64,000 bases of DNA. Origin: Roseobacter insulae (GTDB taxonomy: Bacteria > Pseudomonadota > Alphaproteobacteria > Rhodobacterales > Rhodobacteraceae). The position numbers were made by a program, and so were the translations under genes. Positions 1 through 64,000 of the stretch are shown piece by piece. The number at the start of each line of letters is the position of its first letter. The first letter of the stretch is position 1. Under the pieces are notes generated by a model. The model was not told the origin of the DNA. It did not search any database and saw nothing but the letters and a program-made list of their open reading frames with translations. The stretch covers positions 372,001 to 436,000 of the forward strand of contig NZ_JAHXDN010000003.1 of assembly GCF_019375555.1 (NCBI RefSeq), read 5' to 3'.

Positions 1-1
1 C

Positions 2-379
2 ATCAACAAGTCACATCAGGGTCTGGCGCCCGCGCGAGAGAAACTGCCGATCCGCGCACTGCGGTCGCAGCCCATTCCCCGCGCGGCCAAGTCTGGCGGA
101 CGCAAGCGGTTCGCCATCTTCGACCATTCGCTGGCCATTGCATTCGGATCTGTTCTGGGATGTATCGCGGCGGTCGTGCTGGCGGGTCTGACATCGGAAA
201 ATTCACCCTGGGGTCCGGGCACGGAACTGAACCAAACGATGTTCCTGCCGGCGCTTGGCGGGCTGGGCCTCGCCCCGCTGCTGATGCTCGCATCGGTGTT
301 TGTTGCCAGCAAGAAGCCCGGGTTCGCCCTTTTTTCGCTCAGCTACCTGTCCGGGATGATCGTCTTCCTGACCCTGTGA
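2..379 (+). CDS. Partial membrane protein of unknown function (C-terminal part)
   Basis: The reading frame is open from the left window edge to a TGA at 377-379, so this is the last 125 residues of a longer protein. A basic, Pro/Arg-rich stretch comes first. It is followed by about three hydrophobic segments, around the sequences FGSVLGCIAAVVLAG, LGLAPLLMLASVFVA and FALFSLSYLSGMIVFL. These predict an inner-membrane protein with a cytoplasmic basic region before the first visible segment. A strong terminator starts 27 bases after the stop, so this is the last gene of its transcript. I do not recognise the family. A start inside the visible part is possible, but the uninterrupted frame favours a truncated gene. 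Confidence 0.6.
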   Translation: MNKSHQGLAPAREKLPIRALRSQPIPRAAKSGGRKRFAIFDHSLAIAFGSVLGCIAAVVLAGLTSENSPWGPGTELNQTMFLPALGGLGLAPLLMLASVFVASKKPGFALFSLSYLSGMIVFLTL

Positions 380-405
380 CACCCGCGTGAGCTGAACTTG
401 AAACA

Positions 406-439
406 GCGGGTCGGCACGTTGACGCCGACCCGCTTTTTT
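406..439 (+). terminator. Rho-independent terminator of the first gene
   Basis: A perfect 10-bp GC-rich stem (GCGGGTCGGC paired with GCCGACCCGC, 8-nt loop) is followed directly by six T residues. It lies 27 bases downstream of the first stop codon and is a textbook intrinsic terminator. Confidence 0.93.
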
Positions 440-635
440 CCATGAGCGCCCGGTAAGATGCAGTTATGGCTGGGTTAAATCTGCATCATGTGCTCCTTGC
501 GCCTGGCTCACAGCCGCCGCTTTTGAGCCATCGAAAATCTCTTTGGAACATTTTTGCAGCCGCGCCTGTTGTGATCCCGACGGCGCCGCGCCCCGAGCCC
601 GGTGTCCGGTTCGCAAAAGGAAAGGAGCATTCACA

Positions 636-1130
636 ATGTTCAACCATGTCAAGAAAATCGCTTTGGCCGCCACGGTCAGCCTCACCGCCATCGCCGCCTC
701 GGGCGTCAGCGCCGGAGAGGTCGTTACCGACATCGACGTTCAGGCGACAATCGACGCGCCGCAGGGCAGCAACGCCTTGCAGCTCTACCCGACAATTGCG
801 GATGATCTGTCGCGCGAAATTCTCGAACGTGTGGATACCGGCAATGATCCGGCCGGCCCTGTGCTGACGATCAAGATCAAGCGCGTGAGTCTTGATGGCG
901 ACACCATCCTGCCCGACAGCGCCGAGTTCAACGAGCTGGAAGGCTTCGTAAGCTATCAGCGCGGCACCAAGGACATCGCCGAGATGATCCGCCTGTCGGC
1001 ATATTCCGACGAGGCGAGCGTGCCCGCCGGCTATATCGCCGTGCCGCCCAGTCAGGATGATTTCTACAATGCCATGCTGACCGCATTTGCGGACAGGGTT
1101 GTGGCGCTTCTGCCGGAAGCAGACAGCTAA
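636..1130 (+). CDS. Small exported protein of unknown function
   Basis: This 164-residue protein starts at the ATG at 636, which follows a good AAGGAG site. An upstream in-frame start would add a poorly conserved-looking Cys/Arg-rich extension and hide the signal peptide. Residues 1-21 form a classic Sec signal: KK, then a hydrophobic Ala/Val/Leu core, ending at the likely cleavage site VSA-GE. The mature part is acidic and mixed alpha/beta, without Cys, membrane segments or a catalytic motif that I recognise. It is therefore probably periplasmic or a secreted soluble protein. It is monocistronic, with a terminator upstream and a convergent ABC operon downstream. Confidence 0.7.
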   Translation: MFNHVKKIALAATVSLTAIAASGVSAGEVVTDIDVQATIDAPQGSNALQLYPTIADDLSREILERVDTGNDPAGPVLTIKIKRVSLDGDTILPDSAEFNELEGFVSYQRGTKDIAEMIRLSAYSDEASVPAGYIAVPPSQDDFYNAMLTAFADRVVALLPEADS

Positions 1131-1183
1131 CCCCAAACGCACGACCAACGCATGTCGGCCGCCGCCCCGCGGTCGTCATGCCC

Positions 1184-1214
1184 GCGGCGCAGATCCTTCC
1201 CCGGTCTGCGCCGC
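1184..1214. terminator. Hairpin between convergent genes, possible bidirectional terminator
   Basis: GCGGCGCAGA and TCTGCGCCGC form a perfect 10-bp stem around an 11-nt loop. It lies in the 92-nt gap between two genes that converge. No clear T tract follows on either strand, so its role in termination is inferred from position. Confidence 0.45.
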
Positions 1215-1222
1215 ATTAGGAT

Positions 1223-3313
1223 TTATTCTGCGGCGACACCGACCTCGATGACAGGTTCCATTTCCGCCAGTTTCCGATCATCCAGATGGCACTTGATCTG
1301 GTGATTGCCAGCAAGCTGGCGCACCGGCGGCACTTCTTTTTCGCACAGGCCGCCGGGCACTTCGGATTTCCAGCGACAACGTGTCTGGAACGGGCACCCG
1401 GACGGCGGGTTCATGGCCGAGGGAATGTCGCCCTCCAGCACGATATGCTTCTTCTTCACGGAGGTGTCGGCAATCGGCACGGCGGACAGAAGCGCCTCGG
1501 TATAGGGGTGGTAGGGAGGGGCGAATACCTGATCCGTTGTGCCCAGTTCCACCACGTGGCCAAGATACATGACCATCACCCGATCACTCAGGTAACGCAC
1601 GATCGACAGGTCGTGGCTGATGAACAGCAGCGTGGTTTTATGCTCACGCTGAATTTCCATCAATAGGTCGGTAACCGCGGCCTGAACGGACACGTCCAGC
1701 GCCGAGACGGGTTCATCCGCCACCACGATGCGCGCATCACCGGCAAAAGCCCGCGCGATGCCGACCCGCTGTTTCTGTCCGCCTGACAACTGCCGCGGCA
1801 TCCGGTCGGCGAATTCCCGGGGCAGCTTGACAAGATCAAGCAGTTTCAACATGCGTTGCGTGCGGTCGCGATCTCCCTCGCCGATGCCGAAGATCTCCAG
1901 CGCCCTGACGATTTGCCGCCCCACCGTCATCGACGGGTTGAGCGTGTCAAACGGGTTCTGGAAAACCATCTGCACGTCCGACACCGTTTTCGTGTCGCGC
2001 TCCTCGATGGGGATGTCCTGAATTTCCTTGTTGCCCAGCAGGATTTTACCCTCGGTCGCGGTTTCCAACCCCATCAGCACCTTGGCAAAGGTCGACTTGC
2101 CACAACCGGATTCACCGACGATGGCCAGCGTTTCGGATTCCCGCGCTTCAAAACTGAGTGTTTCATTGGCCTTGACGACTTTCTTGCTACCACCGCCAAA
2201 GATCGCATTGGCCGCGACCTCGTAGTATTTCTTGAGGTTATCCATTTTCAGCACGACGTCCCCGACGTCGCCCTTGGTCTTTACATCCGCCAATTCCAGC
2301 GGCGCGGCCCAGTCGATTTCCTTGAATTTCAGGCAGCGGGTCTCGTGCCGCGCTTCCGCATCCACCTGCGCCATCGGAATAAAGCCCTGATCGCAGCGTC
2401 CTTCCTCGAAATAGTCGCAACGCGGGCCAAAGTTGCAGCCCTTGGGCCGCTCGTGGGGCAGGGGGAAGTTGCCGGGGATCGCCACCAGGGGCCGTGCGTT
2501 CTTATCCGCGCCGGGCAGGGGGATCGAGCGGAAGAGGGCCTGTGTGTAGGGATGCTGCATCTTGTCAAAGACATCCTCGATAGAGCCGCGCTCCACCGCC
2601 TCGCCCGAGTACATCACGCAGATGCGGTCGCAGGTTTCCAGCACCAGTCCGAGGTTGTGGCTGATGAACAGCATGGAGGTGCCGTATTTCTTACCCAGAT
2701 CCTTGACCAGTTCCACGACCGCCGCCTCCACCGTCACATCAAGCGCGGTTGTCGGCTCATCCAGGATCAGCAGCGAGGGCTCCGACATCAGCGCCATGGC
2801 GATCACGATCCGCTGCTGCTGCCCGCCTGAGAGCTGATGCGGGTAAGACCCCAGAATGCGCTTGGGGTCGGGCAGTTTCACATCCGTGACGACCTGCAGT
2901 GCCCGGTTGTAAGCATCCTTTTCGTTCATACCCTGATGGATCATCGGCACTTCCATCAGTTGCTTGCCGATCTTCATCGCCGGGTTGAGCGAGGCCATCG
3001 GCTCCTGGTAGATCATCGCGATCTCGCTGCCGCGAATATCCCGCAGTTCCTCCGCACTCATCTCCGCCAGATCGCGTCCCTTGAACTTGATCGACCCGCC
3101 GACGATGCGCCCGTTCTTACCCAGGTCCTGCATCACCCCAAGAGCCACGGTGGATTTCCCGCACCCCGATTCCCCCACAAGGCCGACGGCCTCGCCAGGG
3201 CGCACCTTGACGGAAAAATCCATCACGGCGGGAATTTCCCGCAGCCGGGTGAAGAATGAAATCGACAGCTTGTCAATTTCCAGTATGGGACCATCGTAAT
3301 CAGTCTTAGGCAT
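1223..3313 (-). CDS. Peptide-type ABC transporter, fused double ATPase (DppD-DppF type)
   Basis: This 696-residue protein joins two complete nucleotide-binding domains of the oligopeptide/dipeptide family. Domain 1 has Walker A GESGCGKST at 47-55, the signature LSGGQQQR at 161-168 and LDEPTTALD in Walker B. Domain 2 has Walker A at 400-408, LSGGQKQR and ADEPVSALD. Each half ends in the Cys-rich C-terminal region typical of OppD/OppF (for example CNFGPRC and CPFQTRCRW). Each domain would energise import through the two permeases encoded directly upstream on the same strand. Separate DppD and DppF subunits are the more common arrangement, but fused forms are well known. Substrate is unknown; peptides are the family default, though opines, sugars and glutathione are also possible. 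Confidence 0.92.
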   Translation of the reverse strand: MPKTDYDGPILEIDKLSISFFTRLREIPAVMDFSVKVRPGEAVGLVGESGCGKSTVALGVMQDLGKNGRIVGGSIKFKGRDLAEMSAEELRDIRGSEIAMIYQEPMASLNPAMKIGKQLMEVPMIHQGMNEKDAYNRALQVVTDVKLPDPKRILGSYPHQLSGGQQQRIVIAMALMSEPSLLILDEPTTALDVTVEAAVVELVKDLGKKYGTSMLFISHNLGLVLETCDRICVMYSGEAVERGSIEDVFDKMQHPYTQALFRSIPLPGADKNARPLVAIPGNFPLPHERPKGCNFGPRCDYFEEGRCDQGFIPMAQVDAEARHETRCLKFKEIDWAAPLELADVKTKGDVGDVVLKMDNLKKYYEVAANAIFGGGSKKVVKANETLSFEARESETLAIVGESGCGKSTFAKVLMGLETATEGKILLGNKEIQDIPIEERDTKTVSDVQMVFQNPFDTLNPSMTVGRQIVRALEIFGIGEGDRDRTQRMLKLLDLVKLPREFADRMPRQLSGGQKQRVGIARAFAGDARIVVADEPVSALDVSVQAAVTDLLMEIQREHKTTLLFISHDLSIVRYLSDRVMVMYLGHVVELGTTDQVFAPPYHPYTEALLSAVPIADTSVKKKHIVLEGDIPSAMNPPSGCPFQTRCRWKSEVPGGLCEKEVPPVRQLAGNHQIKCHLDDRKLAEMEPVIEVGVAAE

Positions 3314-3381
3314 TGTGCATCTCCTTTTGGAGCGAACCGCGCGCGTGGCGCTTCTCTGGTTCTGAAATATCCCGGGGGGAC

Positions 3382-3400
3382 AGGGGGGCAGCGCCCCCCT
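3382..3400. repeat. GC-only palindromic hairpin inside the ABC operon
   Basis: AGGGGGGC, a 3-nt loop (AGC) and GCCCCCCT form a perfect 8-bp stem. It sits in the 99-nt gap between the permease and ATPase genes. There is no T tract, so it is more likely a short palindromic intergenic repeat or an mRNA-processing/stability element than a terminator. Confidence 0.5.
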
Positions 3401-3412
3401 TGTGCCCTTTCA

Positions 3413-4630
3413 TCAATCGCGCAGGCTCTCCTCACGCAGACCATCGGCCAGCAGGTTCAGCCCCAGCACCAGCGTCAGCAGCGCCAGCGCCGGCGCTATC
3501 GCGGCATGCGGATAAAGCGCCAACAGCCGTCGTCCGGCGTTGATCGTGCTGCCCCAGTCGGGGCTCTCCGATTCCAGACCCAGACCAAAAAAGCCCAGGG
3601 TGCCGAGCAGGATGGTGGTGTAACCGATCCGCAGGCAGAAATCGACGATCAGCGGCCCGCGGGCATTGGGCAGGATCTCCCACAACATGATGTACCACGG
3701 CCCCTCGCCCCGGGTCTGCGCGGCTGCCACGTAGTCCCGCGTCTTGATGTCCAGCGCGAGGCCCCGCACGATGCGGAAAACCGTGGGTGAGTTCACGAAG
3801 ACCACCGAGACGAAGACCACCAGAATGCCTGGATCAATATCAAAGAGATCGAGGAAGGCGGGGATGCCCGGGATCGAATAGGTGGGGGTCGCCACCACCG
3901 ACCCGTCGGTTGAGACCAGCGACAGATAAAGCCACCCCAACCCGCCCAGTACCCCGATCAGCAGCGGCGTACGCACCTTCGGTTGCGTGTAGTAGCGCGA
4001 ATTCAGCAAGATACACACAAAGACCAGCGGGAAGACAAAGAGGAACAGCGCCATGTAGTTGGGAATACCGGTCAGCACGATCTCCGGTGTGACCAGCAGG
4101 TAGAACAGCAGGATCACCGGGAAGGCGAGGATCAGGTTCGCCAGGAATGACAGAACCGTGTCCAGACGCCCGCCGTAGTACCCCGCAGGCAGGCCCAGCG
4201 TGATCCCCACCATGAAGGCAAAGAGCGTGGCGATGGGGGCGATCTGCACCACAACCCAAGCCCCTTTTATCAGGCGGCTGAAGACGTCGCGCGCAAGGTT
4301 GTCACCGCCCAGCAGGAACCACGCGTATTCACCTTCCTCGGCCCCGCGCATCGGTGTGCCGGGGATCTTGTTTTTCATGCCTGAAACCTGGCTCAGCGGA
4401 TCATGCGTCACCAGCATATCCAGCGGGCCGCCGAAGACGCCGACAAAGACCCAGAACATCACAAGGGCAAAGCCGATCATGCCGATGGTGCTGTCGAATA
4501 GCTTGCCGTAAAGCCCCAGACGCCGCTTGTAGGTCATCGAGACGGTGAACAGGACAATCAGCGAAATCCAGACCGGACCAAGCTGTATGAAAATGCGGGC
4601 GAGAATGCCGCCCCAGGAAAGTTCTTCCAT
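3413..4630 (-). CDS. Peptide-type ABC transporter permease (DppC/OppC type)
   Basis: The 405-residue product is an integral inner-membrane protein of the binding-protein-dependent transport permease superfamily. Its C-terminal half carries the coupling-helix (EAA) region, around AAAQTRGEGPWYIMLWEILP, and ends with the usual ADGLREESLRD. It is longer than typical DppC proteins (about 300 residues). The extra length comes mainly from additional hydrophobic segments in the middle, around LALFLFVFPLVFVCILL and LLIGVLGGLGWLYLSLV, and an exposed loop. It lies 13 nt downstream of the partner permease and 99 nt upstream of the ATPase gene, so the three form one operon on the minus strand. Confidence 0.9.
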   Translation of the reverse strand: MEELSWGGILARIFIQLGPVWISLIVLFTVSMTYKRRLGLYGKLFDSTIGMIGFALVMFWVFVGVFGGPLDMLVTHDPLSQVSGMKNKIPGTPMRGAEEGEYAWFLLGGDNLARDVFSRLIKGAWVVVQIAPIATLFAFMVGITLGLPAGYYGGRLDTVLSFLANLILAFPVILLFYLLVTPEIVLTGIPNYMALFLFVFPLVFVCILLNSRYYTQPKVRTPLLIGVLGGLGWLYLSLVSTDGSVVATPTYSIPGIPAFLDLFDIDPGILVVFVSVVFVNSPTVFRIVRGLALDIKTRDYVAAAQTRGEGPWYIMLWEILPNARGPLIVDFCLRIGYTTILLGTLGFFGLGLESESPDWGSTINAGRRLLALYPHAAIAPALALLTLVLGLNLLADGLREESLRD

Positions 4631-4643
4631 GACCAGCCCCCCC

Positions 4644-5687
4644 TTACGCGATCCGGATACGTGGGTTCAGGTAGACATAGCCGATATCCGATATCAGCTG
4701 GGTCACCAGCACCACGATCACTGAGACAACCGAGACCGCCAGCAGCAGTTCGATGTCATTGTTGGACGCCGCCTGCACCAGCAGCCAGCCAAAACCCTTG
4801 TAGTTGAAGAGCGTCTCGACAATCACCACGCCGTTCAGCAGCCAGGGGAATTGCAGCATGATCACCGTGAAGGGGGCGATCAGCGCGTTCCGCAGGGCGT
4901 GTTTCAACACGATGTCGGAGAATTTCACGCCCTTCAGCCGCGCCGTGCGGATATATTGCGCGGTCATCACTTCTGTCATCGAGGCCCGCGTCATCCGCGC
5001 GATATAGCCCATCCCGTAAAGTGCGATGGTGACCACAGGCAGCGTGAAGTTTTCAAAACTCACCGACTCCATGGCCGAAGTCGCCGAACCCTTGAACCAC
5101 TTCAACCCGAAGGCCGAGGATGCGAAGACGGCGATGAAGATCACCCCTGATACGTATTCGGGCGTGGCGGTTGAGGCGATGGAGAAAGTCGACAGCGAGC
5201 GGTCCAGCTTTGATCCCTCCCGCATTCCCGCCAGAACCCCGACAATGAGCGCCATCGGCACCATGACCAGCATCACGAAGAACATCAGCTTACCTGTCAG
5301 CCCCAGCCTCGTGCTGACAATGGTGCCGACTTCGTCCTTGAAGACGGTCGAGAACCCCCAATCGCCCTGCAGGACACCGCAAAAGCTGCGGCGCTCGTCC
5401 TCGGGCGTGTCCGCGCCAAAGCACTTGCCCGTTGTCACGCCCTCGCTTTCCACGGTCCAACCCGGCAGAACACCGAGCCATTGCCCGAATTTCACAGGCA
5501 TCGGCTGCAGGTACCCGTTTTTGCCAAGATAGCTTTCCACCGCCTCGTCGGACATGCGGAAGTTACCCTGGGTCTTGGCGAGTTTCTCCAGATTCGGATA
5601 AAGGTTCGTCAGCCAGAAGACGACGAACGTCAGGCAGAGCGCAGTCAATATCATGACGCCCAGCCGTCTGAGTATGAATAGTCCCAT
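4644..5687 (-). CDS. Peptide-type ABC transporter permease (DppB/OppB type)
   Basis: The 347-residue inner-membrane protein has the DppB layout. A first membrane helix (LRRLGVMILTALCLTFVVFWL) is followed by a large periplasmic region and then five hydrophobic segments. The coupling region lies around IRTARLKGVKFSDIVLKHAL. The periplasmic insert (about residues 75-115) contains two Cys residues (GKCFGAD and RSFCGVL) that could form a disulfide. It is the first gene of the importer operon. The next gene upstream is an AraC regulator, so no substrate-binding protein gene accompanies the permeases here, which is unusual for this family. Confidence 0.9.
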   Translation of the reverse strand: MGLFILRRLGVMILTALCLTFVVFWLTNLYPNLEKLAKTQGNFRMSDEAVESYLGKNGYLQPMPVKFGQWLGVLPGWTVESEGVTTGKCFGADTPEDERRSFCGVLQGDWGFSTVFKDEVGTIVSTRLGLTGKLMFFVMLVMVPMALIVGVLAGMREGSKLDRSLSTFSIASTATPEYVSGVIFIAVFASSAFGLKWFKGSATSAMESVSFENFTLPVVTIALYGMGYIARMTRASMTEVMTAQYIRTARLKGVKFSDIVLKHALRNALIAPFTVIMLQFPWLLNGVVIVETLFNYKGFGWLLVQAASNNDIELLLAVSVVSVIVVLVTQLISDIGYVYLNPRIRIA

Positions 5688-5827
5688 TGGTGCCCCTGTT
5701 GTCAGGCTAAGGCGCGTTTCCCGCGCCGGATTTCAACGCTCATTTGAGCTGTCGGATTATTTTGCGTCTCCATGAGGCATGACTTTGGGGGCCGCGTCAA
5801 TGTAAGCCAGCGCCGTTAACATGCACG

Positions 5828-5852
5828 TTTGCGACATCTCTTTGGTCGCAAA
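5828..5852. promoter_or_regulatory. Perfect inverted repeat between AraC gene and ABC operon
   Basis: TTTGCGAC, a 9-nt spacer and GTCGCAAA form a perfect 8-bp dyad. It lies 41 nt downstream of the AraC stop and about 140 nt upstream of the permease start. It could be an operator for the importer or a hairpin ending the AraC transcript. No T tract follows, which slightly favours a protein-binding site. Confidence 0.4.
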
Positions 5853-5892
5853 TCGACGTCGCACCAAGGGCGGCACGCGGGTTTTGCCGGTG

Positions 5893-6699
5893 TCAAGCGG
5901 CCTGAGACTGCTGGACAGAGGCCTTGCGCAGCGCCGTCGGTGTGGCATTCGTATGGTGCTGCATGAAGCGCGTAAAATAGGCCGCGCTGCCAAATCCAAG
6001 ATGCCGTGCAATGTCCTGCGCGGGCACTTTGGTGGAAATCAGAAGACTGCGCGCCTCGTAAAGAACCCGCTCGGTCAGCAGGTCGGCTGCGGTCTTGCCG
6101 GTGGCTGCCTTGCACGCACGGGTCAGGTGCGTGGCCGTGACGCCCAGTGATTCTGCGTGATCGGCCATCGTCAGCGTATCGGCGAAATGTGCGGTGATGC
6201 GGGCGCAATAGGCGGCGCTCAACCGTGCCGCGGCATTGCGCCGTGACGGGGCATGCTCTTCCAGACCCAGTTGCCGCTGCACCCAGACCGAGATCAACGT
6301 GCCATAGGCATCCATTGACTGGGCGACCAGCGGACGTTGCGCAGCCTGCTCGCGATTGGCCGCTTCCAGCAATGTGGTGAGTTCATTCATCGCGGCGGCA
6401 TCCCGGATGCGCAACAGCCGTGGCATCTGGGGCAGCGTGACATCCGTTGCATCGGGAATGATCACCGCCTGCCCAATGCCCTGCTTGCCGAGATCCAGCG
6501 CAAAAAGCTGGCGGGCGGGGATGATGATCGCATTATGGGTGCCAACCCCGCGGCGCTGACCGTCCAGCAGCAGTCGGCCCTGTCCCCGCGTGATCCAGAT
6601 GATCAGGTGATCGGGCCGGTCGTGTGCCAGCGTCAAACGCCAGTCCTGACCCTGTGTCAGCTGCGCCAAAGTCCGGATCTTCAGAGTGTTTTGCATCAT
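5893..6699 (-). CDS. AraC-family transcriptional regulator
   Basis: This is a 268-residue protein when started at the ATG at 6699, the first of two adjacent ATGs, which follows GGAGAG. A longer in-frame extension exists but overlaps the expected leader and looks non-coding. The N-terminal half resembles a cupin-like sensing domain (LIIWITRGQGRLLLDGQ). The C-terminal 100 residues contain the two AraC helix-turn-helix motifs, the second around IARHLGFGSAAYFTRFMQHH. It lies on the same strand as, and upstream of, the ABC importer, so it may control it. That link is inferred from position only. A 25-bp dyad lies between the two. Confidence 0.88.
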   Translation of the reverse strand: MMQNTLKIRTLAQLTQGQDWRLTLAHDRPDHLIIWITRGQGRLLLDGQRRGVGTHNAIIIPARQLFALDLGKQGIGQAVIIPDATDVTLPQMPRLLRIRDAAAMNELTTLLEAANREQAAQRPLVAQSMDAYGTLISVWVQRQLGLEEHAPSRRNAAARLSAAYCARITAHFADTLTMADHAESLGVTATHLTRACKAATGKTAADLLTERVLYEARSLLISTKVPAQDIARHLGFGSAAYFTRFMQHHTNATPTALRKASVQQSQAA

Positions 6700-6788
6700 G
6701 CAACCTCTCCGCGAAGTATCACGTTTAAGCCAATCTGGTCTCAATTTATCGGGATTTCCGGTGGATGTCAGTGCTGTTTTGACAAGCG

Positions 6789-7652
6789 TCAGCGCGCTTC
6801 CGCCGAAGAATAAACCAGCCAGTCGCGCATCTTTGAGCGGAACCATGTCCGTTGCCGCTTGGCGAACTGGCGCGTTGCGACGATGGCCTGTTCGCGGGCC
6901 TCCGCCAGCGTGATCTGGCCGCGAAGATGGGCAATCAGCTCCGGCGCGCCGATCGCGCGATGCGCGGGCAGCCCGTGGTCAAATTCCGGCAAGACACGGG
7001 CCGCTTCGTCAAGCGCGCCCGCCGCGATCATCAGGTCGAAGCGGCGCGCAATGCGGTCATTCAGCCAGTCTTTGGGGGCATCAAAGACAATGGGCTGCGC
7101 TTCGGCTACCGGCAAGACCGGCGCACCGGTGGTGTCCTGCCACGCGGCGAGGCTGCGGCCGGTGGCCTGCAACACCTCCCACGCGCGCTGGACACGCGCG
7201 CGGTTTGCCCGGTCGATGCGATCCCGGGTCGTGGCGTCAATCTCCGCCAGCAGTTGCGGTAACGGCAAACCGTCTGCCGCGGCACGGACATCCGGCGGTG
7301 TGGGCGGAATATCCGCGAGCCCCTGAGTGAGCGCCGAAAAGTAAAGGCCGGTGCCACCCACGATGATCGGGCGCATGCCAGCGGCCAAAAGCGGCGTCAC
7401 CTCGCGCAACCAATGCCCTGCCGAATAGCCTTCCTGCGCGTCGATATGGCCGTAAAGGGCGTGTGGCGCGGCGCGCTCTTCCTCGATGCTTGGCCGCGCC
7501 GTGATCACCCGCCAGCACGTGTAGACCTGGCTGGCGTCGGCATTGACGATCACGCCCCCCTGCCGGTCCGCGATTTCCAGCGCGAGCGCCGATTTGCCGG
7601 AGGCGGTCGGCCCGGCGATCAACACGGGCGCTTCCGCAGACATCCGGCTCAT
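6789..7652 (-). CDS. miaA: tRNA dimethylallyltransferase
   Basis: MiaA transfers the dimethylallyl group to A37 of tRNAs that read UNN codons. The P-loop GPTASGKS is at residues 14-21 from the start used here. The family pattern [15 protein letters not shown] and the C-terminal [12 protein letters not shown] tRNA-binding segment are both present. Several in-frame ATGs lie upstream and none has a clear ribosome site. I use 7652, and 7643 is equally possible, since longer versions add a non-conserved N-terminus. The gene diverges from pyrH across about 130 nt. Confidence 0.93.
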
Positions 7653-7782
7653 CAGAGTTTTCACGCTTGTCACGACGTCCTGCGGCATTTTCTGAAAGAT
7701 CCCCTCCGGGGTCCATTGAAGTTCGCCTGCTTTTCGGACATTTTGCGCGCGAACAAAACCCCATGCTTCAGGAGCCGCTTTC

Positions 7783-8511
7783 ATGACATCTTCAGAGCCT
7801 CAGGCCACCTTCAAACGTGTCATGCTGAAAATATCGGGCGAGGCTTTGATGGGGGATCAGGGGTTCGGGCTCAATCCGCCGACAGTGGAACGGATCGCGA
7901 AGGAAGTGCAGTCCGTGCATGAGCTTGGTGTCGAGATCTGCATGGTGATCGGGGGCGGCAACATCTTCCGGGGGCTGCAGGGGTCGGCGCAGGGGATGGA
8001 GCGGACAACGGCGGATTACATGGGGATGCTGGCCACGGTGATGAACGCGCTGGCGATGCAATCCGCGCTGGAAGGACTGGGCATTCACACACGGGTCATT
8101 TCCGCCATCACCATGAACGAGGTGGCCGAGCCGTATATTCGCCGCCGCGCGGTGCGCCACCTTGAGAAAAAGCGGGTCTGCATCTTTGCCGCCGGCACCG
8201 GCAACCCCTATTTCACGACGGATACGGCAGCGACCCTGCGCGCCAACGAGATGTCCTGCGAGGCGATCTTCAAGGGGACCAAGGTCGATGGCGTGTACGA
8301 TAAGGACCCGGCCAAACACGCCGACGCCAAACGCTATGACACGGTCACCTATGATGATGTGCTGGCCAAACGGCTGGGCGTCATGGATGCCTCGGCCATT
8401 GCGCTGGCGCGCGACAACAACCTGCCGATCATTGTCTTTTCCCTGGACGAGCCGGGCGGCTTCCGCGGCATTCTGGCGGGCGAGGGCACCTATACCCGCG
8501 TACAGGGCTAG
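7783..8511 (+). CDS. pyrH: UMP kinase
   Basis: PyrH phosphorylates UMP to UDP at the head of pyrimidine nucleotide synthesis. The 242-residue product has the amino-acid-kinase fold signatures: KISGEALMG near the N-terminus, [26 protein letters not shown] and [12 protein letters not shown]. The ATG at 7783 follows AGGAG at a good distance. It is the first gene of a long plus-strand block. In many bacteria rpsB and tsf lie just upstream, but here the upstream neighbour is the divergent miaA, so pyrH probably has its own promoter in the 130-nt gap. Confidence 0.97.
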
Positions 8512-8633
8512 CCCTGCCGCCAGCAGAAGCGGGCGCACAACTCCTTCTGGCCTTTCGTGACAAACCTGATTTATACACTTCCCAACAACGCGCATCGCAG
8601 GATGTGCCGAGAAACTTGTGGCAGGACAGAACT

Positions 8634-9197
8634 ATGTCAGACGACTTCATGCTCGACACCGACGACCTTGAGCGGCGGATGGATGGCGCGATGGCCAATC
8701 TTCGCACGGAATTTGCATCCCTGCGCACCGGGCGCGCTTCTGCATCAATGCTGGAGCCGGTGATGGTGGATGCCTACGGCTCCATGACACCCATCAACCA
8801 GGTTGGTACCGTGAACGTGCCGGAGCCGCGCATGGTCACCGTCAACGTCTGGGACAAGGGCCTGGTTTCCAAGGTGGAAAAGGCCATTCGGGAAAGCGGG
8901 CTGGGGATCAACCCGCAGCTCAATGGCACCATCATCATGCTGCCGATCCCCGAACTGAATGAGGAACGTCGCCGGGAGCTGACAAAAGTCGCGGGGCAAT
9001 ATGCCGAACATGCGCGCGTGTCGATCCGCAATGTCCGGCGCGATGGCATGGACCAGATCAAGAAGGCCAAGGCGGACGGGATGTCGGAGGACGACCAGAA
9101 GCTTTGGGAGGGCGAGGTTCAGGAAATCACCGATCGCTACATCAAATCGATCGATGAATTGCTGGACACCAAGCAAGGCGAGATCATGCAGGTTTGA
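8634..9197 (+). CDS. frr: Ribosome recycling factor
   Basis: RRF splits the post-termination ribosome together with EF-G. The start chosen (ATG 8634, after CAGGACAG) gives 187 residues, close to the usual 185. It carries the hallmark [20 protein letters not shown] and the C-terminal [20 protein letters not shown] region. It follows pyrH by 122 nt, the widespread pyrH-frr order. Confidence 0.97.
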
Positions 9198-9364
9198 CCT
9201 GCCCATGGGCTGCGCTGTATGTCAGTGATCAACAGGCCCGTGGTTCCCACAGGGAATTATTATTTATTTAGGAACGTCATGATCTCGTGATCGTGGCAGG
9301 TTTTATAAGGTTTTGAACGCTGTTGCCGCCGTACTGAGGCTGGGCGTTGGTGAAGGAGAGTACC

Positions 9365-10105
9365 ATGGCGGGAGCGCCGCAGCCGCAAGTCAAAACGGTC
9401 CCGGGATGCCCACGCCATGTTGCAATTATCATGGATGGCAACGGCAGGTGGGCGACCCAACGGGGCAGGCCGCGCTTGTTCGGGCACCACGCGGGTGCGC
9501 GACGGGTGCGCGAAATCGTTGAAAGCTGCCCCGAAATCGGCGTGGGTTACCTCACCATATTCGCCTTTTCAACGGAGAACTGGAAACGCACCCAGGTTGA
9601 GGTCGCCGGTCTGATGAACCTGTTTCGGAGGTATATCATCAAGGAAACCAAGGCGCTGCGCGAGTCCGGCGTCTGCGTACGGTTCATCGGGGACCGCCTC
9701 CAGCTGGATGACAAGCTGATTCACCTGATGAACGAACTGGAAGCCGCCACCGAGAATAATAATCGCGTGCATCTGACCATTGCGCTGAACTACGGCGGGC
9801 GGGATGAAGTCGCCCGGGCAACCAAGCGGCTGGCCGCCGATGTCGCGGCCGGACATCTGCGCCCCGAGGAAGTGGATGAAGAAACCCTGCCACGGTATCT
9901 TGATACGCATGTTCTGCCGGACCCGGATCTGGTGATCCGCACCAGCGGCGAGGCCCGCATCTCCAATTTCCTGCTGTGGCAGTCCGCCTACTCGGAGTAC
10001 GAGTTCATCGACACGCTCTGGCCGGATTTCACGCGGGATGAATTCACCAGGCTTTGCGAAGCATATGGCGGACGCGAGCGCCGGTTCGGTGGCGTGCTCC
10101 AATGA
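9365..10105 (+). CDS. uppS: Undecaprenyl diphosphate synthase (isoprenyl transferase)
   Basis: UppS builds the C55 lipid carrier used for peptidoglycan and other cell-envelope polymers. The 246-residue form starts at ATG 9365, right after GGAGAG. An earlier TTG is possible but poorer. The catalytic motif IIMDGNGRWA places the conserved Asp at residue 24. The pattern FAFSTENWKR and the C-terminal RTSGEARISNFLLWQSAYSE are diagnostic. It leads a compact stretch in which cdsA starts 7 nt after its stop codon. The 167 nt before it hold no gene that I can support. Confidence 0.97.
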   Translation: MAGAPQPQVKTVPGCPRHVAIIMDGNGRWATQRGRPRLFGHHAGARRVREIVESCPEIGVGYLTIFAFSTENWKRTQVEVAGLMNLFRRYIIKETKALRESGVCVRFIGDRLQLDDKLIHLMNELEAATENNNRVHLTIALNYGGRDEVARATKRLAADVAAGHLRPEEVDEETLPRYLDTHVLPDPDLVIRTSGEARISNFLLWQSAYSEYEFIDTLWPDFTRDEFTRLCEAYGGRERRFGGVLQ

Positions 10106-10112
10106 TGGTCGC

Positions 10113-10907
10113 ATGAGTGCAGGCACGGAAAAATGGTCTGATCTGGCAACCCGGATGGGCTCGGGCGCGGGCATGGTTGTGCTCGGCCTCTGGGGGGTCT
10201 GGGCGGGTGGACATATTTTCCATGTGATGGTGGCGCTGATTTGCGGCCTGATGATCTGGGAATTGTCGGCGATGCTGCGCGCATCCGGCAAAGTCTCGGT
10301 TCAACTGGGCGCGCTGGCAGGTGCGGCCACGCTGCTTGCGATCTATCTGCCGCCCGGATTTGCCCTACCGATCCTGCTGGCGACCGCTTTGGTCGGTTTT
10401 GGCCAGCTTAAGGATTTCCGGGTCATCTACATGGTTTTCGCGGTCATGGTCGTGCTGGCCGGTTACGGAATGATGTCTGTCCGGGACGATCTGGGCTTTA
10501 ACTGGATGCTGTGGATGGTACTGGTTGTCGTCGCCACGGATGTTGTTGGATATTTCGCCGGTCGGCTGATCGGCGGTCCAAAGTTCTGGCCGCGCGTCAG
10601 CCCCAAGAAAACATGGGCGGGCACGGCGTTCGGCTGGCTTGGCGCGGCAGTGGTTGGCGCTTCTTTCATGGCCAATACCGGCGCTGGTGTTCAACTGATC
10701 GGCGTGTCCATCGCCGTCTCCATGGCCAGCCAGATGGGGGATATCGCCGAAAGCGCCATCAAGCGACGGGTCGGGGTCAAGGACAGTTCCAACCTGATCC
10801 CCGGTCATGGCGGGCTACTGGACCGGTTCGATGGTATGCTTGGCGCTGCTGTCTTTTTGCTGATCATCGGCGGGCCGCTGATCGGGTCGCCGCTGGCGCT
10901 GAGGTAA
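10113..10907 (+). CDS. cdsA: Phosphatidate cytidylyltransferase
   Basis: CdsA makes CDP-diacylglycerol, the precursor of all bacterial phospholipids, in the inner membrane. It has several hydrophobic segments and the family signature near the C-terminus: KRRVGVKDSSNLIPGHGG followed by LLDRFDG. I place the start at ATG 10113 (264 residues), just after the uppS stop. Longer starts overlap uppS and are less likely. Confidence 0.95.
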   Translation: MSAGTEKWSDLATRMGSGAGMVVLGLWGVWAGGHIFHVMVALICGLMIWELSAMLRASGKVSVQLGALAGAATLLAIYLPPGFALPILLATALVGFGQLKDFRVIYMVFAVMVVLAGYGMMSVRDDLGFNWMLWMVLVVVATDVVGYFAGRLIGGPKFWPRVSPKKTWAGTAFGWLGAAVVGASFMANTGAGVQLIGVSIAVSMASQMGDIAESAIKRRVGVKDSSNLIPGHGGLLDRFDGMLGAAVFLLIIGGPLIGSPLALR

Positions 10908-10910
10908 CGG

Positions 10911-12083
10911 ATGCGGCGGGTCAGCATTTTCGGTGCGACGGGATCCATCGGGCAAAACACGATCGACCTGATCGCGCGGGCGCCGCAGGACTACGAAGTG
11001 ATCGCGCTGACCGGCGCCTCGAACATTGCGCAGTTGGCGATGGACGCCAAGAACCTCCGGGCGCGGGTTGCCATCACCGCCCATGATCATTTGCTGGGGG
11101 ATCTGCGCGACGCGCTGGCTGGCACTGATGTCGAAGCGGCGGCGGGCGTGACCGCGATTACCGAGGCGGCCGCGCGATCGGCAGACTGGACCATGTCCGC
11201 GATCGTCGGCGCCGCGGGGCTCGCGCCGGGGCTGACGACGTTGCAGCAGGGCGGAACGCTGGCGCTTGCCAATAAGGAATCGCTTGTCTGCGCCGGCAAG
11301 CTGATGCTGGAGACCGCGAAGGCGCATGAAGCGCGGCTCCTGCCGGTGGACAGCGAACATTCCGCGGTTTTCCAGGCGCTCGTGGGAGAAGACATGGCCG
11401 CGGTGGAGCGGGTTATCATCACCGCAAGCGGCGGCGCTTTTCGCGACTGGCCCCTCGAAGACCTCGGCAAGGCAACGCTGGATGAGGCATCAAGCCACCC
11501 TAACTGGGACATGGGGCAACGCATCACAATCGATTCGGCTTCGATGTTTAACAAGGCCATGGAACTCATTGAAACACGTGAATATTTTGGCGTAAGGCCA
11601 GATCAGATCGAAGTCCTGATACATCCCGAGTCGATGATCCACGCCATGGTCGGGTTCGCCGATGGCGCATTGATGGCGCATGTGGGGCCGCCCGACATGC
11701 GCCATGCCATTGGCTACGCGCTGCATTGGCCGGAGCGCCGTAAGCTGCCGGTGGAGCGGCTGGACCTCGCCAAGATCGCGCAGCTCAGTTTTCGCGCGCC
11801 TTGCGACACGCGCTGGCCCGCGTTGCGGCTGGCCAGAGATGTGATGGAAACCGGCGGGTTGGCGGGCGCGGTGTTCAACGCGGCGAAGGAAACGGCGCTC
11901 GACGGATTCATCGGCGGGCGGATCGGATTCACCGATATGGCGGAGGTTGTCGAAGAGGTTTTGACCATCGTGACGTCCACGCCCGGCCATATTGATGCCA
12001 CCATGACCCTTGATAACGTGGCCAAAGTGGACCATGTGGCACGTCAAGAGGCCGCACGGGTCATTCTCAACAGAGCAGGTTAA
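10911..12083 (+). CDS. dxr: 1-deoxy-D-xylulose 5-phosphate reductoisomerase
   Basis: Dxr catalyses the first committed step of the MEP isoprenoid pathway, converting DXP to MEP with NADPH. The 390-residue product starts with the dinucleotide-binding motif IFGATGSIGQNT. It contains NKESLVCAGKL and PVDSEHSAVFQAL, which hold metal and substrate ligands, and SASMFNKAMELIE. It lies 3 nt after cdsA and 3 nt before rseP, so translation is probably coupled. Its pathway partners ispD and ispF are also in this window (58.8-59.9 kb). Confidence 0.97.
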   Translation: MRRVSIFGATGSIGQNTIDLIARAPQDYEVIALTGASNIAQLAMDAKNLRARVAITAHDHLLGDLRDALAGTDVEAAAGVTAITEAAARSADWTMSAIVGAAGLAPGLTTLQQGGTLALANKESLVCAGKLMLETAKAHEARLLPVDSEHSAVFQALVGEDMAAVERVIITASGGAFRDWPLEDLGKATLDEASSHPNWDMGQRITIDSASMFNKAMELIETREYFGVRPDQIEVLIHPESMIHAMVGFADGALMAHVGPPDMRHAIGYALHWPERRKLPVERLDLAKIAQLSFRAPCDTRWPALRLARDVMETGGLAGAVFNAAKETALDGFIGGRIGFTDMAEVVEEVLTIVTSTPGHIDATMTLDNVAKVDHVARQEAARVILNRAG

Positions 12084-12086
12084 ATT

Positions 12087-13439
12087 TTGGATATTTTGGC
12101 GCTGATCCCGCAGTTTGGCGGGCTGATATGGACAATTGCTGCCTTTGTGCTGGCGCTCTCCGTGATCGTCGCAATACATGAATACGGGCATTACATTGTC
12201 GGGCGCTGGTCGGGTATTCAGGCTGATGTGTTCTCCCTTGGGTTCGGGCCTGTGCTATGGTCGCGGATGGACAAACGCGGCACCCGCTGGCAGGTCGCCG
12301 CCCTGCCGTTTGGCGGGTATGTGAAATTCGCCGGCGACGCCAACGCCGCCTCTGGCAAGGATGACGAGGCGATGGCAGAGGCCGAAGCCGACCCGGCCAG
12401 ATTGCGCGCCACCATGCACGGCGCGCCGCTCTGGGCGCGCACGGCGACAGTTGCGGCAGGCCCGATTTTCAATTTCGTCCTGTCTATCATCGTGTTCGCG
12501 ATCATGTTGATGTCGAGCGGCGTGTCACGTGATCCCCTGACCGTGGGTGAATTGCGCCCGCTGCCGGTCGCGGATCGCGGCCTTCAGGTCGGTGATGAGT
12601 TGCTGGGCATTGCCGGGGGCGAGATGCCCAGCACCGAAGATGCCGTTGCCTATTCCGCCTTCATTGATGCGCTGCCTCAGGAACCGGTACTGGACTACAC
12701 CGTGCGCCGCGAGGGCGATGAACGGGTGGTGCCCGGTGTTTATCTGTTGCCGCCCCTCGTCTCCGCCGTCAGCCCGCAGAGCGCGGCAATGGGGGCAGGG
12801 CTGGAAGTGGGTGACGTGATCGTCGCCGTCGACGGCGCGCCGATTTTTGCCTTCGACCAGCTGAAGGCGGCGGTCGAGGGGGGCAACGGCGCGTCTCTTG
12901 CCCTGACGGTCTGGCGCGGCGGAGATGAATTGGACGTGACGCTGACACCCAAACGCGTGGATGAACCGCAGCCCGAGGGTGGGTTCGCCACCCAGTGGCG
13001 GATCGGGATCGCGGGGGGGCTGGCCTTTGAACCCGCAACCGAAACCCCGGGTTTCGGAGAAGCGGTGATGGGTGGGGTCCGTCAGACAGGCCGCATCATC
13101 GAAGGCTCGCTGTCCGGTCTGGGGCATATGATCACCGGTGCGATCAGCACCTGCAACCTCAGCGGTCCGATCGGAATTGCCCAGACGTCCGGCGCGATGG
13201 CCAGTCAGGGGGCACAGTCCTTCATCTGGTTTATCGCTGTTCTGAGCACCGCAGTCGGCTTGCTCAATCTCTTTCCGGTTCCGGCGCTCGATGGCGGGCA
13301 TCTGGTGTTTTATGCCTATGAGGCCGTTTCGGGAAAACCGCCCAGCGACAAGGCATTGCGGGTGCTGATGACAATCGGCCTGGCGATGGTTTTGACCCTG
13401 ATGGTCTTCGCGCTCGGCAATGATTTGTTCTGCCCGTGA
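12087..13439 (+). CDS. rseP: Site-2 zinc metalloprotease RseP
   Basis: RseP cleaves anti-sigma factors and leftover signal peptides inside the membrane. The active site HEYGH is at residues 31-35, in the first membrane helix. The second metal ligand is in LNLFPVPALDGGHL (LDG at 401-403). A PDZ region lies in the middle, around AVSPQSAAMGAGLEVGDVI. The most plausible start is TTG at 12087, three nt after dxr, because it keeps the full first helix. At 450 residues it is normal for the family. Confidence 0.95.
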   Translation: MDILALIPQFGGLIWTIAAFVLALSVIVAIHEYGHYIVGRWSGIQADVFSLGFGPVLWSRMDKRGTRWQVAALPFGGYVKFAGDANAASGKDDEAMAEAEADPARLRATMHGAPLWARTATVAAGPIFNFVLSIIVFAIMLMSSGVSRDPLTVGELRPLPVADRGLQVGDELLGIAGGEMPSTEDAVAYSAFIDALPQEPVLDYTVRREGDERVVPGVYLLPPLVSAVSPQSAAMGAGLEVGDVIVAVDGAPIFAFDQLKAAVEGGNGASLALTVWRGGDELDVTLTPKRVDEPQPEGGFATQWRIGIAGGLAFEPATETPGFGEAVMGGVRQTGRIIEGSLSGLGHMITGAISTCNLSGPIGIAQTSGAMASQGAQSFIWFIAVLSTAVGLLNLFPVPALDGGHLVFYAYEAVSGKPPSDKALRVLMTIGLAMVLTLMVFALGNDLFCP

Positions 13440-13548
13440 CCCCTCGGGCAGGTGCTTTCAGACGAAAATGCCATGATTGCGCCACAATTGGCCAAATTGG
13501 TGCCCTATTCGCCCTGTACCACAGCGGTCACTGGAACGGAGAAATGCA

Positions 13549-13680
13549 ATGCAAGCGATACATAACGGATACCGTGGTCTGAGCCTGCTGATGGATCTCA
13601 ACTGGGACCGTGCACTCTATCTGGGCACCATTGCTCTGGCGCTTGGTGCCGGTGCGTGGATCGGCACGTACTACGGGTGA
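13549..13680 (+). CDS. 43-residue single-span membrane protein, unknown
   Basis: A short gene with an ATG at 13549 preceded by ACGGAG. It encodes a soluble-looking N-terminus (MQAIHNGYRGLSLLMDLNWD) followed by one membrane helix (ALYLGTIALALGAGAWIGTY). It lies between rseP and bamA on the same strand. The good ribosome site, codon use like its neighbours and clean amphipathic-plus-helix layout support a real gene. I do not recognise it. It could be an accessory peptide of the envelope machinery, but nothing in the sequence proves this. Confidence 0.6.
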   Translation: MQAIHNGYRGLSLLMDLNWDRALYLGTIALALGAGAWIGTYYG

Positions 13681-13782
13681 TTGCCCGCCCTTGGGGGGCG
13701 CCGCGCGATTTTTGATTGAAAACAGCTAAAAAGCCGCCTCTGACGCGTATTTAGTTGTTCCGCGTTTTTAAGCCACATGGTT

Positions 13783-13811
13783 TTGACAAGACCTGCCAAT
13801 GGCGGTACTCA
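13783..13811 (+). promoter_or_regulatory. Sigma-70 type promoter of bamA
   Basis: TTGACA, a 17-nt spacer and TACTCA lie 35 nt before the bamA start. The -35 is perfect and the -10 is weak. This suggests that bamA and the lipid A genes can be transcribed separately from the upstream block. Confidence 0.5.
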
Positions 13812-13845
13812 GATAAGCATAATTTTCTGAGGATCGGGGCAGGTC

Positions 13846-16203
13846 ATGAATCGGGGCAGTTCGGGCGTATGCTCGTCAAAGCGTGAGCTTTCCAAAACAC
13901 TTACAACATCACTGCGTTCTGCTGGATTTTGTCTTCTGTTATCAGCAGCTTGGATGGCACCAGCCGACCCGGTTTTCGCACAGCAGTACACGCTCAACAC
14001 GGTGATCGTGGATGGCAATGCGCGCGTCGGCGATGCCGCGATCCTGACGCGGGCAGGAATCGCCCGGGGGCAAACGATCAGCGCGGGCGAATTGAATGCC
14101 GCCTACCAGCGGCTGATCGATTCAGGTCTCTTCGAAACGGTCACCTTCGATCCGCAGGGCAGCAGCCTGCGCATCACCGTCGTCGAATTCCCGACGATCA
14201 ACCGGATCAGTTTCGAGGGCAACCAGCGCCTTGATGATGAGGCGCTCGCCGCGGCGATCAATTCCAACGAACGCCGCGTGTTCAACCCCGCGCAGGCGGA
14301 ACGGGATGCTGCCGATATTGCGGAAGCCTATGCGAATGAAGGGCGTCTTGCGGCCAAGGTGACACCAACGATCATTCGCCGGTCGGACAACCGGGTGGAC
14401 CTCGTCTTTGAGATATTCGAGGGCGATAACATCGAGATCGAGCGCATCAGCTTTGTCGGTAACCGCACCTATTCGGATCGTCGCCTGCGGCGGGTGCTGG
14501 AAAGCAAACAGGCGGGATTGTTCCGCGCCCTTGTGCGCCGCGATACGCTGGTCGCGGACCGGATCGAATTTGACAAGCAGGTTTTGCGCGATTTCTACCT
14601 GTCGCGCGGATACATTGATTTCCGGACCAACTCGGCCAATGCGCAGCTGACAGAGGAACGCGACGGATACTTCCTTGTGTTCAATGTGCAGGAAGGCCAG
14701 CGCTTCGAATTCGGTGACATCACGGTCAGCAGCGACGTGCCCGGCGTGGACGCGGACCGCTACCTCGACATCGCCAAAATCAAGACCGGTGTTGTCTATT
14801 CGCCAACGCTAATCGAAAACGACATCGCGCGGATGGAACGGCAGGCGCTGCGCGATGGCGTGGATTTCCTGCGGGTGGAGCCGCGGGTGACGCGGGATGA
14901 CCGCAACCTTGCGCTGGACATCGAATATGTGCTGACGCGGGGCCCGCGCATTTTTGTCGAGCGCATTGACATTGAGGGCAACACGACCACGCTGGATCAG
15001 GTGATCCGTCGCCAGTTCACAAGCGTCGAGGGGGATCCCTTCAACCCGCGGGAAATCCGCGAATCCGCTGAACGTATCCGGGCTTTGGGATATTTCGAAA
15101 CTGCCGAGGTCAACGCGCGCGAGGGCTCGTCGCCCGATCAGGTTGTCGTGGATGTCGATGTCGAAGAAGCGCCCACGGGGTCTTTCAGCTTCGGTGCGTC
15201 CTTCTCCAACAACGACGGTGTGGGGTTTGCGATACGATTTGCCGAAGAGAACTTTCTGGGCCGCGGCCAGAAACTGAGCCTGAGTGTTCAGACAACGGAA
15301 GATTCCCGTCGCTACGGCATCAACTTCATTGAACCGGCCTTCCTGGGACGGGAACTCGCGTTCGGCCTGCGGCTCGACATCGCCGAGACGGACAGTTCGT
15401 TTACGACATACGACACAGAACGCTTTTTGTTCCAGCCGTCTTTGACCTTCCCGATCGGTGAAAACACCCGGCTGCAGATTCGCTATACGGCTGACGAATC
15501 CGAAATGCAGCAGCGCGATGCACCCGCCAACGGCGCAGTGATCGCCAATGAAATCGCCGTTGGCGCCCAGTCCAGCAGTTCCATCGGGTATCAATACACC
15601 TACGACACCCGGCTTGGCGGGCTGGACCCCAACGCCGGCGTCCTGTTTCAGTTCACGCAGGATTTCGCGGGCATCGGTGGCGACAGCGAATACATCAAGA
15701 CCGAGGCGAGGCTTGTCGGCGAAACCAAGATATTCGACGAGGAAGTGACCCTGCGCGCCTCCCTGGAAGGCGGTGCGCTGACATGGCAGGGCGGCACCAA
15801 CCGCGCCGTTGACCGCTTTTTGCTGAACACCAATATCATTCGCGGGTTTGAGCCCGGCGGCATCGGCCCGCGCGATCTGTCGGTAAGCGGCGAGGACCCC
15901 TTGGGCGGAAACCTGTATCTCGCCGCGCGTTTCGAAGCCGAATTCCCGATTGGCCTGCCGGAGGAGTACGGGATCACGGGCGGGCTCTTCTATGACGTCG
16001 GCAACCTGTGGAATCTGGATGACGTGAACACCACCGGCGGCACCATCGTGGGCGAGGGCGGATCGTTCCGGCATGTCATCGGCTTTGCGATCCTGTGGAA
16101 CACGCCGGTCGGCCCGCTGCGCTTCAATTTCACAGACGCGATCAAGAAAGAGGACTTCGACCGCGATCAGTCCTTTGAGTTGACGCTCAGCACGACCTTC
16201 TGA
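13846..16203 (+). CDS. bamA: Outer membrane protein assembly factor BamA
   Basis: BamA inserts beta-barrel proteins into the outer membrane. The 785-residue protein has an N-terminal signal sequence ending near VFAQQ. Five POTRA repeats follow from about residue 47 to 370, for example TINRISFEGNQRLDDEAL and IERISFVGNRTYSDRRLRRV. A C-terminal barrel of about 400 residues contains the ENFLGRGQKL strand and the loop-6 region NIIRGFEPGGIGPRD. The terminal residue is Phe (LSTTF), as expected for barrel recognition. It is followed 4 nt later by the Skp-like chaperone gene. Confidence 0.97.
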   Translation: MNRGSSGVCSSKRELSKTLTTSLRSAGFCLLLSAAWMAPADPVFAQQYTLNTVIVDGNARVGDAAILTRAGIARGQTISAGELNAAYQRLIDSGLFETVTFDPQGSSLRITVVEFPTINRISFEGNQRLDDEALAAAINSNERRVFNPAQAERDAADIAEAYANEGRLAAKVTPTIIRRSDNRVDLVFEIFEGDNIEIERISFVGNRTYSDRRLRRVLESKQAGLFRALVRRDTLVADRIEFDKQVLRDFYLSRGYIDFRTNSANAQLTEERDGYFLVFNVQEGQRFEFGDITVSSDVPGVDADRYLDIAKIKTGVVYSPTLIENDIARMERQALRDGVDFLRVEPRVTRDDRNLALDIEYVLTRGPRIFVERIDIEGNTTTLDQVIRRQFTSVEGDPFNPREIRESAERIRALGYFETAEVNAREGSSPDQVVVDVDVEEAPTGSFSFGASFSNNDGVGFAIRFAEENFLGRGQKLSLSVQTTEDSRRYGINFIEPAFLGRELAFGLRLDIAETDSSFTTYDTERFLFQPSLTFPIGENTRLQIRYTADESEMQQRDAPANGAVIANEIAVGAQSSSSIGYQYTYDTRLGGLDPNAGVLFQFTQDFAGIGGDSEYIKTEARLVGETKIFDEEVTLRASLEGGALTWQGGTNRAVDRFLLNTNIIRGFEPGGIGPRDLSVSGEDPLGGNLYLAARFEAEFPIGLPEEYGITGGLFYDVGNLWNLDDVNTTGGTIVGEGGSFRHVIGFAILWNTPVGPLRFNFTDAIKKEDFDRDQSFELTLSTTF

Positions 16204-16207
16204 TCCC

Positions 16208-16768
16208 GTGCTGCGGGTCGCAAGCCTCTTGGCGGTCGTGGCGACCGTCTGGCTGTGCGGATTGTCCGGCGGCGCGCATGCACAACGACTGGGACCGGTT
16301 CAAAGCCCGATCCTGACAATCGATTCCGAGCGCCTTTTTGCCGACAGCGATTACGGCAAGCGCACGGTCGAGGACTTTGAGGCGCGCGGGGCTGATCTGG
16401 CAGCGGAGAACAGGCGCATAGAAGAAGAGCTCTCCGCCGAAGAAAGGATGCTCACGGACAAACGTCCGACCATGGCGCCCAAGGATTTTCGCGTTCTGGC
16501 GGATGCCTTCGATGAAAAGGTACAATCCACAAGGCGGCAGCAAGATGCCAAGAACCGGGATCTCAATCTGGCGCTGGAGGAGCGGCGCGTGGTGTTTCTG
16601 AACGCGGCGGCGCCCGTGCTGGAACAACTGATGCGCGAAGCAGGCGCTGCAGTGGTGATGGAGCGGCGGTCGGTCTTTCTCAGCGCCAACGCGATCGACA
16701 TCACGCGTGAGGCCATCGAGCGTCTGAACGAGGTTCTGGGAGACGGCACCGACGCGCCGAGAAGGTAG
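16208..16768 (+). CDS. OmpH/Skp-family periplasmic chaperone
   Basis: This 186-residue protein starts at GTG 16208. It has a signal peptide ending near AHAQR, a short hydrophobic strand (PILTIDSERLF), then a long charged helical segment rich in Glu/Arg/Lys (about residues 50-130). This is the Skp tentacle layout. Skp holds unfolded outer-membrane proteins in the periplasm for BamA, whose gene is directly upstream. Skp proteins diverge strongly, so the call rests on the layout and the synteny with bamA and fabZ. Confidence 0.85.
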   Translation: MLRVASLLAVVATVWLCGLSGGAHAQRLGPVQSPILTIDSERLFADSDYGKRTVEDFEARGADLAAENRRIEEELSAEERMLTDKRPTMAPKDFRVLADAFDEKVQSTRRQQDAKNRDLNLALEERRVVFLNAAAPVLEQLMREAGAAVVMERRSVFLSANAIDITREAIERLNEVLGDGTDAPRR

Positions 16769-16846
16769 ACCCGCAGGAAGCTTGCTCCCGGAGGGGTGAA
16801 TTGCTACGCAGGAGGTCAAGCCCTTGAGGATAAAAGGACACCTGAC

Positions 16847-17305
16847 ATGACGAGCCCGCAAACAAGCGCCGATATCCAGCTCATTCAACGCATTCTGCCA
16901 CACCGCTACCCGTTTTTGCTGGTGGATAAAGTTGTGGATATAGACGGCACCACATCTGCCCGGGGCCTCAAGAATGTCACCATGAACGAACCGCATTTTC
17001 AGGGCCATTTTCCCGGCATGCCGATTATGCCCGGCGTCACCATCATCGAAGCGATGGCACAGACAGCCGCCGTCATGGTGGGTGTCACGCTGGAGATGGC
17101 GGATAAGGAGATGAAGGTTTATTTCATGGCCATCGACAAGGCCAAGTTCCGGCGCAAGGTGATCCCCGGTGATGTTCTGGAAATGAATGTGTCGACCCTG
17201 CGCGGCAAACCCGGTGGCAAGGTCTGGCGTTTCGGTGGCGTGGCCTCGGTTGAGGGTGAGATGGCCGCAGAGTGCGAATTCACCGCAATGATGGATCTGG
17301 GATAA
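16847..17305 (+). CDS. fabZ: 3-hydroxyacyl-ACP dehydratase FabZ
   Basis: FabZ removes water from 3-hydroxyacyl-ACP in fatty acid synthesis and balances membrane against lipid A acyl supply. The start at ATG 16847 (after AAAGGA) gives 152 residues, the usual size. The hotdog active site is visible as [12 protein letters not shown] (His54) and IEAMAQ (Glu68). lpxA follows 6 nt later, so the enzymes competing for hydroxyacyl-ACP are co-expressed. The usual lpxD is absent between skp and fabZ. Confidence 0.96.
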
Positions 17306-17311
17306 CCGCAC

Positions 17312-18094
17312 ATGAGCAACATTCACCCCAGCGCCGTGATCGAAAGCGGGGCGCAGATCGATCCCGGTGCCACTGTCGGCCCGTTCTGCATTGTCGGCCC
17401 CGATGTGTCGCTGGCCGCGGGTGTTCATCTCAAAAGCCATGTGGTTGTGACCGGGCGCACGCAGATCGGCGAAGATACCGTCATTTTCCCTTTCTCCGTG
17501 ATCGGAGAGATCCCGCAGGATTTGAAGTTCAAGGGTGAAGCGTCGCAGTTGATCATCGGCAAGCGGAACCGCATTCGCGAACATGTGACGATGAATTCCG
17601 GCACCGAAGGCGGCGGTGGTGTGACACGCGTTGGCGATGACGGTTTGTTTATGGCGGGGTGTCATATTGCACATGACGCGATCATCGGTGACCGGTGTAT
17701 CATTGTGAATTCGGTAGCGATTGCAGGGCATTGCGTACTCGAAGACGATGTCATCGTTGGCGGTTTGTCGGGTGTGCACCAATTCGTGCGCATCGGGCGC
17801 GGCGCGATTATCGGCGCTGTGACGATGGTGACAAATGACGTGATCCCCTACGGCCTCGTTCAGGCCCCGCGGGGCGAACTGGACGGTCTTAACCTCGTCG
17901 GGTTGAAGCGGCGCGGCGTGGCGCGCGGTGACATCACCGCCTTGCGCGCGGCCTTCCAGATGCTCGCACAAGGGGAGGGTACCTTCCATGACCGCGCGCG
18001 GCGTCTGCGCGATGAGACGACCAGCGACTACGTGCGCGAAATCGTCGAATTCATCGTCGCCGACAGCGACCGCCACTTCCTGACGCCCCGCTGA
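17312..18094 (+). CDS. lpxA: UDP-N-acetylglucosamine O-acyltransferase
   Basis: LpxA starts lipid A synthesis by acylating UDP-GlcNAc. The 260-residue product shows the left-handed beta-helix hexapeptide repeats (for example IHPSAVIESGAQIDPGATVG). It carries the catalytic His region in GCHIAHDAIIGD and the C-terminal helical part. Its stop overlaps the ATG of lpxI. Confidence 0.97.
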   Translation: MSNIHPSAVIESGAQIDPGATVGPFCIVGPDVSLAAGVHLKSHVVVTGRTQIGEDTVIFPFSVIGEIPQDLKFKGEASQLIIGKRNRIREHVTMNSGTEGGGGVTRVGDDGLFMAGCHIAHDAIIGDRCIIVNSVAIAGHCVLEDDVIVGGLSGVHQFVRIGRGAIIGAVTMVTNDVIPYGLVQAPRGELDGLNLVGLKRRGVARGDITALRAAFQMLAQGEGTFHDRARRLRDETTSDYVREIVEFIVADSDRHFLTPR

Positions 18095-18885
18095 TGTTGG
18101 CCTTGATCGCAGGGCGGGGCGGACTGCCCGCCCGTATCGCAGGCTCGCAGCCAAAGCCCCCGTATATCTGCGTGATGGACGGGTTCGACCCTGACGCCTT
18201 ACAGGCGGACAAACGGTTTCGCCTCGAACATCTGGGCACGTTACTGACGGATCTCGCTGACCACGGCATCACCGACATCTGTTTTTGCGGGGCCATCGAA
18301 CGCCCGGCGTTTGACCCTGCGGCTCTGGATGCCGCGACGATGCCCCTGGTGCCCGAAATGATGCAGGCAATGGCCACCGGGGATGACAGCGCGCTGCGGG
18401 CCTTTATCGGGATATTCGAGTCGCGCGGGTTCACGATACGCGCCGCCCATGACCTGGCGCCGGATATCCTTGTGGCTGAGGGTGTGCACAGCGCGGCTCC
18501 GCCCGATGAACAGATGCAGGCGGATGCGGATCGGGGTGCGGCGGTGCTGGAGGCGCTGGCACCGCTGGATGTCGGGCAGGGCTGCGTCGTCGGCGGCGGG
18601 CAGGTCTGGGCGATCGAAACACTGGGCGGGACCGATCACATGTTGCGCAGCCTGCCTGAGAAGGCGGCCAAGGCGCGCGCGATCATGGTAAAGGCGCCGA
18701 AAAGAGGTCAGGACCTGCGTGTCGACATGCCGACCATCGGACCCGCGACAATCACCGCCCTTGCGGGGGCCGGATTGGCCGGTCTGGTTGTCGAGGCCGG
18801 CGGCGTCATTCTTCTGGAGCCCGAGGCGACGCGGGCGGCTGCCGATGCCGCTGGCCTCGTACTTTGGGCGCGCCCGGCCTCCTGA
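18094..18885 (+). CDS. lpxI: UDP-2,3-diacylglucosamine diphosphatase LpxI
   Basis: LpxI hydrolyses UDP-2,3-diacylglucosamine to lipid X. It is the alphaproteobacterial replacement for LpxH. The 263-residue protein starts with LALIAGRGGLPARIA and contains the DUF1009 patterns DLADHGITDICFCGAIERP, GDDSALR and a C-terminal GLVVEAGGVILLEPE. It is translationally coupled on both sides: its ATG overlaps the lpxA stop and its TGA overlaps the lpxB start. This position between lpxA and lpxB matches its role in the pathway. Confidence 0.94.
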   Translation: MLALIAGRGGLPARIAGSQPKPPYICVMDGFDPDALQADKRFRLEHLGTLLTDLADHGITDICFCGAIERPAFDPAALDAATMPLVPEMMQAMATGDDSALRAFIGIFESRGFTIRAAHDLAPDILVAEGVHSAAPPDEQMQADADRGAAVLEALAPLDVGQGCVVGGGQVWAIETLGGTDHMLRSLPEKAAKARAIMVKAPKRGQDLRVDMPTIGPATITALAGAGLAGLVVEAGGVILLEPEATRAAADAAGLVLWARPAS

Positions 18886-20036
18886 TGCGGGTTTTCATCA
18901 TTGCCGGAGAACCCTCGGGGGATAAGCTCGGCGGCGCCCTGATGGCGGGGTTGAAATCGCTGCGCGATGACATCGAGTTCGACGGCATCGGCGGGCAGGA
19001 TATGCAGGCAGAGGGCCTCGTCAGCCGCTTCCCGATGGAAGAGCTGAGCGTGATGGGGATCGCCGAGATTTTACCGAAGTATCGCGCGTTGATGGCGCGG
19101 ATCAACGAGACGGCCGCCCGCGTGATCGATACCGTACCGGATGTGCTGATCACCATCGACAGCCCGGATTTTTCCCTGCGGGTGGCCCGGCGGGTCAAGG
19201 CGGCGAGCACTGTGCGCACCGTGCATTACGTCGCCCCGACCGTCTGGGCATGGCGACCCGGTCGGGCGCGGAAAATGGCGGAAGTGATCGATCAGGTGCT
19301 GGCGCTCTTCCCGTTTGAACCGCCGCTGATGACCGTTGGTGGCATGGTCTGCGATTTTGTCGGGCATCCTGTTGTGGCCGAGCCGAAGGCGACGGGCGAG
19401 GAAGCCGAGGCGTTTCGCATGGAGCAGGGGATTGGTACTGCCCCGATCCTGCTGGTATTGCCGGGATCACGGCGCGGGGAAGTCGCGCGCCTTGCGGATG
19501 TCTTCGGACAGGCGGTTGCGCCGGTGGTGGCGCAGGTGCCCGACCTGAGGATCGTTGTGCCGGCCGCGGCCCCGGTGGCGGAACTGGTGCGCGCGCAGAC
19601 TGCGAACTGGCCCATTGATCCGATCATTCTCGATCCCCGCGGCATGTCGCTGGCGGCTGCGGGTGCACTGAAACGTGCGGCTTTCAGGGCGGCGAATGTC
19701 GCGCTGGCCGCGTCGGGCACGGTCTCGCTGGAACTGGCGGCCGCAGGGACGCCCATGGTGATCGCCTACAAGATGAACTGGCTGACCTTCCGGATGATCC
19801 GCGCCATGGCGCTTGTTGATACGGTCACGCTGGTCAACCTCGTATCTGACACGCGCGTTGTGCCGGAATTTCTCGGACCGGACTGCAAACCGGACGCCAT
19901 CGGTCGGGCGCTGCTGGCGGTCATGGCGTCTCCGGAAGCGCAACAGGCCGCCATGGAAGTGACAATGGACCGATTGGGGGCAGGTGCCGAAGCGCCGGGC
20001 CTGCGCGCCGCACGGGCCGTGCTGGCGCGCCTTTAA
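18885..20036 (+). CDS. lpxB: Lipid A disaccharide synthase
   Basis: LpxB joins lipid X and UDP-diacylglucosamine to make the lipid A disaccharide. The 383-residue product begins VFIIAGEPSGDKLGG, has ISPDF-type GT-B motifs (TIDSPDFSLRVARRV, VAPTVWAWRPGR), and a C-terminal donor-binding region with SGTVSLELAAAGTPMV. The ATG at 18885 overlaps the lpxI stop (TGATG). It closes the envelope block. The next gene is on the other strand, 76 nt away. Confidence 0.97.
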   Translation: MRVFIIAGEPSGDKLGGALMAGLKSLRDDIEFDGIGGQDMQAEGLVSRFPMEELSVMGIAEILPKYRALMARINETAARVIDTVPDVLITIDSPDFSLRVARRVKAASTVRTVHYVAPTVWAWRPGRARKMAEVIDQVLALFPFEPPLMTVGGMVCDFVGHPVVAEPKATGEEAEAFRMEQGIGTAPILLVLPGSRRGEVARLADVFGQAVAPVVAQVPDLRIVVPAAAPVAELVRAQTANWPIDPIILDPRGMSLAAAGALKRAAFRAANVALAASGTVSLELAAAGTPMVIAYKMNWLTFRMIRAMALVDTVTLVNLVSDTRVVPEFLGPDCKPDAIGRALLAVMASPEAQQAAMEVTMDRLGAGAEAPGLRAARAVLARL

Positions 20037-20112
20037 GGAGATGTGATCCAAATGACAGGCTTCGCCTGACATCATCCTCGGGACTCTGTCGGGTCATGCC
20101 CCCGCGGAACGC

Positions 20113-21255
20113 TTATCCCTTGTGAATCCAGCCGCCGCCGAAGATGCGGCTGCTGTCGGGATCGTAGAACACGCACGCCTGTCCGGGAGAAACGCCTTCC
20201 TCGGGCGTTACCAGTTCCACCGTCGCCTCGGTATTGCTCAACGGCCGGATGATGGCTTCGGTCGGGGGACGGGTCGAGCGGACCTTGACGGCCACATGCC
20301 ATTCAGACCGTGAGGCAAGCGCGCTGTCGCCCAGCCAGTTGATCTCGCGCACGGGCACGGTGCGGGTGGCCAGCATCTCTTTAGGTCCGACGATCACCTG
20401 TTTGGCGCCGGGATCCAGTTTCACCACGTAAAGCGGGTCAGCCAGCCCGCCGATACCCAGGCCGCGGCGCTGCCCGATGGTGTAGTTGATCACACCCCCG
20501 TGACGGCCCAACACACGCCCGTCGACGTGAACGATATCGCCGGGGTCGGCCGCCTCGGGTCGTAGCTTTCGGATCACGGATGCATAGTCGCCATTCGGGA
20601 CAAAACAGATGTCCTGACTATCGGGCTTGTCTGCCACGCTGAGGTCATACTTGGCCGCAAGCGCCCGGGTCTCGGCCTTGGACGCGAGATGGCCCAGCGG
20701 AAACCGCAGGAAGTCAAGCTGCTCTCCGGTTGTTGAAAACAAGAAATAGCTCTGATCCCGCGCGGCATCAGCAGCAGCATGCAGTTCGGCTCCCCGGACC
20801 CCCATTTTCCGCTGGATATAATGACCGGTTGCCATGCAATCGGCTTCCAGGTCCTTGGCGGTTTCCAGAAGGTCCTTGAACTTCACCCGTTCATTACACC
20901 GGATACAGGGCACCGGTGTCGCGCCACCAAGGTAGCTGTCGGCAAATTCGTCTATGACCGCGTCCCGGAAGATGTTTTCATAATCCAGAACGTAATGCGG
21001 AAAGCCCATCTTCTCGGCCACGCGCCGTGCATCGTGAATGTCCAGACCGGCGCAGCAGGCACCTTTCTTGGCAAGGGCCGCGCCGTGATCATAAAGTTGA
21101 AGGGTGACACCCACAACATCATAGCCCTCTTCGGCTAACATGGCGGCCACAACCGAACTGTCCACGCCGCCGGACATGGCCACGACCACCCGCGTGTCAG
21201 CGGGCGCCTTGGCAAAGCCGAGCGAGTTCAGAGGTGGTGTGCGGTCAAGCGGCAT
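20113..21255 (-). CDS. mnmA: tRNA-specific 2-thiouridylase MnmA
   Basis: MnmA puts sulfur on U34 of the Lys, Glu and Gln tRNAs. The 380-residue protein has the ATP-pyrophosphatase P-loop SGGVDSS at 28-34, and the two catalytic Cys residues in RCNERVKF (Cys120) and DSQDICFVP (Cys217). A C-terminal beta-barrel contains [10 protein letters not shown] good GGAGA ribosome site precedes the ATG at 21255. The gene diverges from sciP. The modification partner trmFO is about 10 kb away in the same window. Confidence 0.96.
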
Positions 21256-21379
21256 TGGACATCTCCGGACGTTCTGAGAAAATATAGGAAAATCCTAATT
21301 ACTCTCAAGAGCGCGCTTCATCGGTCTTTAAGGCGTTGACGTCAAGGTGTGTTCAACAAAGTGAAAACGGGTATGAGTG

Positions 21380-21658
21380 ATGTATCTAAAGAAAGTTGAT
21401 GGGCCCAGATCAGTGACCTTGGCCGACGGCAGCGTGATGACGCAGGCCGATCTTCCGCCTGCAAATACAAGACGTTGGGTCGCTTCGCGCAAGGCTTCCG
21501 TGGTGCGTGGTGTCGCCTACGGGCTGATTTCACAAAGCGATGCGCTGAAGAAATACCAGATCAGCGAAGATGAATTTCACGAGTGGGTAAAAGCCGTTTC
21601 AGAGCATGGCGAAGATGCCTTGAAGGCGACGGCTCTACAAAAATATAGACAACCTTAA
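21380..21658 (+). CDS. sciP: CtrA inhibitor SciP (DUF1153 family)
   Basis: The 92-residue protein (a GTG three bases earlier is an alternative start) matches the DUF1153 family. It has an N-terminal strand region (YLKKVDGPRSVTLADGSVMT), then a helix-turn-helix-like helical part (RRWVASRKASVVRGVAYGLI, ALKKYQISEDEFHEWVKAV). In Caulobacter the member SciP binds CtrA and blocks CtrA-activated transcription in swarmer cells. ctrA itself follows 98 nt downstream here, strong support for the same role. In roseobacters this module mainly controls motility and gene-transfer-agent genes. Confidence 0.88.
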   Translation: MYLKKVDGPRSVTLADGSVMTQADLPPANTRRWVASRKASVVRGVAYGLISQSDALKKYQISEDEFHEWVKAVSEHGEDALKATALQKYRQP

Positions 21659-21716
21659 GTTGTTACGCTAAGTTTCTTGCAGACGGTAACGTGTGATTAA
21701 CCTTTTTTGTTCACGG

Positions 21717-21731
21717 TTAATTTCGAGATAA
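21717..21731 (+). promoter_or_regulatory. Possible CtrA binding site upstream of ctrA
   Basis: TTAA, seven bases and ATAA give a one-mismatch version of the CtrA consensus TTAA-N7-TTAA. It lies 25 nt before the ctrA start. A second TTAA half site is at 21697-21700. Autoregulation is known for ctrA in Caulobacter; here it is inferred. Confidence 0.4.
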
Positions 21732-21756
21732 ACGTTCACCCGATGCGGAGAAAATC

Positions 21757-22476
21757 ATGCGCGTACTGCTAGTGGAAGACGACCCCACAACATCGAAAAG
21801 CATCGAGCTGATGCTGACCCATGCAAACCTGAATGTCTATGCGACGGACCTTGGGGAGGAAGGGATCGATCTTGCTAAGCTGTACGATTACGATCTTATT
21901 CTGCTGGATCTTGACCTGCCGGATATGAACGGCCACGAGGTGCTGCGTCAACTGCGGTTGTCGCGCATCGAAACGCCGATCCTGATCCTGTCGGGGGCCG
22001 ATGACACCGAGAACAAGATCAAGGGCTTCGGGTTCGGCGCAGATGATTATCTGACGAAACCCTTCCACCGGGAAGAGCTGGTGGCCCGCATTCACGCGAT
22101 TATCCGCAGATCAAAGGGGCATTCGCAATCGGTGATCGATACCGGCCTGATTTCTGTCAACCTCGACGCCAAGACCGTAAGCGCGGACAACAAGGCAGTT
22201 CACCTGACCGGGAAGGAGTACCAGATGCTGGAACTGCTCTCCCTGCGCAAGGGAACGACGCTGACCAAGGAAATGTTCCTCAACCACCTCTATGGCGGCA
22301 TGGATGAACCGGAACTGAAAATCATCGATGTGTTCATCTGCAAGCTGCGCAAGAAGCTCAGCACGGCCACAGGGGGTGAAAACTATATCGAAACTGTATG
22401 GGGCCGTGGCTATGTACTGCGTGACCCGGAACCCAATCAGGTCGACGATCCACAGCGCCTCGCCGTCGGCGCCTGA
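21757..22476 (+). CDS. ctrA: Cell-cycle response regulator CtrA
   Basis: CtrA is the OmpR-type master regulator of alphaproteobacterial cell cycle and motility genes, activated by the CckA-ChpT phosphorelay. The 239-residue protein has the receiver domain with the acidic pair ED at 7-8 and the phosphoacceptor Asp51 in [11 protein letters not shown], the same position as in Caulobacter. The C-terminal winged helix contains [20 protein letters not shown] and [11 protein letters not shown]. The C-terminus differs from the Caulobacter one and carries an acidic tail. Its only partner nearby is sciP. A strong hairpin follows the stop. Confidence 0.96.
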
Positions 22477-22489
22477 GATGCAGCTGCCG

Positions 22490-22515
22490 GTTCGGCGCAG
22501 GGGGCTGCGCCGAAC
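22490..22515 (+). terminator. Strong hairpin in the ctrA 3' region
   Basis: GTTCGGCGCAG, a GGGG loop and CTGCGCCGAAC make a perfect 11-bp stem starting 14 nt after the ctrA stop. No T tract follows, so it may end the transcript with Rho or protect the mRNA 3' end. Confidence 0.5.
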
Positions 22516-22555
22516 TGCATCACATAATCGCCCATAACAACTGGACCTGACCTGA

Positions 22556-26808
<4,253 letters not shown>

Positions 26809-26825
26809 CAACGAAAAGCCGTTTT

Positions 26826-26850
26826 GTTCGCAAATGTTCTTAAAAAGTTC
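26826..26850 (+). promoter_or_regulatory. SOS (LexA) operator upstream of a small membrane protein
   Basis: Three GTTC words occur at 26826, 26836 and 26847. The last two form GTTC-N7-GTTC (GTTCTTAAAAAGTTC, 26836-26850), the exact alphaproteobacterial LexA site known from Rhodobacter and Caulobacter. It lies 55 nt before the start of the 42-residue membrane protein and directly after recG. LexA control is inferred from this match. Confidence 0.7.
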
Positions 26851-26905
26851 TTTACAGAGGGTTAAAAAAATGAGAACAAAGAAGCAACAAGTACGGGAGG
26901 CCTTC

Positions 26906-27034
26906 ATGACGACACTCTTGCAGATCAAAGCCATAGCAACGCGGTCACAGCAGACATTGCTGCAGGACGCCGCGGGTGCACTCGCCTTGATCATCATGCT
27001 TGTTGTCGGGCTGCACCTTCCGGCCTTTATCTGA
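26906..27034 (+). CDS. 42-residue membrane protein behind an SOS operator
   Basis: The ATG at 26906 follows GGGAGG at about 5 nt. An in-frame ATG at 26870 (GAGGG upstream) would give 54 residues. The protein has a polar, probably cytoplasmic N-terminus (TTLLQIKAIATRSQQTLLQD) and a C-terminal membrane helix (GALALIIMLVVGLHL) ending in PAFI. The upstream GTTC-N7-GTTC element predicts induction by DNA damage. In Caulobacter, SOS-controlled small membrane proteins (SidA, 29 residues) stop division by binding the divisome. I infer only a similar architecture here, not homology. Confidence 0.65.
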   Translation: MTTLLQIKAIATRSQQTLLQDAAGALALIIMLVVGLHLPAFI

Positions 27035-27176
27035 TTTCTGCCTGCGATCTCGCGCCGGGCTTGCGCCAGTACTTTCCCCAGTCTGGTACATGAGACGAAC
27101 ACTGCCTGTTCCCCGTCTCGTCAGGGTTCTCCCCTGCCGCGCAACCCCGGGTCCCACGTGAGAGACGCTTTACCTG

Positions 27177-27214
27177 ACGCCGCCATCCTGCTCGGGATGT
27201 GCGGCGTTTTTTTT
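27177..27214 (+). terminator. Rho-independent terminator of the small membrane protein transcript
   Basis: ACGCCGC pairs with GCGGCGT and an inner CATCC pairs with GGATG around a 6-nt loop, with one bulge. Eight T residues follow. It ends the plus-strand transcript about 140 nt after the small gene, which leaves a long 3' untranslated region. The opposing gene ends 23 nt further on. Confidence 0.85.
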
Positions 27215-27236
27215 GGCAGCGTCCATCAGAATGGCC

Positions 27237-28631
27237 TCAGAACGTATAGGCAAGCCTTAATCCGCCCCAGTGCTTGCCCTGCACGACGATGGGGGCTGAC
27301 AGATCTTTCATCATCTTGAATTCACCACCACCCATGTCCCGCCGATACACCTGCAATAGGAACGCATCGGTGCTGCGGCCGGCTTTCAGACCTACGCGAT
27401 CGTCGAAAATGCGCCTGTTGCGACAATTGGCCGTGTTCCATACCGGATCGTCACCCGGTCGTTGGGAGAAGGCCCGGTTGTGGGTCGGCAGATATCCGTT
27501 GATATCGACTGCGGCGCAAAAAACCACTTTGGGGTCCATATCCAATACCGGTTCCTGCAACGGCGGCAGCAGATCATCCATAAGGGTGGTGTATTCCGTC
27601 AGGAACTGTTCGGGGTCACTGCCCGGTATCGGCCTGTAGTTCCGGTCAAAAAGCCGGGACATTGTGATCGTGCCGCGATCCACCGCGCTTTCCAGAGCAG
27701 TCGACACCGCGCGCGCGGTCTCCTGTACGCGCTGAATGAACGGGCTGTCGACGGAACTGCCGCCCAGCAGCGCCGTGGATTGCACGATCATCTCCGATGT
27801 GTCGATCAGCCGAAGGATGCGCGCGTGGGTGGTTTCGATGCCGGATGTGGTGCTTTTGACGGCCGTGTCGATCCCGGCCAGAGCCGGGGTAAAGTCGCCC
27901 ATGGCCGATTGCACACGTTCGGCCTGTTCGGAGATGCGTTTCGCCTGTTTGTTCGCCGAGGTGATAGAGGCCTCCATGCGGGTGAGCGCGTCATCGGTAC
28001 CACCTGCGTTCTGCAGAACATCCTTGGCTTGCGTCGCAACTTCTGTGGCTTCCTTGCCCAGCTCGGAAATCCAACCGGTCAACCGCTCTATATTATTGGA
28101 GATTTCTACCGCAGCATCGCGGGTTTTTTGCGACAGCTCGTTGATGGCATCGGCCACAACGGCAAACCCGCGGCCAGCATCGCCTGCCCGGGCGGCTTCG
28201 ATCTTGGCGTTGATCGCCAGCGTATTCACCTGTGTGGCGATACCCGCAATTTGCTGATTGTTGGATTTGACCGCGCTGAGGGTGTCGCTGACCCCTTCCG
28301 TACGCTCGGACAGGTCCTGCACCCAGCCCGCGACACTGCGGGTCTGCTCCCCGGTTTTGCGCACCAGCGCCGCAGAGGATTCGACGTCGCGCGCGGTCTC
28401 ATCGGTATGCTGCGCCATGGTCTGAACCGCGTCGCGCACATCGGAATTGGCCCGGCCCATGTCGGCGGCGCGCTCATCCAGAACGGTCAGGCTTTTGCGC
28501 TGCTCTCGGGCGTGTTGCTCCACAAGATCAAGAAACCCGGCAATGTCTACAATTTCATACCCCAGCGCCGCTGCCGCTTTGGTCAGCCGATCCGTATGTT
28601 TTCTATCAGTGAACTGTGGTTGGACAGTCAT
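27237..28631 (-). CDS. Soluble methyl-accepting chemotaxis protein
   Basis: The 464-residue protein (ATG 28631; a longer start at 28667 is possible) has no membrane helix. It is built of the MCP signalling coiled coil, with the conserved hairpin-tip region around [20 protein letters not shown] and [19 protein letters not shown]. It ends in a 100-residue globular domain ([20 protein letters not shown] to [13 protein letters not shown]), the Cache-like/PAS-type end seen in some cytoplasmic receptors. It probably reports an internal metabolic or redox signal to CheA. No che genes are nearby. Confidence 0.85.
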
Positions 28632-28701
28632 AGGGCCCCGCGAATTTTCACAGGAAATCACTGTCATGGATTTACTTAAAAATTGCTAATTTCAATGCGT
28701 T

Positions 28702-29154
28702 TCAGGCGCAATTCGCCTGCAACGCCTGTGTCATCGCTTCGCATGCCGCTTCGATGCTGAGCAGGATCGATGCATGGCGGTTTTTGTAGTTGCGCGCGGG
28801 TTCGAGGACTTCAAAGCCGTCAAACGGGGCGTCGGGGACCGGCCCGTCTTCCTTCAGCATCGCCCGCAATGCATCTCGCGCGGCCTCCAGTTCACTGAGG
28901 TTCCGACCAATGATCGCACCCCCGGTAACCGCTGCGGATGCCTGACCCAGGGCGCAGGCTTTCACATCCTGCGCAAAGTCCGACACCCGGCCATCCTCGA
29001 TGCTCATGTCGACGGTGACGGCGGAGCCACAGAGCGGCGAGCGTTTCTTGACGGTGGCCATCGGGTTATCCAGACGGCCCAGGCGCGGAATGTCCGAGGC
29101 CAGCGCCAGAATGCGGCCGGAGTAGAGTTTGATCAGGTCGTTGTCACCGGACAT
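28702..29154 (-). CDS. IscU/SufU-like iron-sulfur cluster scaffold
   Basis: The 150-residue protein has the NifU N-terminal fold pattern, with three Cys residues at the expected sites: SPLCGSAVTV (Cys42), VKACALGQASAAV (Cys67) and EAACEAM (Cys138). Proteins of this group build or carry Fe-S clusters. The spacing resembles SufU more than IscU. It stands alone, without isc or suf genes, and diverges from hisI, so the role (scaffold or carrier) is open. Confidence 0.8.
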   Translation of the reverse strand: MSGDNDLIKLYSGRILALASDIPRLGRLDNPMATVKKRSPLCGSAVTVDMSIEDGRVSDFAQDVKACALGQASAAVTGGAIIGRNLSELEAARDALRAMLKEDGPVPDAPFDGFEVLEPARNYKNRHASILLSIEAACEAMTQALQANCA

Positions 29155-29232
29155 GGAGAGCCTTATGGATTAGGCAAATTGCGTTAGCCCATACATAAGT
29201 CTTGGCGCGCAATATGCAAAAGGGTTTTCGCA

Positions 29233-29604
29233 ATGCCTCACGAAGCTGTTCCATTTGATCCCGCGGCGCTAACCTTCAACGACGCCGGCCTTATTCCGGC
29301 CATTGCGCAGGACATCACGAGCGGTGAGGTCCTGATGATGGCGTGGATGAACCACGACAGTATCGCCCGGACATTGGACAGCGGGCGGGTGACATACTGG
29401 AGCCGGTCGCGGCAAGCGTTCTGGGTCAAGGGGGAGACCAGCGGCCACATACAGGAACTCGTGTCTTTGCGGGTGGACTGCGACCGGGACTGCCTGCTGT
29501 TGCAGGTACGCCAGACCGGCCCCGCATGCCACACCGGACGGCGCACCTGCTTTTACACGGCCGTTGAAAACGGGGGCGAAGTGGAATTGATGCAGCCGGA
29601 GTAA
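29233..29604 (+). CDS. hisI: Phosphoribosyl-AMP cyclohydrolase
   Basis: HisI opens the adenine ring of phosphoribosyl-AMP in histidine synthesis. The 123-residue product shows the family pattern MMAWMNHDSIARTLDSG, YWSRSRQAFWVKGETSGHIQ and the metal-binding Cys set in VDCDRDCLLL and ACHTGRRTCF. It is the stand-alone form, without the HisE part, as usual in alphaproteobacteria. No other his genes are here. Confidence 0.96.
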   Translation: MPHEAVPFDPAALTFNDAGLIPAIAQDITSGEVLMMAWMNHDSIARTLDSGRVTYWSRSRQAFWVKGETSGHIQELVSLRVDCDRDCLLLQVRQTGPACHTGRRTCFYTAVENGGEVELMQPE

Positions 29605-29609
29605 CCCGC

Positions 29610-30512
29610 TCACGCGGGTACTGATAACCCCACGAGGCGACGAATGTCGTCAGGGGTTGCCCCCTCGTTTCTGAATGTGGTGAGCGCGCGGGCGTCGTCG
29701 CGCTTGGCGAGACGTTTGCCGCGCTCATTCCGGATCAGCCTGTGGTGATGATACCGTGGCGTGGGCAGTCCCAGCAGATCTTGCAGGACGACGTGGATTT
29801 CGGTCGCCTCGAACAGGTCTTCGCCGCGCACCACATCCGTGATCCCCTGTGCGGCATCGTCCAGCACGACCGAGAGGTGGTACGAGGTGCCCATGTCGCG
29901 GCGGGAAACAACGAAATCACCCACGCATTCCACGAATTCATCCTGCACGACAGGTATCTGTCCGGTCTGGCCATCCGGGCCGCGGCCCGTTTCGTCAAAC
30001 TGCAGCGTCTTGGGCGCGGACAGTGCGTGGCACGCGGTAAACGCGTCCCGTGACGCGAGGCGGAGCGTGCGGCCCACCGGTCTTTCGCGGTCTGCTGAAT
30101 ACCGGAACCGGTCCTTTTCACGGCAGGTCCCGGGATAAACCAGACCATCCGGGCCCGACAGCGGGGCACCTTCCTGTGGGGCGCTCAACGCCTCCGTGAT
30201 ATCCCGGCGGCTGCAATCGCAGGGGTACAAATACCCTTTGAGCCACAAGACATCCAGAGCTGCCGCATATTCCGGCAAACGGTCCGATTGCCGCATGACC
30301 GGGGTCGGCCATGTGAGACCCAGCCACGCGAGATCATCATAGATTTGGGCTTCCCACGCCGGGCGGGCACGGGACTGGTCGATATCCTCGATGCGCAGCA
30401 GGAACTCGCCCCCCCGCGCCATGGCCATATCATGGGCGATCATCGCCGAATAGGCATGGCCAAGGTGCAATGGCCCGGTGGGCGACGGGGCAAACCGGGT
30501 GGTGAATATCAC
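29610..30512 (-). CDS. gluQ: Glutamyl-Q tRNA(Asp) synthetase
   Basis: GluQRS attaches glutamate to the queuosine base of tRNA(Asp), not to a tRNA end. The 300-residue protein is a truncated GluRS that lacks the anticodon-binding domain. It keeps the class I motifs GPLHLGHAYSA (HIGH) and KRLAKRDDA (KMSKS-like). A zinc-type Cys cluster (YPCDCSRRDI and YPGTCREKD) is present. It overlaps the methyltransferase stop by 4 nt (ATGA), so the two are co-translated. Confidence 0.94.
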   Translation of the reverse strand: MIFTTRFAPSPTGPLHLGHAYSAMIAHDMAMARGGEFLLRIEDIDQSRARPAWEAQIYDDLAWLGLTWPTPVMRQSDRLPEYAAALDVLWLKGYLYPCDCSRRDITEALSAPQEGAPLSGPDGLVYPGTCREKDRFRYSADRERPVGRTLRLASRDAFTACHALSAPKTLQFDETGRGPDGQTGQIPVVQDEFVECVGDFVVSRRDMGTSYHLSVVLDDAAQGITDVVRGEDLFEATEIHVVLQDLLGLPTPRYHHHRLIRNERGKRLAKRDDARALTTFRNEGATPDDIRRLVGLSVPA

Positions 30513-31123
30513 GCCTTTTCAAGCACGTAGACGTTTGACCCCAATCCGATGCCCGGCAGGTGCGGCCCATGTTCGCGAAAGTGCAAACGGGCCGCTCCAC
30601 AATCCAGCCACTCGTTGATGCGGGCTTCGTTGCATTTGTCTTCCAATGCGTGATCATTGAGCGACAGCACGAGAAATCCGCCCTTTCCAAGGGCCTGCAT
30701 CAACAGGTCAAAGACTGAAATCGGGGCGGCACCCGCGCCGATAACGCCAATTGCGGCAATCGCCGTGTAGTGACCCGGCGGGCAGGGCAAGGGCGCGTCC
30801 GCTTCGATCAAAGTCAGGGTGCGGTAAAGGCGTTTTTTCCGCGCCTGCGCCAGCATTTCCTCCGACAGGTCCATACCGTCCACTGTCTCAAATCCGGCCA
30901 GCTTCAGCGCCAGACCGGACAGCCCGGTCCCGCATCCGAAATCCAGCACCGGGCGCAACTGATCCGGGACATATCTGGCCAGCGCCTCGGCGCATCGGGC
31001 AGGGGTGACGTAGCCGTTTTCAGCCACCTCGGCTTCGTAACTGGCAGACCAGTCATCATAGAGGGCGCGTGTCTGTTCCGCATCGCGGGCCTTGTAGGCT
31101 TTGTTCAGAAATCCTTGAGACAT
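30509..31123 (-). CDS. Class I SAM-dependent methyltransferase
   Basis: The 204-residue protein has the Rossmann methyltransferase motifs: motif I VLDFGCGTGLSGLAL, then the acidic motif II VDGMDLSEEML, and motif IV region IAAIGVIGAG. The substrate is unknown. Similar proteins act on small metabolites. Its gene lies between trmFO and gluQ on one strand and overlaps gluQ, so a link with tRNA modification is possible but only positional. Confidence 0.85.
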   Translation of the reverse strand: MSQGFLNKAYKARDAEQTRALYDDWSASYEAEVAENGYVTPARCAEALARYVPDQLRPVLDFGCGTGLSGLALKLAGFETVDGMDLSEEMLAQARKKRLYRTLTLIEADAPLPCPPGHYTAIAAIGVIGAGAAPISVFDLLMQALGKGGFLVLSLNDHALEDKCNEARINEWLDCGAARLHFREHGPHLPGIGLGSNVYVLEKA

Positions 31124-31145
31124 GCTGCAAGGATAGCTTTATCTG

Positions 31146-32501
31146 TCAGGCGGCGTCCAGTGCTCCGTGGCCCAACCACGATTGCCAGTCCGCCTTGGCG
31201 CGGTCCGTATAGGCCTTGTACCGGTCTTTTCGTCCGCGACGACCGCCCTTCAGGCCCTCGACAGGGGGAAACAGGCCGAAATTCACGTTCATCGGCTGGA
31301 AGGTCTTGGCCTCGGCACCGCCGGAGATATGGGTTATCAATGCCCCGGTTGCGGTCGTTGCGGGCGGTGTGGTCAGTGAGCGGCCCAATATGTCGCTGGC
31401 GGCCAGTCGTCCCGCAAGTAATCCCATGGACGCTGATTCCACATAGCCTTCAACGCCGGTGATCTGACCGGCGAACCGGATGTTGGGTTGCGATTTCAAC
31501 CGCATCTGGCCGTCCAGCAAGGTGGGCGCATTCAGAAAGGTGTTGCGGTGAATGCCGCCAAGACGTGCAAAGCTTGCATTCTCCAAACCTGGAATACGTT
31601 TGAAAACATCTGTTTGAGCGCCGTACTTCATCTTTGTCTGGAAGCCGACGATGTTATACAACGTGCCGAGTTTATTGTCCCGGCGCAGCTGCACCACCGC
31701 ATAGGGCTTGTTGTCCGGCGCATGCGGGTTGGTCAGACCCACCGGTTTCATCGGGCCGAAGCGCAGCGTTTCGCGGCCGCGTTCCGCCATGACCTCGATG
31801 GGCAGGCACCCGTCGAAATAACCCGCTGTCTCGCCCTCATGGAATTCGGTTTTATCCGCCGCCAGCAGCGCGTCGATGAAGGCCTCGTACTGTTCCTTGT
31901 TCATCGGACAGTTGAGGTAGGCCGTGCGCTCCTCTTCGGTGTCGCCTTTGTCATAGCGCGATTGCATCCACGCCTTGGACATATCGATGCTGTCGAAATA
32001 CACAATGGGCGCGATCGCGTCGAAAAAGGCAAGGGCCTCTGCGCCGGTCTTCGCCGCAATGGCCTGTCCAAGCGCGCCGGAGGTCAATGGACCCGTCGCG
32101 ATGATCCACTGCCCGGTGGCGGGCAATTCGGTGATTTCCCCGTAGGCCACCCGGATATTGGGATGCGCCACAAGGGCGTCGGTGACCGATTGTGCGAAGG
32201 GATCGCGGTCCACCGCCAGCGCACCGCCAGCGGGCAGACGGTGCCTGTCGGCGGTCTGCATGATTAGGCCATTGGCCTGGCGCATCTCCCAATGCAGCAA
32301 GCCAACCGCGTTTTGCTCATCATCATCGGAGCGGAACGAGTTGGAGCAGACCATTTCGCCCAGCAAACCGGTCTGATGCGCGAATGTGCCGACCTGGGGG
32401 CGCATCTCGTGCAACACCACCCGCACCCCCATGTGGGCTGCCTGCCAGGCGGCTTCCGATCCGGCCATGCCGCCGCCAACGATATGAAGTTCTTCTGTCA
32501 T
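31146..32501 (-). CDS. trmFO: Folate-dependent tRNA U54 methyltransferase TrmFO
   Basis: TrmFO makes 5-methyluridine at position 54 of tRNA using methylene-tetrahydrofolate and FAD. The 451-residue product starts with the FAD-binding motif [17 protein letters not shown]. The catalytic Cys sits in [14 protein letters not shown] and the C-terminal part has [11 protein letters not shown]. It is the first gene of a minus-strand group with the methyltransferase and gluQ. Confidence 0.96.
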
Positions 32502-32588
32502 GACGCGTCATGTAAGCCAGCAGATCGATCAGCACAACCGAAAGGCCCAAGAAGCCTTGAGCCTGACCGGTAGGATGGGGAGGGGGCG

Positions 32589-32669
32589 TTTTTGGGGTCG
32601 CCGCTGCGGGAATGTCGAACCAGCGAGAGACTGGCTTGGAGGGACCTTCCGCCGGCGGCGACCCAAAAA
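32589..32669. repeat. Long structured inverted repeat in the 367-nt trmFO-thioesterase gap
   Basis: The gap 32502-32868 holds no gene that I can support; this element is its main structure. TTTTTGGGGTCGCCGC (32589-32604) pairs with GCGGCGACCCAAAAA (32655-32669) with one bulged G. Inside, GCGG pairs with CCGC, and CCAG with CTGG around a 7-nt loop (620-634). The whole 81-nt fold could work on either strand. Each arm carries a run of five T or A at the outside, so it could also act as a bidirectional terminator or a dispersed repeat. Confidence 0.55.
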
Positions 32670-32868
32670 TCATCAAGGCGTTTCAGCCTTGCCCAATAGT
32701 TGCCATGTTCCTGCCTAAATTAAAATACCTCAGGTAGAAACTCTTCATACCGAAATTGGAAACAATCCCGGGCTGCGCGCGAAAATGTTCGAAACAGCGC
32801 CTGTGTGCTTGCTCTTGCCGGCGGTTTCGCCCAACTCTGCACAAGGTTTTCCGGCGGAGGATGGGCCC

Positions 32869-33291
32869 ATGGATATCAAGATGACGGCTGCGGACATGAG
32901 CGCCTTTCTCGACGAGGCGTTCGAACAGGTCAAAGGTGATTTCACCGTGCAAGAGGTTGCGCCAAATCGTGTGACGGTTCGGCTGAACGTCCAGGACAAA
33001 CATCTGCGCCCGGGGGGCACCGTCTCAGGACCGTCGATCTTTGCGCTGGCCGATGTCTCGGCCTACCTCGTGACGCTGGCGATGATCGGGCCACAGGCGT
33101 TGGCGGTCACGACCAATTGCTCGATTGACTTTATGCGCAAACCGGCATCGGGGGTGGATCTGATCGCCCATGTGACCCTGTTGAAACTGGGCAAGCAGCT
33201 ATCGGTCAGTGATGTGCTGGTCTATTCCGAGGGTCTCGACAAACCGGTGGCGCGGGCCAGCCTGACCTATGCGATCCCTCCCGCCACGTGA
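32869..33291 (+). CDS. PaaI-type hotdog thioesterase
   Basis: The 140-residue protein starts at ATG 32869, after CGGAGGA. The hotdog fold region reads HLRPGGTVSGPSIFALADVSA, with an Asp in the helix where PaaI thioesterases keep their catalytic acid. It is followed by TTNCSIDFMRKPASG. It likely hydrolyses acyl- or aryl-CoA esters. The substrate is not predictable. Confidence 0.88.
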   Translation: MDIKMTAADMSAFLDEAFEQVKGDFTVQEVAPNRVTVRLNVQDKHLRPGGTVSGPSIFALADVSAYLVTLAMIGPQALAVTTNCSIDFMRKPASGVDLIAHVTLLKLGKQLSVSDVLVYSEGLDKPVARASLTYAIPPAT

Positions 33292-33354
33292 CTGCCGTGA
33301 CGAAACGGCGCACGGCTGATTGGAATGCGCGCAAACCGGCAATTGGCGTCCGCA

Positions 33355-33915
33355 TCAAAGAACCCGTCGAAATGTATCCGGGTAGTCCAGCACCAAACCG
33401 AAGTCATCAATCACAAGATCGGCTGTAAATCCCCTGAACAGACCCTCGTACCTGTAACGATGGCCCCGGGTTATGCAGGTGTATCGCTGTTCCGCGCGTT
33501 GCGGTAAGAAGTCTCCGGCCACTTGGTCTGGCAGGGGTACGTAGGCGACCGCTATCTCCCGGCGCTCTTCGTCTCGCAGGTTCAGGCGTTTTATCGGTAA
33601 CGTGTTTGTGGCCGGTGTGATCCCGATATCGACATCAAAACACCCGTCCAACGTCGGAAGGGACCGGTTGCCAATGATGTCCCGCCAGTTTCCATGCTCA
33701 TCCGCTTCTACATGCAGCGACGGGCCATCGACATATTCGAGACGGACCTCGCGCGTCCTGAAAGCGGCATCCGTGCGGACAAAGTAGTGCCCGCCATATG
33801 TGCCGTGGCGGGTTCCGGCAACAACGCCTTCGAGCGATAATCCGTCACCGTTTTCAAGGCAGACGCAATGCTCCAACCCTTGTCCTTCCCAGTCGTGCCA
33901 ACGGGCAACTGTCAT
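33355..33915 (-). CDS. Putative glycolipid-binding domain protein
   Basis: The 186-residue protein consists of one beta-rich domain of the Glycolipid_bind family. It starts with ARWHDWEGQGLEHCVC and has repeated anti-parallel strand patterns with conserved Arg and Asp (RLNLRDEERREIAVAYVPLP, RYRYEGL). There is no signal peptide, so it is cytoplasmic. The family fold was solved in a Pseudomonas member, but its function is poorly known. It is monocistronic. Confidence 0.75.
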   Translation of the reverse strand: MTVARWHDWEGQGLEHCVCLENGDGLSLEGVVAGTRHGTYGGHYFVRTDAAFRTREVRLEYVDGPSLHVEADEHGNWRDIIGNRSLPTLDGCFDVDIGITPATNTLPIKRLNLRDEERREIAVAYVPLPDQVAGDFLPQRAEQRYTCITRGHRYRYEGLFRGFTADLVIDDFGLVLDYPDTFRRVL

Positions 33916-34049
33916 GCTTTCTGTCCTTCATTCCACGAACACTGGGAGACGGTACGATGCACCTGGTTGGCGGTAAAGGGGGGCTTTCCGACCCCTGTAC
34001 CGGCGTCGTCAACAGCAGGAAAGGCGCGCGAGGCAGTCAGCGCTGCGCG

Positions 34050-34076
34050 AAAAAAAGGCCGGGACAAAGCCCGGCC
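34050..34076 (-). terminator. Rho-independent terminator of the DUF1127 gene
   Basis: On the minus strand GGCCGGG and CCCGGCC form a 7-bp stem with a 6-nt loop. Seven T residues follow. It lies 34 nt after the DUF1127 stop and gives a compact single-gene transcript. Confidence 0.9.
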
Positions 34077-34109
34077 CTGAGGAAGAGGTCTGGTGCGTAC
34101 CGGGGAACG

Positions 34110-34343
34110 TTACGCGCGCCAGAACACCTTGGCAGCCTCGTCATGAGCCTGCCGAGGTGTCAGTCCCACGTCGGTCAGCTGCCAGACGGTCAGCTGCCTG
34201 AGCGCACGTCGCGTGCGCCGCCGCGTGGCCCATTTCGACACGCAGACAGCAAACTCAACCGCGACGATGGCCAGCGCGGGCATCGACTTGGCCTGATTCA
34301 GATAGGCCATTGTTTCGGGCGAAGGTGTCAGTGCGTGTGCCAT
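34110..34343 (-). CDS. DUF1127 small basic protein
   Basis: The 77-residue protein ends with the DUF1127 motif: a basic stretch (ATRRRTRRALRQLTVWQL) followed by TDVGLTPRQAHDEAAKVFW. The N-terminal 45 residues are less conserved and mildly hydrophobic. Alphaproteobacterial DUF1127 proteins bind RNA and affect phosphate and carbon metabolism, shown in Agrobacterium and Rhodobacter. It diverges from the MocR gene across 93 nt with strong dyads, so the regulator probably controls it. Confidence 0.85.
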   Translation of the reverse strand: MAHALTPSPETMAYLNQAKSMPALAIVAVEFAVCVSKWATRRRTRRALRQLTVWQLTDVGLTPRQAHDEAAKVFWRA

Positions 34344-34362
34344 GGGTATCTCCTGAATTGTA

Positions 34363-34391
34363 TTGACACAATAAAGCGGTTTAGCTATATC
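34363..34391 (+). promoter_or_regulatory. Sigma-70 promoter of the MocR gene
   Basis: TTGACA (34363), a 17-nt spacer and TATATC (34386) form a near-consensus promoter. It lies 46 nt before the mocR start and overlaps the operator-like dyads, so binding there should block it. Confidence 0.65.
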
Positions 34392-34413
34392 GTATCAATA
34401 AACCGCTTGATAC
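34374..34413. promoter_or_regulatory. Nested inverted repeats between DUF1127 and MocR genes
   Basis: Two dyads overlap. AAGCGGTTTA (34374-34383) pairs with TAAACCGCTT (34399-34408), spacer 15 nt. GTATCAA (34392-34398) pairs with TTGATAC (34407-34413), spacer 8 nt. They cover the -10 region of the mocR promoter and sit upstream of the divergent gene, and are likely the binding site of the regulator. Confidence 0.6.
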
Positions 34414-34436
34414 AAAGAGGCTAGGAAAACATTGTA

Positions 34437-35852
34437 ATGGGTACAATTTGGCACCCGACCCTGAATTCCGAGCAGGGTCCCAAGTACAAGGCGGTTGTAG
34501 CCTCTATTCGTAACGGGATTGAGACAGGCACATTGAAGGTCGGCGACAAGCTGCCCCCTGTGCGCGAACTGGCCTGGAAACTGAGCATCACCCCGGGAAC
34601 CGTGGCGCGGGCGTATACGATTCTGACCGAAGAGGGCGCGCTGCAGGCCGAAGTGGGCCGCGGGACCTTTGTTGCCCGGCCGTTGCCTGTCGATCCATCC
34701 GACATGCCCATCGAAATCGATGTGATCCCGCACAGCGCCGAAGAAGACGGCAACCCCTATCATGTCAGCCTGTTTTCACCCCATTTACCCTGCGTCGGCC
34801 AGGACAAGCTGATCCGGCACCTCATGGCCCAGGTCGCGCAGGATCCGCCTTCCGGGGTTATGCATTATCCGAGCCGTGACAGCGCCCGTCCGGCGCGCGA
34901 GGCGGTAATAAGATGGCTCGAAGGCACGCCACTGGGCCCGCTCAGAGAACGCGATATCGTCCTGAGCCATGGCGGCCAGAACGGCATTTCGCTCATCCTG
35001 CAAACCATCCTTCGCGGCGGCAGGCCCACGGTTCTGATCGAAGAGCTGGCCTATCCTGGTTTTCGTCGGGCGGCCGAGTTGTTGCGGGCGGATATCGTCC
35101 CGGTTGCGATGGACGACGATGGCATCATCCCGCAAGCGTTGGACGCAGCGGCGCGGGCGCATGACGCGCAGGTTCTTTGTACCTCTCCCGAGGTGCATAA
35201 TCCCACCGGGGGCTTTACCCCCGTGGCACGACGCGAAGAGATCGCCAGGCTCGCCCAGAAGCACGATTTCCAGATTGTCGAGGACGATTGTTACCGCATG
35301 GGCGTGAACCGGGCGCCATCTTACCGGATGCTGGCGCCGGGACGCGGCTGGTACGTGTCATCCATTGCGAAAACGATCTCGCCGTCCTTGCGGTTCGGCT
35401 TTGCAATTGCGCCCGAGGGCAAGTCGTCGGCCCTGCGGCGCACGGCCGAGCACGGGTTTTTCGGCCTTGCAACGCCTCTGAGCGATGTATGTGCCTTGCT
35501 GTTGCAACATCCGCAAATTGACCAGCTGACAGAAGCGACGCGCAAGGCGTTCAACGCCTACGTGCAAAGTGCGGTTAATATCCTTGGCGCATATGATCTG
35601 GTCTGGCGCCCGGATGTGCCCTTCCTGTGGTTGCGCCTGCCCATGGGCTGGCGGGCCGGTGCATTCTGTCAGGCGGCTGAGGCGGAAGGGATTCAGATAC
35701 GAACGGCAGAAGAATTTGTCTGCCGCGAGGCCCGCGCGCCGCACGCGGTGCGGATGGCGATCAATGCCGGCGTGTCCTTGCAGAGTTTCGAAGCCGCGAT
35801 GACGCGGTTGCGCCTGCTTCTGGACAGCCCGCCCGAACAGCTGAGCGTCTGA
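34437..35852 (+). CDS. MocR-type GntR/aminotransferase regulator
   Basis: This 471-residue regulator has a GntR winged helix at about 15-80 (KLPPVRELAWKLSITPGTVA) joined to a fold-type I aminotransferase domain. The PLP-binding Lys312 is in SSIAKTISPSL. Other PLP residues include the Asn of EVHNPTGGF and the Asp of VEDDCYRMG. MocR proteins sense PLP or aminated metabolites, the best known being PdxR. It diverges from the DUF1127 gene, with which it shares the operator region. The ligand is unknown. Confidence 0.93.
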   Translation: MGTIWHPTLNSEQGPKYKAVVASIRNGIETGTLKVGDKLPPVRELAWKLSITPGTVARAYTILTEEGALQAEVGRGTFVARPLPVDPSDMPIEIDVIPHSAEEDGNPYHVSLFSPHLPCVGQDKLIRHLMAQVAQDPPSGVMHYPSRDSARPAREAVIRWLEGTPLGPLRERDIVLSHGGQNGISLILQTILRGGRPTVLIEELAYPGFRRAAELLRADIVPVAMDDDGIIPQALDAAARAHDAQVLCTSPEVHNPTGGFTPVARREEIARLAQKHDFQIVEDDCYRMGVNRAPSYRMLAPGRGWYVSSIAKTISPSLRFGFAIAPEGKSSALRRTAEHGFFGLATPLSDVCALLLQHPQIDQLTEATRKAFNAYVQSAVNILGAYDLVWRPDVPFLWLRLPMGWRAGAFCQAAEAEGIQIRTAEEFVCREARAPHAVRMAINAGVSLQSFEAAMTRLRLLLDSPPEQLSV

Positions 35853-35859
35853 CACCAGC

Positions 35860-36906
35860 CTACAAAAACCCGCCGGCCCCCCACGCCAGACCCGCAAGCA
35901 CGGCCCCCCCGGAGAGGGCCGCGGCATAGGCGGCGAGCTTCCAGCGCGAGAACGGGCGCTCGCCGAAGGTGCGCCCGTGAATGCCGCAGACCACAACTTT
36001 CATGGGCTTGCCCCGGTATTGATAGTGCAGCATCCACACCGGCAACAGAATTCGCCGGTACCGCACGCCGGTTGTCTCCGCGTCATAGCGCGTGACTTTG
36101 ACAACGCGTTTTCCCACGTGGGTCTTGATGCGGTTGCGGATCAGCAGGTCCTTGTCCGCGGCATTGGCGCGCAGCCCTTCCGCGACACTCTGGTGATGGC
36201 GTTCGGCGGCAAATCCGGCAAGGTAGGCGGGGCCGTAGGGCCTGAGCTGTGCCGGGTCGAATTCATGCAGGATACCATCCCGGATCAGCGGCGTGACGTG
36301 ATGAGAGGCGGGCATGAGCATGTCATCAAAGGAAATGCCAAGGGCGCCGCGTGTCGACCGAATGCGTGTAGTCTTGCCCCGCCGCGCTTTATACGTGGCC
36401 CAGTAATGTACCGCCTCGTGACTGTCGAATGTCCAGAAGGGCGCGTAAAGTCCTGCGACGCGCGATTTGGAGACCACGACCTTCAGATCGTTCGGGCGCG
36501 CCCAGCGACCGGTCACCCAGATGCGCGCTGCCGCGAGCGCGGCTTCCTCCTCAATGTGAAACGGTATGAGGGCCATCGTCTCATAGCCGCTGTCCTGAGT
36601 GGTCAGGACAACGGGACCGTCGCAATAGGCGCAGCGTGTCGAAAGGACGGCCCCGGTGAAGACGACGCTCCCGCCGCAACTCTGGCAGCGGTGCACGCGG
36701 GTTTCGACCAGCGTCGGCAGGTCAGCGCCCGCCATGTCGTCGGAATAGTTGGTTTCGTCGGCAGCCGAAGGATCATCGGGCAGGGCATCTGCATGCTGTG
36801 TGCCGCAGCTTCGACAGAGCAGCGCGCGCGCCCGGGGCGAAAAGGCGCATTGGCCGCCGCAGGCATGGCACTGCAGTTGGCCTTGGACGCCCTCGACCTC
36901 GTTCAC
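35860..36906 (-). CDS. Zinc-ribbon protein with a C-terminal membrane helix
   Basis: The 348-residue protein (GTG start) has four CxxC pairs at Cys13/16, 31/34, 74/77 and 92/95. They would make two zinc ribbons at the N-terminus. A long beta-rich region follows (for example LKVVVSKSRVAGLYAPFWTF). One hydrophobic helix is at the end (AAYAAALSGGAVLAGLAW), so it is likely anchored with the ribbons in the cytoplasm. It overlaps the upstream membrane protein gene by 4 nt (GTGA), so they are made together. Some relatives are mislabelled as replication or helicase proteins. I see no such motif. Confidence 0.8.
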   Translation of the reverse strand: MNEVEGVQGQLQCHACGGQCAFSPRARALLCRSCGTQHADALPDDPSAADETNYSDDMAGADLPTLVETRVHRCQSCGGSVVFTGAVLSTRCAYCDGPVVLTTQDSGYETMALIPFHIEEEAALAAARIWVTGRWARPNDLKVVVSKSRVAGLYAPFWTFDSHEAVHYWATYKARRGKTTRIRSTRGALGISFDDMLMPASHHVTPLIRDGILHEFDPAQLRPYGPAYLAGFAAERHHQSVAEGLRANAADKDLLIRNRIKTHVGKRVVKVTRYDAETTGVRYRRILLPVWMLHYQYRGKPMKVVVCGIHGRTFGERPFSRWKLAAYAAALSGGAVLAGLAWGAGGFL

Positions 36907-37268
36907 GGGTCGGCATCCAGAATGGCCGCTGCGATTTCAATGAGAATCTGCAGCCGGTACCAGGAGCGATCAACCGCGCCCGGCAAATCGCCGCTTGCCG
37001 CCCAATCGCCGATGATCGTCGCGAGGAACCATGTTGTCAGAAGCCACAGCGCAATCACCGACCACCCGCTGATGCTGCGAATCCAGCCAGCGGAGCCCTG
37101 TTTCAAATCGTGCCTGGCCTCGTAAACCCGGATAAGCTTTGACACCGGGGCAATGCCAACCGCTGTGGCGGCGACCAAGAGCGCCAGTCCGGCAAGGACT
37201 GGTCCGGCGAGAGATGACAACATAAGCGTGATCGGGGCCTTGATCCGGGAAAGAAACTGCCCAACCAT
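36903..37268 (-). CDS. Two- or three-helix membrane protein coupled to the zinc-ribbon gene
   Basis: The 121-residue protein has hydrophobic segments around ITLMLSSLAGPVLAGLALLVA and ISGWSVIALWLLTTWFLATI, with a charged link (RVYEARHDLKQG). Its stop codon overlaps the start of the zinc-ribbon gene. The pair probably forms a membrane unit. I do not recognise a characterised family. The TATA-rich 200 nt upstream belong mainly to the divergent rplM promoter. Confidence 0.75.
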   Translation of the reverse strand: MVGQFLSRIKAPITLMLSSLAGPVLAGLALLVAATAVGIAPVSKLIRVYEARHDLKQGSAGWIRSISGWSVIALWLLTTWFLATIIGDWAASGDLPGAVDRSWYRLQILIEIAAAILDADP

Positions 37269-37383
37269 TTTTGCGTCGCGCTTCGGATTTGCAAGCCGTC
37301 ATTTATAAGCGTGATTTTTGGGGTAAAATAATACCTATTTTATAACAACATGAATTCGTTATATTTTTTGCCAATCACATCTC

Positions 37384-37411
37384 TTGACGCGATCAACACC
37401 TGCTTTATAAC
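37384..37411 (+). promoter_or_regulatory. Sigma-70 promoter of rplM-rpsI
   Basis: TTGACG, a 16-nt spacer and TATAAC lie 66 nt before rplM. An AT-rich stretch (37312-37380) upstream may serve as an UP element, as expected for a ribosomal protein operon. Confidence 0.6.
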
Positions 37412-37476
37412 GCCCCAATCGAATTCGGGTGTGACCTTAACCGGCAACACCTTCCACCTCAAACGGGGAACCGTCC

Positions 37477-37938
37477 ATGAAAACCTTTTCTGCAACTCCC
37501 GCAGATATCGACAAGAAGTGGATCCTGATCGACGCCGAGGGCGTTGTTCTGGGCCGTCTCGCGTCGATCATTGCCCAGCGTCTGCGCGGTAAACACAAAC
37601 CTTCCTTCACGCCGCACATGGATATGGGCGACAATGTGATTGTCATCAACGCGGACAAGATCCAGCTGACCGGCAAGAAGCGTGAAGAAAACCACTACTG
37701 GCACACCGGTCACCCGGGCGGCATCAAGTCCCGCACGAAAGAGCAGATCCTGACCGGGGCACATCCGGAGCGCGTCGTGACCCTCGCGGTCAAGCGTATG
37801 CTGCCCGGGAACCGTCTGTCCCGCCAGCAAATGACCAACCTGCGCGTCTACGCAGGCGGCGATCACCCCCACGAGGCGCAAAGCCCCGAAGTTCTGGATG
37901 TGAAATCCATGAACAGCAAAAACACCCGGAGTGCATGA
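37477..37938 (+). CDS. rplM: 50S ribosomal protein L13
   Basis: The 153-residue L13 is recognised by [31 protein letters not shown] and [16 protein letters not shown]. It is an early assembly protein of the large subunit. Its stop overlaps an ATG of rpsI, the universal rplM-rpsI order. Confidence 0.98.
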
Positions 37939-37940
37939 GC

Positions 37941-38429
37941 ATGGCTGAAGAAATCAACACACTCGAAGATTTGGCCGAAGTTGCTGGCATCGAGACGGCG
38001 CCCGAGGTCGTGGAAACGCCGCGCGAGCCGGTCCGTGATGACCTTGGCCGCTCCTATGCGACCGGCAAACGGAAAGATGCGATTGCCCGTGTCTGGATCA
38101 AGCCCGGTTCCGGCAAGGTGACTGTAAACGGCAAGGCACAAAACGATTATTTTGCCCGCCCGGTTCTGCAGATGATCCTCGCACAACCGTTTTCTGTATC
38201 CGGTACCGAAGGCCAGTTTGACGTTGTTGCAACGGTCAAGGGCGGCGGCCTCTCCGGTCAGGCCGGCGCGGTCAAACACGGGATATCCAAGGCGTTGCAG
38301 CTTTATGATCCCTCGCTGCGTGGTGCCCTGAAGGCCGCAGGTTTCCTGACCCGCGACAGCCGCGTCGTTGAACGTAAGAAATATGGTAAGGCGAAGGCGC
38401 GTAAGAGCTTCCAGTTCTCCAAGCGCTAA
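37941..38429 (+). CDS. rpsI: 30S ribosomal protein S9
   Basis: The 162-residue S9 has the conserved C-terminal body ([48 protein letters not shown]-like end) and a 35-residue acidic N-terminal extension ([16 protein letters not shown]). Such extensions are typical of alphaproteobacterial S9. The ATG at 37935 overlaps rplM; the ATG at 37941 has better spacing from GGAG and is used here. A terminator follows 25 nt later. Confidence 0.97.
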
Positions 38430-38453
38430 CCTGTTATCTGTGTTGTTTGATAA

Positions 38454-38479
38454 GGCCGCTCCGTGTGAGCGGCCTTTTT
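38454..38479 (+). terminator. Rho-independent terminator of rplM-rpsI
   Basis: GGCCGCTC, a 5-nt loop (CGTGT) and GAGCGGCC form a perfect 8-bp stem with five T residues after it. Confidence 0.93.
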
Positions 38480-38657
38480 CATGTCCAGGGGTCCGCGTTT
38501 GGCCGCCGCGATGTATCGTTTGTGCCCATATGAGCCATATGCCGCTGATCGAGGCGGTTTGGGAGAGCACGTTTTCTCTTGTCGGCCAGCAATGGCTCGC
38601 CGTCGACAAATTTCCCCTTACCTGAAGCAGAAATTACCGCGATCACTTGGATTTATT

Positions 38658-39689
38658 ATGGTTCTGAGAACGTTCATAGCATTCGACAACGACAGTCTTG
38701 TTGTCACGTCAAGCGCAAATGGTGGCCTTGTCGGCAACCCGGTCGTGAACAATTCGGACACGCCTGACGGCACGGTCTTTCAATATTCCAGCGCCAGCGG
38801 CACGCAGATCGAGCTCAACGACACCGGCGGGGGCGCGAGCCGCTTCAATGACGACAACGCTGGCAACCACGTGATCACCGACGGCGGTGGCATCGTGGCA
38901 AACGGGACAGCGGTTGAATCGGAATCGATCCTGTTTCTGCGCGCGCTCGACAGCAGCGGCAACCAAACCGGGCCGGAGATATCGGTCTATGTCTTTTCTC
39001 AGAACGGCAATTTCAATGATATCTGGGGGTATGCCACCAGCGAACCGCTGCAGGACGGGGTGTCTTACGTCAAGATCGACGGGTCGAATTCAGGCACGTC
39101 ACGCTACACGGATTACGTCACCTGTTTCGCCGATGGTACCCTGATCGCGGGACCGGACGGTGAAGTGGCGGTGGAAGACATCGAAAAGGGCCAGCTGATC
39201 TGGACCCGCGACAATGGCATGTTGCCCGTTCAATGGATCGGAACCACAGCGGTGGCGGGCCATGGCGCCTTTGCGCCGGTGGTCTTCGAGGCGGGCGCCA
39301 TCGGCAACGAAACCGCGCTCACCGTCTCGCAACAGCATCGCATCTGGGTGGAAAGCGCGATGGCGGAGCTCTTGTTCGGGAAATCCGAAGTACTTGTCGC
39401 CGCGAAACATCTTTGCGGTCTGCCGGGCGTCAGCCTGCAACCGAGAGAGCAGGTGACCTACACGCATTTCATGTTTGGCAGTCACCAGATCGTCCGGGCC
39501 AACGGTGCGCTGACAGAAAGCTTTTTTCTGGCCGACAATGCGCTGCGGACGCTGGAGGCAGGGCCACAGGCCGAACTGCGGGCGCTCTTTGCCTCCGCAG
39601 ACGCCGGTTTTCGCCACTTTGGCACGACGGCGACAATGACGCTGACCGCCCGCGAAGCGGCGGCGCTGAAACCCTATTTGTCTTACTGA
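38658..39689 (+). CDS. Hint-domain (hedgehog/intein fold) protein
   Basis: The 343-residue protein starts at ATG 38658. A 150-residue N-terminal region rich in Gly, Asn, Asp and Ser looks beta-structured (ISVYVFSQNGNFNDIWGYA). A Hint module follows from Cys156 (TCFADGTLIAGPDGEVAV, EDIEKGQLIWTRDNG) to His227 in VSQQHRIWV. These are the residues that in hedgehog and inteins drive acyl shift and self-cleavage. There is no signal peptide; many roseobacter relatives are secreted by type I systems. It stands alone, 228 nt after rpsI, with no secretion genes nearby. Confidence 0.8.
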   Translation: MVLRTFIAFDNDSLVVTSSANGGLVGNPVVNNSDTPDGTVFQYSSASGTQIELNDTGGGASRFNDDNAGNHVITDGGGIVANGTAVESESILFLRALDSSGNQTGPEISVYVFSQNGNFNDIWGYATSEPLQDGVSYVKIDGSNSGTSRYTDYVTCFADGTLIAGPDGEVAVEDIEKGQLIWTRDNGMLPVQWIGTTAVAGHGAFAPVVFEAGAIGNETALTVSQQHRIWVESAMAELLFGKSEVLVAAKHLCGLPGVSLQPREQVTYTHFMFGSHQIVRANGALTESFFLADNALRTLEAGPQAELRALFASADAGFRHFGTTATMTLTAREAAALKPYLSY

Positions 39690-39695
39690 CCGCGC

Positions 39696-40313
39696 CTATT
39701 CGTCGGTTGCGATCAACCCCAGCCCACGCAGGTAAATCCCGATCCCGGTTTCCAGCAGATCATCTGCGGGAAAGGGCGAGGCCCGACCGGGCGAATTGCG
39801 GGCAAAAAGCTCGACAACCCCATGGCTCAATGCCCAGATATGTGCCGAGAACATCGACGCGGGCGGGCGCTTGTCTTCGGGAATATGCTGGCTGAGATCG
39901 GTGGCTGCTTTTTCCAGAACGCCGCTGGCACGATTGGCCACGGCGGCGAGTTCCGGTGTGCGATTGACCGAGATCCCGCTTTCGAACATGGCGATGTAAT
40001 GACCGGGATACTTGCGCGCGAAAGCCAGGTACGCTCGCCCGGTTGCGGAAAACGCGGCCAGCGCAGAGGGTTGGCCCTTTTCGTAGGCATACTCCATCAG
40101 GTCGGCAAAGATCTCGTAGCCCTGCAAGGCGGCCTCGGCGATCAGGTCTTCGCGGCCCTCAAAGTGGCGGTAAACCGCGGCCGGGGTCACACCGGCCTGC
40201 TTGGCGGCCTCCGAAAGGGTAAAACCCATGGGCCCCTTGGCTTCGATCAACTGCAAGGCCGCCTCGATCAGGGCCTGACGCAGGTTGCCGTGGTGATAGC
40301 CGCGTTTAGGCAT
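39696..40313 (-). CDS. TetR-family transcriptional regulator
   Basis: The 205-residue protein starts at ATG 40313. It has the TetR helix-turn-helix [20 protein letters not shown] and [20 protein letters not shown], then a ligand-binding helical domain. Its start lies inside the last codons of ppk2 (8-nt overlap), so it is translated from the same mRNA. Its ligand and targets are unknown. Autoregulation of ppk2-tetR is plausible. Confidence 0.9.
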
Positions 40314-41175
40314 TCCAGATGTCCGGCCCACCACAGATCGACACGTCGATCTGCCCCAGCGCCTCGGGGTTTTTGTGGGCATAATCGAGACCGTGCAGCA
40401 CGCTGCGAATGGCGTTCAGGCGGGCGCGTCTCTTGTCGTCGGACCGCACGATTGTCCATGGGGCCGTCTCGCAATGGGTGCGGGCCAATGTCTCGCCAAT
40501 GGCATTCGTGTACGCGTCCCAGCGTCTGAGGCCCTCCACGTCGATCCAGCTCAGCTTCCACTGTTTCAGCGGGTCGCTTTCGCGGCTCAACAGGCGCCGC
40601 AATTGCTCGGCCCGCCCGACGTTCAGCCAGAACTTGAACAGATGGATGCCTTCGTCGGCAATCATTTCCTCAAATGGCGTGACCTGGCTGAAGAATTGTT
40701 CGCGTTGTGCGTCCGTGCAGAAATCAAAAACCTTTTCGACGACGCCGCGATTATACCAACTGCGGTCGAAAAACACCACTTCACCGGCGGCGGGCAGATG
40801 CGCCACGTAGCGCTGGAAATACCACTGGGTTGCTTCTGTCTCCGTGGGTTTCGACAGGGCGACGATCCGCGCGCCCCGAGGATTAAGATTGGTGCGGAAC
40901 CTGCTGATTGTACCACCTTTTCCTGCACCATCGCGCCCCTCGAAGACAATCGCGATCCGTGCACCGCTTTCCTTTGCCCAGGCTTGCAGTTTGACCAGCT
41001 CGATCTGCAGGGCCGCCAGCGCCTTCTCGTAGCGTTTGCGCGCCATACGTGCCTCATGCGGATAGTCCTCCGACAGGATGTCGTTCTTTGCAGATGCGGC
41101 GATTGCATTGCGAATGTCTTCGGGCACGTCGTTTTTGTAGTAGCTGCTGATGGCGCCATCGAAGGGCAGGTCCAT
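40306..41175 (-). CDS. ppk2: Polyphosphate kinase 2
   Basis: PPK2 transfers phosphate between polyphosphate and nucleotides, usually making GTP or ATP. The 289-residue single-domain protein has the Walker [10 protein letters not shown] (80-88), the [13 protein letters not shown] lid region and the pattern [18 protein letters not shown]. The length is typical of single-domain PPK2 enzymes. Its operon partner is a TetR regulator. A GTTAA-N5-TTAAC dyad lies 40 nt upstream. Confidence 0.95.
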
Positions 41176-41225
41176 AAGGCTCTCCTGGAGAGTGTATCTG
41201 GTATCAATATGGGATGTTAACCGGC

Positions 41226-42191
41226 TTAACGCAAACCGGCTCTGCGGGCCGCGCGGTCGATCGCATCCGACACCATCCCGGGTTCGGCATGGTGCGGCAT
41301 ATGCCCGACCCCCTCCAACCGGATCAGGTTGGCATTGGGCAGCAGTTTTGCCAGTGGTTCCGAGTGAATCTGCAGCGGTACAATGGTATCCGCCGTTCCG
41401 TGCAGAATTTCAACAGGGGTCGTCAGTGTGGGATATTTCTTTGCCATTTCAACAACGTAAGGCCGCAGGCTGTTAACCTGCTGCGCATTGGCGCGTTGGG
41501 TCGTGCGGCGCAGGGTCATCTCCGGACCGATGTGATCAAGATACCCGTCGGGAATTTTCTGCGGGGCGAATATCTCCCGGACCGTGTTTTCAATGGCCTG
41601 AGACGGCGCAAATGCCGTGATCAGCGGGATCGCGAGTGCACCACCCGCCTTCGAGGAATTGATCTGGTAGAACAGGCCCAGATCGCCGGGCCAGGGGTTG
41701 GAGGCCGCGCCCAGCAGCACCAGCGCCCCGGTGTCTTCCGGACGCTCCAAGGCCCAGGCCAGGGCAACGGCTCCACCGTATGAATGCCCGACCACAACCG
41801 GGTTGGTGATGCCCACGGCATCAGCGGCCGCCTGCATCAGACGGGCCTGCAGGGTCGGGGGTTCGGCGCGGTTGCTCCAAGCGCCGCCATAGCCGGGCCG
41901 CGGTCTGTTGCTCCAGCCCAGACCGGGGCGGTCCAGTGTAATCACCCGGTAGCGGTCACTCAGACGCCCGACCAGATCAAAGGTAAAGTCCCGCATGGAC
42001 CCGCTTGCACCATGGATCAGGACGACATCCGGGCCGGACCCTTCGACGCGTACATGGATGTCGGTGCCGTCCACATCTATGATTTGTCCCGATGGCGGAT
42101 AAAGCGCCTCGGCCGAAGCCTCTCGGGCAGATGCCCGCCATTGCACGAGCCCGATCACCACAACGACCATCAAAAGGCTCAGTACAGACAT
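41226..42191 (-). CDS. Alpha/beta hydrolase with N-terminal membrane anchor
   Basis: The 321-residue protein (ATG 42191, just after the metA stop) starts with one hydrophobic helix ([16 protein letters not shown]), so it is exported or anchored facing the periplasm. The hydrolase part has the oxyanion region VLIHGASGS, the nucleophile GHSYGGA, the acid in HGTADTIVP and the His in VGHMPHHAE. The substrate is unknown. It lies 1 nt after metA, but no link to methionine synthesis is apparent. Confidence 0.88.
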
Positions 42192-42192
42192 C

Positions 42193-43110
42193 CTACGTTC
42201 CAATGCGCGTCATCTCGAAGGGGGTTGACTGGTAGATTTCGTTGATCCAGTTGCCGTAAAGCAGGTGTGCATGGCTACGCCACCGGTTGAGCGGCACCTG
42301 GGTCGGATCGTCACCGGGATAGTAATTCACCGGCACGTTGATCGGCGATCCACCGGCAACATCGCGATCGTATTCCTGCTTGAGCGTGTCCCTGTCATAT
42401 TCGAAATGGTTGAAGATATAGAGCGCGCGATGCGCGGCATCCTCCACCAGACACGGCCCGACCTGATCACTGCCCAAAAGGGTTTTCAGCCCGCCGGTGG
42501 CATCGATTTCATCCTGGCGCATTTCGGTCCAGCGCGAGACGGGAATGACGCAATCATCCGAGAACCCGCGCAGATAGGGCGAAGAGGGCGCGAGGTTACG
42601 GTGCCGGAAACATCCAAAGGCCTTCGCCTTCAGCATGTGTTTCCTGACGCCATGGAAATGGTTGATCATCGCCATGCCGCCCCAGCAGACGCCAAACGTG
42701 GAATGCACGTTTGTCTGGGTCCAATCCATTACCTCGCGCAGTTCATCCCAATAGGTGACATCCGGAAAAGGCAGGTGCTCAATGGGCGCGCCGGTGATGA
42801 TCAGCCCGTCAAACTTCTCGTGTTTGACCTCCTGGAAAGAGCGGTAAAAGCTCTCCATGTGCTCGGCGGCTGTGTTCTTGGTCCGGTGCTCGGACATGCG
42901 CAGCAGGCTGAGTTCGATCTGCAGCGGTGTCGCGCCGATAAGCCGCGCGAACTGGTTCTCGGTCTGAATCTTCTTGGGCATCAGGTTGAGAAGGCCAATC
43001 CGCAGGGGGCGAATATCCTGCCGGGCCGCGTGATCTTCGTCGAGCACCATCACCCCTTCGCGCGTCAGCACGTCGTAGGCAGGCAGGTCGGCGGGAATTC
43101 TGATCGGCAT
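42193..43110 (-). CDS. metA: Homoserine O-acyltransferase MetA (acetyl type predicted)
   Basis: MetA activates homoserine for methionine synthesis. From ATG 43110 the protein has 305 residues, the family norm. The catalytic Cys142 lies in FGVCWGGM, and His235/Glu237 in NHFEYD. Residue 111 is Glu (TGAPIEHL). In characterised enzymes Glu111 goes with acetyl-CoA and Gly111 with succinyl-CoA, so I predict O-acetylhomoserine. It is followed by the hydrolase gene. I see no SAM-II-type riboswitch in the 90 nt upstream. Confidence 0.94.
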
Positions 43111-43203
43111 TGGTCTTCTTTCGGAACACGGGTTCAGAGCAGTGAGATAGCCTCTTGGCAAGGGTGCCTCAAGGGGCGCGGTTTCACAGGTCGGTGTAGA
43201 GGG

Positions 43204-44052
43204 TCAGAGGCAGCTGGCGATGAGATCTTCGAAGTCCTGCGGCGATCCTAGCCCGGCGACCTGATCCGCGGTCACGGTGACGCCCCAGCGCGACATGGCC
43301 TCGTAGCGCGGCTGGCGGTGCGCCAGGGCACGTGAGTAGGTGAAACGAATGAACTCATCCGGATCAACATCATCTTCTGAGTATTTGCTTTTACTCAGAA
43401 ACTCCTGCCACACGCGTGCAAGGAACTCCGGCTGATAGGCCATTGGTTTCGGCGCCCGATCAAACCGGCGGATCAATTCCTGGGTGTGGGCGTCATCTCC
43501 CTTGATCCATATCAGCAGACAGTGCTTGGCCAGATCGCACATCAGCGCGTCGTTGTCATCCGTGGCGTCCACCCATTCGCAGATCGACCCGCCGGAATCG
43601 CAGATGAAATGCGGATACCCGTATAGCGCCTCGGCGCGTTCGGCGAAATGCGCCGTGTCATAGAGCGCCGAGATTTCAGCCTGCCGGAACTGCACTTGTC
43701 GCCGCGCGTATTCCTGCATGGGCAGGCCACCCTTTTCAGGGTCTCCCGGTTTGCCGAGATAGGTTGCGACGGGCGCGAGATTGTCGAAGGTGATGTTGGA
43801 GCCGATGTAGATGCTGTCGCTCATCAGCAGGTCGCGCAGAAAGGGCACCTTCATCGCTTCGGCCTTCGCATTGTCTGCAATGAATTCGCCCATGTAGCGT
43901 GTGCCGATCCGGTAATCGATGGAATAGTGGAACCAGCTGCCCGAAGCCCGCAGCAGATTGGACATATGGGTCTTGCCAAGACCGGACATGCCATAGACCA
44001 GAACGGATTTACGCGGCGCGGCGCGCCAGTCGGCAGCGGAAGTGTACAGCAT
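43204..44052 (-). CDS. P-loop ATPase of unknown role
   Basis: The 282-residue protein has a Walker A motif GMSGLGKT at 21-28 close to its N-terminus, followed by TH and a leucine-rich helix. Distinct features include SIDYRIGTRYMGEFI, FICDSGGSICEWVDATDD and LLIWIKGDDAHTQELI. It looks like a kinase-like ATPase that recognises a substrate. I do not recognise a characterised family. No partner lies next to it: metA is downstream and an EamA gene upstream, with a 62-nt gap. Confidence 0.75.
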   Translation of the reverse strand: MLYTSAADWRAAPRKSVLVYGMSGLGKTHMSNLLRASGSWFHYSIDYRIGTRYMGEFIADNAKAEAMKVPFLRDLLMSDSIYIGSNITFDNLAPVATYLGKPGDPEKGGLPMQEYARRQVQFRQAEISALYDTAHFAERAEALYGYPHFICDSGGSICEWVDATDDNDALMCDLAKHCLLIWIKGDDAHTQELIRRFDRAPKPMAYQPEFLARVWQEFLSKSKYSEDDVDPDEFIRFTYSRALAHRQPRYEAMSRWGVTVTADQVAGLGSPQDFEDLIASCL

Positions 44053-44114
44053 GGGGTGCGTCCTGAGACCTGTGGGGGTGTCCCTGTCCTAGCGAGGCAC
44101 CGTGGGGTGGTCAA

Positions 44115-45041
44115 TCAGTCCCCGGCAATGGCTTTGCGCTTGCGGAGCATGTGCCACACCCGCCCGTCCACCACCAGCAGCCCGAGCGCCAGCAGGGCAA
44201 AGCCCGCATAAGCGTTCGGATTGAGCGACTCGTTGCGAACAAGCGCGCCGAGCAAGATGGCAACAGGGGCAATCAGCAGGGTCACCAGCAACAGGTTGCC
44301 GCTGCCGGCCAGATCCAGCACGTAGTAATAGAGCAGGTAGGCACCTGCAGTGGCGATCACCGCGTAATAGACGATGGCCATGATCGTCACGGGCTGAAGA
44401 TCAAAGCGAATGGGGCCTTCGAGCATGATTGCCAGCGGCACGGTGATCACGGAGGCAGTGGTCAACATGCCCGCTGCGGCGACTTGCGGCGCGAGCCCGG
44501 AGAGCGTTTGGCGCGCCCATGCTCCGGCGAGGGCATAGGAAACCGTCCCGCCCAACACAGCCAGCTGGGCTATCGACCTCAGATCGAAACTGCGCAGGTT
44601 CTCCAGGCCGATTGCGGTGACGACACCCGCGAACCCCAATCCGACGCCAACCGTCTTGCGGACCGTGAGTTTCTCGTCGGCAAAAAAGAGGGCTGCCACC
44701 AGGACACCAAATACGGCGGTCGCGGCGTTCAGGATCGACGTAAGCCCGGTTTCGATATGCAGTTGACCCCAGGCCATCAGGCCGAAGGGAATAACGTTGT
44801 TCAACAGCCCCATGATCAGAAAGGCCATCCAGATCCGCGGTTCTTTCGGCACGGGCAGCCGCAGGGCAATGACCACGATCCAGAGCACCAGCATCGCCCA
44901 GAAGGTCCGATGGGCGACCGATGTCACTGGCCCGATTTCGTCCAATGCAATGCGGATCGACAAAAATGAGGCGCCCCAGATCATCGCCAGAAGCAACAGG
45001 GCGCTCCACGCTTTGCCGGAGAGGGTTTTTTGAGGTGTCAT
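44115..45041 (-). CDS. EamA-family drug/metabolite exporter
   Basis: The 308-residue inner-membrane protein has about ten hydrophobic helices arranged as two EamA repeats (for example LLLAMIWGASFLSIRIALDE and MAIVYYAVIATAGAYLLYYY). It likely exports amino acids or related metabolites. It is monocistronic or coupled to the ATPase downstream (62 nt). Confidence 0.9.
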   Translation of the reverse strand: MTPQKTLSGKAWSALLLLAMIWGASFLSIRIALDEIGPVTSVAHRTFWAMLVLWIVVIALRLPVPKEPRIWMAFLIMGLLNNVIPFGLMAWGQLHIETGLTSILNAATAVFGVLVAALFFADEKLTVRKTVGVGLGFAGVVTAIGLENLRSFDLRSIAQLAVLGGTVSYALAGAWARQTLSGLAPQVAAAGMLTTASVITVPLAIMLEGPIRFDLQPVTIMAIVYYAVIATAGAYLLYYYVLDLAGSGNLLLVTLLIAPVAILLGALVRNESLNPNAYAGFALLALGLLVVDGRVWHMLRKRKAIAGD

Positions 45042-45094
45042 GGCTGCAAACTAGGCGGAGTGGCCGATGCGGGCCACCCGTTTCCTGCGCAAAG

Positions 45095-45126
45095 AAAAAC
45101 CCCCGCGCGCGATGGCTTGCGGGGGT
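45095..45126 (-). terminator. Rho-independent terminator of the FadL-type porin gene
   Basis: On the minus strand ACCCCCGC, a 12-nt loop and GCGGGGGT form an 8-bp stem, followed by a T-rich run (TTTTTC). It lies just after the porin stop codon. Confidence 0.85.
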
Positions 45127-45149
45127 TTGCCGATGTCTGATCCCGGGGA

Positions 45150-46256
45150 TCAGAAGTTGTAGCCGACCTTGAAGCCGATGGCGACAGCATCGTTGCCGTC
45201 AAAGCGGGCTGCGGGGGCAATCGCGCCAACCCGTGTGACGGTGTCACCGATGCGCACATAGCGGATGCCCGTGGTGATCTTCATCTTGCCCTTGGTGTAG
45301 ATGGCGGCGAGGCCGATGCTTTCCTGACCATCGGACGGGCCCAGATTGGTAAAGAAGCTGCCGTTGGTTTCTTCATATCCCAGAGTGGCGGCAACGGACC
45401 ACGTATCGTTCAGGCGACGGCCCACACCAAGTGTGTAGGTGTAGACGTCATCCTGATAGCTGAGCAGCGAACCGCCAGAGGTCAGCACCTGATAGTTTGC
45501 CGGTGTCAGAGCGAAATCCGACCAGTCAACCCAGCGCACACCGCCGAACAGCAGGGTGTCCGCGGCGATACCGGTCTGGAAGGCGAGGTTGACGGATTGC
45601 GGCGTTTCAAACTCGGTGACCGAACTGTTCGGCCCACCCAGTGCTGCCGATGTCTCGACTGTATCGTTGCTGTGTGACACCTCGGAGTTGTAGGTCAGAG
45701 AGACCCGCAAGGCGATGTCGGGACGCTCGTATGCCACCCCGGCAACATAGCCTACGCCATAGTCGCGGTCCGCCGTGACGTTGTAAAGTGACACGAAGGG
45801 AATCGTTGCGGAGGCTTCCACCGATTGCAGGCGCAATCCGCCGTACACACTGAATCCCGTGGGCATGTTGTATTGCAACAGTCCGGTCAGCGCGTAGGAT
45901 TGGAATTCGGCAAGCGACCCGGACGCAAAATAGCCGGTGCCGAGGTTGTAGTTCACATCCGCCTTGAACGGTTCGTCCAGGATCAGGGCATAGGACCAGG
46001 TATCATTCAGGTCGGCCTTATAGGCGGCGGAGAATTGGAAATAGCTAGGAGAGATGTCTCCCGATCCGGTCCCGTTCGGCAAGGCGGATACCGTGTTGCC
46101 GGACAGGTCAGGTGATACAGTTGCGAAACTGAATTCCGCATAGCGACCGGTCTCGAACAGGACATCGACTGACTGTCCCGTGCGGTCCAACGCGCCCGCA
46201 TGTGCTGCGCCTGTCGCCAGACATAACAGTGTTACACTTGTAAAATACGATTTCAT
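45150..46256 (-). CDS. FadL/OmpP1-type outer membrane transporter
   Basis: The 368-residue protein starts at ATG 46256, after GGGGAGGAG. It has a signal peptide ending at AAHAG and then ALDRTGQSVDVLFETGRYAE, close to the FadL opening motif. The rest is a beta-barrel with alternating strands and a C-terminal Phe (VGYNF), as needed for outer-membrane insertion. FadL proteins take up hydrophobic compounds such as long-chain fatty acids. It is a single gene between two EamA exporters, with terminators on both sides. Confidence 0.88.
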   Translation of the reverse strand: MKSYFTSVTLLCLATGAAHAGALDRTGQSVDVLFETGRYAEFSFATVSPDLSGNTVSALPNGTGSGDISPSYFQFSAAYKADLNDTWSYALILDEPFKADVNYNLGTGYFASGSLAEFQSYALTGLLQYNMPTGFSVYGGLRLQSVEASATIPFVSLYNVTADRDYGVGYVAGVAYERPDIALRVSLTYNSEVSHSNDTVETSAALGGPNSSVTEFETPQSVNLAFQTGIAADTLLFGGVRWVDWSDFALTPANYQVLTSGGSLLSYQDDVYTYTLGVGRRLNDTWSVAATLGYEETNGSFFTNLGPSDGQESIGLAAIYTKGKMKITTGIRYVRIGDTVTRVGAIAPAARFDGNDAVAIGFKVGYNF

Positions 46257-46335
46257 GAAGCTCCTCCCCGGAACATTGCCCTGTGTTGGTTTTAGCGATT
46301 TTGCTTTGAAAGGCTGGGGCAATTAATCACGAAAA

Positions 46336-46365
46336 TGCCCTGCGTCAATTAATGACGCAGGGGCA
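46336..46365 (-). terminator. Strong hairpin after the second EamA gene
   Basis: CTGCGTCA and TGACGCAG pair perfectly around ATTAA, extended by GCC/GGGC with one bulge. On the minus strand TTTT follows the stem. It lies 26 nt after the EamA stop and upstream of the porin, so it separates the two transcripts. Confidence 0.65.
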
Positions 46366-46390
46366 AAATGCGTTGTGACCTGACGTAAAA

Positions 46391-47254
46391 TCAAGTTTTT
46401 GTTCGGGTCTCGGACCAAATGTTCAAATAGTTGCCGGCAAAGATGACCAGAGCGCCGAGAAATACCCAGGCATCCAGCGGCTCGTCATAGAGCAACATGC
46501 CGATCACGGCGATCGCGGGAAGTCGGACAAAATCAATGGGCACCACCACGGTGGCCGGCGCAATCGACAGGGCATTTGTCAGGCAGTAATGCGCGATCAG
46601 CCCTGCCGCGCCGATCAGGATCACCAGTGGCAGCGCCTCGGCCGAGGGCCAGGCGATGTCGCCATCATACCCGGCCGCTATGACACCGAACACCAGCTGC
46701 GTCACCGTCAGGTAAAACAGAATGCAGGTGATGGATTGGGTGCGGGTCAGTCGCTTGGTCAGCATGATCGTGAGGGCGAAAAATATGGCGCAGGAAGCGG
46801 CGGTGATCACGCCTGCGTTGATCCCCGCCATGTCCGGGCGGGCAACGATCAGAATGCCGATAAAGCCCATGATGGCCGCAAAGGCGCGCATCGGGGTCAG
46901 GCGTTCGCCGAGAATCAGCGGTGACAGCACGATCACCCAAAGCGGCGTTGTGAACTCCAGCGCAAACACCTGCGCAAGGGGAATCGCCGTGACCGCGTAG
47001 AACCACAGGTTCTGACCGGTGAAATGCGCAAGGTTGCGTAACATCTGAACCTGCAGGTTACGCGAATTGATTTCGCGCCACGTGCCGAAAAGGCCCGCCA
47101 GCGCGACCACGATCAGAACGCCGAAAAGGCTGCGATACATCATGATCTCGAAGGTATCGAGCTCTGAGGCCAATTCGCGGCCCGCCACCGCCATCGACGA
47201 GAAAGAGGCGATGGACCCGATCATCCATAAGGCCGCCTTGAAGGTCGCGCTCAT
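46391..47254 (-). CDS. EamA-family transporter (RhaT/S-adenosylmethionine-uptake-like)
   Basis: The 287-residue protein starts at ATG 47254 and has ten predicted helices in two EamA repeats. Typical parts are LWMIGSIASFSSMAVAGREL and PLWVIVLSPLILGERLTPMR. The substrate is not predictable. Its start is 41 nt after the guaA stop on the same strand, so co-transcription is possible. Confidence 0.9.
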   Translation of the reverse strand: MSATFKAALWMIGSIASFSSMAVAGRELASELDTFEIMMYRSLFGVLIVVALAGLFGTWREINSRNLQVQMLRNLAHFTGQNLWFYAVTAIPLAQVFALEFTTPLWVIVLSPLILGERLTPMRAFAAIMGFIGILIVARPDMAGINAGVITAASCAIFFALTIMLTKRLTRTQSITCILFYLTVTQLVFGVIAAGYDGDIAWPSAEALPLVILIGAAGLIAHYCLTNALSIAPATVVVPIDFVRLPAIAVIGMLLYDEPLDAWVFLGALVIFAGNYLNIWSETRTKT

Positions 47255-47295
47255 CTTGGGGTCTTCTCTGTCGGGTATGCGGCGCTGCCGGAGGT

Positions 47296-48858
47296 CTATT
47301 CCCACTCGATTGTTCCGGGCGGTTTCGACGTGATGTCGTAGGTCACCCGGTTGATGCCGGGCACCTCGTTGATGATACGCGTCGCGGTTTCGCCTAGGAA
47401 ATCATGGCTGAAGGGGTAGTAATCCGCCGTCATGCCGTCCACCGAGGTGACGGCGCGCAAGGCACAGGCAAAATCATAGGTCCGGCCATCGCCCATGACC
47501 CCCACGGTGCGCACCGGCAGGATCGCGACAAACGCCTGCCAGATCTCGTCGTAAAGCCCGTGCTTGCGAATCTGGTCGATGTACACCGCATCCGCTTCCC
47601 GCAGGATATCAAGCTTTTCGCGGGTGATTTCGCCGGGGCAGCGGATGGCCAGACCCGGACCGGGGAAGGGGTGACGGCCGATGAAACTGTCGGGCAGGCC
47701 AAGCTCACGCCCCAGTGCCCGCACCTCGTCCTTGAAAAGCTCGCGCAGCGGCTCGACCAGCTGCATGTTCATCCGTTCCGGCAAGCCACCGACGTTGTGG
47801 TGCGATTTGATCGTCACCGAGGGGCCGCCGGAAAAACTGACCGATTCGATCACATCGGGATAAAGCGTACCCTGCGCGAGAAAATCAGCCCCGCCGATTT
47901 CCTTTGCGTGCTTCTCGAACACCTCGATGAAAAGGCCGCCGATGATCTTGCGCTTGGTTTCAGGGTCGCTGACACCTTCCAGCTTGCCCAGAAACAGGTC
48001 TGATTCGTCCGCGTGGATCAGCGGCAGGTTATAATGTTCGCGGAACATGCCGACGACCTGCTCGCTCTCACCTTTGCGCATCAGCCCGTGATCCACGTAG
48101 ACGCAGGTCAGCTGATCGCCGATCGCTTCGTGAATCAGGACTGCCGCAACGGAGGAATCGACGCCGCCGGACAAGGCGCAGATGACGCGACCGGATCCAA
48201 CCTGATCGCGAATGCGCTGGATTGCTTCCTCGCGGTAGGCACCCATCGTCCAGTCCCCCCTGAACCCGGCGAGACGCACGAAATTCTCGTAAAGCTTGGC
48301 GCCGTTGGGGGTGTGATGCACCTCCGGGTGGAACTGCACGGCATAAAAATCGCGCGTGGTGTCACCGGTGATGGCAAATGGCGCATTGGGTGAGGTGCCG
48401 TACACCTCAAAACCCGGGGCGATTTCGCTCACGTGGTCGCCATGGCTCATCCAGACCTGCTCGCGGTCCGCCTCGAACCATCCTTCCAGCAAGGCAAGTT
48501 TGCGGGCCTCGGGGGTCACGTAGGCCCGCCCGAATTCGGCGGTGCCATGGCCCCGTTCCACCTTGCCGCCAAGACAGTGCATCATCACCTGCTGGCCGTA
48601 ACAAATGCCAAGGATCGGCACGCCAAGGTCAAAAACCCCCTTGGGCGGCATCGGGGCACCATCGGCAAACACCGACGAGGGGCCGCCGGAGAAGATGACG
48701 GCCTTGGGGGCAAACTCTTTTAGGAATGCATCCGTTACCGCGTTGAAGGGGTGTATCTCGCAGTAGACGTTCAATTCACGCAGGCGGCGCGCAATCAGCT
48801 GCGTTACCTGGCTGCCAAAGTCGATGATGAGAAGGCGGTCATGGTCTTGTGTGCTCAT
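47296..48858 (-). CDS. guaA: GMP synthase (glutamine-hydrolysing)
   Basis: GuaA converts XMP to GMP. The 520-residue protein has the class I glutaminase domain with Cys86 in GICYGQQ and the His/Glu pair in FHPEVHHT. The ATP-pyrophosphatase motif SGGVDSS is near residue 235, and the C-terminal dimerisation domain ends in KPPGTIEWE. Neighbouring genes are not in purine metabolism; hpt lies 7 kb away. Confidence 0.98.
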
Positions 48859-49054
48859 GACCGCTGATTAGGCGCGGGAGCCGCAAGTGGCAAGAGCGGG
48901 ATTGACGCGCGACGCGCCGCACGCTGAATAATCCGCAAAGACCGGGTGACTTGGGGGCGTATGTCGCTTTTTTCCCTGCAAGGCCGTTATGGGCCAGAGG
49001 CGGGTTGATTTAGTAATGTAGCACAAGCGCAAGCTGAGACATGGGAGACATGAG

Positions 49055-50596
49055 ATGGCGGTAGCAGAGCGTAGACGCGGACGTGGCGGCGGCGGTGCGG
49101 CCAGACGTGCGGAAAGAAGTGCGGTCTCGTTTGAAACGGCGCGTTACATCGAACGGAACATTCCGAACTTTGAAATCCTCACCGAAGAGGCGCTCGACAT
49201 CATCGAAACAAATGCCGAGACGGTACTGGAAGAAATCGGCGTCAATTTCGTTGAGAATCCTGCCGCCCTGGAAAGATGGCGCGAGGCGGGCGCGGATATC
49301 GACGGGGAGCGTGTCCGCATTCCGCGGGGCCTGGCACGTCAACTGTGCAAAACGGCTCCCGCCAGCTACACCCAGCACGCGCGCAACCCGGAACGTACGG
49401 TTGTGATCGGTGGCAAGAACCTCGTGCTGGCGCCGGTCTATGGCCCGCCTTTCGTGCGCGACACCCTGGGCGGGCGGCGTTACGCGACGATGGAAGATTT
49501 CCGCAAATTTGTGAAACTGGGCTACATGTCCCGCTGGCTGCACCATTCGGGCGGGACCGTGTGCGAGCCGACCGACATTGCCGTCAACAAGCGCCACCTC
49601 GATATGCTGCATGCCCATATGACGCTGAGCGACAAACCCTTCATGGGGTCGGTGACGGAGCCAAGCCGCGCGCAGGATTCCGTGGAGATGTGCGAGATCC
49701 TGTTCGGCAAGGACTTCGTTCAGGAAAACACGGTGATGACCTCGCTGATCAACATCAACTCGCCCATGACCTTCGATGACGTGATGATGGGGGCGCTGGA
49801 AGTCTACGCGAAGAACAATCAGGCCTGCATCATCTCTCCCTTCATCGTGGGCGGCGCGATGGCACCGGTGTCGGTGGCCGGAACGCTGACACAGGTCCTG
49901 GCCGAGGTTCTGGCCGGCATCGCCTACAGCCAACTGATCCGCCCCGGTGCCCCGGTGATCATGGGGGCGTTTGTCACATCTATTGACATGAACTCAGGCG
50001 CGCCGACCTTCGGCACACCGGAGGCGGCGCATATCACCTATGGAGCGGGGCAACTGGCGCGGCGTCTGGGCCTGCCTTACCGCTCGGCAGGATCGTTCTG
50101 CGGCTCGAAACTGCCGGATGCACAGGCTGCTTACGAGACGTCGAACAGCTTAAACATGGGCCTGCTGGCGGGGGTGAATTTCATGCTGCATTCCTGCGGC
50201 TGGCTGGAAGGCGGCCTTGTCTCCTCTTTCGAGAAATTCGTGATGGACGCCGATCAGCTTGGCACGCTGCATCATCTGGCAAAAGGCGTGTCCATAGATG
50301 AAAATGCACAAGCCATGGATGCCATCCGCGAGGTTGGACCCGGGGGGCATTACCTCGGGTGCGACCATACGCAGATGAACTTCAAATCCGCCTTCTGGAA
50401 ATCGGACCTGTTGGATTACAAGCCTTTCGAGACCTGGGAGGATGAGGGGGCACGCGATACACAGGCCCTTGCCGCACTCAGGGTCGAGAAGATGCTGAAC
50501 GATTACCAGCAACCGGCACTCGACCCGGGCATTGCGCAGGCGTTGTCCGAGTATATTGCCCGCAAGAAAGCGGAAGCCCCCGACAGTTTCATGTAG
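49055..50596 (+). CDS. MttB-family methyltransferase, non-pyrrolysine type
   Basis: The 513-residue protein has the trimethylamine methyltransferase (MttB) fold, for example NFEILTEEALDIIETNAETV, GIAYSQLIRPGAPVIMGAFV and GSFCGSKLPDAQAAYETSNS. The frame has no internal amber codon, so it is not a pyrrolysine enzyme. Non-Pyl members demethylate glycine betaine or other quaternary amines onto a corrinoid protein. The basic N-terminus (AERRRGRGGGGAARRAER) is unusual. No corrinoid-protein, reductive-activator or transporter genes are next to it, so the substrate is unknown. Confidence 0.88.
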   Translation: MAVAERRRGRGGGGAARRAERSAVSFETARYIERNIPNFEILTEEALDIIETNAETVLEEIGVNFVENPAALERWREAGADIDGERVRIPRGLARQLCKTAPASYTQHARNPERTVVIGGKNLVLAPVYGPPFVRDTLGGRRYATMEDFRKFVKLGYMSRWLHHSGGTVCEPTDIAVNKRHLDMLHAHMTLSDKPFMGSVTEPSRAQDSVEMCEILFGKDFVQENTVMTSLININSPMTFDDVMMGALEVYAKNNQACIISPFIVGGAMAPVSVAGTLTQVLAEVLAGIAYSQLIRPGAPVIMGAFVTSIDMNSGAPTFGTPEAAHITYGAGQLARRLGLPYRSAGSFCGSKLPDAQAAYETSNSLNMGLLAGVNFMLHSCGWLEGGLVSSFEKFVMDADQLGTLHHLAKGVSIDENAQAMDAIREVGPGGHYLGCDHTQMNFKSAFWKSDLLDYKPFETWEDEGARDTQALAALRVEKMLNDYQQPALDPGIAQALSEYIARKKAEAPDSFM

Positions 50597-50599
50597 GTT

Positions 50600-50890
50600 T
50601 CAGGCCGCCTGTGCGGCACGCAACACGCGGGCTTCACCCAGCATGGCAATCAAAACGTCCACGTGGCGAATAAGGCTGTAGCTGGCATTGCCGCTGGTGC
50701 GCTGGACGTTGAGTTCTGCTTCGATCTCCATCAGCCGGAGCAGGGCGGCACCGTGTTTCGGCAGCACACCATATCCCAACAAGCGTGGAAGGTGCACGGA
50801 GCGCCGGTAGTCTTCGGCACCGATACGCGCGGCGCGCATCAGCAGTGGTGGCCGGCGCAGTGCGTGCAGCATTGAAAGCAGATCTTGCAT
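50600..50890 (-). CDS. DUF6477-type protein
   Basis: The 96-residue protein starts at ATG 50890. It is helical and basic (MQDLLSMLHALRRPPLLMRA, EDYRRSVHLPRLLG), with no membrane segment. It resembles the Rhodobacterales family DUF6477. It converges with the MttB gene (3 nt between stops) and its start faces the DUF6456 gene across 354 nt. The function is unknown. Confidence 0.75.
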   Translation of the reverse strand: MQDLLSMLHALRRPPLLMRAARIGAEDYRRSVHLPRLLGYGVLPKHGAALLRLMEIEAELNVQRTSGNASYSLIRHVDVLIAMLGEARVLRAAQAA

Positions 50891-51155
50891 ATAACGTTCC
50901 TTTTGTCCGTCTTCCCCAGAGGGCACGTGGCCCTGCCGATAGCGATATTACACATCCGCAGACGGTGTTGCGCAGGCACAGCGTCCGGCGCGCATGGGGT
51001 TTAGGGACTTGTTAACACTTTGATGTCGGGAGGTATTTTGCGCGACCTGGAACCGGCTTAGATCATCGCCTCTGTTGCGTCCGGGCAGTCGGCGGCGCGC
51101 GGAGGTTTAAATACTGTTTATAATTTAGCGACAATACTCGCCAAATCAGAAACTG

Positions 51156-51171
51156 TTAACGAACGGGTAAC
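51156..51171 (+). promoter_or_regulatory. CtrA-type binding site in the 354-nt DUF6477-DUF6456 gap
   Basis: TTAACGAACGGGTAAC reads TTAA-N7-GTAAC, one mismatch from TTAA-N7-TTAAC. It lies 74 nt before the DUF6456 start. A weaker TTAA-N7-ATTA follows at 51213-51227. The rest of the gap (50891-51155) holds no gene that I can support. CtrA itself is encoded in this window. Confidence 0.55.
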
Positions 51172-51244
51172 TAATTCGTCTTTAGGTTGTGTTCACATCT
51201 GCTAGAACAACCTTAACACAACCATTAGACATCGGTGCCGACCT

Positions 51245-52420
51245 ATGAAAGAGCTGGAGATGCCGCTACGTGCCTGCGACCCCTTAGAAGCCGGGCTGCC
51301 CGATTGGGTTCCCGCCGCGGCGCAGGTTTACTTGGCCCATACCGAAGCCGGTCTGCCAATTCGTGCGCTTGCGCGGGCGGCGGGCTGTCACGCCTCGACA
51401 ATCCTGCGCCAGATCAGGCGTGTGGAAACGCGAAGAGATGATCCGCTGGTCGATGCTGCGCTGCGCACACTGGGTGCTGCGCATTTTGTTCCCCGTTCCG
51501 AAGCTGCCAAATCGAACGCAAAGGACCTATCGCGCATGAGTTTTCAAGACCGAATATCGGCTCCGTCAGACGATGGCGATGCCACACCAAATGAGGCGAC
51601 ACTTATGGCCGAAAGCACGCGTGTGCTGCGCCGTTTGTGCGAGAAGGGCGCCGTTCTGGCCGTTGCCGCGGAGATGGAAAAGGCGGTGATCGTGCGCGAC
51701 GCCGCAGGCGGGCAGGCAACCCGTACCGGGGTCGTGCCACGCAAGATCGCCGAAGCCCTGGCGCTCAAGGAATGGATTGCGGGCAAGGCCAACGGGCGCA
51801 TTACGCGTTACGCGATTACCCCCGCTGGCCGCGCTGCACTGGAAGACATGCTGGACGGTGCCGGCAGTGTCTCGACCAATGGTTTTGCAGAAGCTCAGGC
51901 GGATTTTGGTGAACAGCACCGGACATGGGGTGAGAAATCCCTGCCGGATGTCGATACAGGCCGCCCGCGCCGCATGCGCTACAACCTGGCCGAAAGCCCG
52001 CTGACCGCCCTCGCGCGCCGCCGCGATAAGAACGGTGAGCCCTTCCTGAGCGATGATCTTGTCACGGTTGGCGAACGTCTGCGCGAAGATTTCGAACTGG
52101 CGCAGATGGGTCCGCGGGTTGCGCAGAACTGGGACAGGTTCCTGACCGCCGGCGGGCGCGGCAGCTTCGTGCCCGACAGCGGTGTGGGCGATGGCCCGTC
52201 CAATGCGCGCAAGCGCGTCGCCGATGCGCTGGCTGATCTTGGTCCGGGTCTGTCTGACGTTGTGCTGCGCTGCTGCTGTTTTCTGGAAGGGCTGGAAACG
52301 GCCGAGAAAAAGCTCGGCTGGTCAGCGCGCTCCGGCAAGATCGTGCTGCGCATCGCGCTGATGCGTCTCAAAAGGCATTACGATGAAACGATCGGGCCGG
52401 GCGGGCCGCTGATCGGATAA
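51245..52420 (+). CDS. DUF6456-domain protein with N-terminal helix-turn-helix
   Basis: The 391-residue protein starts at ATG 51245 (a second ATG is 15 nt later). The N-terminus has a helix-turn-helix (LPIRALARAAGCHASTILRQ), the middle a winged-helix-like region (ALKEWIAGKANGRITRYAIT), and the last 150 residues form the DUF6456 domain (ESPLTALARRRDKNGEPFLS to GKIVLRIALMRLKRHYDE). It is probably a DNA-binding regulator. A CtrA-like site in its promoter suggests cell-cycle or motility control. Confidence 0.82.
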   Translation: MKELEMPLRACDPLEAGLPDWVPAAAQVYLAHTEAGLPIRALARAAGCHASTILRQIRRVETRRDDPLVDAALRTLGAAHFVPRSEAAKSNAKDLSRMSFQDRISAPSDDGDATPNEATLMAESTRVLRRLCEKGAVLAVAAEMEKAVIVRDAAGGQATRTGVVPRKIAEALALKEWIAGKANGRITRYAITPAGRAALEDMLDGAGSVSTNGFAEAQADFGEQHRTWGEKSLPDVDTGRPRRMRYNLAESPLTALARRRDKNGEPFLSDDLVTVGERLREDFELAQMGPRVAQNWDRFLTAGGRGSFVPDSGVGDGPSNARKRVADALADLGPGLSDVVLRCCCFLEGLETAEKKLGWSARSGKIVLRIALMRLKRHYDETIGPGGPLIG

Positions 52421-52446
52421 CAGGGCGGCATCCTATCGGGTCTTTG

Positions 52447-52479
52447 CGGGAGCGTTCATCGGGCGCTCCCGATTTTTTT
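52447..52479 (+). terminator. Rho-independent terminator of the DUF6456 gene
   Basis: CGGGAGCG, a 9-nt loop and CGCTCCCG form a perfect 8-bp stem, followed by A and seven T residues. Confidence 0.92.
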
Positions 52480-52618
52480 GTGACCGCAGCCCCCTTGCGC
52501 CGTGCAAGGCTGCTATGCAGGGTGCGACGCCGCGCGGTGTTGAACCTCCCGCGTCAGATCGTTTACACATGGAGAGAGTGTGGCGCAGTTCAGCGCCATG
52601 TGGTTGAGGAAAATCTCT

Positions 52619-53578
52619 ATGGCCCCGCGCGACCTGAAAATTCCTGAACAGCGCCACCCCGAAAAGGCGCGGCGTCCGGATAACCCTCAACCGAAAAAAC
52701 CTGAATGGATTCGGGTGAAAGCGCCGGGCGGGCAGGGCTATGCCGATACCGCGCGGATCATGCGTGAAAACAATCTGGTCACGGTGTGCGAGGAAGCAGG
52801 CTGCCCGAACGTCGGAGAATGCTGGTCGCAGGGCCATGCCACCATGATGATCATGGGCGAAGTCTGCACCCGCGCGTGCACGTTCTGCAACATTGCCACC
52901 GGCAAGCCCCCGGAAGCGCTGGACGCGTTCGAGCCGGGTCGCGTGGCGCATGCGGTCGAAAAGCTGGGCCTGAACCACGTGGTGATCACATCGGTGGACC
53001 GCGATGATGTCGAGGATGGCGGCGCCGATCACTTTGCCCAGACGATTCGCGCGATCCGGCACCGCAGCCCGGACACGACGATCGAGATTCTGACGCCGGA
53101 TTTTATCAGATGCGGCCCCGAAGCGCTTGAAGTTGTGGTCGAAGCGCGCCCCGATGTTTTCAATCACAACCTTGAAACCGTGCCGGGCCTCTATCCGGAA
53201 GTCCGCCCCGGCGCGCGCTATTTCCACTCCCTGCGGCTTTTGCAAAGGGTCAAGGAGCTTGATCCGGCAATGTTCACGAAGTCCGGCATCATGGTTGGCC
53301 TGGGCGAAGACAGGCAATCCGTTATTCAGGTCATGGAAGACATGCGGGCGGCGGATATCGATTTCCTGACGATCGGCCAGTATTTGCAGCCGACCCCCAA
53401 ACATCACCGCGTGGATCGATTCGTGCATCCCGATGAATTTGCCGCCTATGAAAAAGCCGCCTACGGCAAGGGGTTCCTGATGGTCTCCGCCACACCTCTG
53501 ACCCGGTCATCTTACCATGCCGGCGACGATTTTGCCCGTCTTCGGGAGGCGCGCAACCGCAAGCTGGGCATTGCCTGA
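52619..53578 (+). CDS. lipA: Lipoyl synthase
   Basis: LipA inserts two sulfur atoms into octanoyl groups to make lipoate. From ATG 52619 (after TGAGGA) the protein has 319 residues. The auxiliary cluster Cys residues are 57, 62 and 68 ([14 protein letters not shown]), and the radical SAM cluster is Cys83, 87 and 90 (CTRACTFC). The SPYHAGDDF-like end ([16 protein letters not shown]) is conserved. It stands alone here, without lipB. Confidence 0.96.
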
Positions 53579-53688
53579 GCGACAGTGACGTCACGTTAGC
53601 GGGGGAAAGCATTATTGCCATTCCCATGAATTTGGCAGAACAGATGGTGTAGCCATCTCCCAATTTCCACTAAAGAAAGTTGCCTCCC

Positions 53689-53874
53689 ATGACGGATGTC
53701 CATTGGGCTGTTTTTGCCCTTAGAGATTTGAACCAAGCCATCGACCAGAAACGCTACGACGTTGCATCTTATCATATCAATGACGCAATTTATGCGATCA
53801 TTGCACGCGACGCTCAGGATACCGCCCCGCTGCATGATACGAAAACGCGGCAGGTGGATGCGAACAAGCGCTGA
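53689..53874 (+). CDS. 61-residue protein of unknown function
   Basis: A short gene with ATG 53689 (a GTG/CTG extension is unlikely). The protein is helical and charged (TDVHWAVFALRDLNQAIDQK, RYDVASYHINDAIYAIIARD). There is no membrane helix or Cys. It lies 110 nt after lipA and converges with a cytochrome gene. I do not recognise it, and the codon use fits a real gene. Confidence 0.5.
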   Translation: MTDVHWAVFALRDLNQAIDQKRYDVASYHINDAIYAIIARDAQDTAPLHDTKTRQVDANKR

Positions 53875-53888
53875 AGCGCGGTCCCCTT

Positions 53889-54782
53889 TCAGGGCACCGG
53901 GGCGACTTTCTTAAGGTATGATGCAAGCGCCGCGCGATCGGCCTCCGGCAATTGCGCGAGGTTCTCGATCACCTCAACCATTTCGCCCCCGGCGCTGTCG
54001 TAATCCGGTGTCAGCCCGGATGTGAAATAGGCGATCATATCCTCCTCGGACCACGCGAGGGCGGACGGCGTGATGTTGGGTATCCTGCCTTTGCCCGAAG
54101 GATTCGGCGCACCGCCAAGCCAGCGCGACCTGTCCAGACCCCCCAGGGCGGTTCTGGGCGTGTGGCATTCCGCGCAATGGGCAAGCCCTTCCGCAAGATA
54201 GCGGCCCCGGGTTTCAGCCGGGGTGAGGGGGCCGGTCACCTCGTATCCGGTGTCGAAGTAGAGCGCTTTCCAGACGCCAACGCCCCGCCTGATCGAAAAC
54301 GGCAGCCCCACATCATGCGGACGATTGGCGACATCGCTTGCAGGCAGGCTTTGCATGTAGGAAAACAGGTCCACCAGATCCTGCGGGGTCATCTTGGCAT
54401 AGGCGGTGTAAGGGAATGCCGGGTAATAATGCTGCCCCGCAGGGGAGACGCCGCGTGTCACCGCGTCTGTAAATTCCTGCCGGGACCACCCGCCAATGCC
54501 CGCCGTCGGATCGGGTGAGATATTGGGCGCAAAGAACGTTCCAAAATCACTGGCAAAGGCGCGGCCACCCGACAGGATCAGCCGTGCGTCGCCCTCCGCA
54601 TTCGGTGCTGCGTGACAAGAGGCACATCCGGCGGCCGCAAAAACCAATGCGCCAGCCGCCGGATCAGCTTCGGACGTCCCCGTGAAATCAACGTCTGACC
54701 TGTCAGGACGGGTGACAATCAGCCCCGCCGACGTCGCCAGCGCAGCGCCGATCACACCCAACAGCAAAAACCACCGCATCAT
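53889..54782 (-). CDS. Diheme c-type cytochrome
   Basis: The 297-residue protein has an N-terminal signal or anchor helix (WFLLLGVIGAALATSAGLIV) and two CxxCH heme sites, CASCH at 53-57 and CAECH at 203-207. The layout is like the cytochrome subunits that accept electrons from periplasmic alcohol or aldehyde dehydrogenases. Met ligands may be Met131 and Met in GGEMVEV. It is 9 nt downstream of the cytochrome c' gene, so the two are co-transcribed. No dehydrogenase is adjacent. Confidence 0.88.
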   Translation of the reverse strand: MMRWFLLLGVIGAALATSAGLIVTRPDRSDVDFTGTSEADPAAGALVFAAAGCASCHAAPNAEGDARLILSGGRAFASDFGTFFAPNISPDPTAGIGGWSRQEFTDAVTRGVSPAGQHYYPAFPYTAYAKMTPQDLVDLFSYMQSLPASDVANRPHDVGLPFSIRRGVGVWKALYFDTGYEVTGPLTPAETRGRYLAEGLAHCAECHTPRTALGGLDRSRWLGGAPNPSGKGRIPNITPSALAWSEEDMIAYFTSGLTPDYDSAGGEMVEVIENLAQLPEADRAALASYLKKVAPVP

Positions 54783-54791
54783 CCGCGGCGC

Positions 54792-55274
54792 TTAGTTCTT
54801 GGGGCCGCGATAGGCCTTGTGGCAGGTGCTGCACGTACCGCCAAGATCGCCCATGGCGGCCTGCAAGGCGGCCTGATCGGTTCCCGCAGCCTGCGCCATC
54901 GCAGCCGCAGCTGTTTCGAGAGCCGTTGCTGCCTTGTCAAAGCCTGCGGCGTCGCTCCAGATTTCCGCCTTTGCGCGGGTCCCGTCGACCGTGCCCTGCA
55001 CGGAACCCTCCAGCCACAGGATGCTGCGATCCAGCTTGGCGACAGCTTCGAGGTTCGCCGCTGCCGCGCTTGCAGTGGCGCTGTCATAAGGCGTTACACC
55101 CTTTGCCATATCGCCAAGGATCGCCGTGTTGAAACTGACCAGCTTCATTTGCGCCTGACGTGCGGCAATGGCGGCTTGCAGGGCCTTGTCCGCATGACCA
55201 TCGCCAATTGCAGTACCGGCAATCGCAGTCAGAACAAGACTGGCAGCAAGCGGAACGACAAATATTTTCTTCAT
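54792..55274 (-). CDS. Cytochrome c' (class II)
   Basis: The 160-residue protein has a signal peptide ending near AIGDG, four long helices and a C-terminal heme site CSTCHKAYR (148-152 for CSTCH). This is the class II cytochrome c layout with an open distal side. These proteins bind NO or CO and often protect against nitric oxide. The ATG at 55274 follows AGGAGAG. It is the first gene of the pair with the diheme cytochrome. Confidence 0.92.
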   Translation of the reverse strand: MKKIFVVPLAASLVLTAIAGTAIGDGHADKALQAAIAARQAQMKLVSFNTAILGDMAKGVTPYDSATASAAAANLEAVAKLDRSILWLEGSVQGTVDGTRAKAEIWSDAAGFDKAATALETAAAAMAQAAGTDQAALQAAMGDLGGTCSTCHKAYRGPKN

Positions 55275-55424
55275 TTTCAGCTCTCCTGTTGTGGCTTCAG
55301 ATAGGCTAGCACGCAGCTGCCGCAGTCGGGAATCACGAATGCGATACCGTGGTATTGTCCGGGATTATCGGGCTGAACAGGTGATCGGTAACCATAAGAT
55401 TTCCGGCGGCGGTATGAAAAACCC

Positions 55425-55967
55425 TCAGCCTTCGAGGAAGCGCACTTTGCCGATATAGGGCAGGTTGCGATTGCGTTGTGCATAATCGATCCCGTAACCC
55501 ACGACAAATTCATCTGGGATTTCGAAGCCGGTCCAACTGGCCTTGAAATCAACCTCGCGACGGCTGGGTTTATCGAGAAGGGCAATGGATTTGAGCCGTG
55601 CGGGATGGCGGCTCTCCAACAGGTGCGTGACGTGGTTCAGGGTGTGGCCGGTGTCCACGATATCCTCAACCACGAGAACATCACGGCCTTCAATAGCACC
55701 CCGCAAGTCCTTGAGAATGCGCACTTCCCTTGAACTCTCCATGACATCGCCGTAGCTGGAGGCTTCCAGAAAATCCACTTCGATCGGCAAATCCAGTTCG
55801 CGCACGAGATCGGCAATGAACACGAAGCTGCCGCGCAGAAGACCCACGACAACCAGCTTGTCCGTCCCGTCGTACTCTTTCTGGATTTCCCGGCATAAAT
55901 CCTCGATCCGCGCCGCGATGGCCTTGGCTGAGATCATCTCGTCTATGACATAAGGACGCGTCGGCAT
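55425..55967 (-). CDS. hpt: Hypoxanthine phosphoribosyltransferase
   Basis: Hpt salvages hypoxanthine (and guanine) with PRPP. The 180-residue product has the PRPP motif [14 protein letters not shown], the [13 protein letters not shown] loop and the purine-binding DFVVGYG-like segment ([11 protein letters not shown]). The family is short and well defined. It diverges from the RatA-like gene. Confidence 0.95.
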
Positions 55968-56036
55968 GGGTTAGACCTTGATATTAGGGGGCGGACATAG
56001 GACATGGATGGCTAACCTTCATGAGCCTACAAATCA

Positions 56037-56492
56037 ATGCCAACCCACTCCGAGACACGAACACTTCCCTATACCGCACAGCAAATGTACGATCTGGTCG
56101 CCGACGTCGACAGCTACCCCGCGTTCCTGCCATGGTGTTCTGCCGCCCGCGTCAAATCCGTCACCACGAAGGGAGACACCGAAGTGATGGAAGCCGATCT
56201 CGTGATCAGCTTCAAGGTGTTCCGCGAGCGCTTTACCAGCCGCGTTGTTCTGCATCCCAAGGATATGAACATCGACACCGAATATCTTGACGGGCCGTTC
56301 CGCTACATGAAATCCAACTGGGGGTTCAGGGATGTCGACGGCGGATGCGACGTCAGCTTCTTTGTCGATTTCGCCTTTCGGAACATGATCCTGCAGCGGC
56401 TGATCGGGGTGGTTTTCAATGAAGCCATGCACCGCATCGTGCGGGCCTTCGAAACGCGCGCGAGGGAACTCTATGGCCCGGCCGATGCTTGA
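56037..56492 (+). CDS. RatA/Coq10-type START-domain protein
   Basis: The 151-residue single-domain protein is recognised by YTAQQMYDLVADVDSYPAFLPWCSAARV and the C-terminal helix LIGVVFNEAMHRIVRAFETR. In bacteria the family is called RatA after a proposed ribosome-association toxin in E. coli. In mitochondria and alphaproteobacteria the close relative Coq10 binds ubiquinone and supports respiration. The second role is more likely here. No antitoxin gene is present. Confidence 0.88.
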   Translation: MPTHSETRTLPYTAQQMYDLVADVDSYPAFLPWCSAARVKSVTTKGDTEVMEADLVISFKVFRERFTSRVVLHPKDMNIDTEYLDGPFRYMKSNWGFRDVDGGCDVSFFVDFAFRNMILQRLIGVVFNEAMHRIVRAFETRARELYGPADA

Positions 56493-56524
56493 TCTGCCCG
56501 CATCCCGGTAAGAAAGGGGTGGCG

Positions 56525-57811
56525 ATGACCATTACCGACGCGCTGCTTGCATTTGCCACGGTCGAGGCAGACAGGGATGCGCGTGACATGATGCGCCTGT
56601 CTCTGTTCGACTGGGCGGTCTGCGGGCTGGGAGGGGCTGGTGATCCCGGGTTTGACGCCTTCCGCCGGTCCGTGCTGGCGCAGGGCGGGCAGGCCGAGGC
56701 TTCGGTTCTGGGTGGCGGGCGGCTTCCCGCGCCATCCGCCGCCCTGCTGAACGGTACACTCAGCCATGCGCTGGATTTCGACGACACGCATTTTGCCCAT
56801 ATCGGGCACCCGTCCGTGGCGGTAGTCCCGGCAGCCCTTGCGCTGTCGCAAAGGAACGGGCTGTCTTTTGACGCAATGCTCGATGCCGCCCTGGTCGGTG
56901 TCGAGGCCTCGATCCATGTCGGCCTCTGGCTCGGCCGCGCCCATTATCAGATAGGTTTTCACCAGACGGCAACGGCCGGGGCGTTCGGGGCGACGCTGGC
57001 CGCCGCGCGGCTGCTCGATCTGACGCCATTGCAAATGCGCCATGCGCTGGGTCTCTGCGCCTCTCTGGCCTCCGGCGTGAAGGCGCAGTTCGGCACCGCG
57101 GCAAAACCCCTGAACGCGGGGCTCGCTGCGCGCAGCGGGGTGGAGGCCGCGCTCTGGGCGCATACGGGGATGACGGCGGCTGCGGATGGGCTCGCAGGAT
57201 CGCTGGGGTTCGGCGATACGCATCACGCCGCGGGCGCAACCGACCATCTGGAAACCCTGGGTCAGCGACCGTGGCGGATCATGTCGATCAGCCATAAATT
57301 TCATGCGTGCTGTCACGGGTTGCACGCGATGCTCGAAGCCTTGGGCGATGCAGATATCTCCCCCGATGACATTTCCCGAGTGACGGTCAAAACCCATCCG
57401 CGGTGGATGAGCGTTTGCAACAAGCCTGACCCTGACACCGGGCTTGCGGCCAAATTCAGCTATCGGCACACCGCCGCCATGGCGCTGAGCGGATGTTCCA
57501 CCGCCCACAGCCAGATGTTCACCGATCAGGTTGCGATTGACCCGGGGCTGGTCGCGCTGCGCCAGAGGGTTTTCGTAGTAGAGGACGCCGAGTTGACCGA
57601 AATGCAGGCGCGGGTGCGGCTTGAGCGGCAGAGCGGTCACCCGATCGAAGTCTTCCACGACCTTGCCGCGCCGCTTACCCCGGCAACCCGCGAGCGCAAA
57701 CTGCGCGACAAGGCGTCCGGGGTGCTGGGCACGGCCCCGGCCGAGCAACTGTGGAGCGCGGTCGCGCAGGGAGATCTGGCGCAGTTCAGCGCGGCACTGG
57801 AGCGATCATAG
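56525..57811 (+). CDS. MmgE/PrpD-family protein
   Basis: The 428-residue protein starts at ATG 56525 (after AAAGGGG). The MmgE/PrpD fold is shown by NGTLSHALDFDDTHFAHIGH near residue 75 and by GLCASLASGVKAQFGTAAKP. Members include 2-methylcitrate dehydratase, cis-aconitate decarboxylase and other hydro-lyases or epimerases. No propionate genes are adjacent, so the reaction is open. It converges with the pncC gene with 6 nt of overlap. Confidence 0.88.
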   Translation: MTITDALLAFATVEADRDARDMMRLSLFDWAVCGLGGAGDPGFDAFRRSVLAQGGQAEASVLGGGRLPAPSAALLNGTLSHALDFDDTHFAHIGHPSVAVVPAALALSQRNGLSFDAMLDAALVGVEASIHVGLWLGRAHYQIGFHQTATAGAFGATLAAARLLDLTPLQMRHALGLCASLASGVKAQFGTAAKPLNAGLAARSGVEAALWAHTGMTAAADGLAGSLGFGDTHHAAGATDHLETLGQRPWRIMSISHKFHACCHGLHAMLEALGDADISPDDISRVTVKTHPRWMSVCNKPDPDTGLAAKFSYRHTAAMALSGCSTAHSQMFTDQVAIDPGLVALRQRVFVVEDAELTEMQARVRLERQSGHPIEVFHDLAAPLTPATRERKLRDKASGVLGTAPAEQLWSAVAQGDLAQFSAALERS

Positions 57812-58270
57812 CGCCGACAGAAGCAAGTTCAGCGCATGATCGCGCGCGGCAGCCCGCACCTGCACACGCCCGCGGGGCCCAAAGTCAATGGTTTCGACCG
57901 TTACGCCGTCCTGATCGGCCACGGCGAAACACACACGGCCTTCGGGCTTGTGCTCCGATCCACCCGGACCTGCAATGCCGGTGATGGAAACCGCGACATC
58001 GGCCCCCGACCTTGCTAGCGAACCTGTGGCCATTTCAACGGCGACCGGTTCGGACACGGCACCATGGCTGTCGAGCGTGCGCCCGGCGACGCCGAGCATC
58101 TCGATCTTGGCGGCGTTGGAATAGGTAATGAAACCACGATCCACGACCACTGATGAGCCCGGGATATCCGTCAATGCCGCAGCGACCATCCCCCCGGTAC
58201 AGCTTTCGGCGGTAGCGATCCTCTTGCCCTGGGAGGTTGCTTTTTCAATGACTTGAAAGGCAAGGCTCAT
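57806..58270 (-). CDS. pncC: CinA-family nicotinamide-nucleotide amidohydrolase
   Basis: The 154-residue protein is the stand-alone C-terminal CinA domain. TAESCTGGMVAAALT carries the catalytic Ser, and SITGIAGPGGSEHKPEG is conserved. It deamidates NMN to nicotinate mononucleotide in pyridine nucleotide recycling. It overlaps the pgpA stop by 4 nt, ending the ispD-ispF-pgpA-pncC run. Confidence 0.9.
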   Translation of the reverse strand: MSLAFQVIEKATSQGKRIATAESCTGGMVAAALTDIPGSSVVVDRGFITYSNAAKIEMLGVAGRTLDSHGAVSEPVAVEMATGSLARSGADVAVSITGIAGPGGSEHKPEGRVCFAVADQDGVTVETIDFGPRGRVQVRAAARDHALNLLLSAL

Positions 58271-58764
58271 GTCAACACGCCGTGGTACAGGATTGCCAGC
58301 AGCACAACCCCGATGGCCGCGAAGAGACCGGCGATCACATCATCCAGCATCACGCCCAAGGCATCACCGCGCCGGTCCGCCCATCCGACAGGGCCGGGTT
58401 TGACAATGTCGAACAGACGAAAGAGCACGAAGGCGGCGATCCAGCCGGGCCACATTTCCAGAATGTTCAACCCTTTCGACCACGCCGCATAGGACAGGGG
58501 CAGTAAGGCGATCCATTGACCCACCAACTCGTCCACGACAATTTCCGACGGATCGTGGTTGTCGCTGTCTCTGGTCATCTTGCCGGTCGCCCACCAGCCC
58601 TTGATAAAGGCCACGATCGCCCCGAGAAGCAGCAGCGGAAATCCCCCCAGCACATGCAGCAGCCAGGCCCAGGGCATGGCCACGAGCGACCCCCACGTCC
58701 CGGGCGCAGGGCGGATGTACCCGGTGCCCAGCACGGTTCCGATCAAGGTGGCGATCTGTTTCAT
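58267..58764 (-). CDS. pgpA: Phosphatidylglycerophosphatase A
   Basis: PgpA makes phosphatidylglycerol by dephosphorylating its phosphate in the inner membrane. The 165-residue protein has [13 protein letters not shown], the acidic [17 protein letters not shown] motif and [17 protein letters not shown], with several hydrophobic helices. It overlaps ispF by 4 nt and pncC by 4 nt. Confidence 0.95.
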
Positions 58765-59240
58765 GGCGTCACCAGTGTGGCGGTGGCAATGCAGGCAATC
58801 CCTTCACCCCGGCCGGTAAAGCCGAGCTGCTCCGAGGTCGTGGCCTTGACCGATACGCGATCCTCGGCAAGGCCCGCGATGGCGGCAAGGGCCGCGCGCA
58901 TCTTCTGGGCATGCGGCCCGATCTTGGGAAATTCGCAGATCAGCGTGCAATCGATGTTGGATATCTTGAACCCCCGGGTGCCCGCAAGGGTTACGGCATG
59001 GCGCAGGAATACGTCGCTTGCGGCCCCCTTCCACTGTGGATCACTGGGTGGAAAATGCTGCCCGATATCGCCTTCGGCCAGCGCGCCATAAAGGGCATCG
59101 GTCACGCTGTGCAAGGCCACATCCGCATCAGAATGACCGACAAGCCCCTGATCATGAGGGATTTTCACGCCACAGAGGATGACGTGATCACCGGGCCCGA
59201 AGGCATGCACGTCAAATCCGTTACCCAGCCTGATGTCCAT
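58761..59240 (-). CDS. ispF: 2-C-methyl-D-erythritol 2,4-cyclodiphosphate synthase
   Basis: IspF closes the cyclic diphosphate in the MEP pathway. The 159-residue product begins with [11 protein letters not shown] (metal ligands Asp10 and His12) and has [18 protein letters not shown]. Its start overlaps the end of ispD by 20 nt, so the two consecutive-type enzymes are tightly coupled though not fused. Confidence 0.97.
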
Positions 59241-59895
59241 GGCGCTCCCTCAATATCCTTTCTGCCCGGGCAAAATCCTCGGGCAGGGTAATTTTCAGGT
59301 TGTCCTCGCTGCCGGGCGTGATGGTCACCGGCAATTTCGCGCGTTGTGCCAGCGCGACGTCGTCGGTGGCCCCGTCGGGAAAGGCGCGGTGCGCCGCAAG
59401 GATACTGTCGAAATGAAACCCCTGAGGCGTCTGCGCGCGAAACAGGTTGTCGCGGTCCACCATGCCCGCGACCTGACCGTTCTCGCCCCGCCACAGCGCA
59501 TCGACCACCGGCACGCCGGGTGCGGCGGCGGGCGTCTGCTCCAACCCGGCCAGAACACCGTCAATAACCTGCGCTGACACGCAGGGCCGGGCGGCATCAT
59601 GGATCAGCACGCGGTCGCAAGCGCCTTCCAGCACCCGCAGGCCCGCGAGCACAGAGGCGCTCCGCGTGGCGCCGCCCGACACGATGTCGGCGGCAGGCTG
59701 CGCGGGCCAGTTTCCGGCCGCAAGATCGTCCGGATGCAAGACGAGGACAAGCCGGTCGATCCGGGCATGATCTGCGAAAACCTGCATCGCATGCTGCGCG
59801 CTGCTGCGCCCGGCCAGCGGACGCCACTGCTTGGGGTCACCGGCGCCCGCCCGCGTCCCTCTGCCCGCTGCTACGATCACTGCGGCAATCTTCAT
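59221..59895 (-). CDS. ispD: 2-C-methyl-D-erythritol 4-phosphate cytidylyltransferase
   Basis: IspD adds CMP to MEP. From ATG 59895 it has 224 residues, with the nucleotide-binding loop [32 protein letters not shown] and [11 protein letters not shown]. Many alphaproteobacteria fuse ispD and ispF into one gene; here they are separate but overlapping. It diverges from dusB across 180 nt, a common order in Rhodobacterales. Confidence 0.96.
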
Positions 59896-60075
59896 CTGTT
59901 CACACACCCCGTCATGATCACGTGTCTATGGCTTTGGCGGCGCAGAGGCAATTGGTCAGGACATGTGCCTAATTATTGTGCAAACACAACTGCGGTCCCG
60001 TTACGATAGCCTTGCAATATTGAGGTAATCCCCTGCAATTGGTACATCCAAAGCCAGTGCACAAGGATTAAGCAA

Positions 60076-61059
60076 GTGAGCTCTGTCGCCCTCCCAATTG
60101 ATTTGACGCCGCCCGTGTTGCTGGCGCCGATGGCAGGAATCACCGATTTGCCGTTCCGGACGCTTGTTGCAAGCTTTGGGGCGGGCCTTGTGGTTTCGGA
60201 AATGGTGGCCAGTCACGATATGCTGAATGCCCGCCCCGGCAGCCGGGAAAAGGCAGAGCTGGGGCTGGGGGCCGTTGGCACCGCCGTTCAGCTTGCGGGG
60301 CGCGAAGCTGCCCCGATGGCGGAAGCCGCGCGCATGGTTGCGGGGCAGGGCGCGCAGGTGATCGACATCAACATGGGATGCCCGGCAAAAAAGGTGACCC
60401 AGGGCTACTCCGGTTCTGCGCTGATGCGCACGGCGGACCACGCTTTGACGTTGATCGAGGCCGTGGTGAAGGCCGTGGATATCCCGGTTACCCTGAAAAC
60501 CCGGTTGGGCTGGGATGATCAGATGCGCAACGCACCGGAGATTGCGCGACGCGCCGAGGCGGCAGGCACTCAGATGATCACCATACACGGGCGTACGCGG
60601 TGCCAGTTTTACAAGGGGCAGGCGGACTGGATGGCGATTGCCGCAGTCAAGGAGGCCGTCAACATCCCCGTGATCGCCAATGGTGATATCGTTGACAGCG
60701 CCACCGCGCACCGTGCCTTGCAACACTCCGGTGCCGATGGGGTCATGGTCGGGCGGGGCGCGCGGGGAAAGCCGTGGTTGCTGGCGCAGATCGCCCACGC
60801 CCTGTTTGACCGCAACGCGCCGACCATCCCGCAGGGCAGGCAGCTGGCCGAAATGGTGCAGGCGCATTACGAGGCGATGATCCGGTTTTACGGCCCCGAA
60901 CTTGGCTTTCGTGTCGCGCGAAAACACCTCGGCTGGTACATGGATACCTGCCGTACGCCCGCGGATGTCCGGCGCGCGGTTTTGACCGCGCCCAACATCA
61001 CGACCACCTTGTCGCTGGTGGGCGAGGCCTGCGACGTCGACACGCGGGTGGCCGCATGA
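60076..61059 (+). CDS. dusB: tRNA-dihydrouridine synthase DusB (NifR3)
   Basis: DusB reduces uridine in tRNA with FMN. The start is GTG 60076. The 327-residue barrel protein has LAPMAGITDLPFR and the catalytic Cys102 in NMGCPAKKV. It lies at the head of the ntr operon, where it was named nifR3 in Rhodobacter capsulatus; its stop overlaps the ntrB start (ATGA). Confidence 0.96.
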   Translation: MSSVALPIDLTPPVLLAPMAGITDLPFRTLVASFGAGLVVSEMVASHDMLNARPGSREKAELGLGAVGTAVQLAGREAAPMAEAARMVAGQGAQVIDINMGCPAKKVTQGYSGSALMRTADHALTLIEAVVKAVDIPVTLKTRLGWDDQMRNAPEIARRAEAAGTQMITIHGRTRCQFYKGQADWMAIAAVKEAVNIPVIANGDIVDSATAHRALQHSGADGVMVGRGARGKPWLLAQIAHALFDRNAPTIPQGRQLAEMVQAHYEAMIRFYGPELGFRVARKHLGWYMDTCRTPADVRRAVLTAPNITTTLSLVGEACDVDTRVAA

Positions 61060-62135
61060 ACTCTGACAAGGCGATCTGGGCCAGCCTGCCGATCCCGACG
61101 CTGATCATCGGGCCGGACAATCTGATTGTCGACATCAATTCAGCCGCCGAGGGCTTTCTCAACGTCTCTGCCAAATCCGTGCGCGACGCGCCGGTCTGGG
61201 ACCAGATCGCCGTCAATGACCCGCTGGAAGCCGCCTTTGAGCGGGCGCGGTCCAGCAACACGCCGCTTTTCGTCAACGATGTCGACGTTGGCAGCGGCCA
61301 GAGAGCGCCCATGCAATCGGACCTTCAGGTTGCGCCGCTGGTGGGCAACCCCGGCCATATGATCCTGATGATCTCGCCGCGCGAACTGGCGGGGCGCATG
61401 ACGCAGAACCACTCCGTCAAATCGGCCGCGAAATCGGCGATCGGGATGGCTGAAATGCTGGCTCACGAAATCAAGAACCCGCTGGCCGGCATTACCGGGG
61501 CCGCGCAGTTGCTGAGCATGAACCTGGGCGCGGATGATCTTGAACTGACCGACCTGATCGTCGAGGAAAGCCGCCGGATCGTGAAGCTGTTGGGGCAGGT
61601 CGAACAGTTTGGCAACCTGTCGGTGCCGGACTTCAAGCCGGTGAATATCCACGACGTGCTGGACCGCGCGCGCCGCTCGGCCCTGCTGGGATTCGGTGCG
61701 CATATGAAGATCGTGGAGGACTACGACCCCTCCCTGCCGCTCGCCTTCGGCGATCCCGATCAGTTGCTGCAGGTCATCCTGAACCTGCTGAAAAACGCGT
61801 CCGAAGCCTCGGGCGGGGCGGCGGGCACCATTCGTCTGCACAGCTATTTCGAGCATTCCTTTCGCCTGCGCCGGTCCGATGGATCGGGCAAATCGCTGCC
61901 CCTGCAGATCGAGATCATCGATGATGGCCCCGGCCTGCCCGAAAACATCAAGGGCGATGTCTTTGACCCGTTCGTATCGGGCAAGGATAACGGCACCGGT
62001 CTGGGGCTGGCGCTCGTCAGCAAGATCATTTCCGATCACGACGGGTGGATATCGGTCACCTCGGTGCCCGGCAAAACCGTCTTTCGCATTTCATTGTCAC
62101 GCGCGCCCGAAGGGGCACGCGCAGACGACACCTAG
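61056..62135 (+). CDS. ntrB: Nitrogen regulation sensor kinase NtrB
   Basis: NtrB phosphorylates NtrC when nitrogen is low and is controlled by PII. The 359-residue protein has an N-terminal PAS domain (LIIGPDNLIVDINSAAEGFL) and the phosphorylated His137 in MLAHEIKNPLAGI. The N and G boxes NLLKNASEA, DDGPGLPENI and GTGLGLALVSKI follow. It has no membrane helix, as expected. ntrC follows 12 nt later. Confidence 0.96.
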   Translation: MNSDKAIWASLPIPTLIIGPDNLIVDINSAAEGFLNVSAKSVRDAPVWDQIAVNDPLEAAFERARSSNTPLFVNDVDVGSGQRAPMQSDLQVAPLVGNPGHMILMISPRELAGRMTQNHSVKSAAKSAIGMAEMLAHEIKNPLAGITGAAQLLSMNLGADDLELTDLIVEESRRIVKLLGQVEQFGNLSVPDFKPVNIHDVLDRARRSALLGFGAHMKIVEDYDPSLPLAFGDPDQLLQVILNLLKNASEASGGAAGTIRLHSYFEHSFRLRRSDGSGKSLPLQIEIIDDGPGLPENIKGDVFDPFVSGKDNGTGLGLALVSKIISDHDGWISVTSVPGKTVFRISLSRAPEGARADDT

Positions 62136-62147
62136 GAGAACGCAGAC

Positions 62148-63512
62148 ATGGATGGCACAGTACTCGTTGCTGACGACGACAGAACGATCCGTACGGTTCT
62201 GACCCAGGCCCTGACACGGGCGGGGTGCAAGGTTCATGCCACCTCCAGCCTGACGACCCTGATGCGCTGGGTCGGCGAGGGCAAAGGCGATGTTGTGATC
62301 TCTGACGTGATGATGCCGGATGGCAACGGGCTGGAAATGCTGCCGAAGATCGCCGAAGATCGACCGGGTTTGCCGGTGATCGTCATCTCGGCGCAGAACA
62401 CCATCATGACGGCCATTCAGGCCGCGGAAGCCGAGGCCTACGACTACCTGCCCAAACCGTTTGATCTGCCGGACCTGATGAAACGGACGGCGCGCGCGCT
62501 GGAGACCAGACCCCAGGGGCGGAACGCGGTGATGGAATCGGACGGACGCCCGGACGAGCTGCCGCTGGTTGGGCGCACGGCGGTGATGCAATCGCTCTAC
62601 AGGGTGGTCGCCCGGGTGATGAATACCGATCTGCCGGTGTTGATCTGGGGAGAATCGGGCACGGGTAAATCGCTGATCGCACGGGCAATCCACGACTTTT
62701 CCGACCGGCGCAACCTGCCTTTCATCACGGCGGCATCGACCGATCTGCAGGATCTCGAAGGGCCCGCCCGGCTGCTGGCACGGGTCAAGGGGGGCACGCT
62801 TCTGATCGAGGAAATCGGCGATCTGCCCGCGGAGCTGCAGGCCCGGCTGGTGCATATGATGGACACACCCGGTGAATACCAGCCGCGGTTTCTGGCAACC
62901 AGCCAGTCGGACCTGAACGATGCGATGGAAGCAGGACAGGTTCGCAAGGATCTTTACTACCGGCTGAGCGGTGCAACGCTGACCGTCCCGGCATTGCGCG
63001 AACGGGTGGACGATATCCCCGTGCTGGCGGATTACTTCCTCGCGAAAGCCGAAGCCGCCGGCGGCGCGCATCGGCAGCTCTCCGCGCAGGCGGGCGAGAT
63101 TTTCCGCAATTACAGCTGGCCCGGCAATGTCCGGCAGTTGGAAAACGCCATCCGCCGTCTGGGTCTGACTAGCCGTGCGCTGGAGATATCGGCAAGCGAG
63201 GTGGAGCAGGTTCTGGGCGCGCAACCCGATCTGGAGCCGATGCGCGCGGCCGGCAATACCGAAAAACTGGGCACCTCAGTGGAACGACACCTGCGCCGGT
63301 ATTTCGACCTGCACGGGAATATGTTGCCGCCTGCGGGTCTCTACGCACGGATTCTGCGGGAAGTCGAAGCGCCTCTGATCGAAATTGCATTGGAAGCGAC
63401 CGGTGGAAATCAGGCTAAATGCGCGGATTTGCTGGGAATTAACCGAAATACCCTGCGCAAGAAGATCACTGACCTCGATATTGAGGTGACACGCCGCCGC
63501 AAATTGATGTAA
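62148..63512 (+). CDS. ntrC: Nitrogen response regulator NtrC, GAFTGA loop missing
   Basis: The 454-residue protein has a receiver with Asp53, an AAA+ domain with Walker A GESGTGKS (168-175) and Walker B-like [10 protein letters not shown] (215-224), and a Fis-type HTH ([20 protein letters not shown]). Between PF (191-192) and GGTLL the segment is about 19 residues shorter than in E. coli NtrC and the GAFTGA motif is absent. In R. capsulatus the same loss goes with activation of sigma-70 RNA polymerase, so I infer the same here. The ribosome site is AGGAG. Confidence 0.95.
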
Positions 63513-63612
63513 AACCGCCACACAAAGCGTGGCCATTGGGGGACACCCCGATCAGGACCACAAGATAAAGCGGTTCGGCGCGATAGCGCCACATCATTGG
63601 TGAGGGCATCGG

Positions 63613-64000
63613 GTGACTCCCCGTGTAGAAAGGACACTATGGCTTCGGCTCGGGCGTTTGCGCCGGATCAGGCGCGTGCGCAATGCGGCGACGTTGGGGT
63701 TGGTCGTTCTCGGGCCGGTACTTGCCCTCTCGACCTACCTCGTTCTGGGGCCTTTCGGGCAGACGGGCAACACGCTTGGTTTGCGGCTGATCCTGCTGGC
63801 CGATATCGTCTACATTCTGGTGGTCGCCGCGCTGGTGCTCGCACAGGTCGGTCGTCTGATCGCGGCGCGGCGCGCCAAATCCGCCGGATCCCGATTACAC
63901 CTGCGGCTGACCGGCGTGTTTGCCCTGCTGGCGCTCATTCCGACGGTCACCGTGGCGATCTTTGCCGGTCTGACCATCAATGTCGGGCTTGAGGGATGGT
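63613..64000 (+). CDS. ntrY: Sensor kinase NtrY, N-terminal part (cut by window edge)
   Basis: The frame from GTG 63613 (after GAGGG) runs to the window end without a stop. It gives a basic start (TPRVERTLWLRLGRLRRIRR) and hydrophobic helices (TLGLVVLGPVLALSTYLVLG, LADIVYILVVAALVLAQVG, VFALLALIPTVTVAIFAGLT). This is the NtrY membrane sensor opening and fits its place after ntrBC. A competing frame starting at ATG 63639 encodes an Arg/Ala/Gly-rich peptide and is rejected. Only the sensor end is visible; the kinase part lies outside. Confidence 0.88.
   Translation, partial: MTPRVERTLWLRLGRLRRIRRVRNAATLGLVVLGPVLALSTYLVLGPFGQTGNTLGLRLILLADIVYILVVAALVLAQVGRLIAARRAKSAGSRLHLRLTGVFALLALIPTVTVAIFAGLTINVGLEGW

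Follow-up and report, generated by a model that had tools for sequence, protein, structure and literature searches.

The 42-codon open reading frame (ORF) behind recG in Roseobacter insulae very probably belongs to the LexA/RecA (SOS) regulon and is controlled by LexA. Control by LexA is very likely because a putative operator at its promoter ranks first in a matrix scan of the window (the whole 64-kb stretch of DNA analysed), because the promoter element is conserved (300/395 genomes), and because the operators lie at the promoter itself. It is just as strongly expected that the ORF gives rise to a translated membrane protein. As to function, the best explanation, to which slightly better than an even chance is assigned, is that this SOS-controlled membrane protein delays cell division by way of the divisome. 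The features on which the argument draws are the following:

26826-26829, plus strand: third, outer GTTC half-site, separated by N6 from the next; 81-88% conserved per base in 75 distinct loci, with GTTC-N6-GTTC in 24/30 loci.
26836-26850, plus strand: putative LexA operator 1, GTTC-N7-GTTC; scores highest of all window positions with the matrix (21.0), present in 30/30 loci found by the peptide.
26851-26856, plus strand: putative -35 hexamer TTTACA; per-base conservation 0.99, 0.97, 0.81, 0.91, 0.91 and 0.69 in 75 distinct loci.
26870-26879, plus strand: putative -10 region ATGAGAACAA; 0.76-0.99 per base, resembling the TAGAAC of lexA.
26874-26888, minus strand: putative LexA operator 2, weaker and inverted, GAAC-N7-CAAC; GAAC-N7-(G/C)AAC in 27/30 loci, matrix score 13.8.
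26895-26900, plus strand: ribosome-binding site GGGAGG, 5 bases 5' of the ATG; seen in the sequence, with purine-rich sites before the ATG in 30 relatives.
26906-27034, plus strand: ORF of the 42-aa protein, for which a single membrane helix is predicted; based on sequence, conservation, dN/dS and a structure model.
27176-27214, plus strand: intrinsic terminator, with a stem-loop at 27176-27208 and a U tract to 27214; -23.6 kcal/mol, z -5.6 against 200 shuffles.

The operator, the gene, the membrane topology and the terminator are supported by sequence comparison; the exact promoter boxes, the binding of LexA and induction are inferred.

The ORF begins 97 bases beyond the recG stop codon and has its own ribosome site. 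The same frame is open farther 5', giving 54 codons from an in-frame ATG at 26870. A conserved DNA block, ATGAGAACAAA, contains that ATG, which relatives have in a different frame (L006, L007, L009), with a stop codon after it (L002), or altered to ATAGGAAC (L021) or GTG (L026). Because the ATG lies in a conserved block and is not maintained as a start codon in several relatives, the 42-codon form is taken as the gene, and the 54- and 77-codon versions were rejected. Comparison within the genus indicates that the 42-codon ORF is a real gene under purifying selection, with a median dN/dS of 0.167 over 127 of 171 pairs (synonymous divergence was zero or saturated in the other 44) and a pooled pN/pS of 0.36. 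A reading of the locus as an RNA gene was set aside, given this protein-level selection and the lack of an Rfam match at the locus. The terminator at 27176-27214, a stem-loop that is not among the calls of a simple terminator scan, argues that the small gene appears to stand alone as its own transcription unit.

A small single-helix membrane protein behind recG, preceded by a ribosome site, had been claimed from the sequence, and this description held: the product has 42 residues and one predicted helix, and GGGAGG is present. The consensus of 30 members is MxxLxQIKxIAxRSxxTLLQDAAGAxALxVMLxVGLHLPxFx, with D21, G24 and L36 invariant. Lysine and arginine (K/R) average 2.4 residues before the last 22 positions and are absent from those 22 in 74/74 distinct members, a count that is independent only for the first 30, because later members were picked for a hydrophobic tail. 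Since K/R are N-terminal and missing from the last 22 residues, the N-terminus is predicted to lie inside and the C-terminus outside. The structure model has helices at residues 3-13 and 15-41 (mean pLDDT 89.7), the helix moment is low (0.09), and the protein is predicted to be a very small one with one inner-membrane helix. A Pfam scan of the 30 members gave no match, and NCBIfam has no family for the small protein either. The NCBIfam and PHROGs matches that did appear were four in number and weak, each confined to one or two of the 30 members (best E 0.0012, to phosphoglycolate phosphatase, in one member); they were taken as chance and their family names rejected.

A search with the 54-codon form of the peptide gave a match in 30 of 59 relatives, made up of 19/19 from the genus, 11/16 from the rest of the family and 0/24 from other families. 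recG precedes the small gene in all 30 loci, which were found by the peptide alone. A lack of conservation of peptide or operator in relatives had been named beforehand as one of two findings that would refute the sequence-only reading, and on this point the reading was not refuted. A profile of the 30 members matched in 349/395 Rhodobacteraceae genomes (314/351 genera), GTTC-N7-GTTC stood between recG and the start codon in 30/30 loci, and the bipartite element GTTC-N7-GTTCTTTAC-N16-GAGAACAAA, allowing up to three mismatches over 22 fixed bases, was found in 300/395 genomes, with 4 for a reversed control. The SOS-type operator proposed ahead of a small membrane-protein gene next to recG is thus strongly supported by comparison. 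Among named genomes the exact element occurs in at least 118 stretches; the 80 titles among the matches listed are, we take it, Rhodobacteraceae by name or alphaproteobacterial bins. The peptide lies downstream in 114 of the stretches listed; of the four misses among the matches listed, two have at most 71 bases downstream and two score E 0.002. recG lies upstream in 116 of the 118 listed, and of the two misses among them one has 67 bases upstream; in the second, L289, the 745 upstream bases contain no recG.

The distribution ends at the family in the genomes sampled. A class-wide sample of 241 genomes gave 4 matches, all in the family itself and none outside it. When recG loci were fetched from 30 of 57 class-wide genomes, the one Rhodobacteraceae locus had the operator and a small helix ORF, and 29/29 loci from other alphaproteobacterial families had neither behind recG. 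A homologue outside the family was sought in these two samples and rejected. One homologue of 57% identity lies at 332590-332700 of NZ_CP039965.1, the unannotated record of a 1.58-Mb plasmid of Pseudorhodobacter turbinis.

Charge, copy number and distribution together bear on the idea that the gene encodes an SOS-induced, membrane-depolarising peptide of the TisB kind that brings about dormancy, possibly with an antisense RNA. Small size, hydrophobicity and an SOS-type promoter would all fit such a peptide. TisB, however, has a charged amphipathic helix, and here all 74 members lack K/R in the last 22 residues and the helix moment is only 0.09. A single copy in a fixed place with family-wide spread is also unlike type I toxins, and the profile gives a single match in 339/349 positive genomes, at a fixed site behind recG and throughout the family. 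With no Rfam match at the locus either, a peptide of the TisB kind is considered very improbable, and regulation by LexA of a protein with another role is preferred.

The three GTTC words claimed from the sequence, two of them as GTTC-N7-GTTC, were indeed found, at 26826, 26836 and 26847, the latter two forming the pair. GTTC-N7-GTTC is the LexA motif of Caulobacter (PMC12700426, in the part drawn on here). The pattern alone predicts little: the window holds 2 bare occurrences against 1.8 expected, and the genome 135 against 99 for a reversed control, so near to chance that the bare count was discarded as evidence. Twenty sites in the genome, hand-picked among the 100 listed out of 135 and mostly with AT-rich spacers, include five recognised at SOS genes. 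These are lexA and recA, named by family search, and presumably imuA, imuB and mmcB, named from sequence. A matrix made from these five SOS promoters was scored at every window position on both strands. The way it was built gives exact matches an advantage, and there are only two of these in the window. Operator 1 came first with 21.0, within the range of the known SOS-gene sites of the same genome (15.9-24.3 for the five reference sites, leave-one-out). The significance of operator 1 therefore rests on context (its matrix rank) and on conservation, not on the bare pattern. Second, at 17.7, was the GAAC at 26874-26877 as a lone half-site, and fourth, at 13.8, the same GAAC paired with the CAAC at 26885-26888; of the top four scores in the 64 kb, the small-gene promoter thus accounts for three, which are not three independent sites. 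The other exact GTTC-N7-GTTC in the window (38661-38675) lies inside an open frame, scores 12.9 and is probably a chance occurrence. Elsewhere in the genome, a site at C10:293391-293405 (L157), GTTCATGATTTGTTC, extends over the initial codons of what is, to our eye, a gene resembling that of the DNA-ligase-associated metallophosphoesterase, and may mark a further SOS target.

None of the eight best matrix sites in the window lies directly before ligA or recG. Because the operator lies behind recG and no top-eight site directly precedes ligA or recG, it most likely serves the small gene, and service to ligA-recG was judged unlikely. In a study that tabulates predicted LexA regulons, those of Rhodobacter sphaeroides and Paracoccus denitrificans among them, recG of some alphaproteobacteria is said to appear LexA-regulated (PMC3323433, in part). 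The sites were taken there to serve recG, whereas the site described here is behind recG and most likely serves the small gene.

The second, inverted operator is an addition to the three GTTC words of the first reading. It arises from the block GAGAACAAA...GCAAC, which reads GAAC-N7-CAAC and is one base off a reverse operator; the operator is perfect (GAAC-N7-GAAC) in L011, L173 and L177. Among 50 further loci, two of which (L175, L192) lack recG in the piece fetched, the operator 2 pattern had no match in eight, including L178, where the wrong ORF was picked. An alignment of 75 distinct loci on operator 1 reads TGTTCt.AaaAaGTTCTTtAC, about 12 free bases, and then a.aTGAGAACAAa...gcAACa. Its 100% GTTC is circular because the alignment was anchored on GTTC, and 20 further loci came from element matches; the independent counts for the operator are the 30 peptide-found loci and the scan of 395 genomes. 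Of the 74 loci that yielded both parts, 70 have GTTC and GAGAAC spaced 36 bases apart. L178 was left out of the 74-member statistics and the 75-locus alignment, and L127, L132 and L148 (duplicates of L001, L017 and L014) were left out of the spacing count and the same alignment.

TTTACA directly abuts operator 1, and several relatives have TTGAC as the -35; operator 2 overlies the putative -10 and start. A generic sigma-70 scan saw no promoter at the small gene. The lexA promoter reads TTGACA-N17-TAGAAC with GAAC-N7-GAAC across it. By eye, the recA promoters of the genus (L104-L120) have GAAC-N7-GAAC together with an upstream, degenerate GTTC-N7-GATC-like site, and with two sites there, double operators may be common in Rhodobacteraceae.

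Operator 1 deviates from the five reference sites in having A, rather than T or C, before its second GTTC. This base, and the fact that TGTTCTTAAAA-AGTTCTTTACA can be read as 11-bp direct repeats beside the -35, would suit another regulator, such as an activator of the OmpR/PhoB family, in which case the gene would stand outside the SOS regulon. Such a regulator would leave unexplained why the matrix of five SOS promoters puts this site first in 64 kb, and why the promoter has, farther downstream, another site of this type in inverted orientation. The same holds at recA, where L099 has the nearly identical block AATGAGAACAAGAGGCGAAC. A regulator other than LexA is on these grounds most improbable, and the GTTC repeats are best read as a LexA operator.

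Genomes in which the profile finds no match suggest that the arrangement outlasts recognisable similarity of the protein. Thirty of the 46 profile-negative genomes were chosen; with a threshold of E 1e-150, a recG locus was recovered from 23 (those without were G068, G097, G420, G032, G131, G182 and G401). Nineteen of these loci are from lexA-positive genomes, and 11 of the 19 have GTTC-N7-GTTC behind recG; 10 of those 11 also have a short hydrophobic ORF whose divergence puts it beyond the reach of the profile (that of G195 is doubtful). With such diverged ORFs in profile-negative genomes, 349/395 is probably a lower bound. The remaining 8/19 lack GTTC-N7-GTTC, with G033 and G155 (perhaps G126) retaining a helix ORF, and the operator is, on this sequence comparison, sometimes lost. 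The profile-negative loci L173 (G378), L174 (G260), L352 (G135) and L360 (G096) have the operator and a short, strongly diverged helix ORF. As judged from these loci, the architecture appears to have changed less than the protein has.

A lexA match was found in 385/395 genomes (382 above the cut-off). The gene is absent from 4/10 lexA-less as against 41/385 lexA-positive genomes (Fisher p 0.019, an association that comes from 3 genera and involves fragmented assemblies); by the profile alone, 5/10 lexA-less genomes are without it (Fisher p 0.0028). Neither operator nor helix ORF was found behind recG in G404, G190 and G217; for the fourth, G068, no recG locus was found and absence refers to profile and element only. 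Because G068 and G404 belong to one genus, the co-loss of lexA and the gene is suggestive and not more. Five lexA-less genomes keep the peptide, and G310 keeps the element and has operator and helix ORF behind recG in an assembly of about 560 pieces. Each of these six assemblies is broken into about 300 pieces or more, so that lexA may be unassembled there. G068, G404, G190 and G217, together with G097 and G420 (weak lexA, E about 1e-22), are possible SOS-loss lineages.

Among known systems that stop division, YneA of Bacillus subtilis comes from a different phylum and carries a further domain. By description it is comparable in that it is induced by the SOS response, inhibits division and interacts with FtsW (PMC13396833, in part). 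SulA of E. coli (PF03846) shares the SOS-induced division stop, but acts on FtsZ polymerisation (PMC4211646, in the sections drawn on here), and its domain was absent from 35/35 genomes, including that of R. insulae and 21 of the family, with E. coli positive as a control. SidA of Caulobacter crescentus, which is SOS-induced and 29 residues long, resides in the inner membrane and acts on FtsW (PMC4211646, same sections). The likeness to SidA lies in a very small inner-membrane protein of an alphaproteobacterium and in the shared GTTC-N7-GTTC LexA motif (PMC4211646, PMC12700426, each in part); SidA has 29 residues as against 42 here, and it is likened by description and not by sequence. DidA of Caulobacter is an SOS-independent division inhibitor that interacts with FtsN (PMC4211646, same sections). 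It too is a DNA-damage-induced small membrane protein with a single helix, compared here from its description, but it has 71 residues and is induced by DriD, not LexA. A SidA-like role fits the small protein best because it has a predicted single N-in helix and its own promoter and terminator, and because no SulA was found in the 35 genomes.

Single-helix microproteins often tune larger membrane proteins. A membrane target other than the divisome has to be weighed: a sensor kinase, protease or transporter, through which the SOS-controlled protein would affect the envelope state, the release of gene transfer agents or the CckA/CtrA relay after damage. The SOS link would stand without the divisome, and in Rhodobacteraceae LexA has been linked with CckA/CtrA and with gene transfer agents (PMC6473078, in part). 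The neighbourhood, however, suggests no partner beyond recG, and a division inhibitor is typical of SOS regulons (PMC4211646, same sections), with SulA not found in the 35 genomes. Another membrane target is accordingly held to be rather unlikely, and division, by analogy with known inhibitors and not through any pointer to the divisome in the sequence, is somewhat favoured as the target of the small protein.

In the model that follows from a division target, LexA bound to operator 1 at the -35 and to operator 2 over the -10 and start would keep a short monocistronic transcript off; repressor on both operators would bar polymerase. Upon DNA damage, RecA would cause LexA to be cleaved and both operators would be released, allowing transcription to start near 26880 and run as far as the terminator, which ends at 27214. 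The product would be the 42-residue protein, its amphipathic N-terminal segment on the cytoplasmic side, followed by a single helix in the membrane and a C-terminus on the periplasmic face. It would most likely bind a membrane part of the assembled divisome, for which SidA and DidA suggest, by analogy, FtsW, FtsI or FtsN as candidates, and septation would be delayed until LexA is restored.

A LexA study of Dinoroseobacter shibae lists lexA, recA, dprA and others (PMC6473078, in part), and the small gene is not mentioned in the parts of that study or of PMC3323433 considered here. In the open-licence literature, no title or abstract start names the small gene, and no named factor was found that stops division of Rhodobacteraceae (roseobacters, Rhodobacter, Paracoccus) after DNA damage. 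SOS regulons typically include a division inhibitor (PMC4211646, same sections). It is tentatively suggested, with a little less than even confidence, that the small gene is the missing SOS division checkpoint of Rhodobacteraceae, a fast-evolving membrane microprotein that lies behind recG in most of the family and arose independently of SidA, SulA and YneA, and whose LexA promoter, with three GTTC half-sites and an inverted site, has persisted even where the protein is barely recognisable. If true, this would give one more example of a single damage switch that governs unrelated microproteins. With a conserved 42-residue candidate and a defined promoter, the question of how division is stopped becomes directly testable in laboratory roseobacters.
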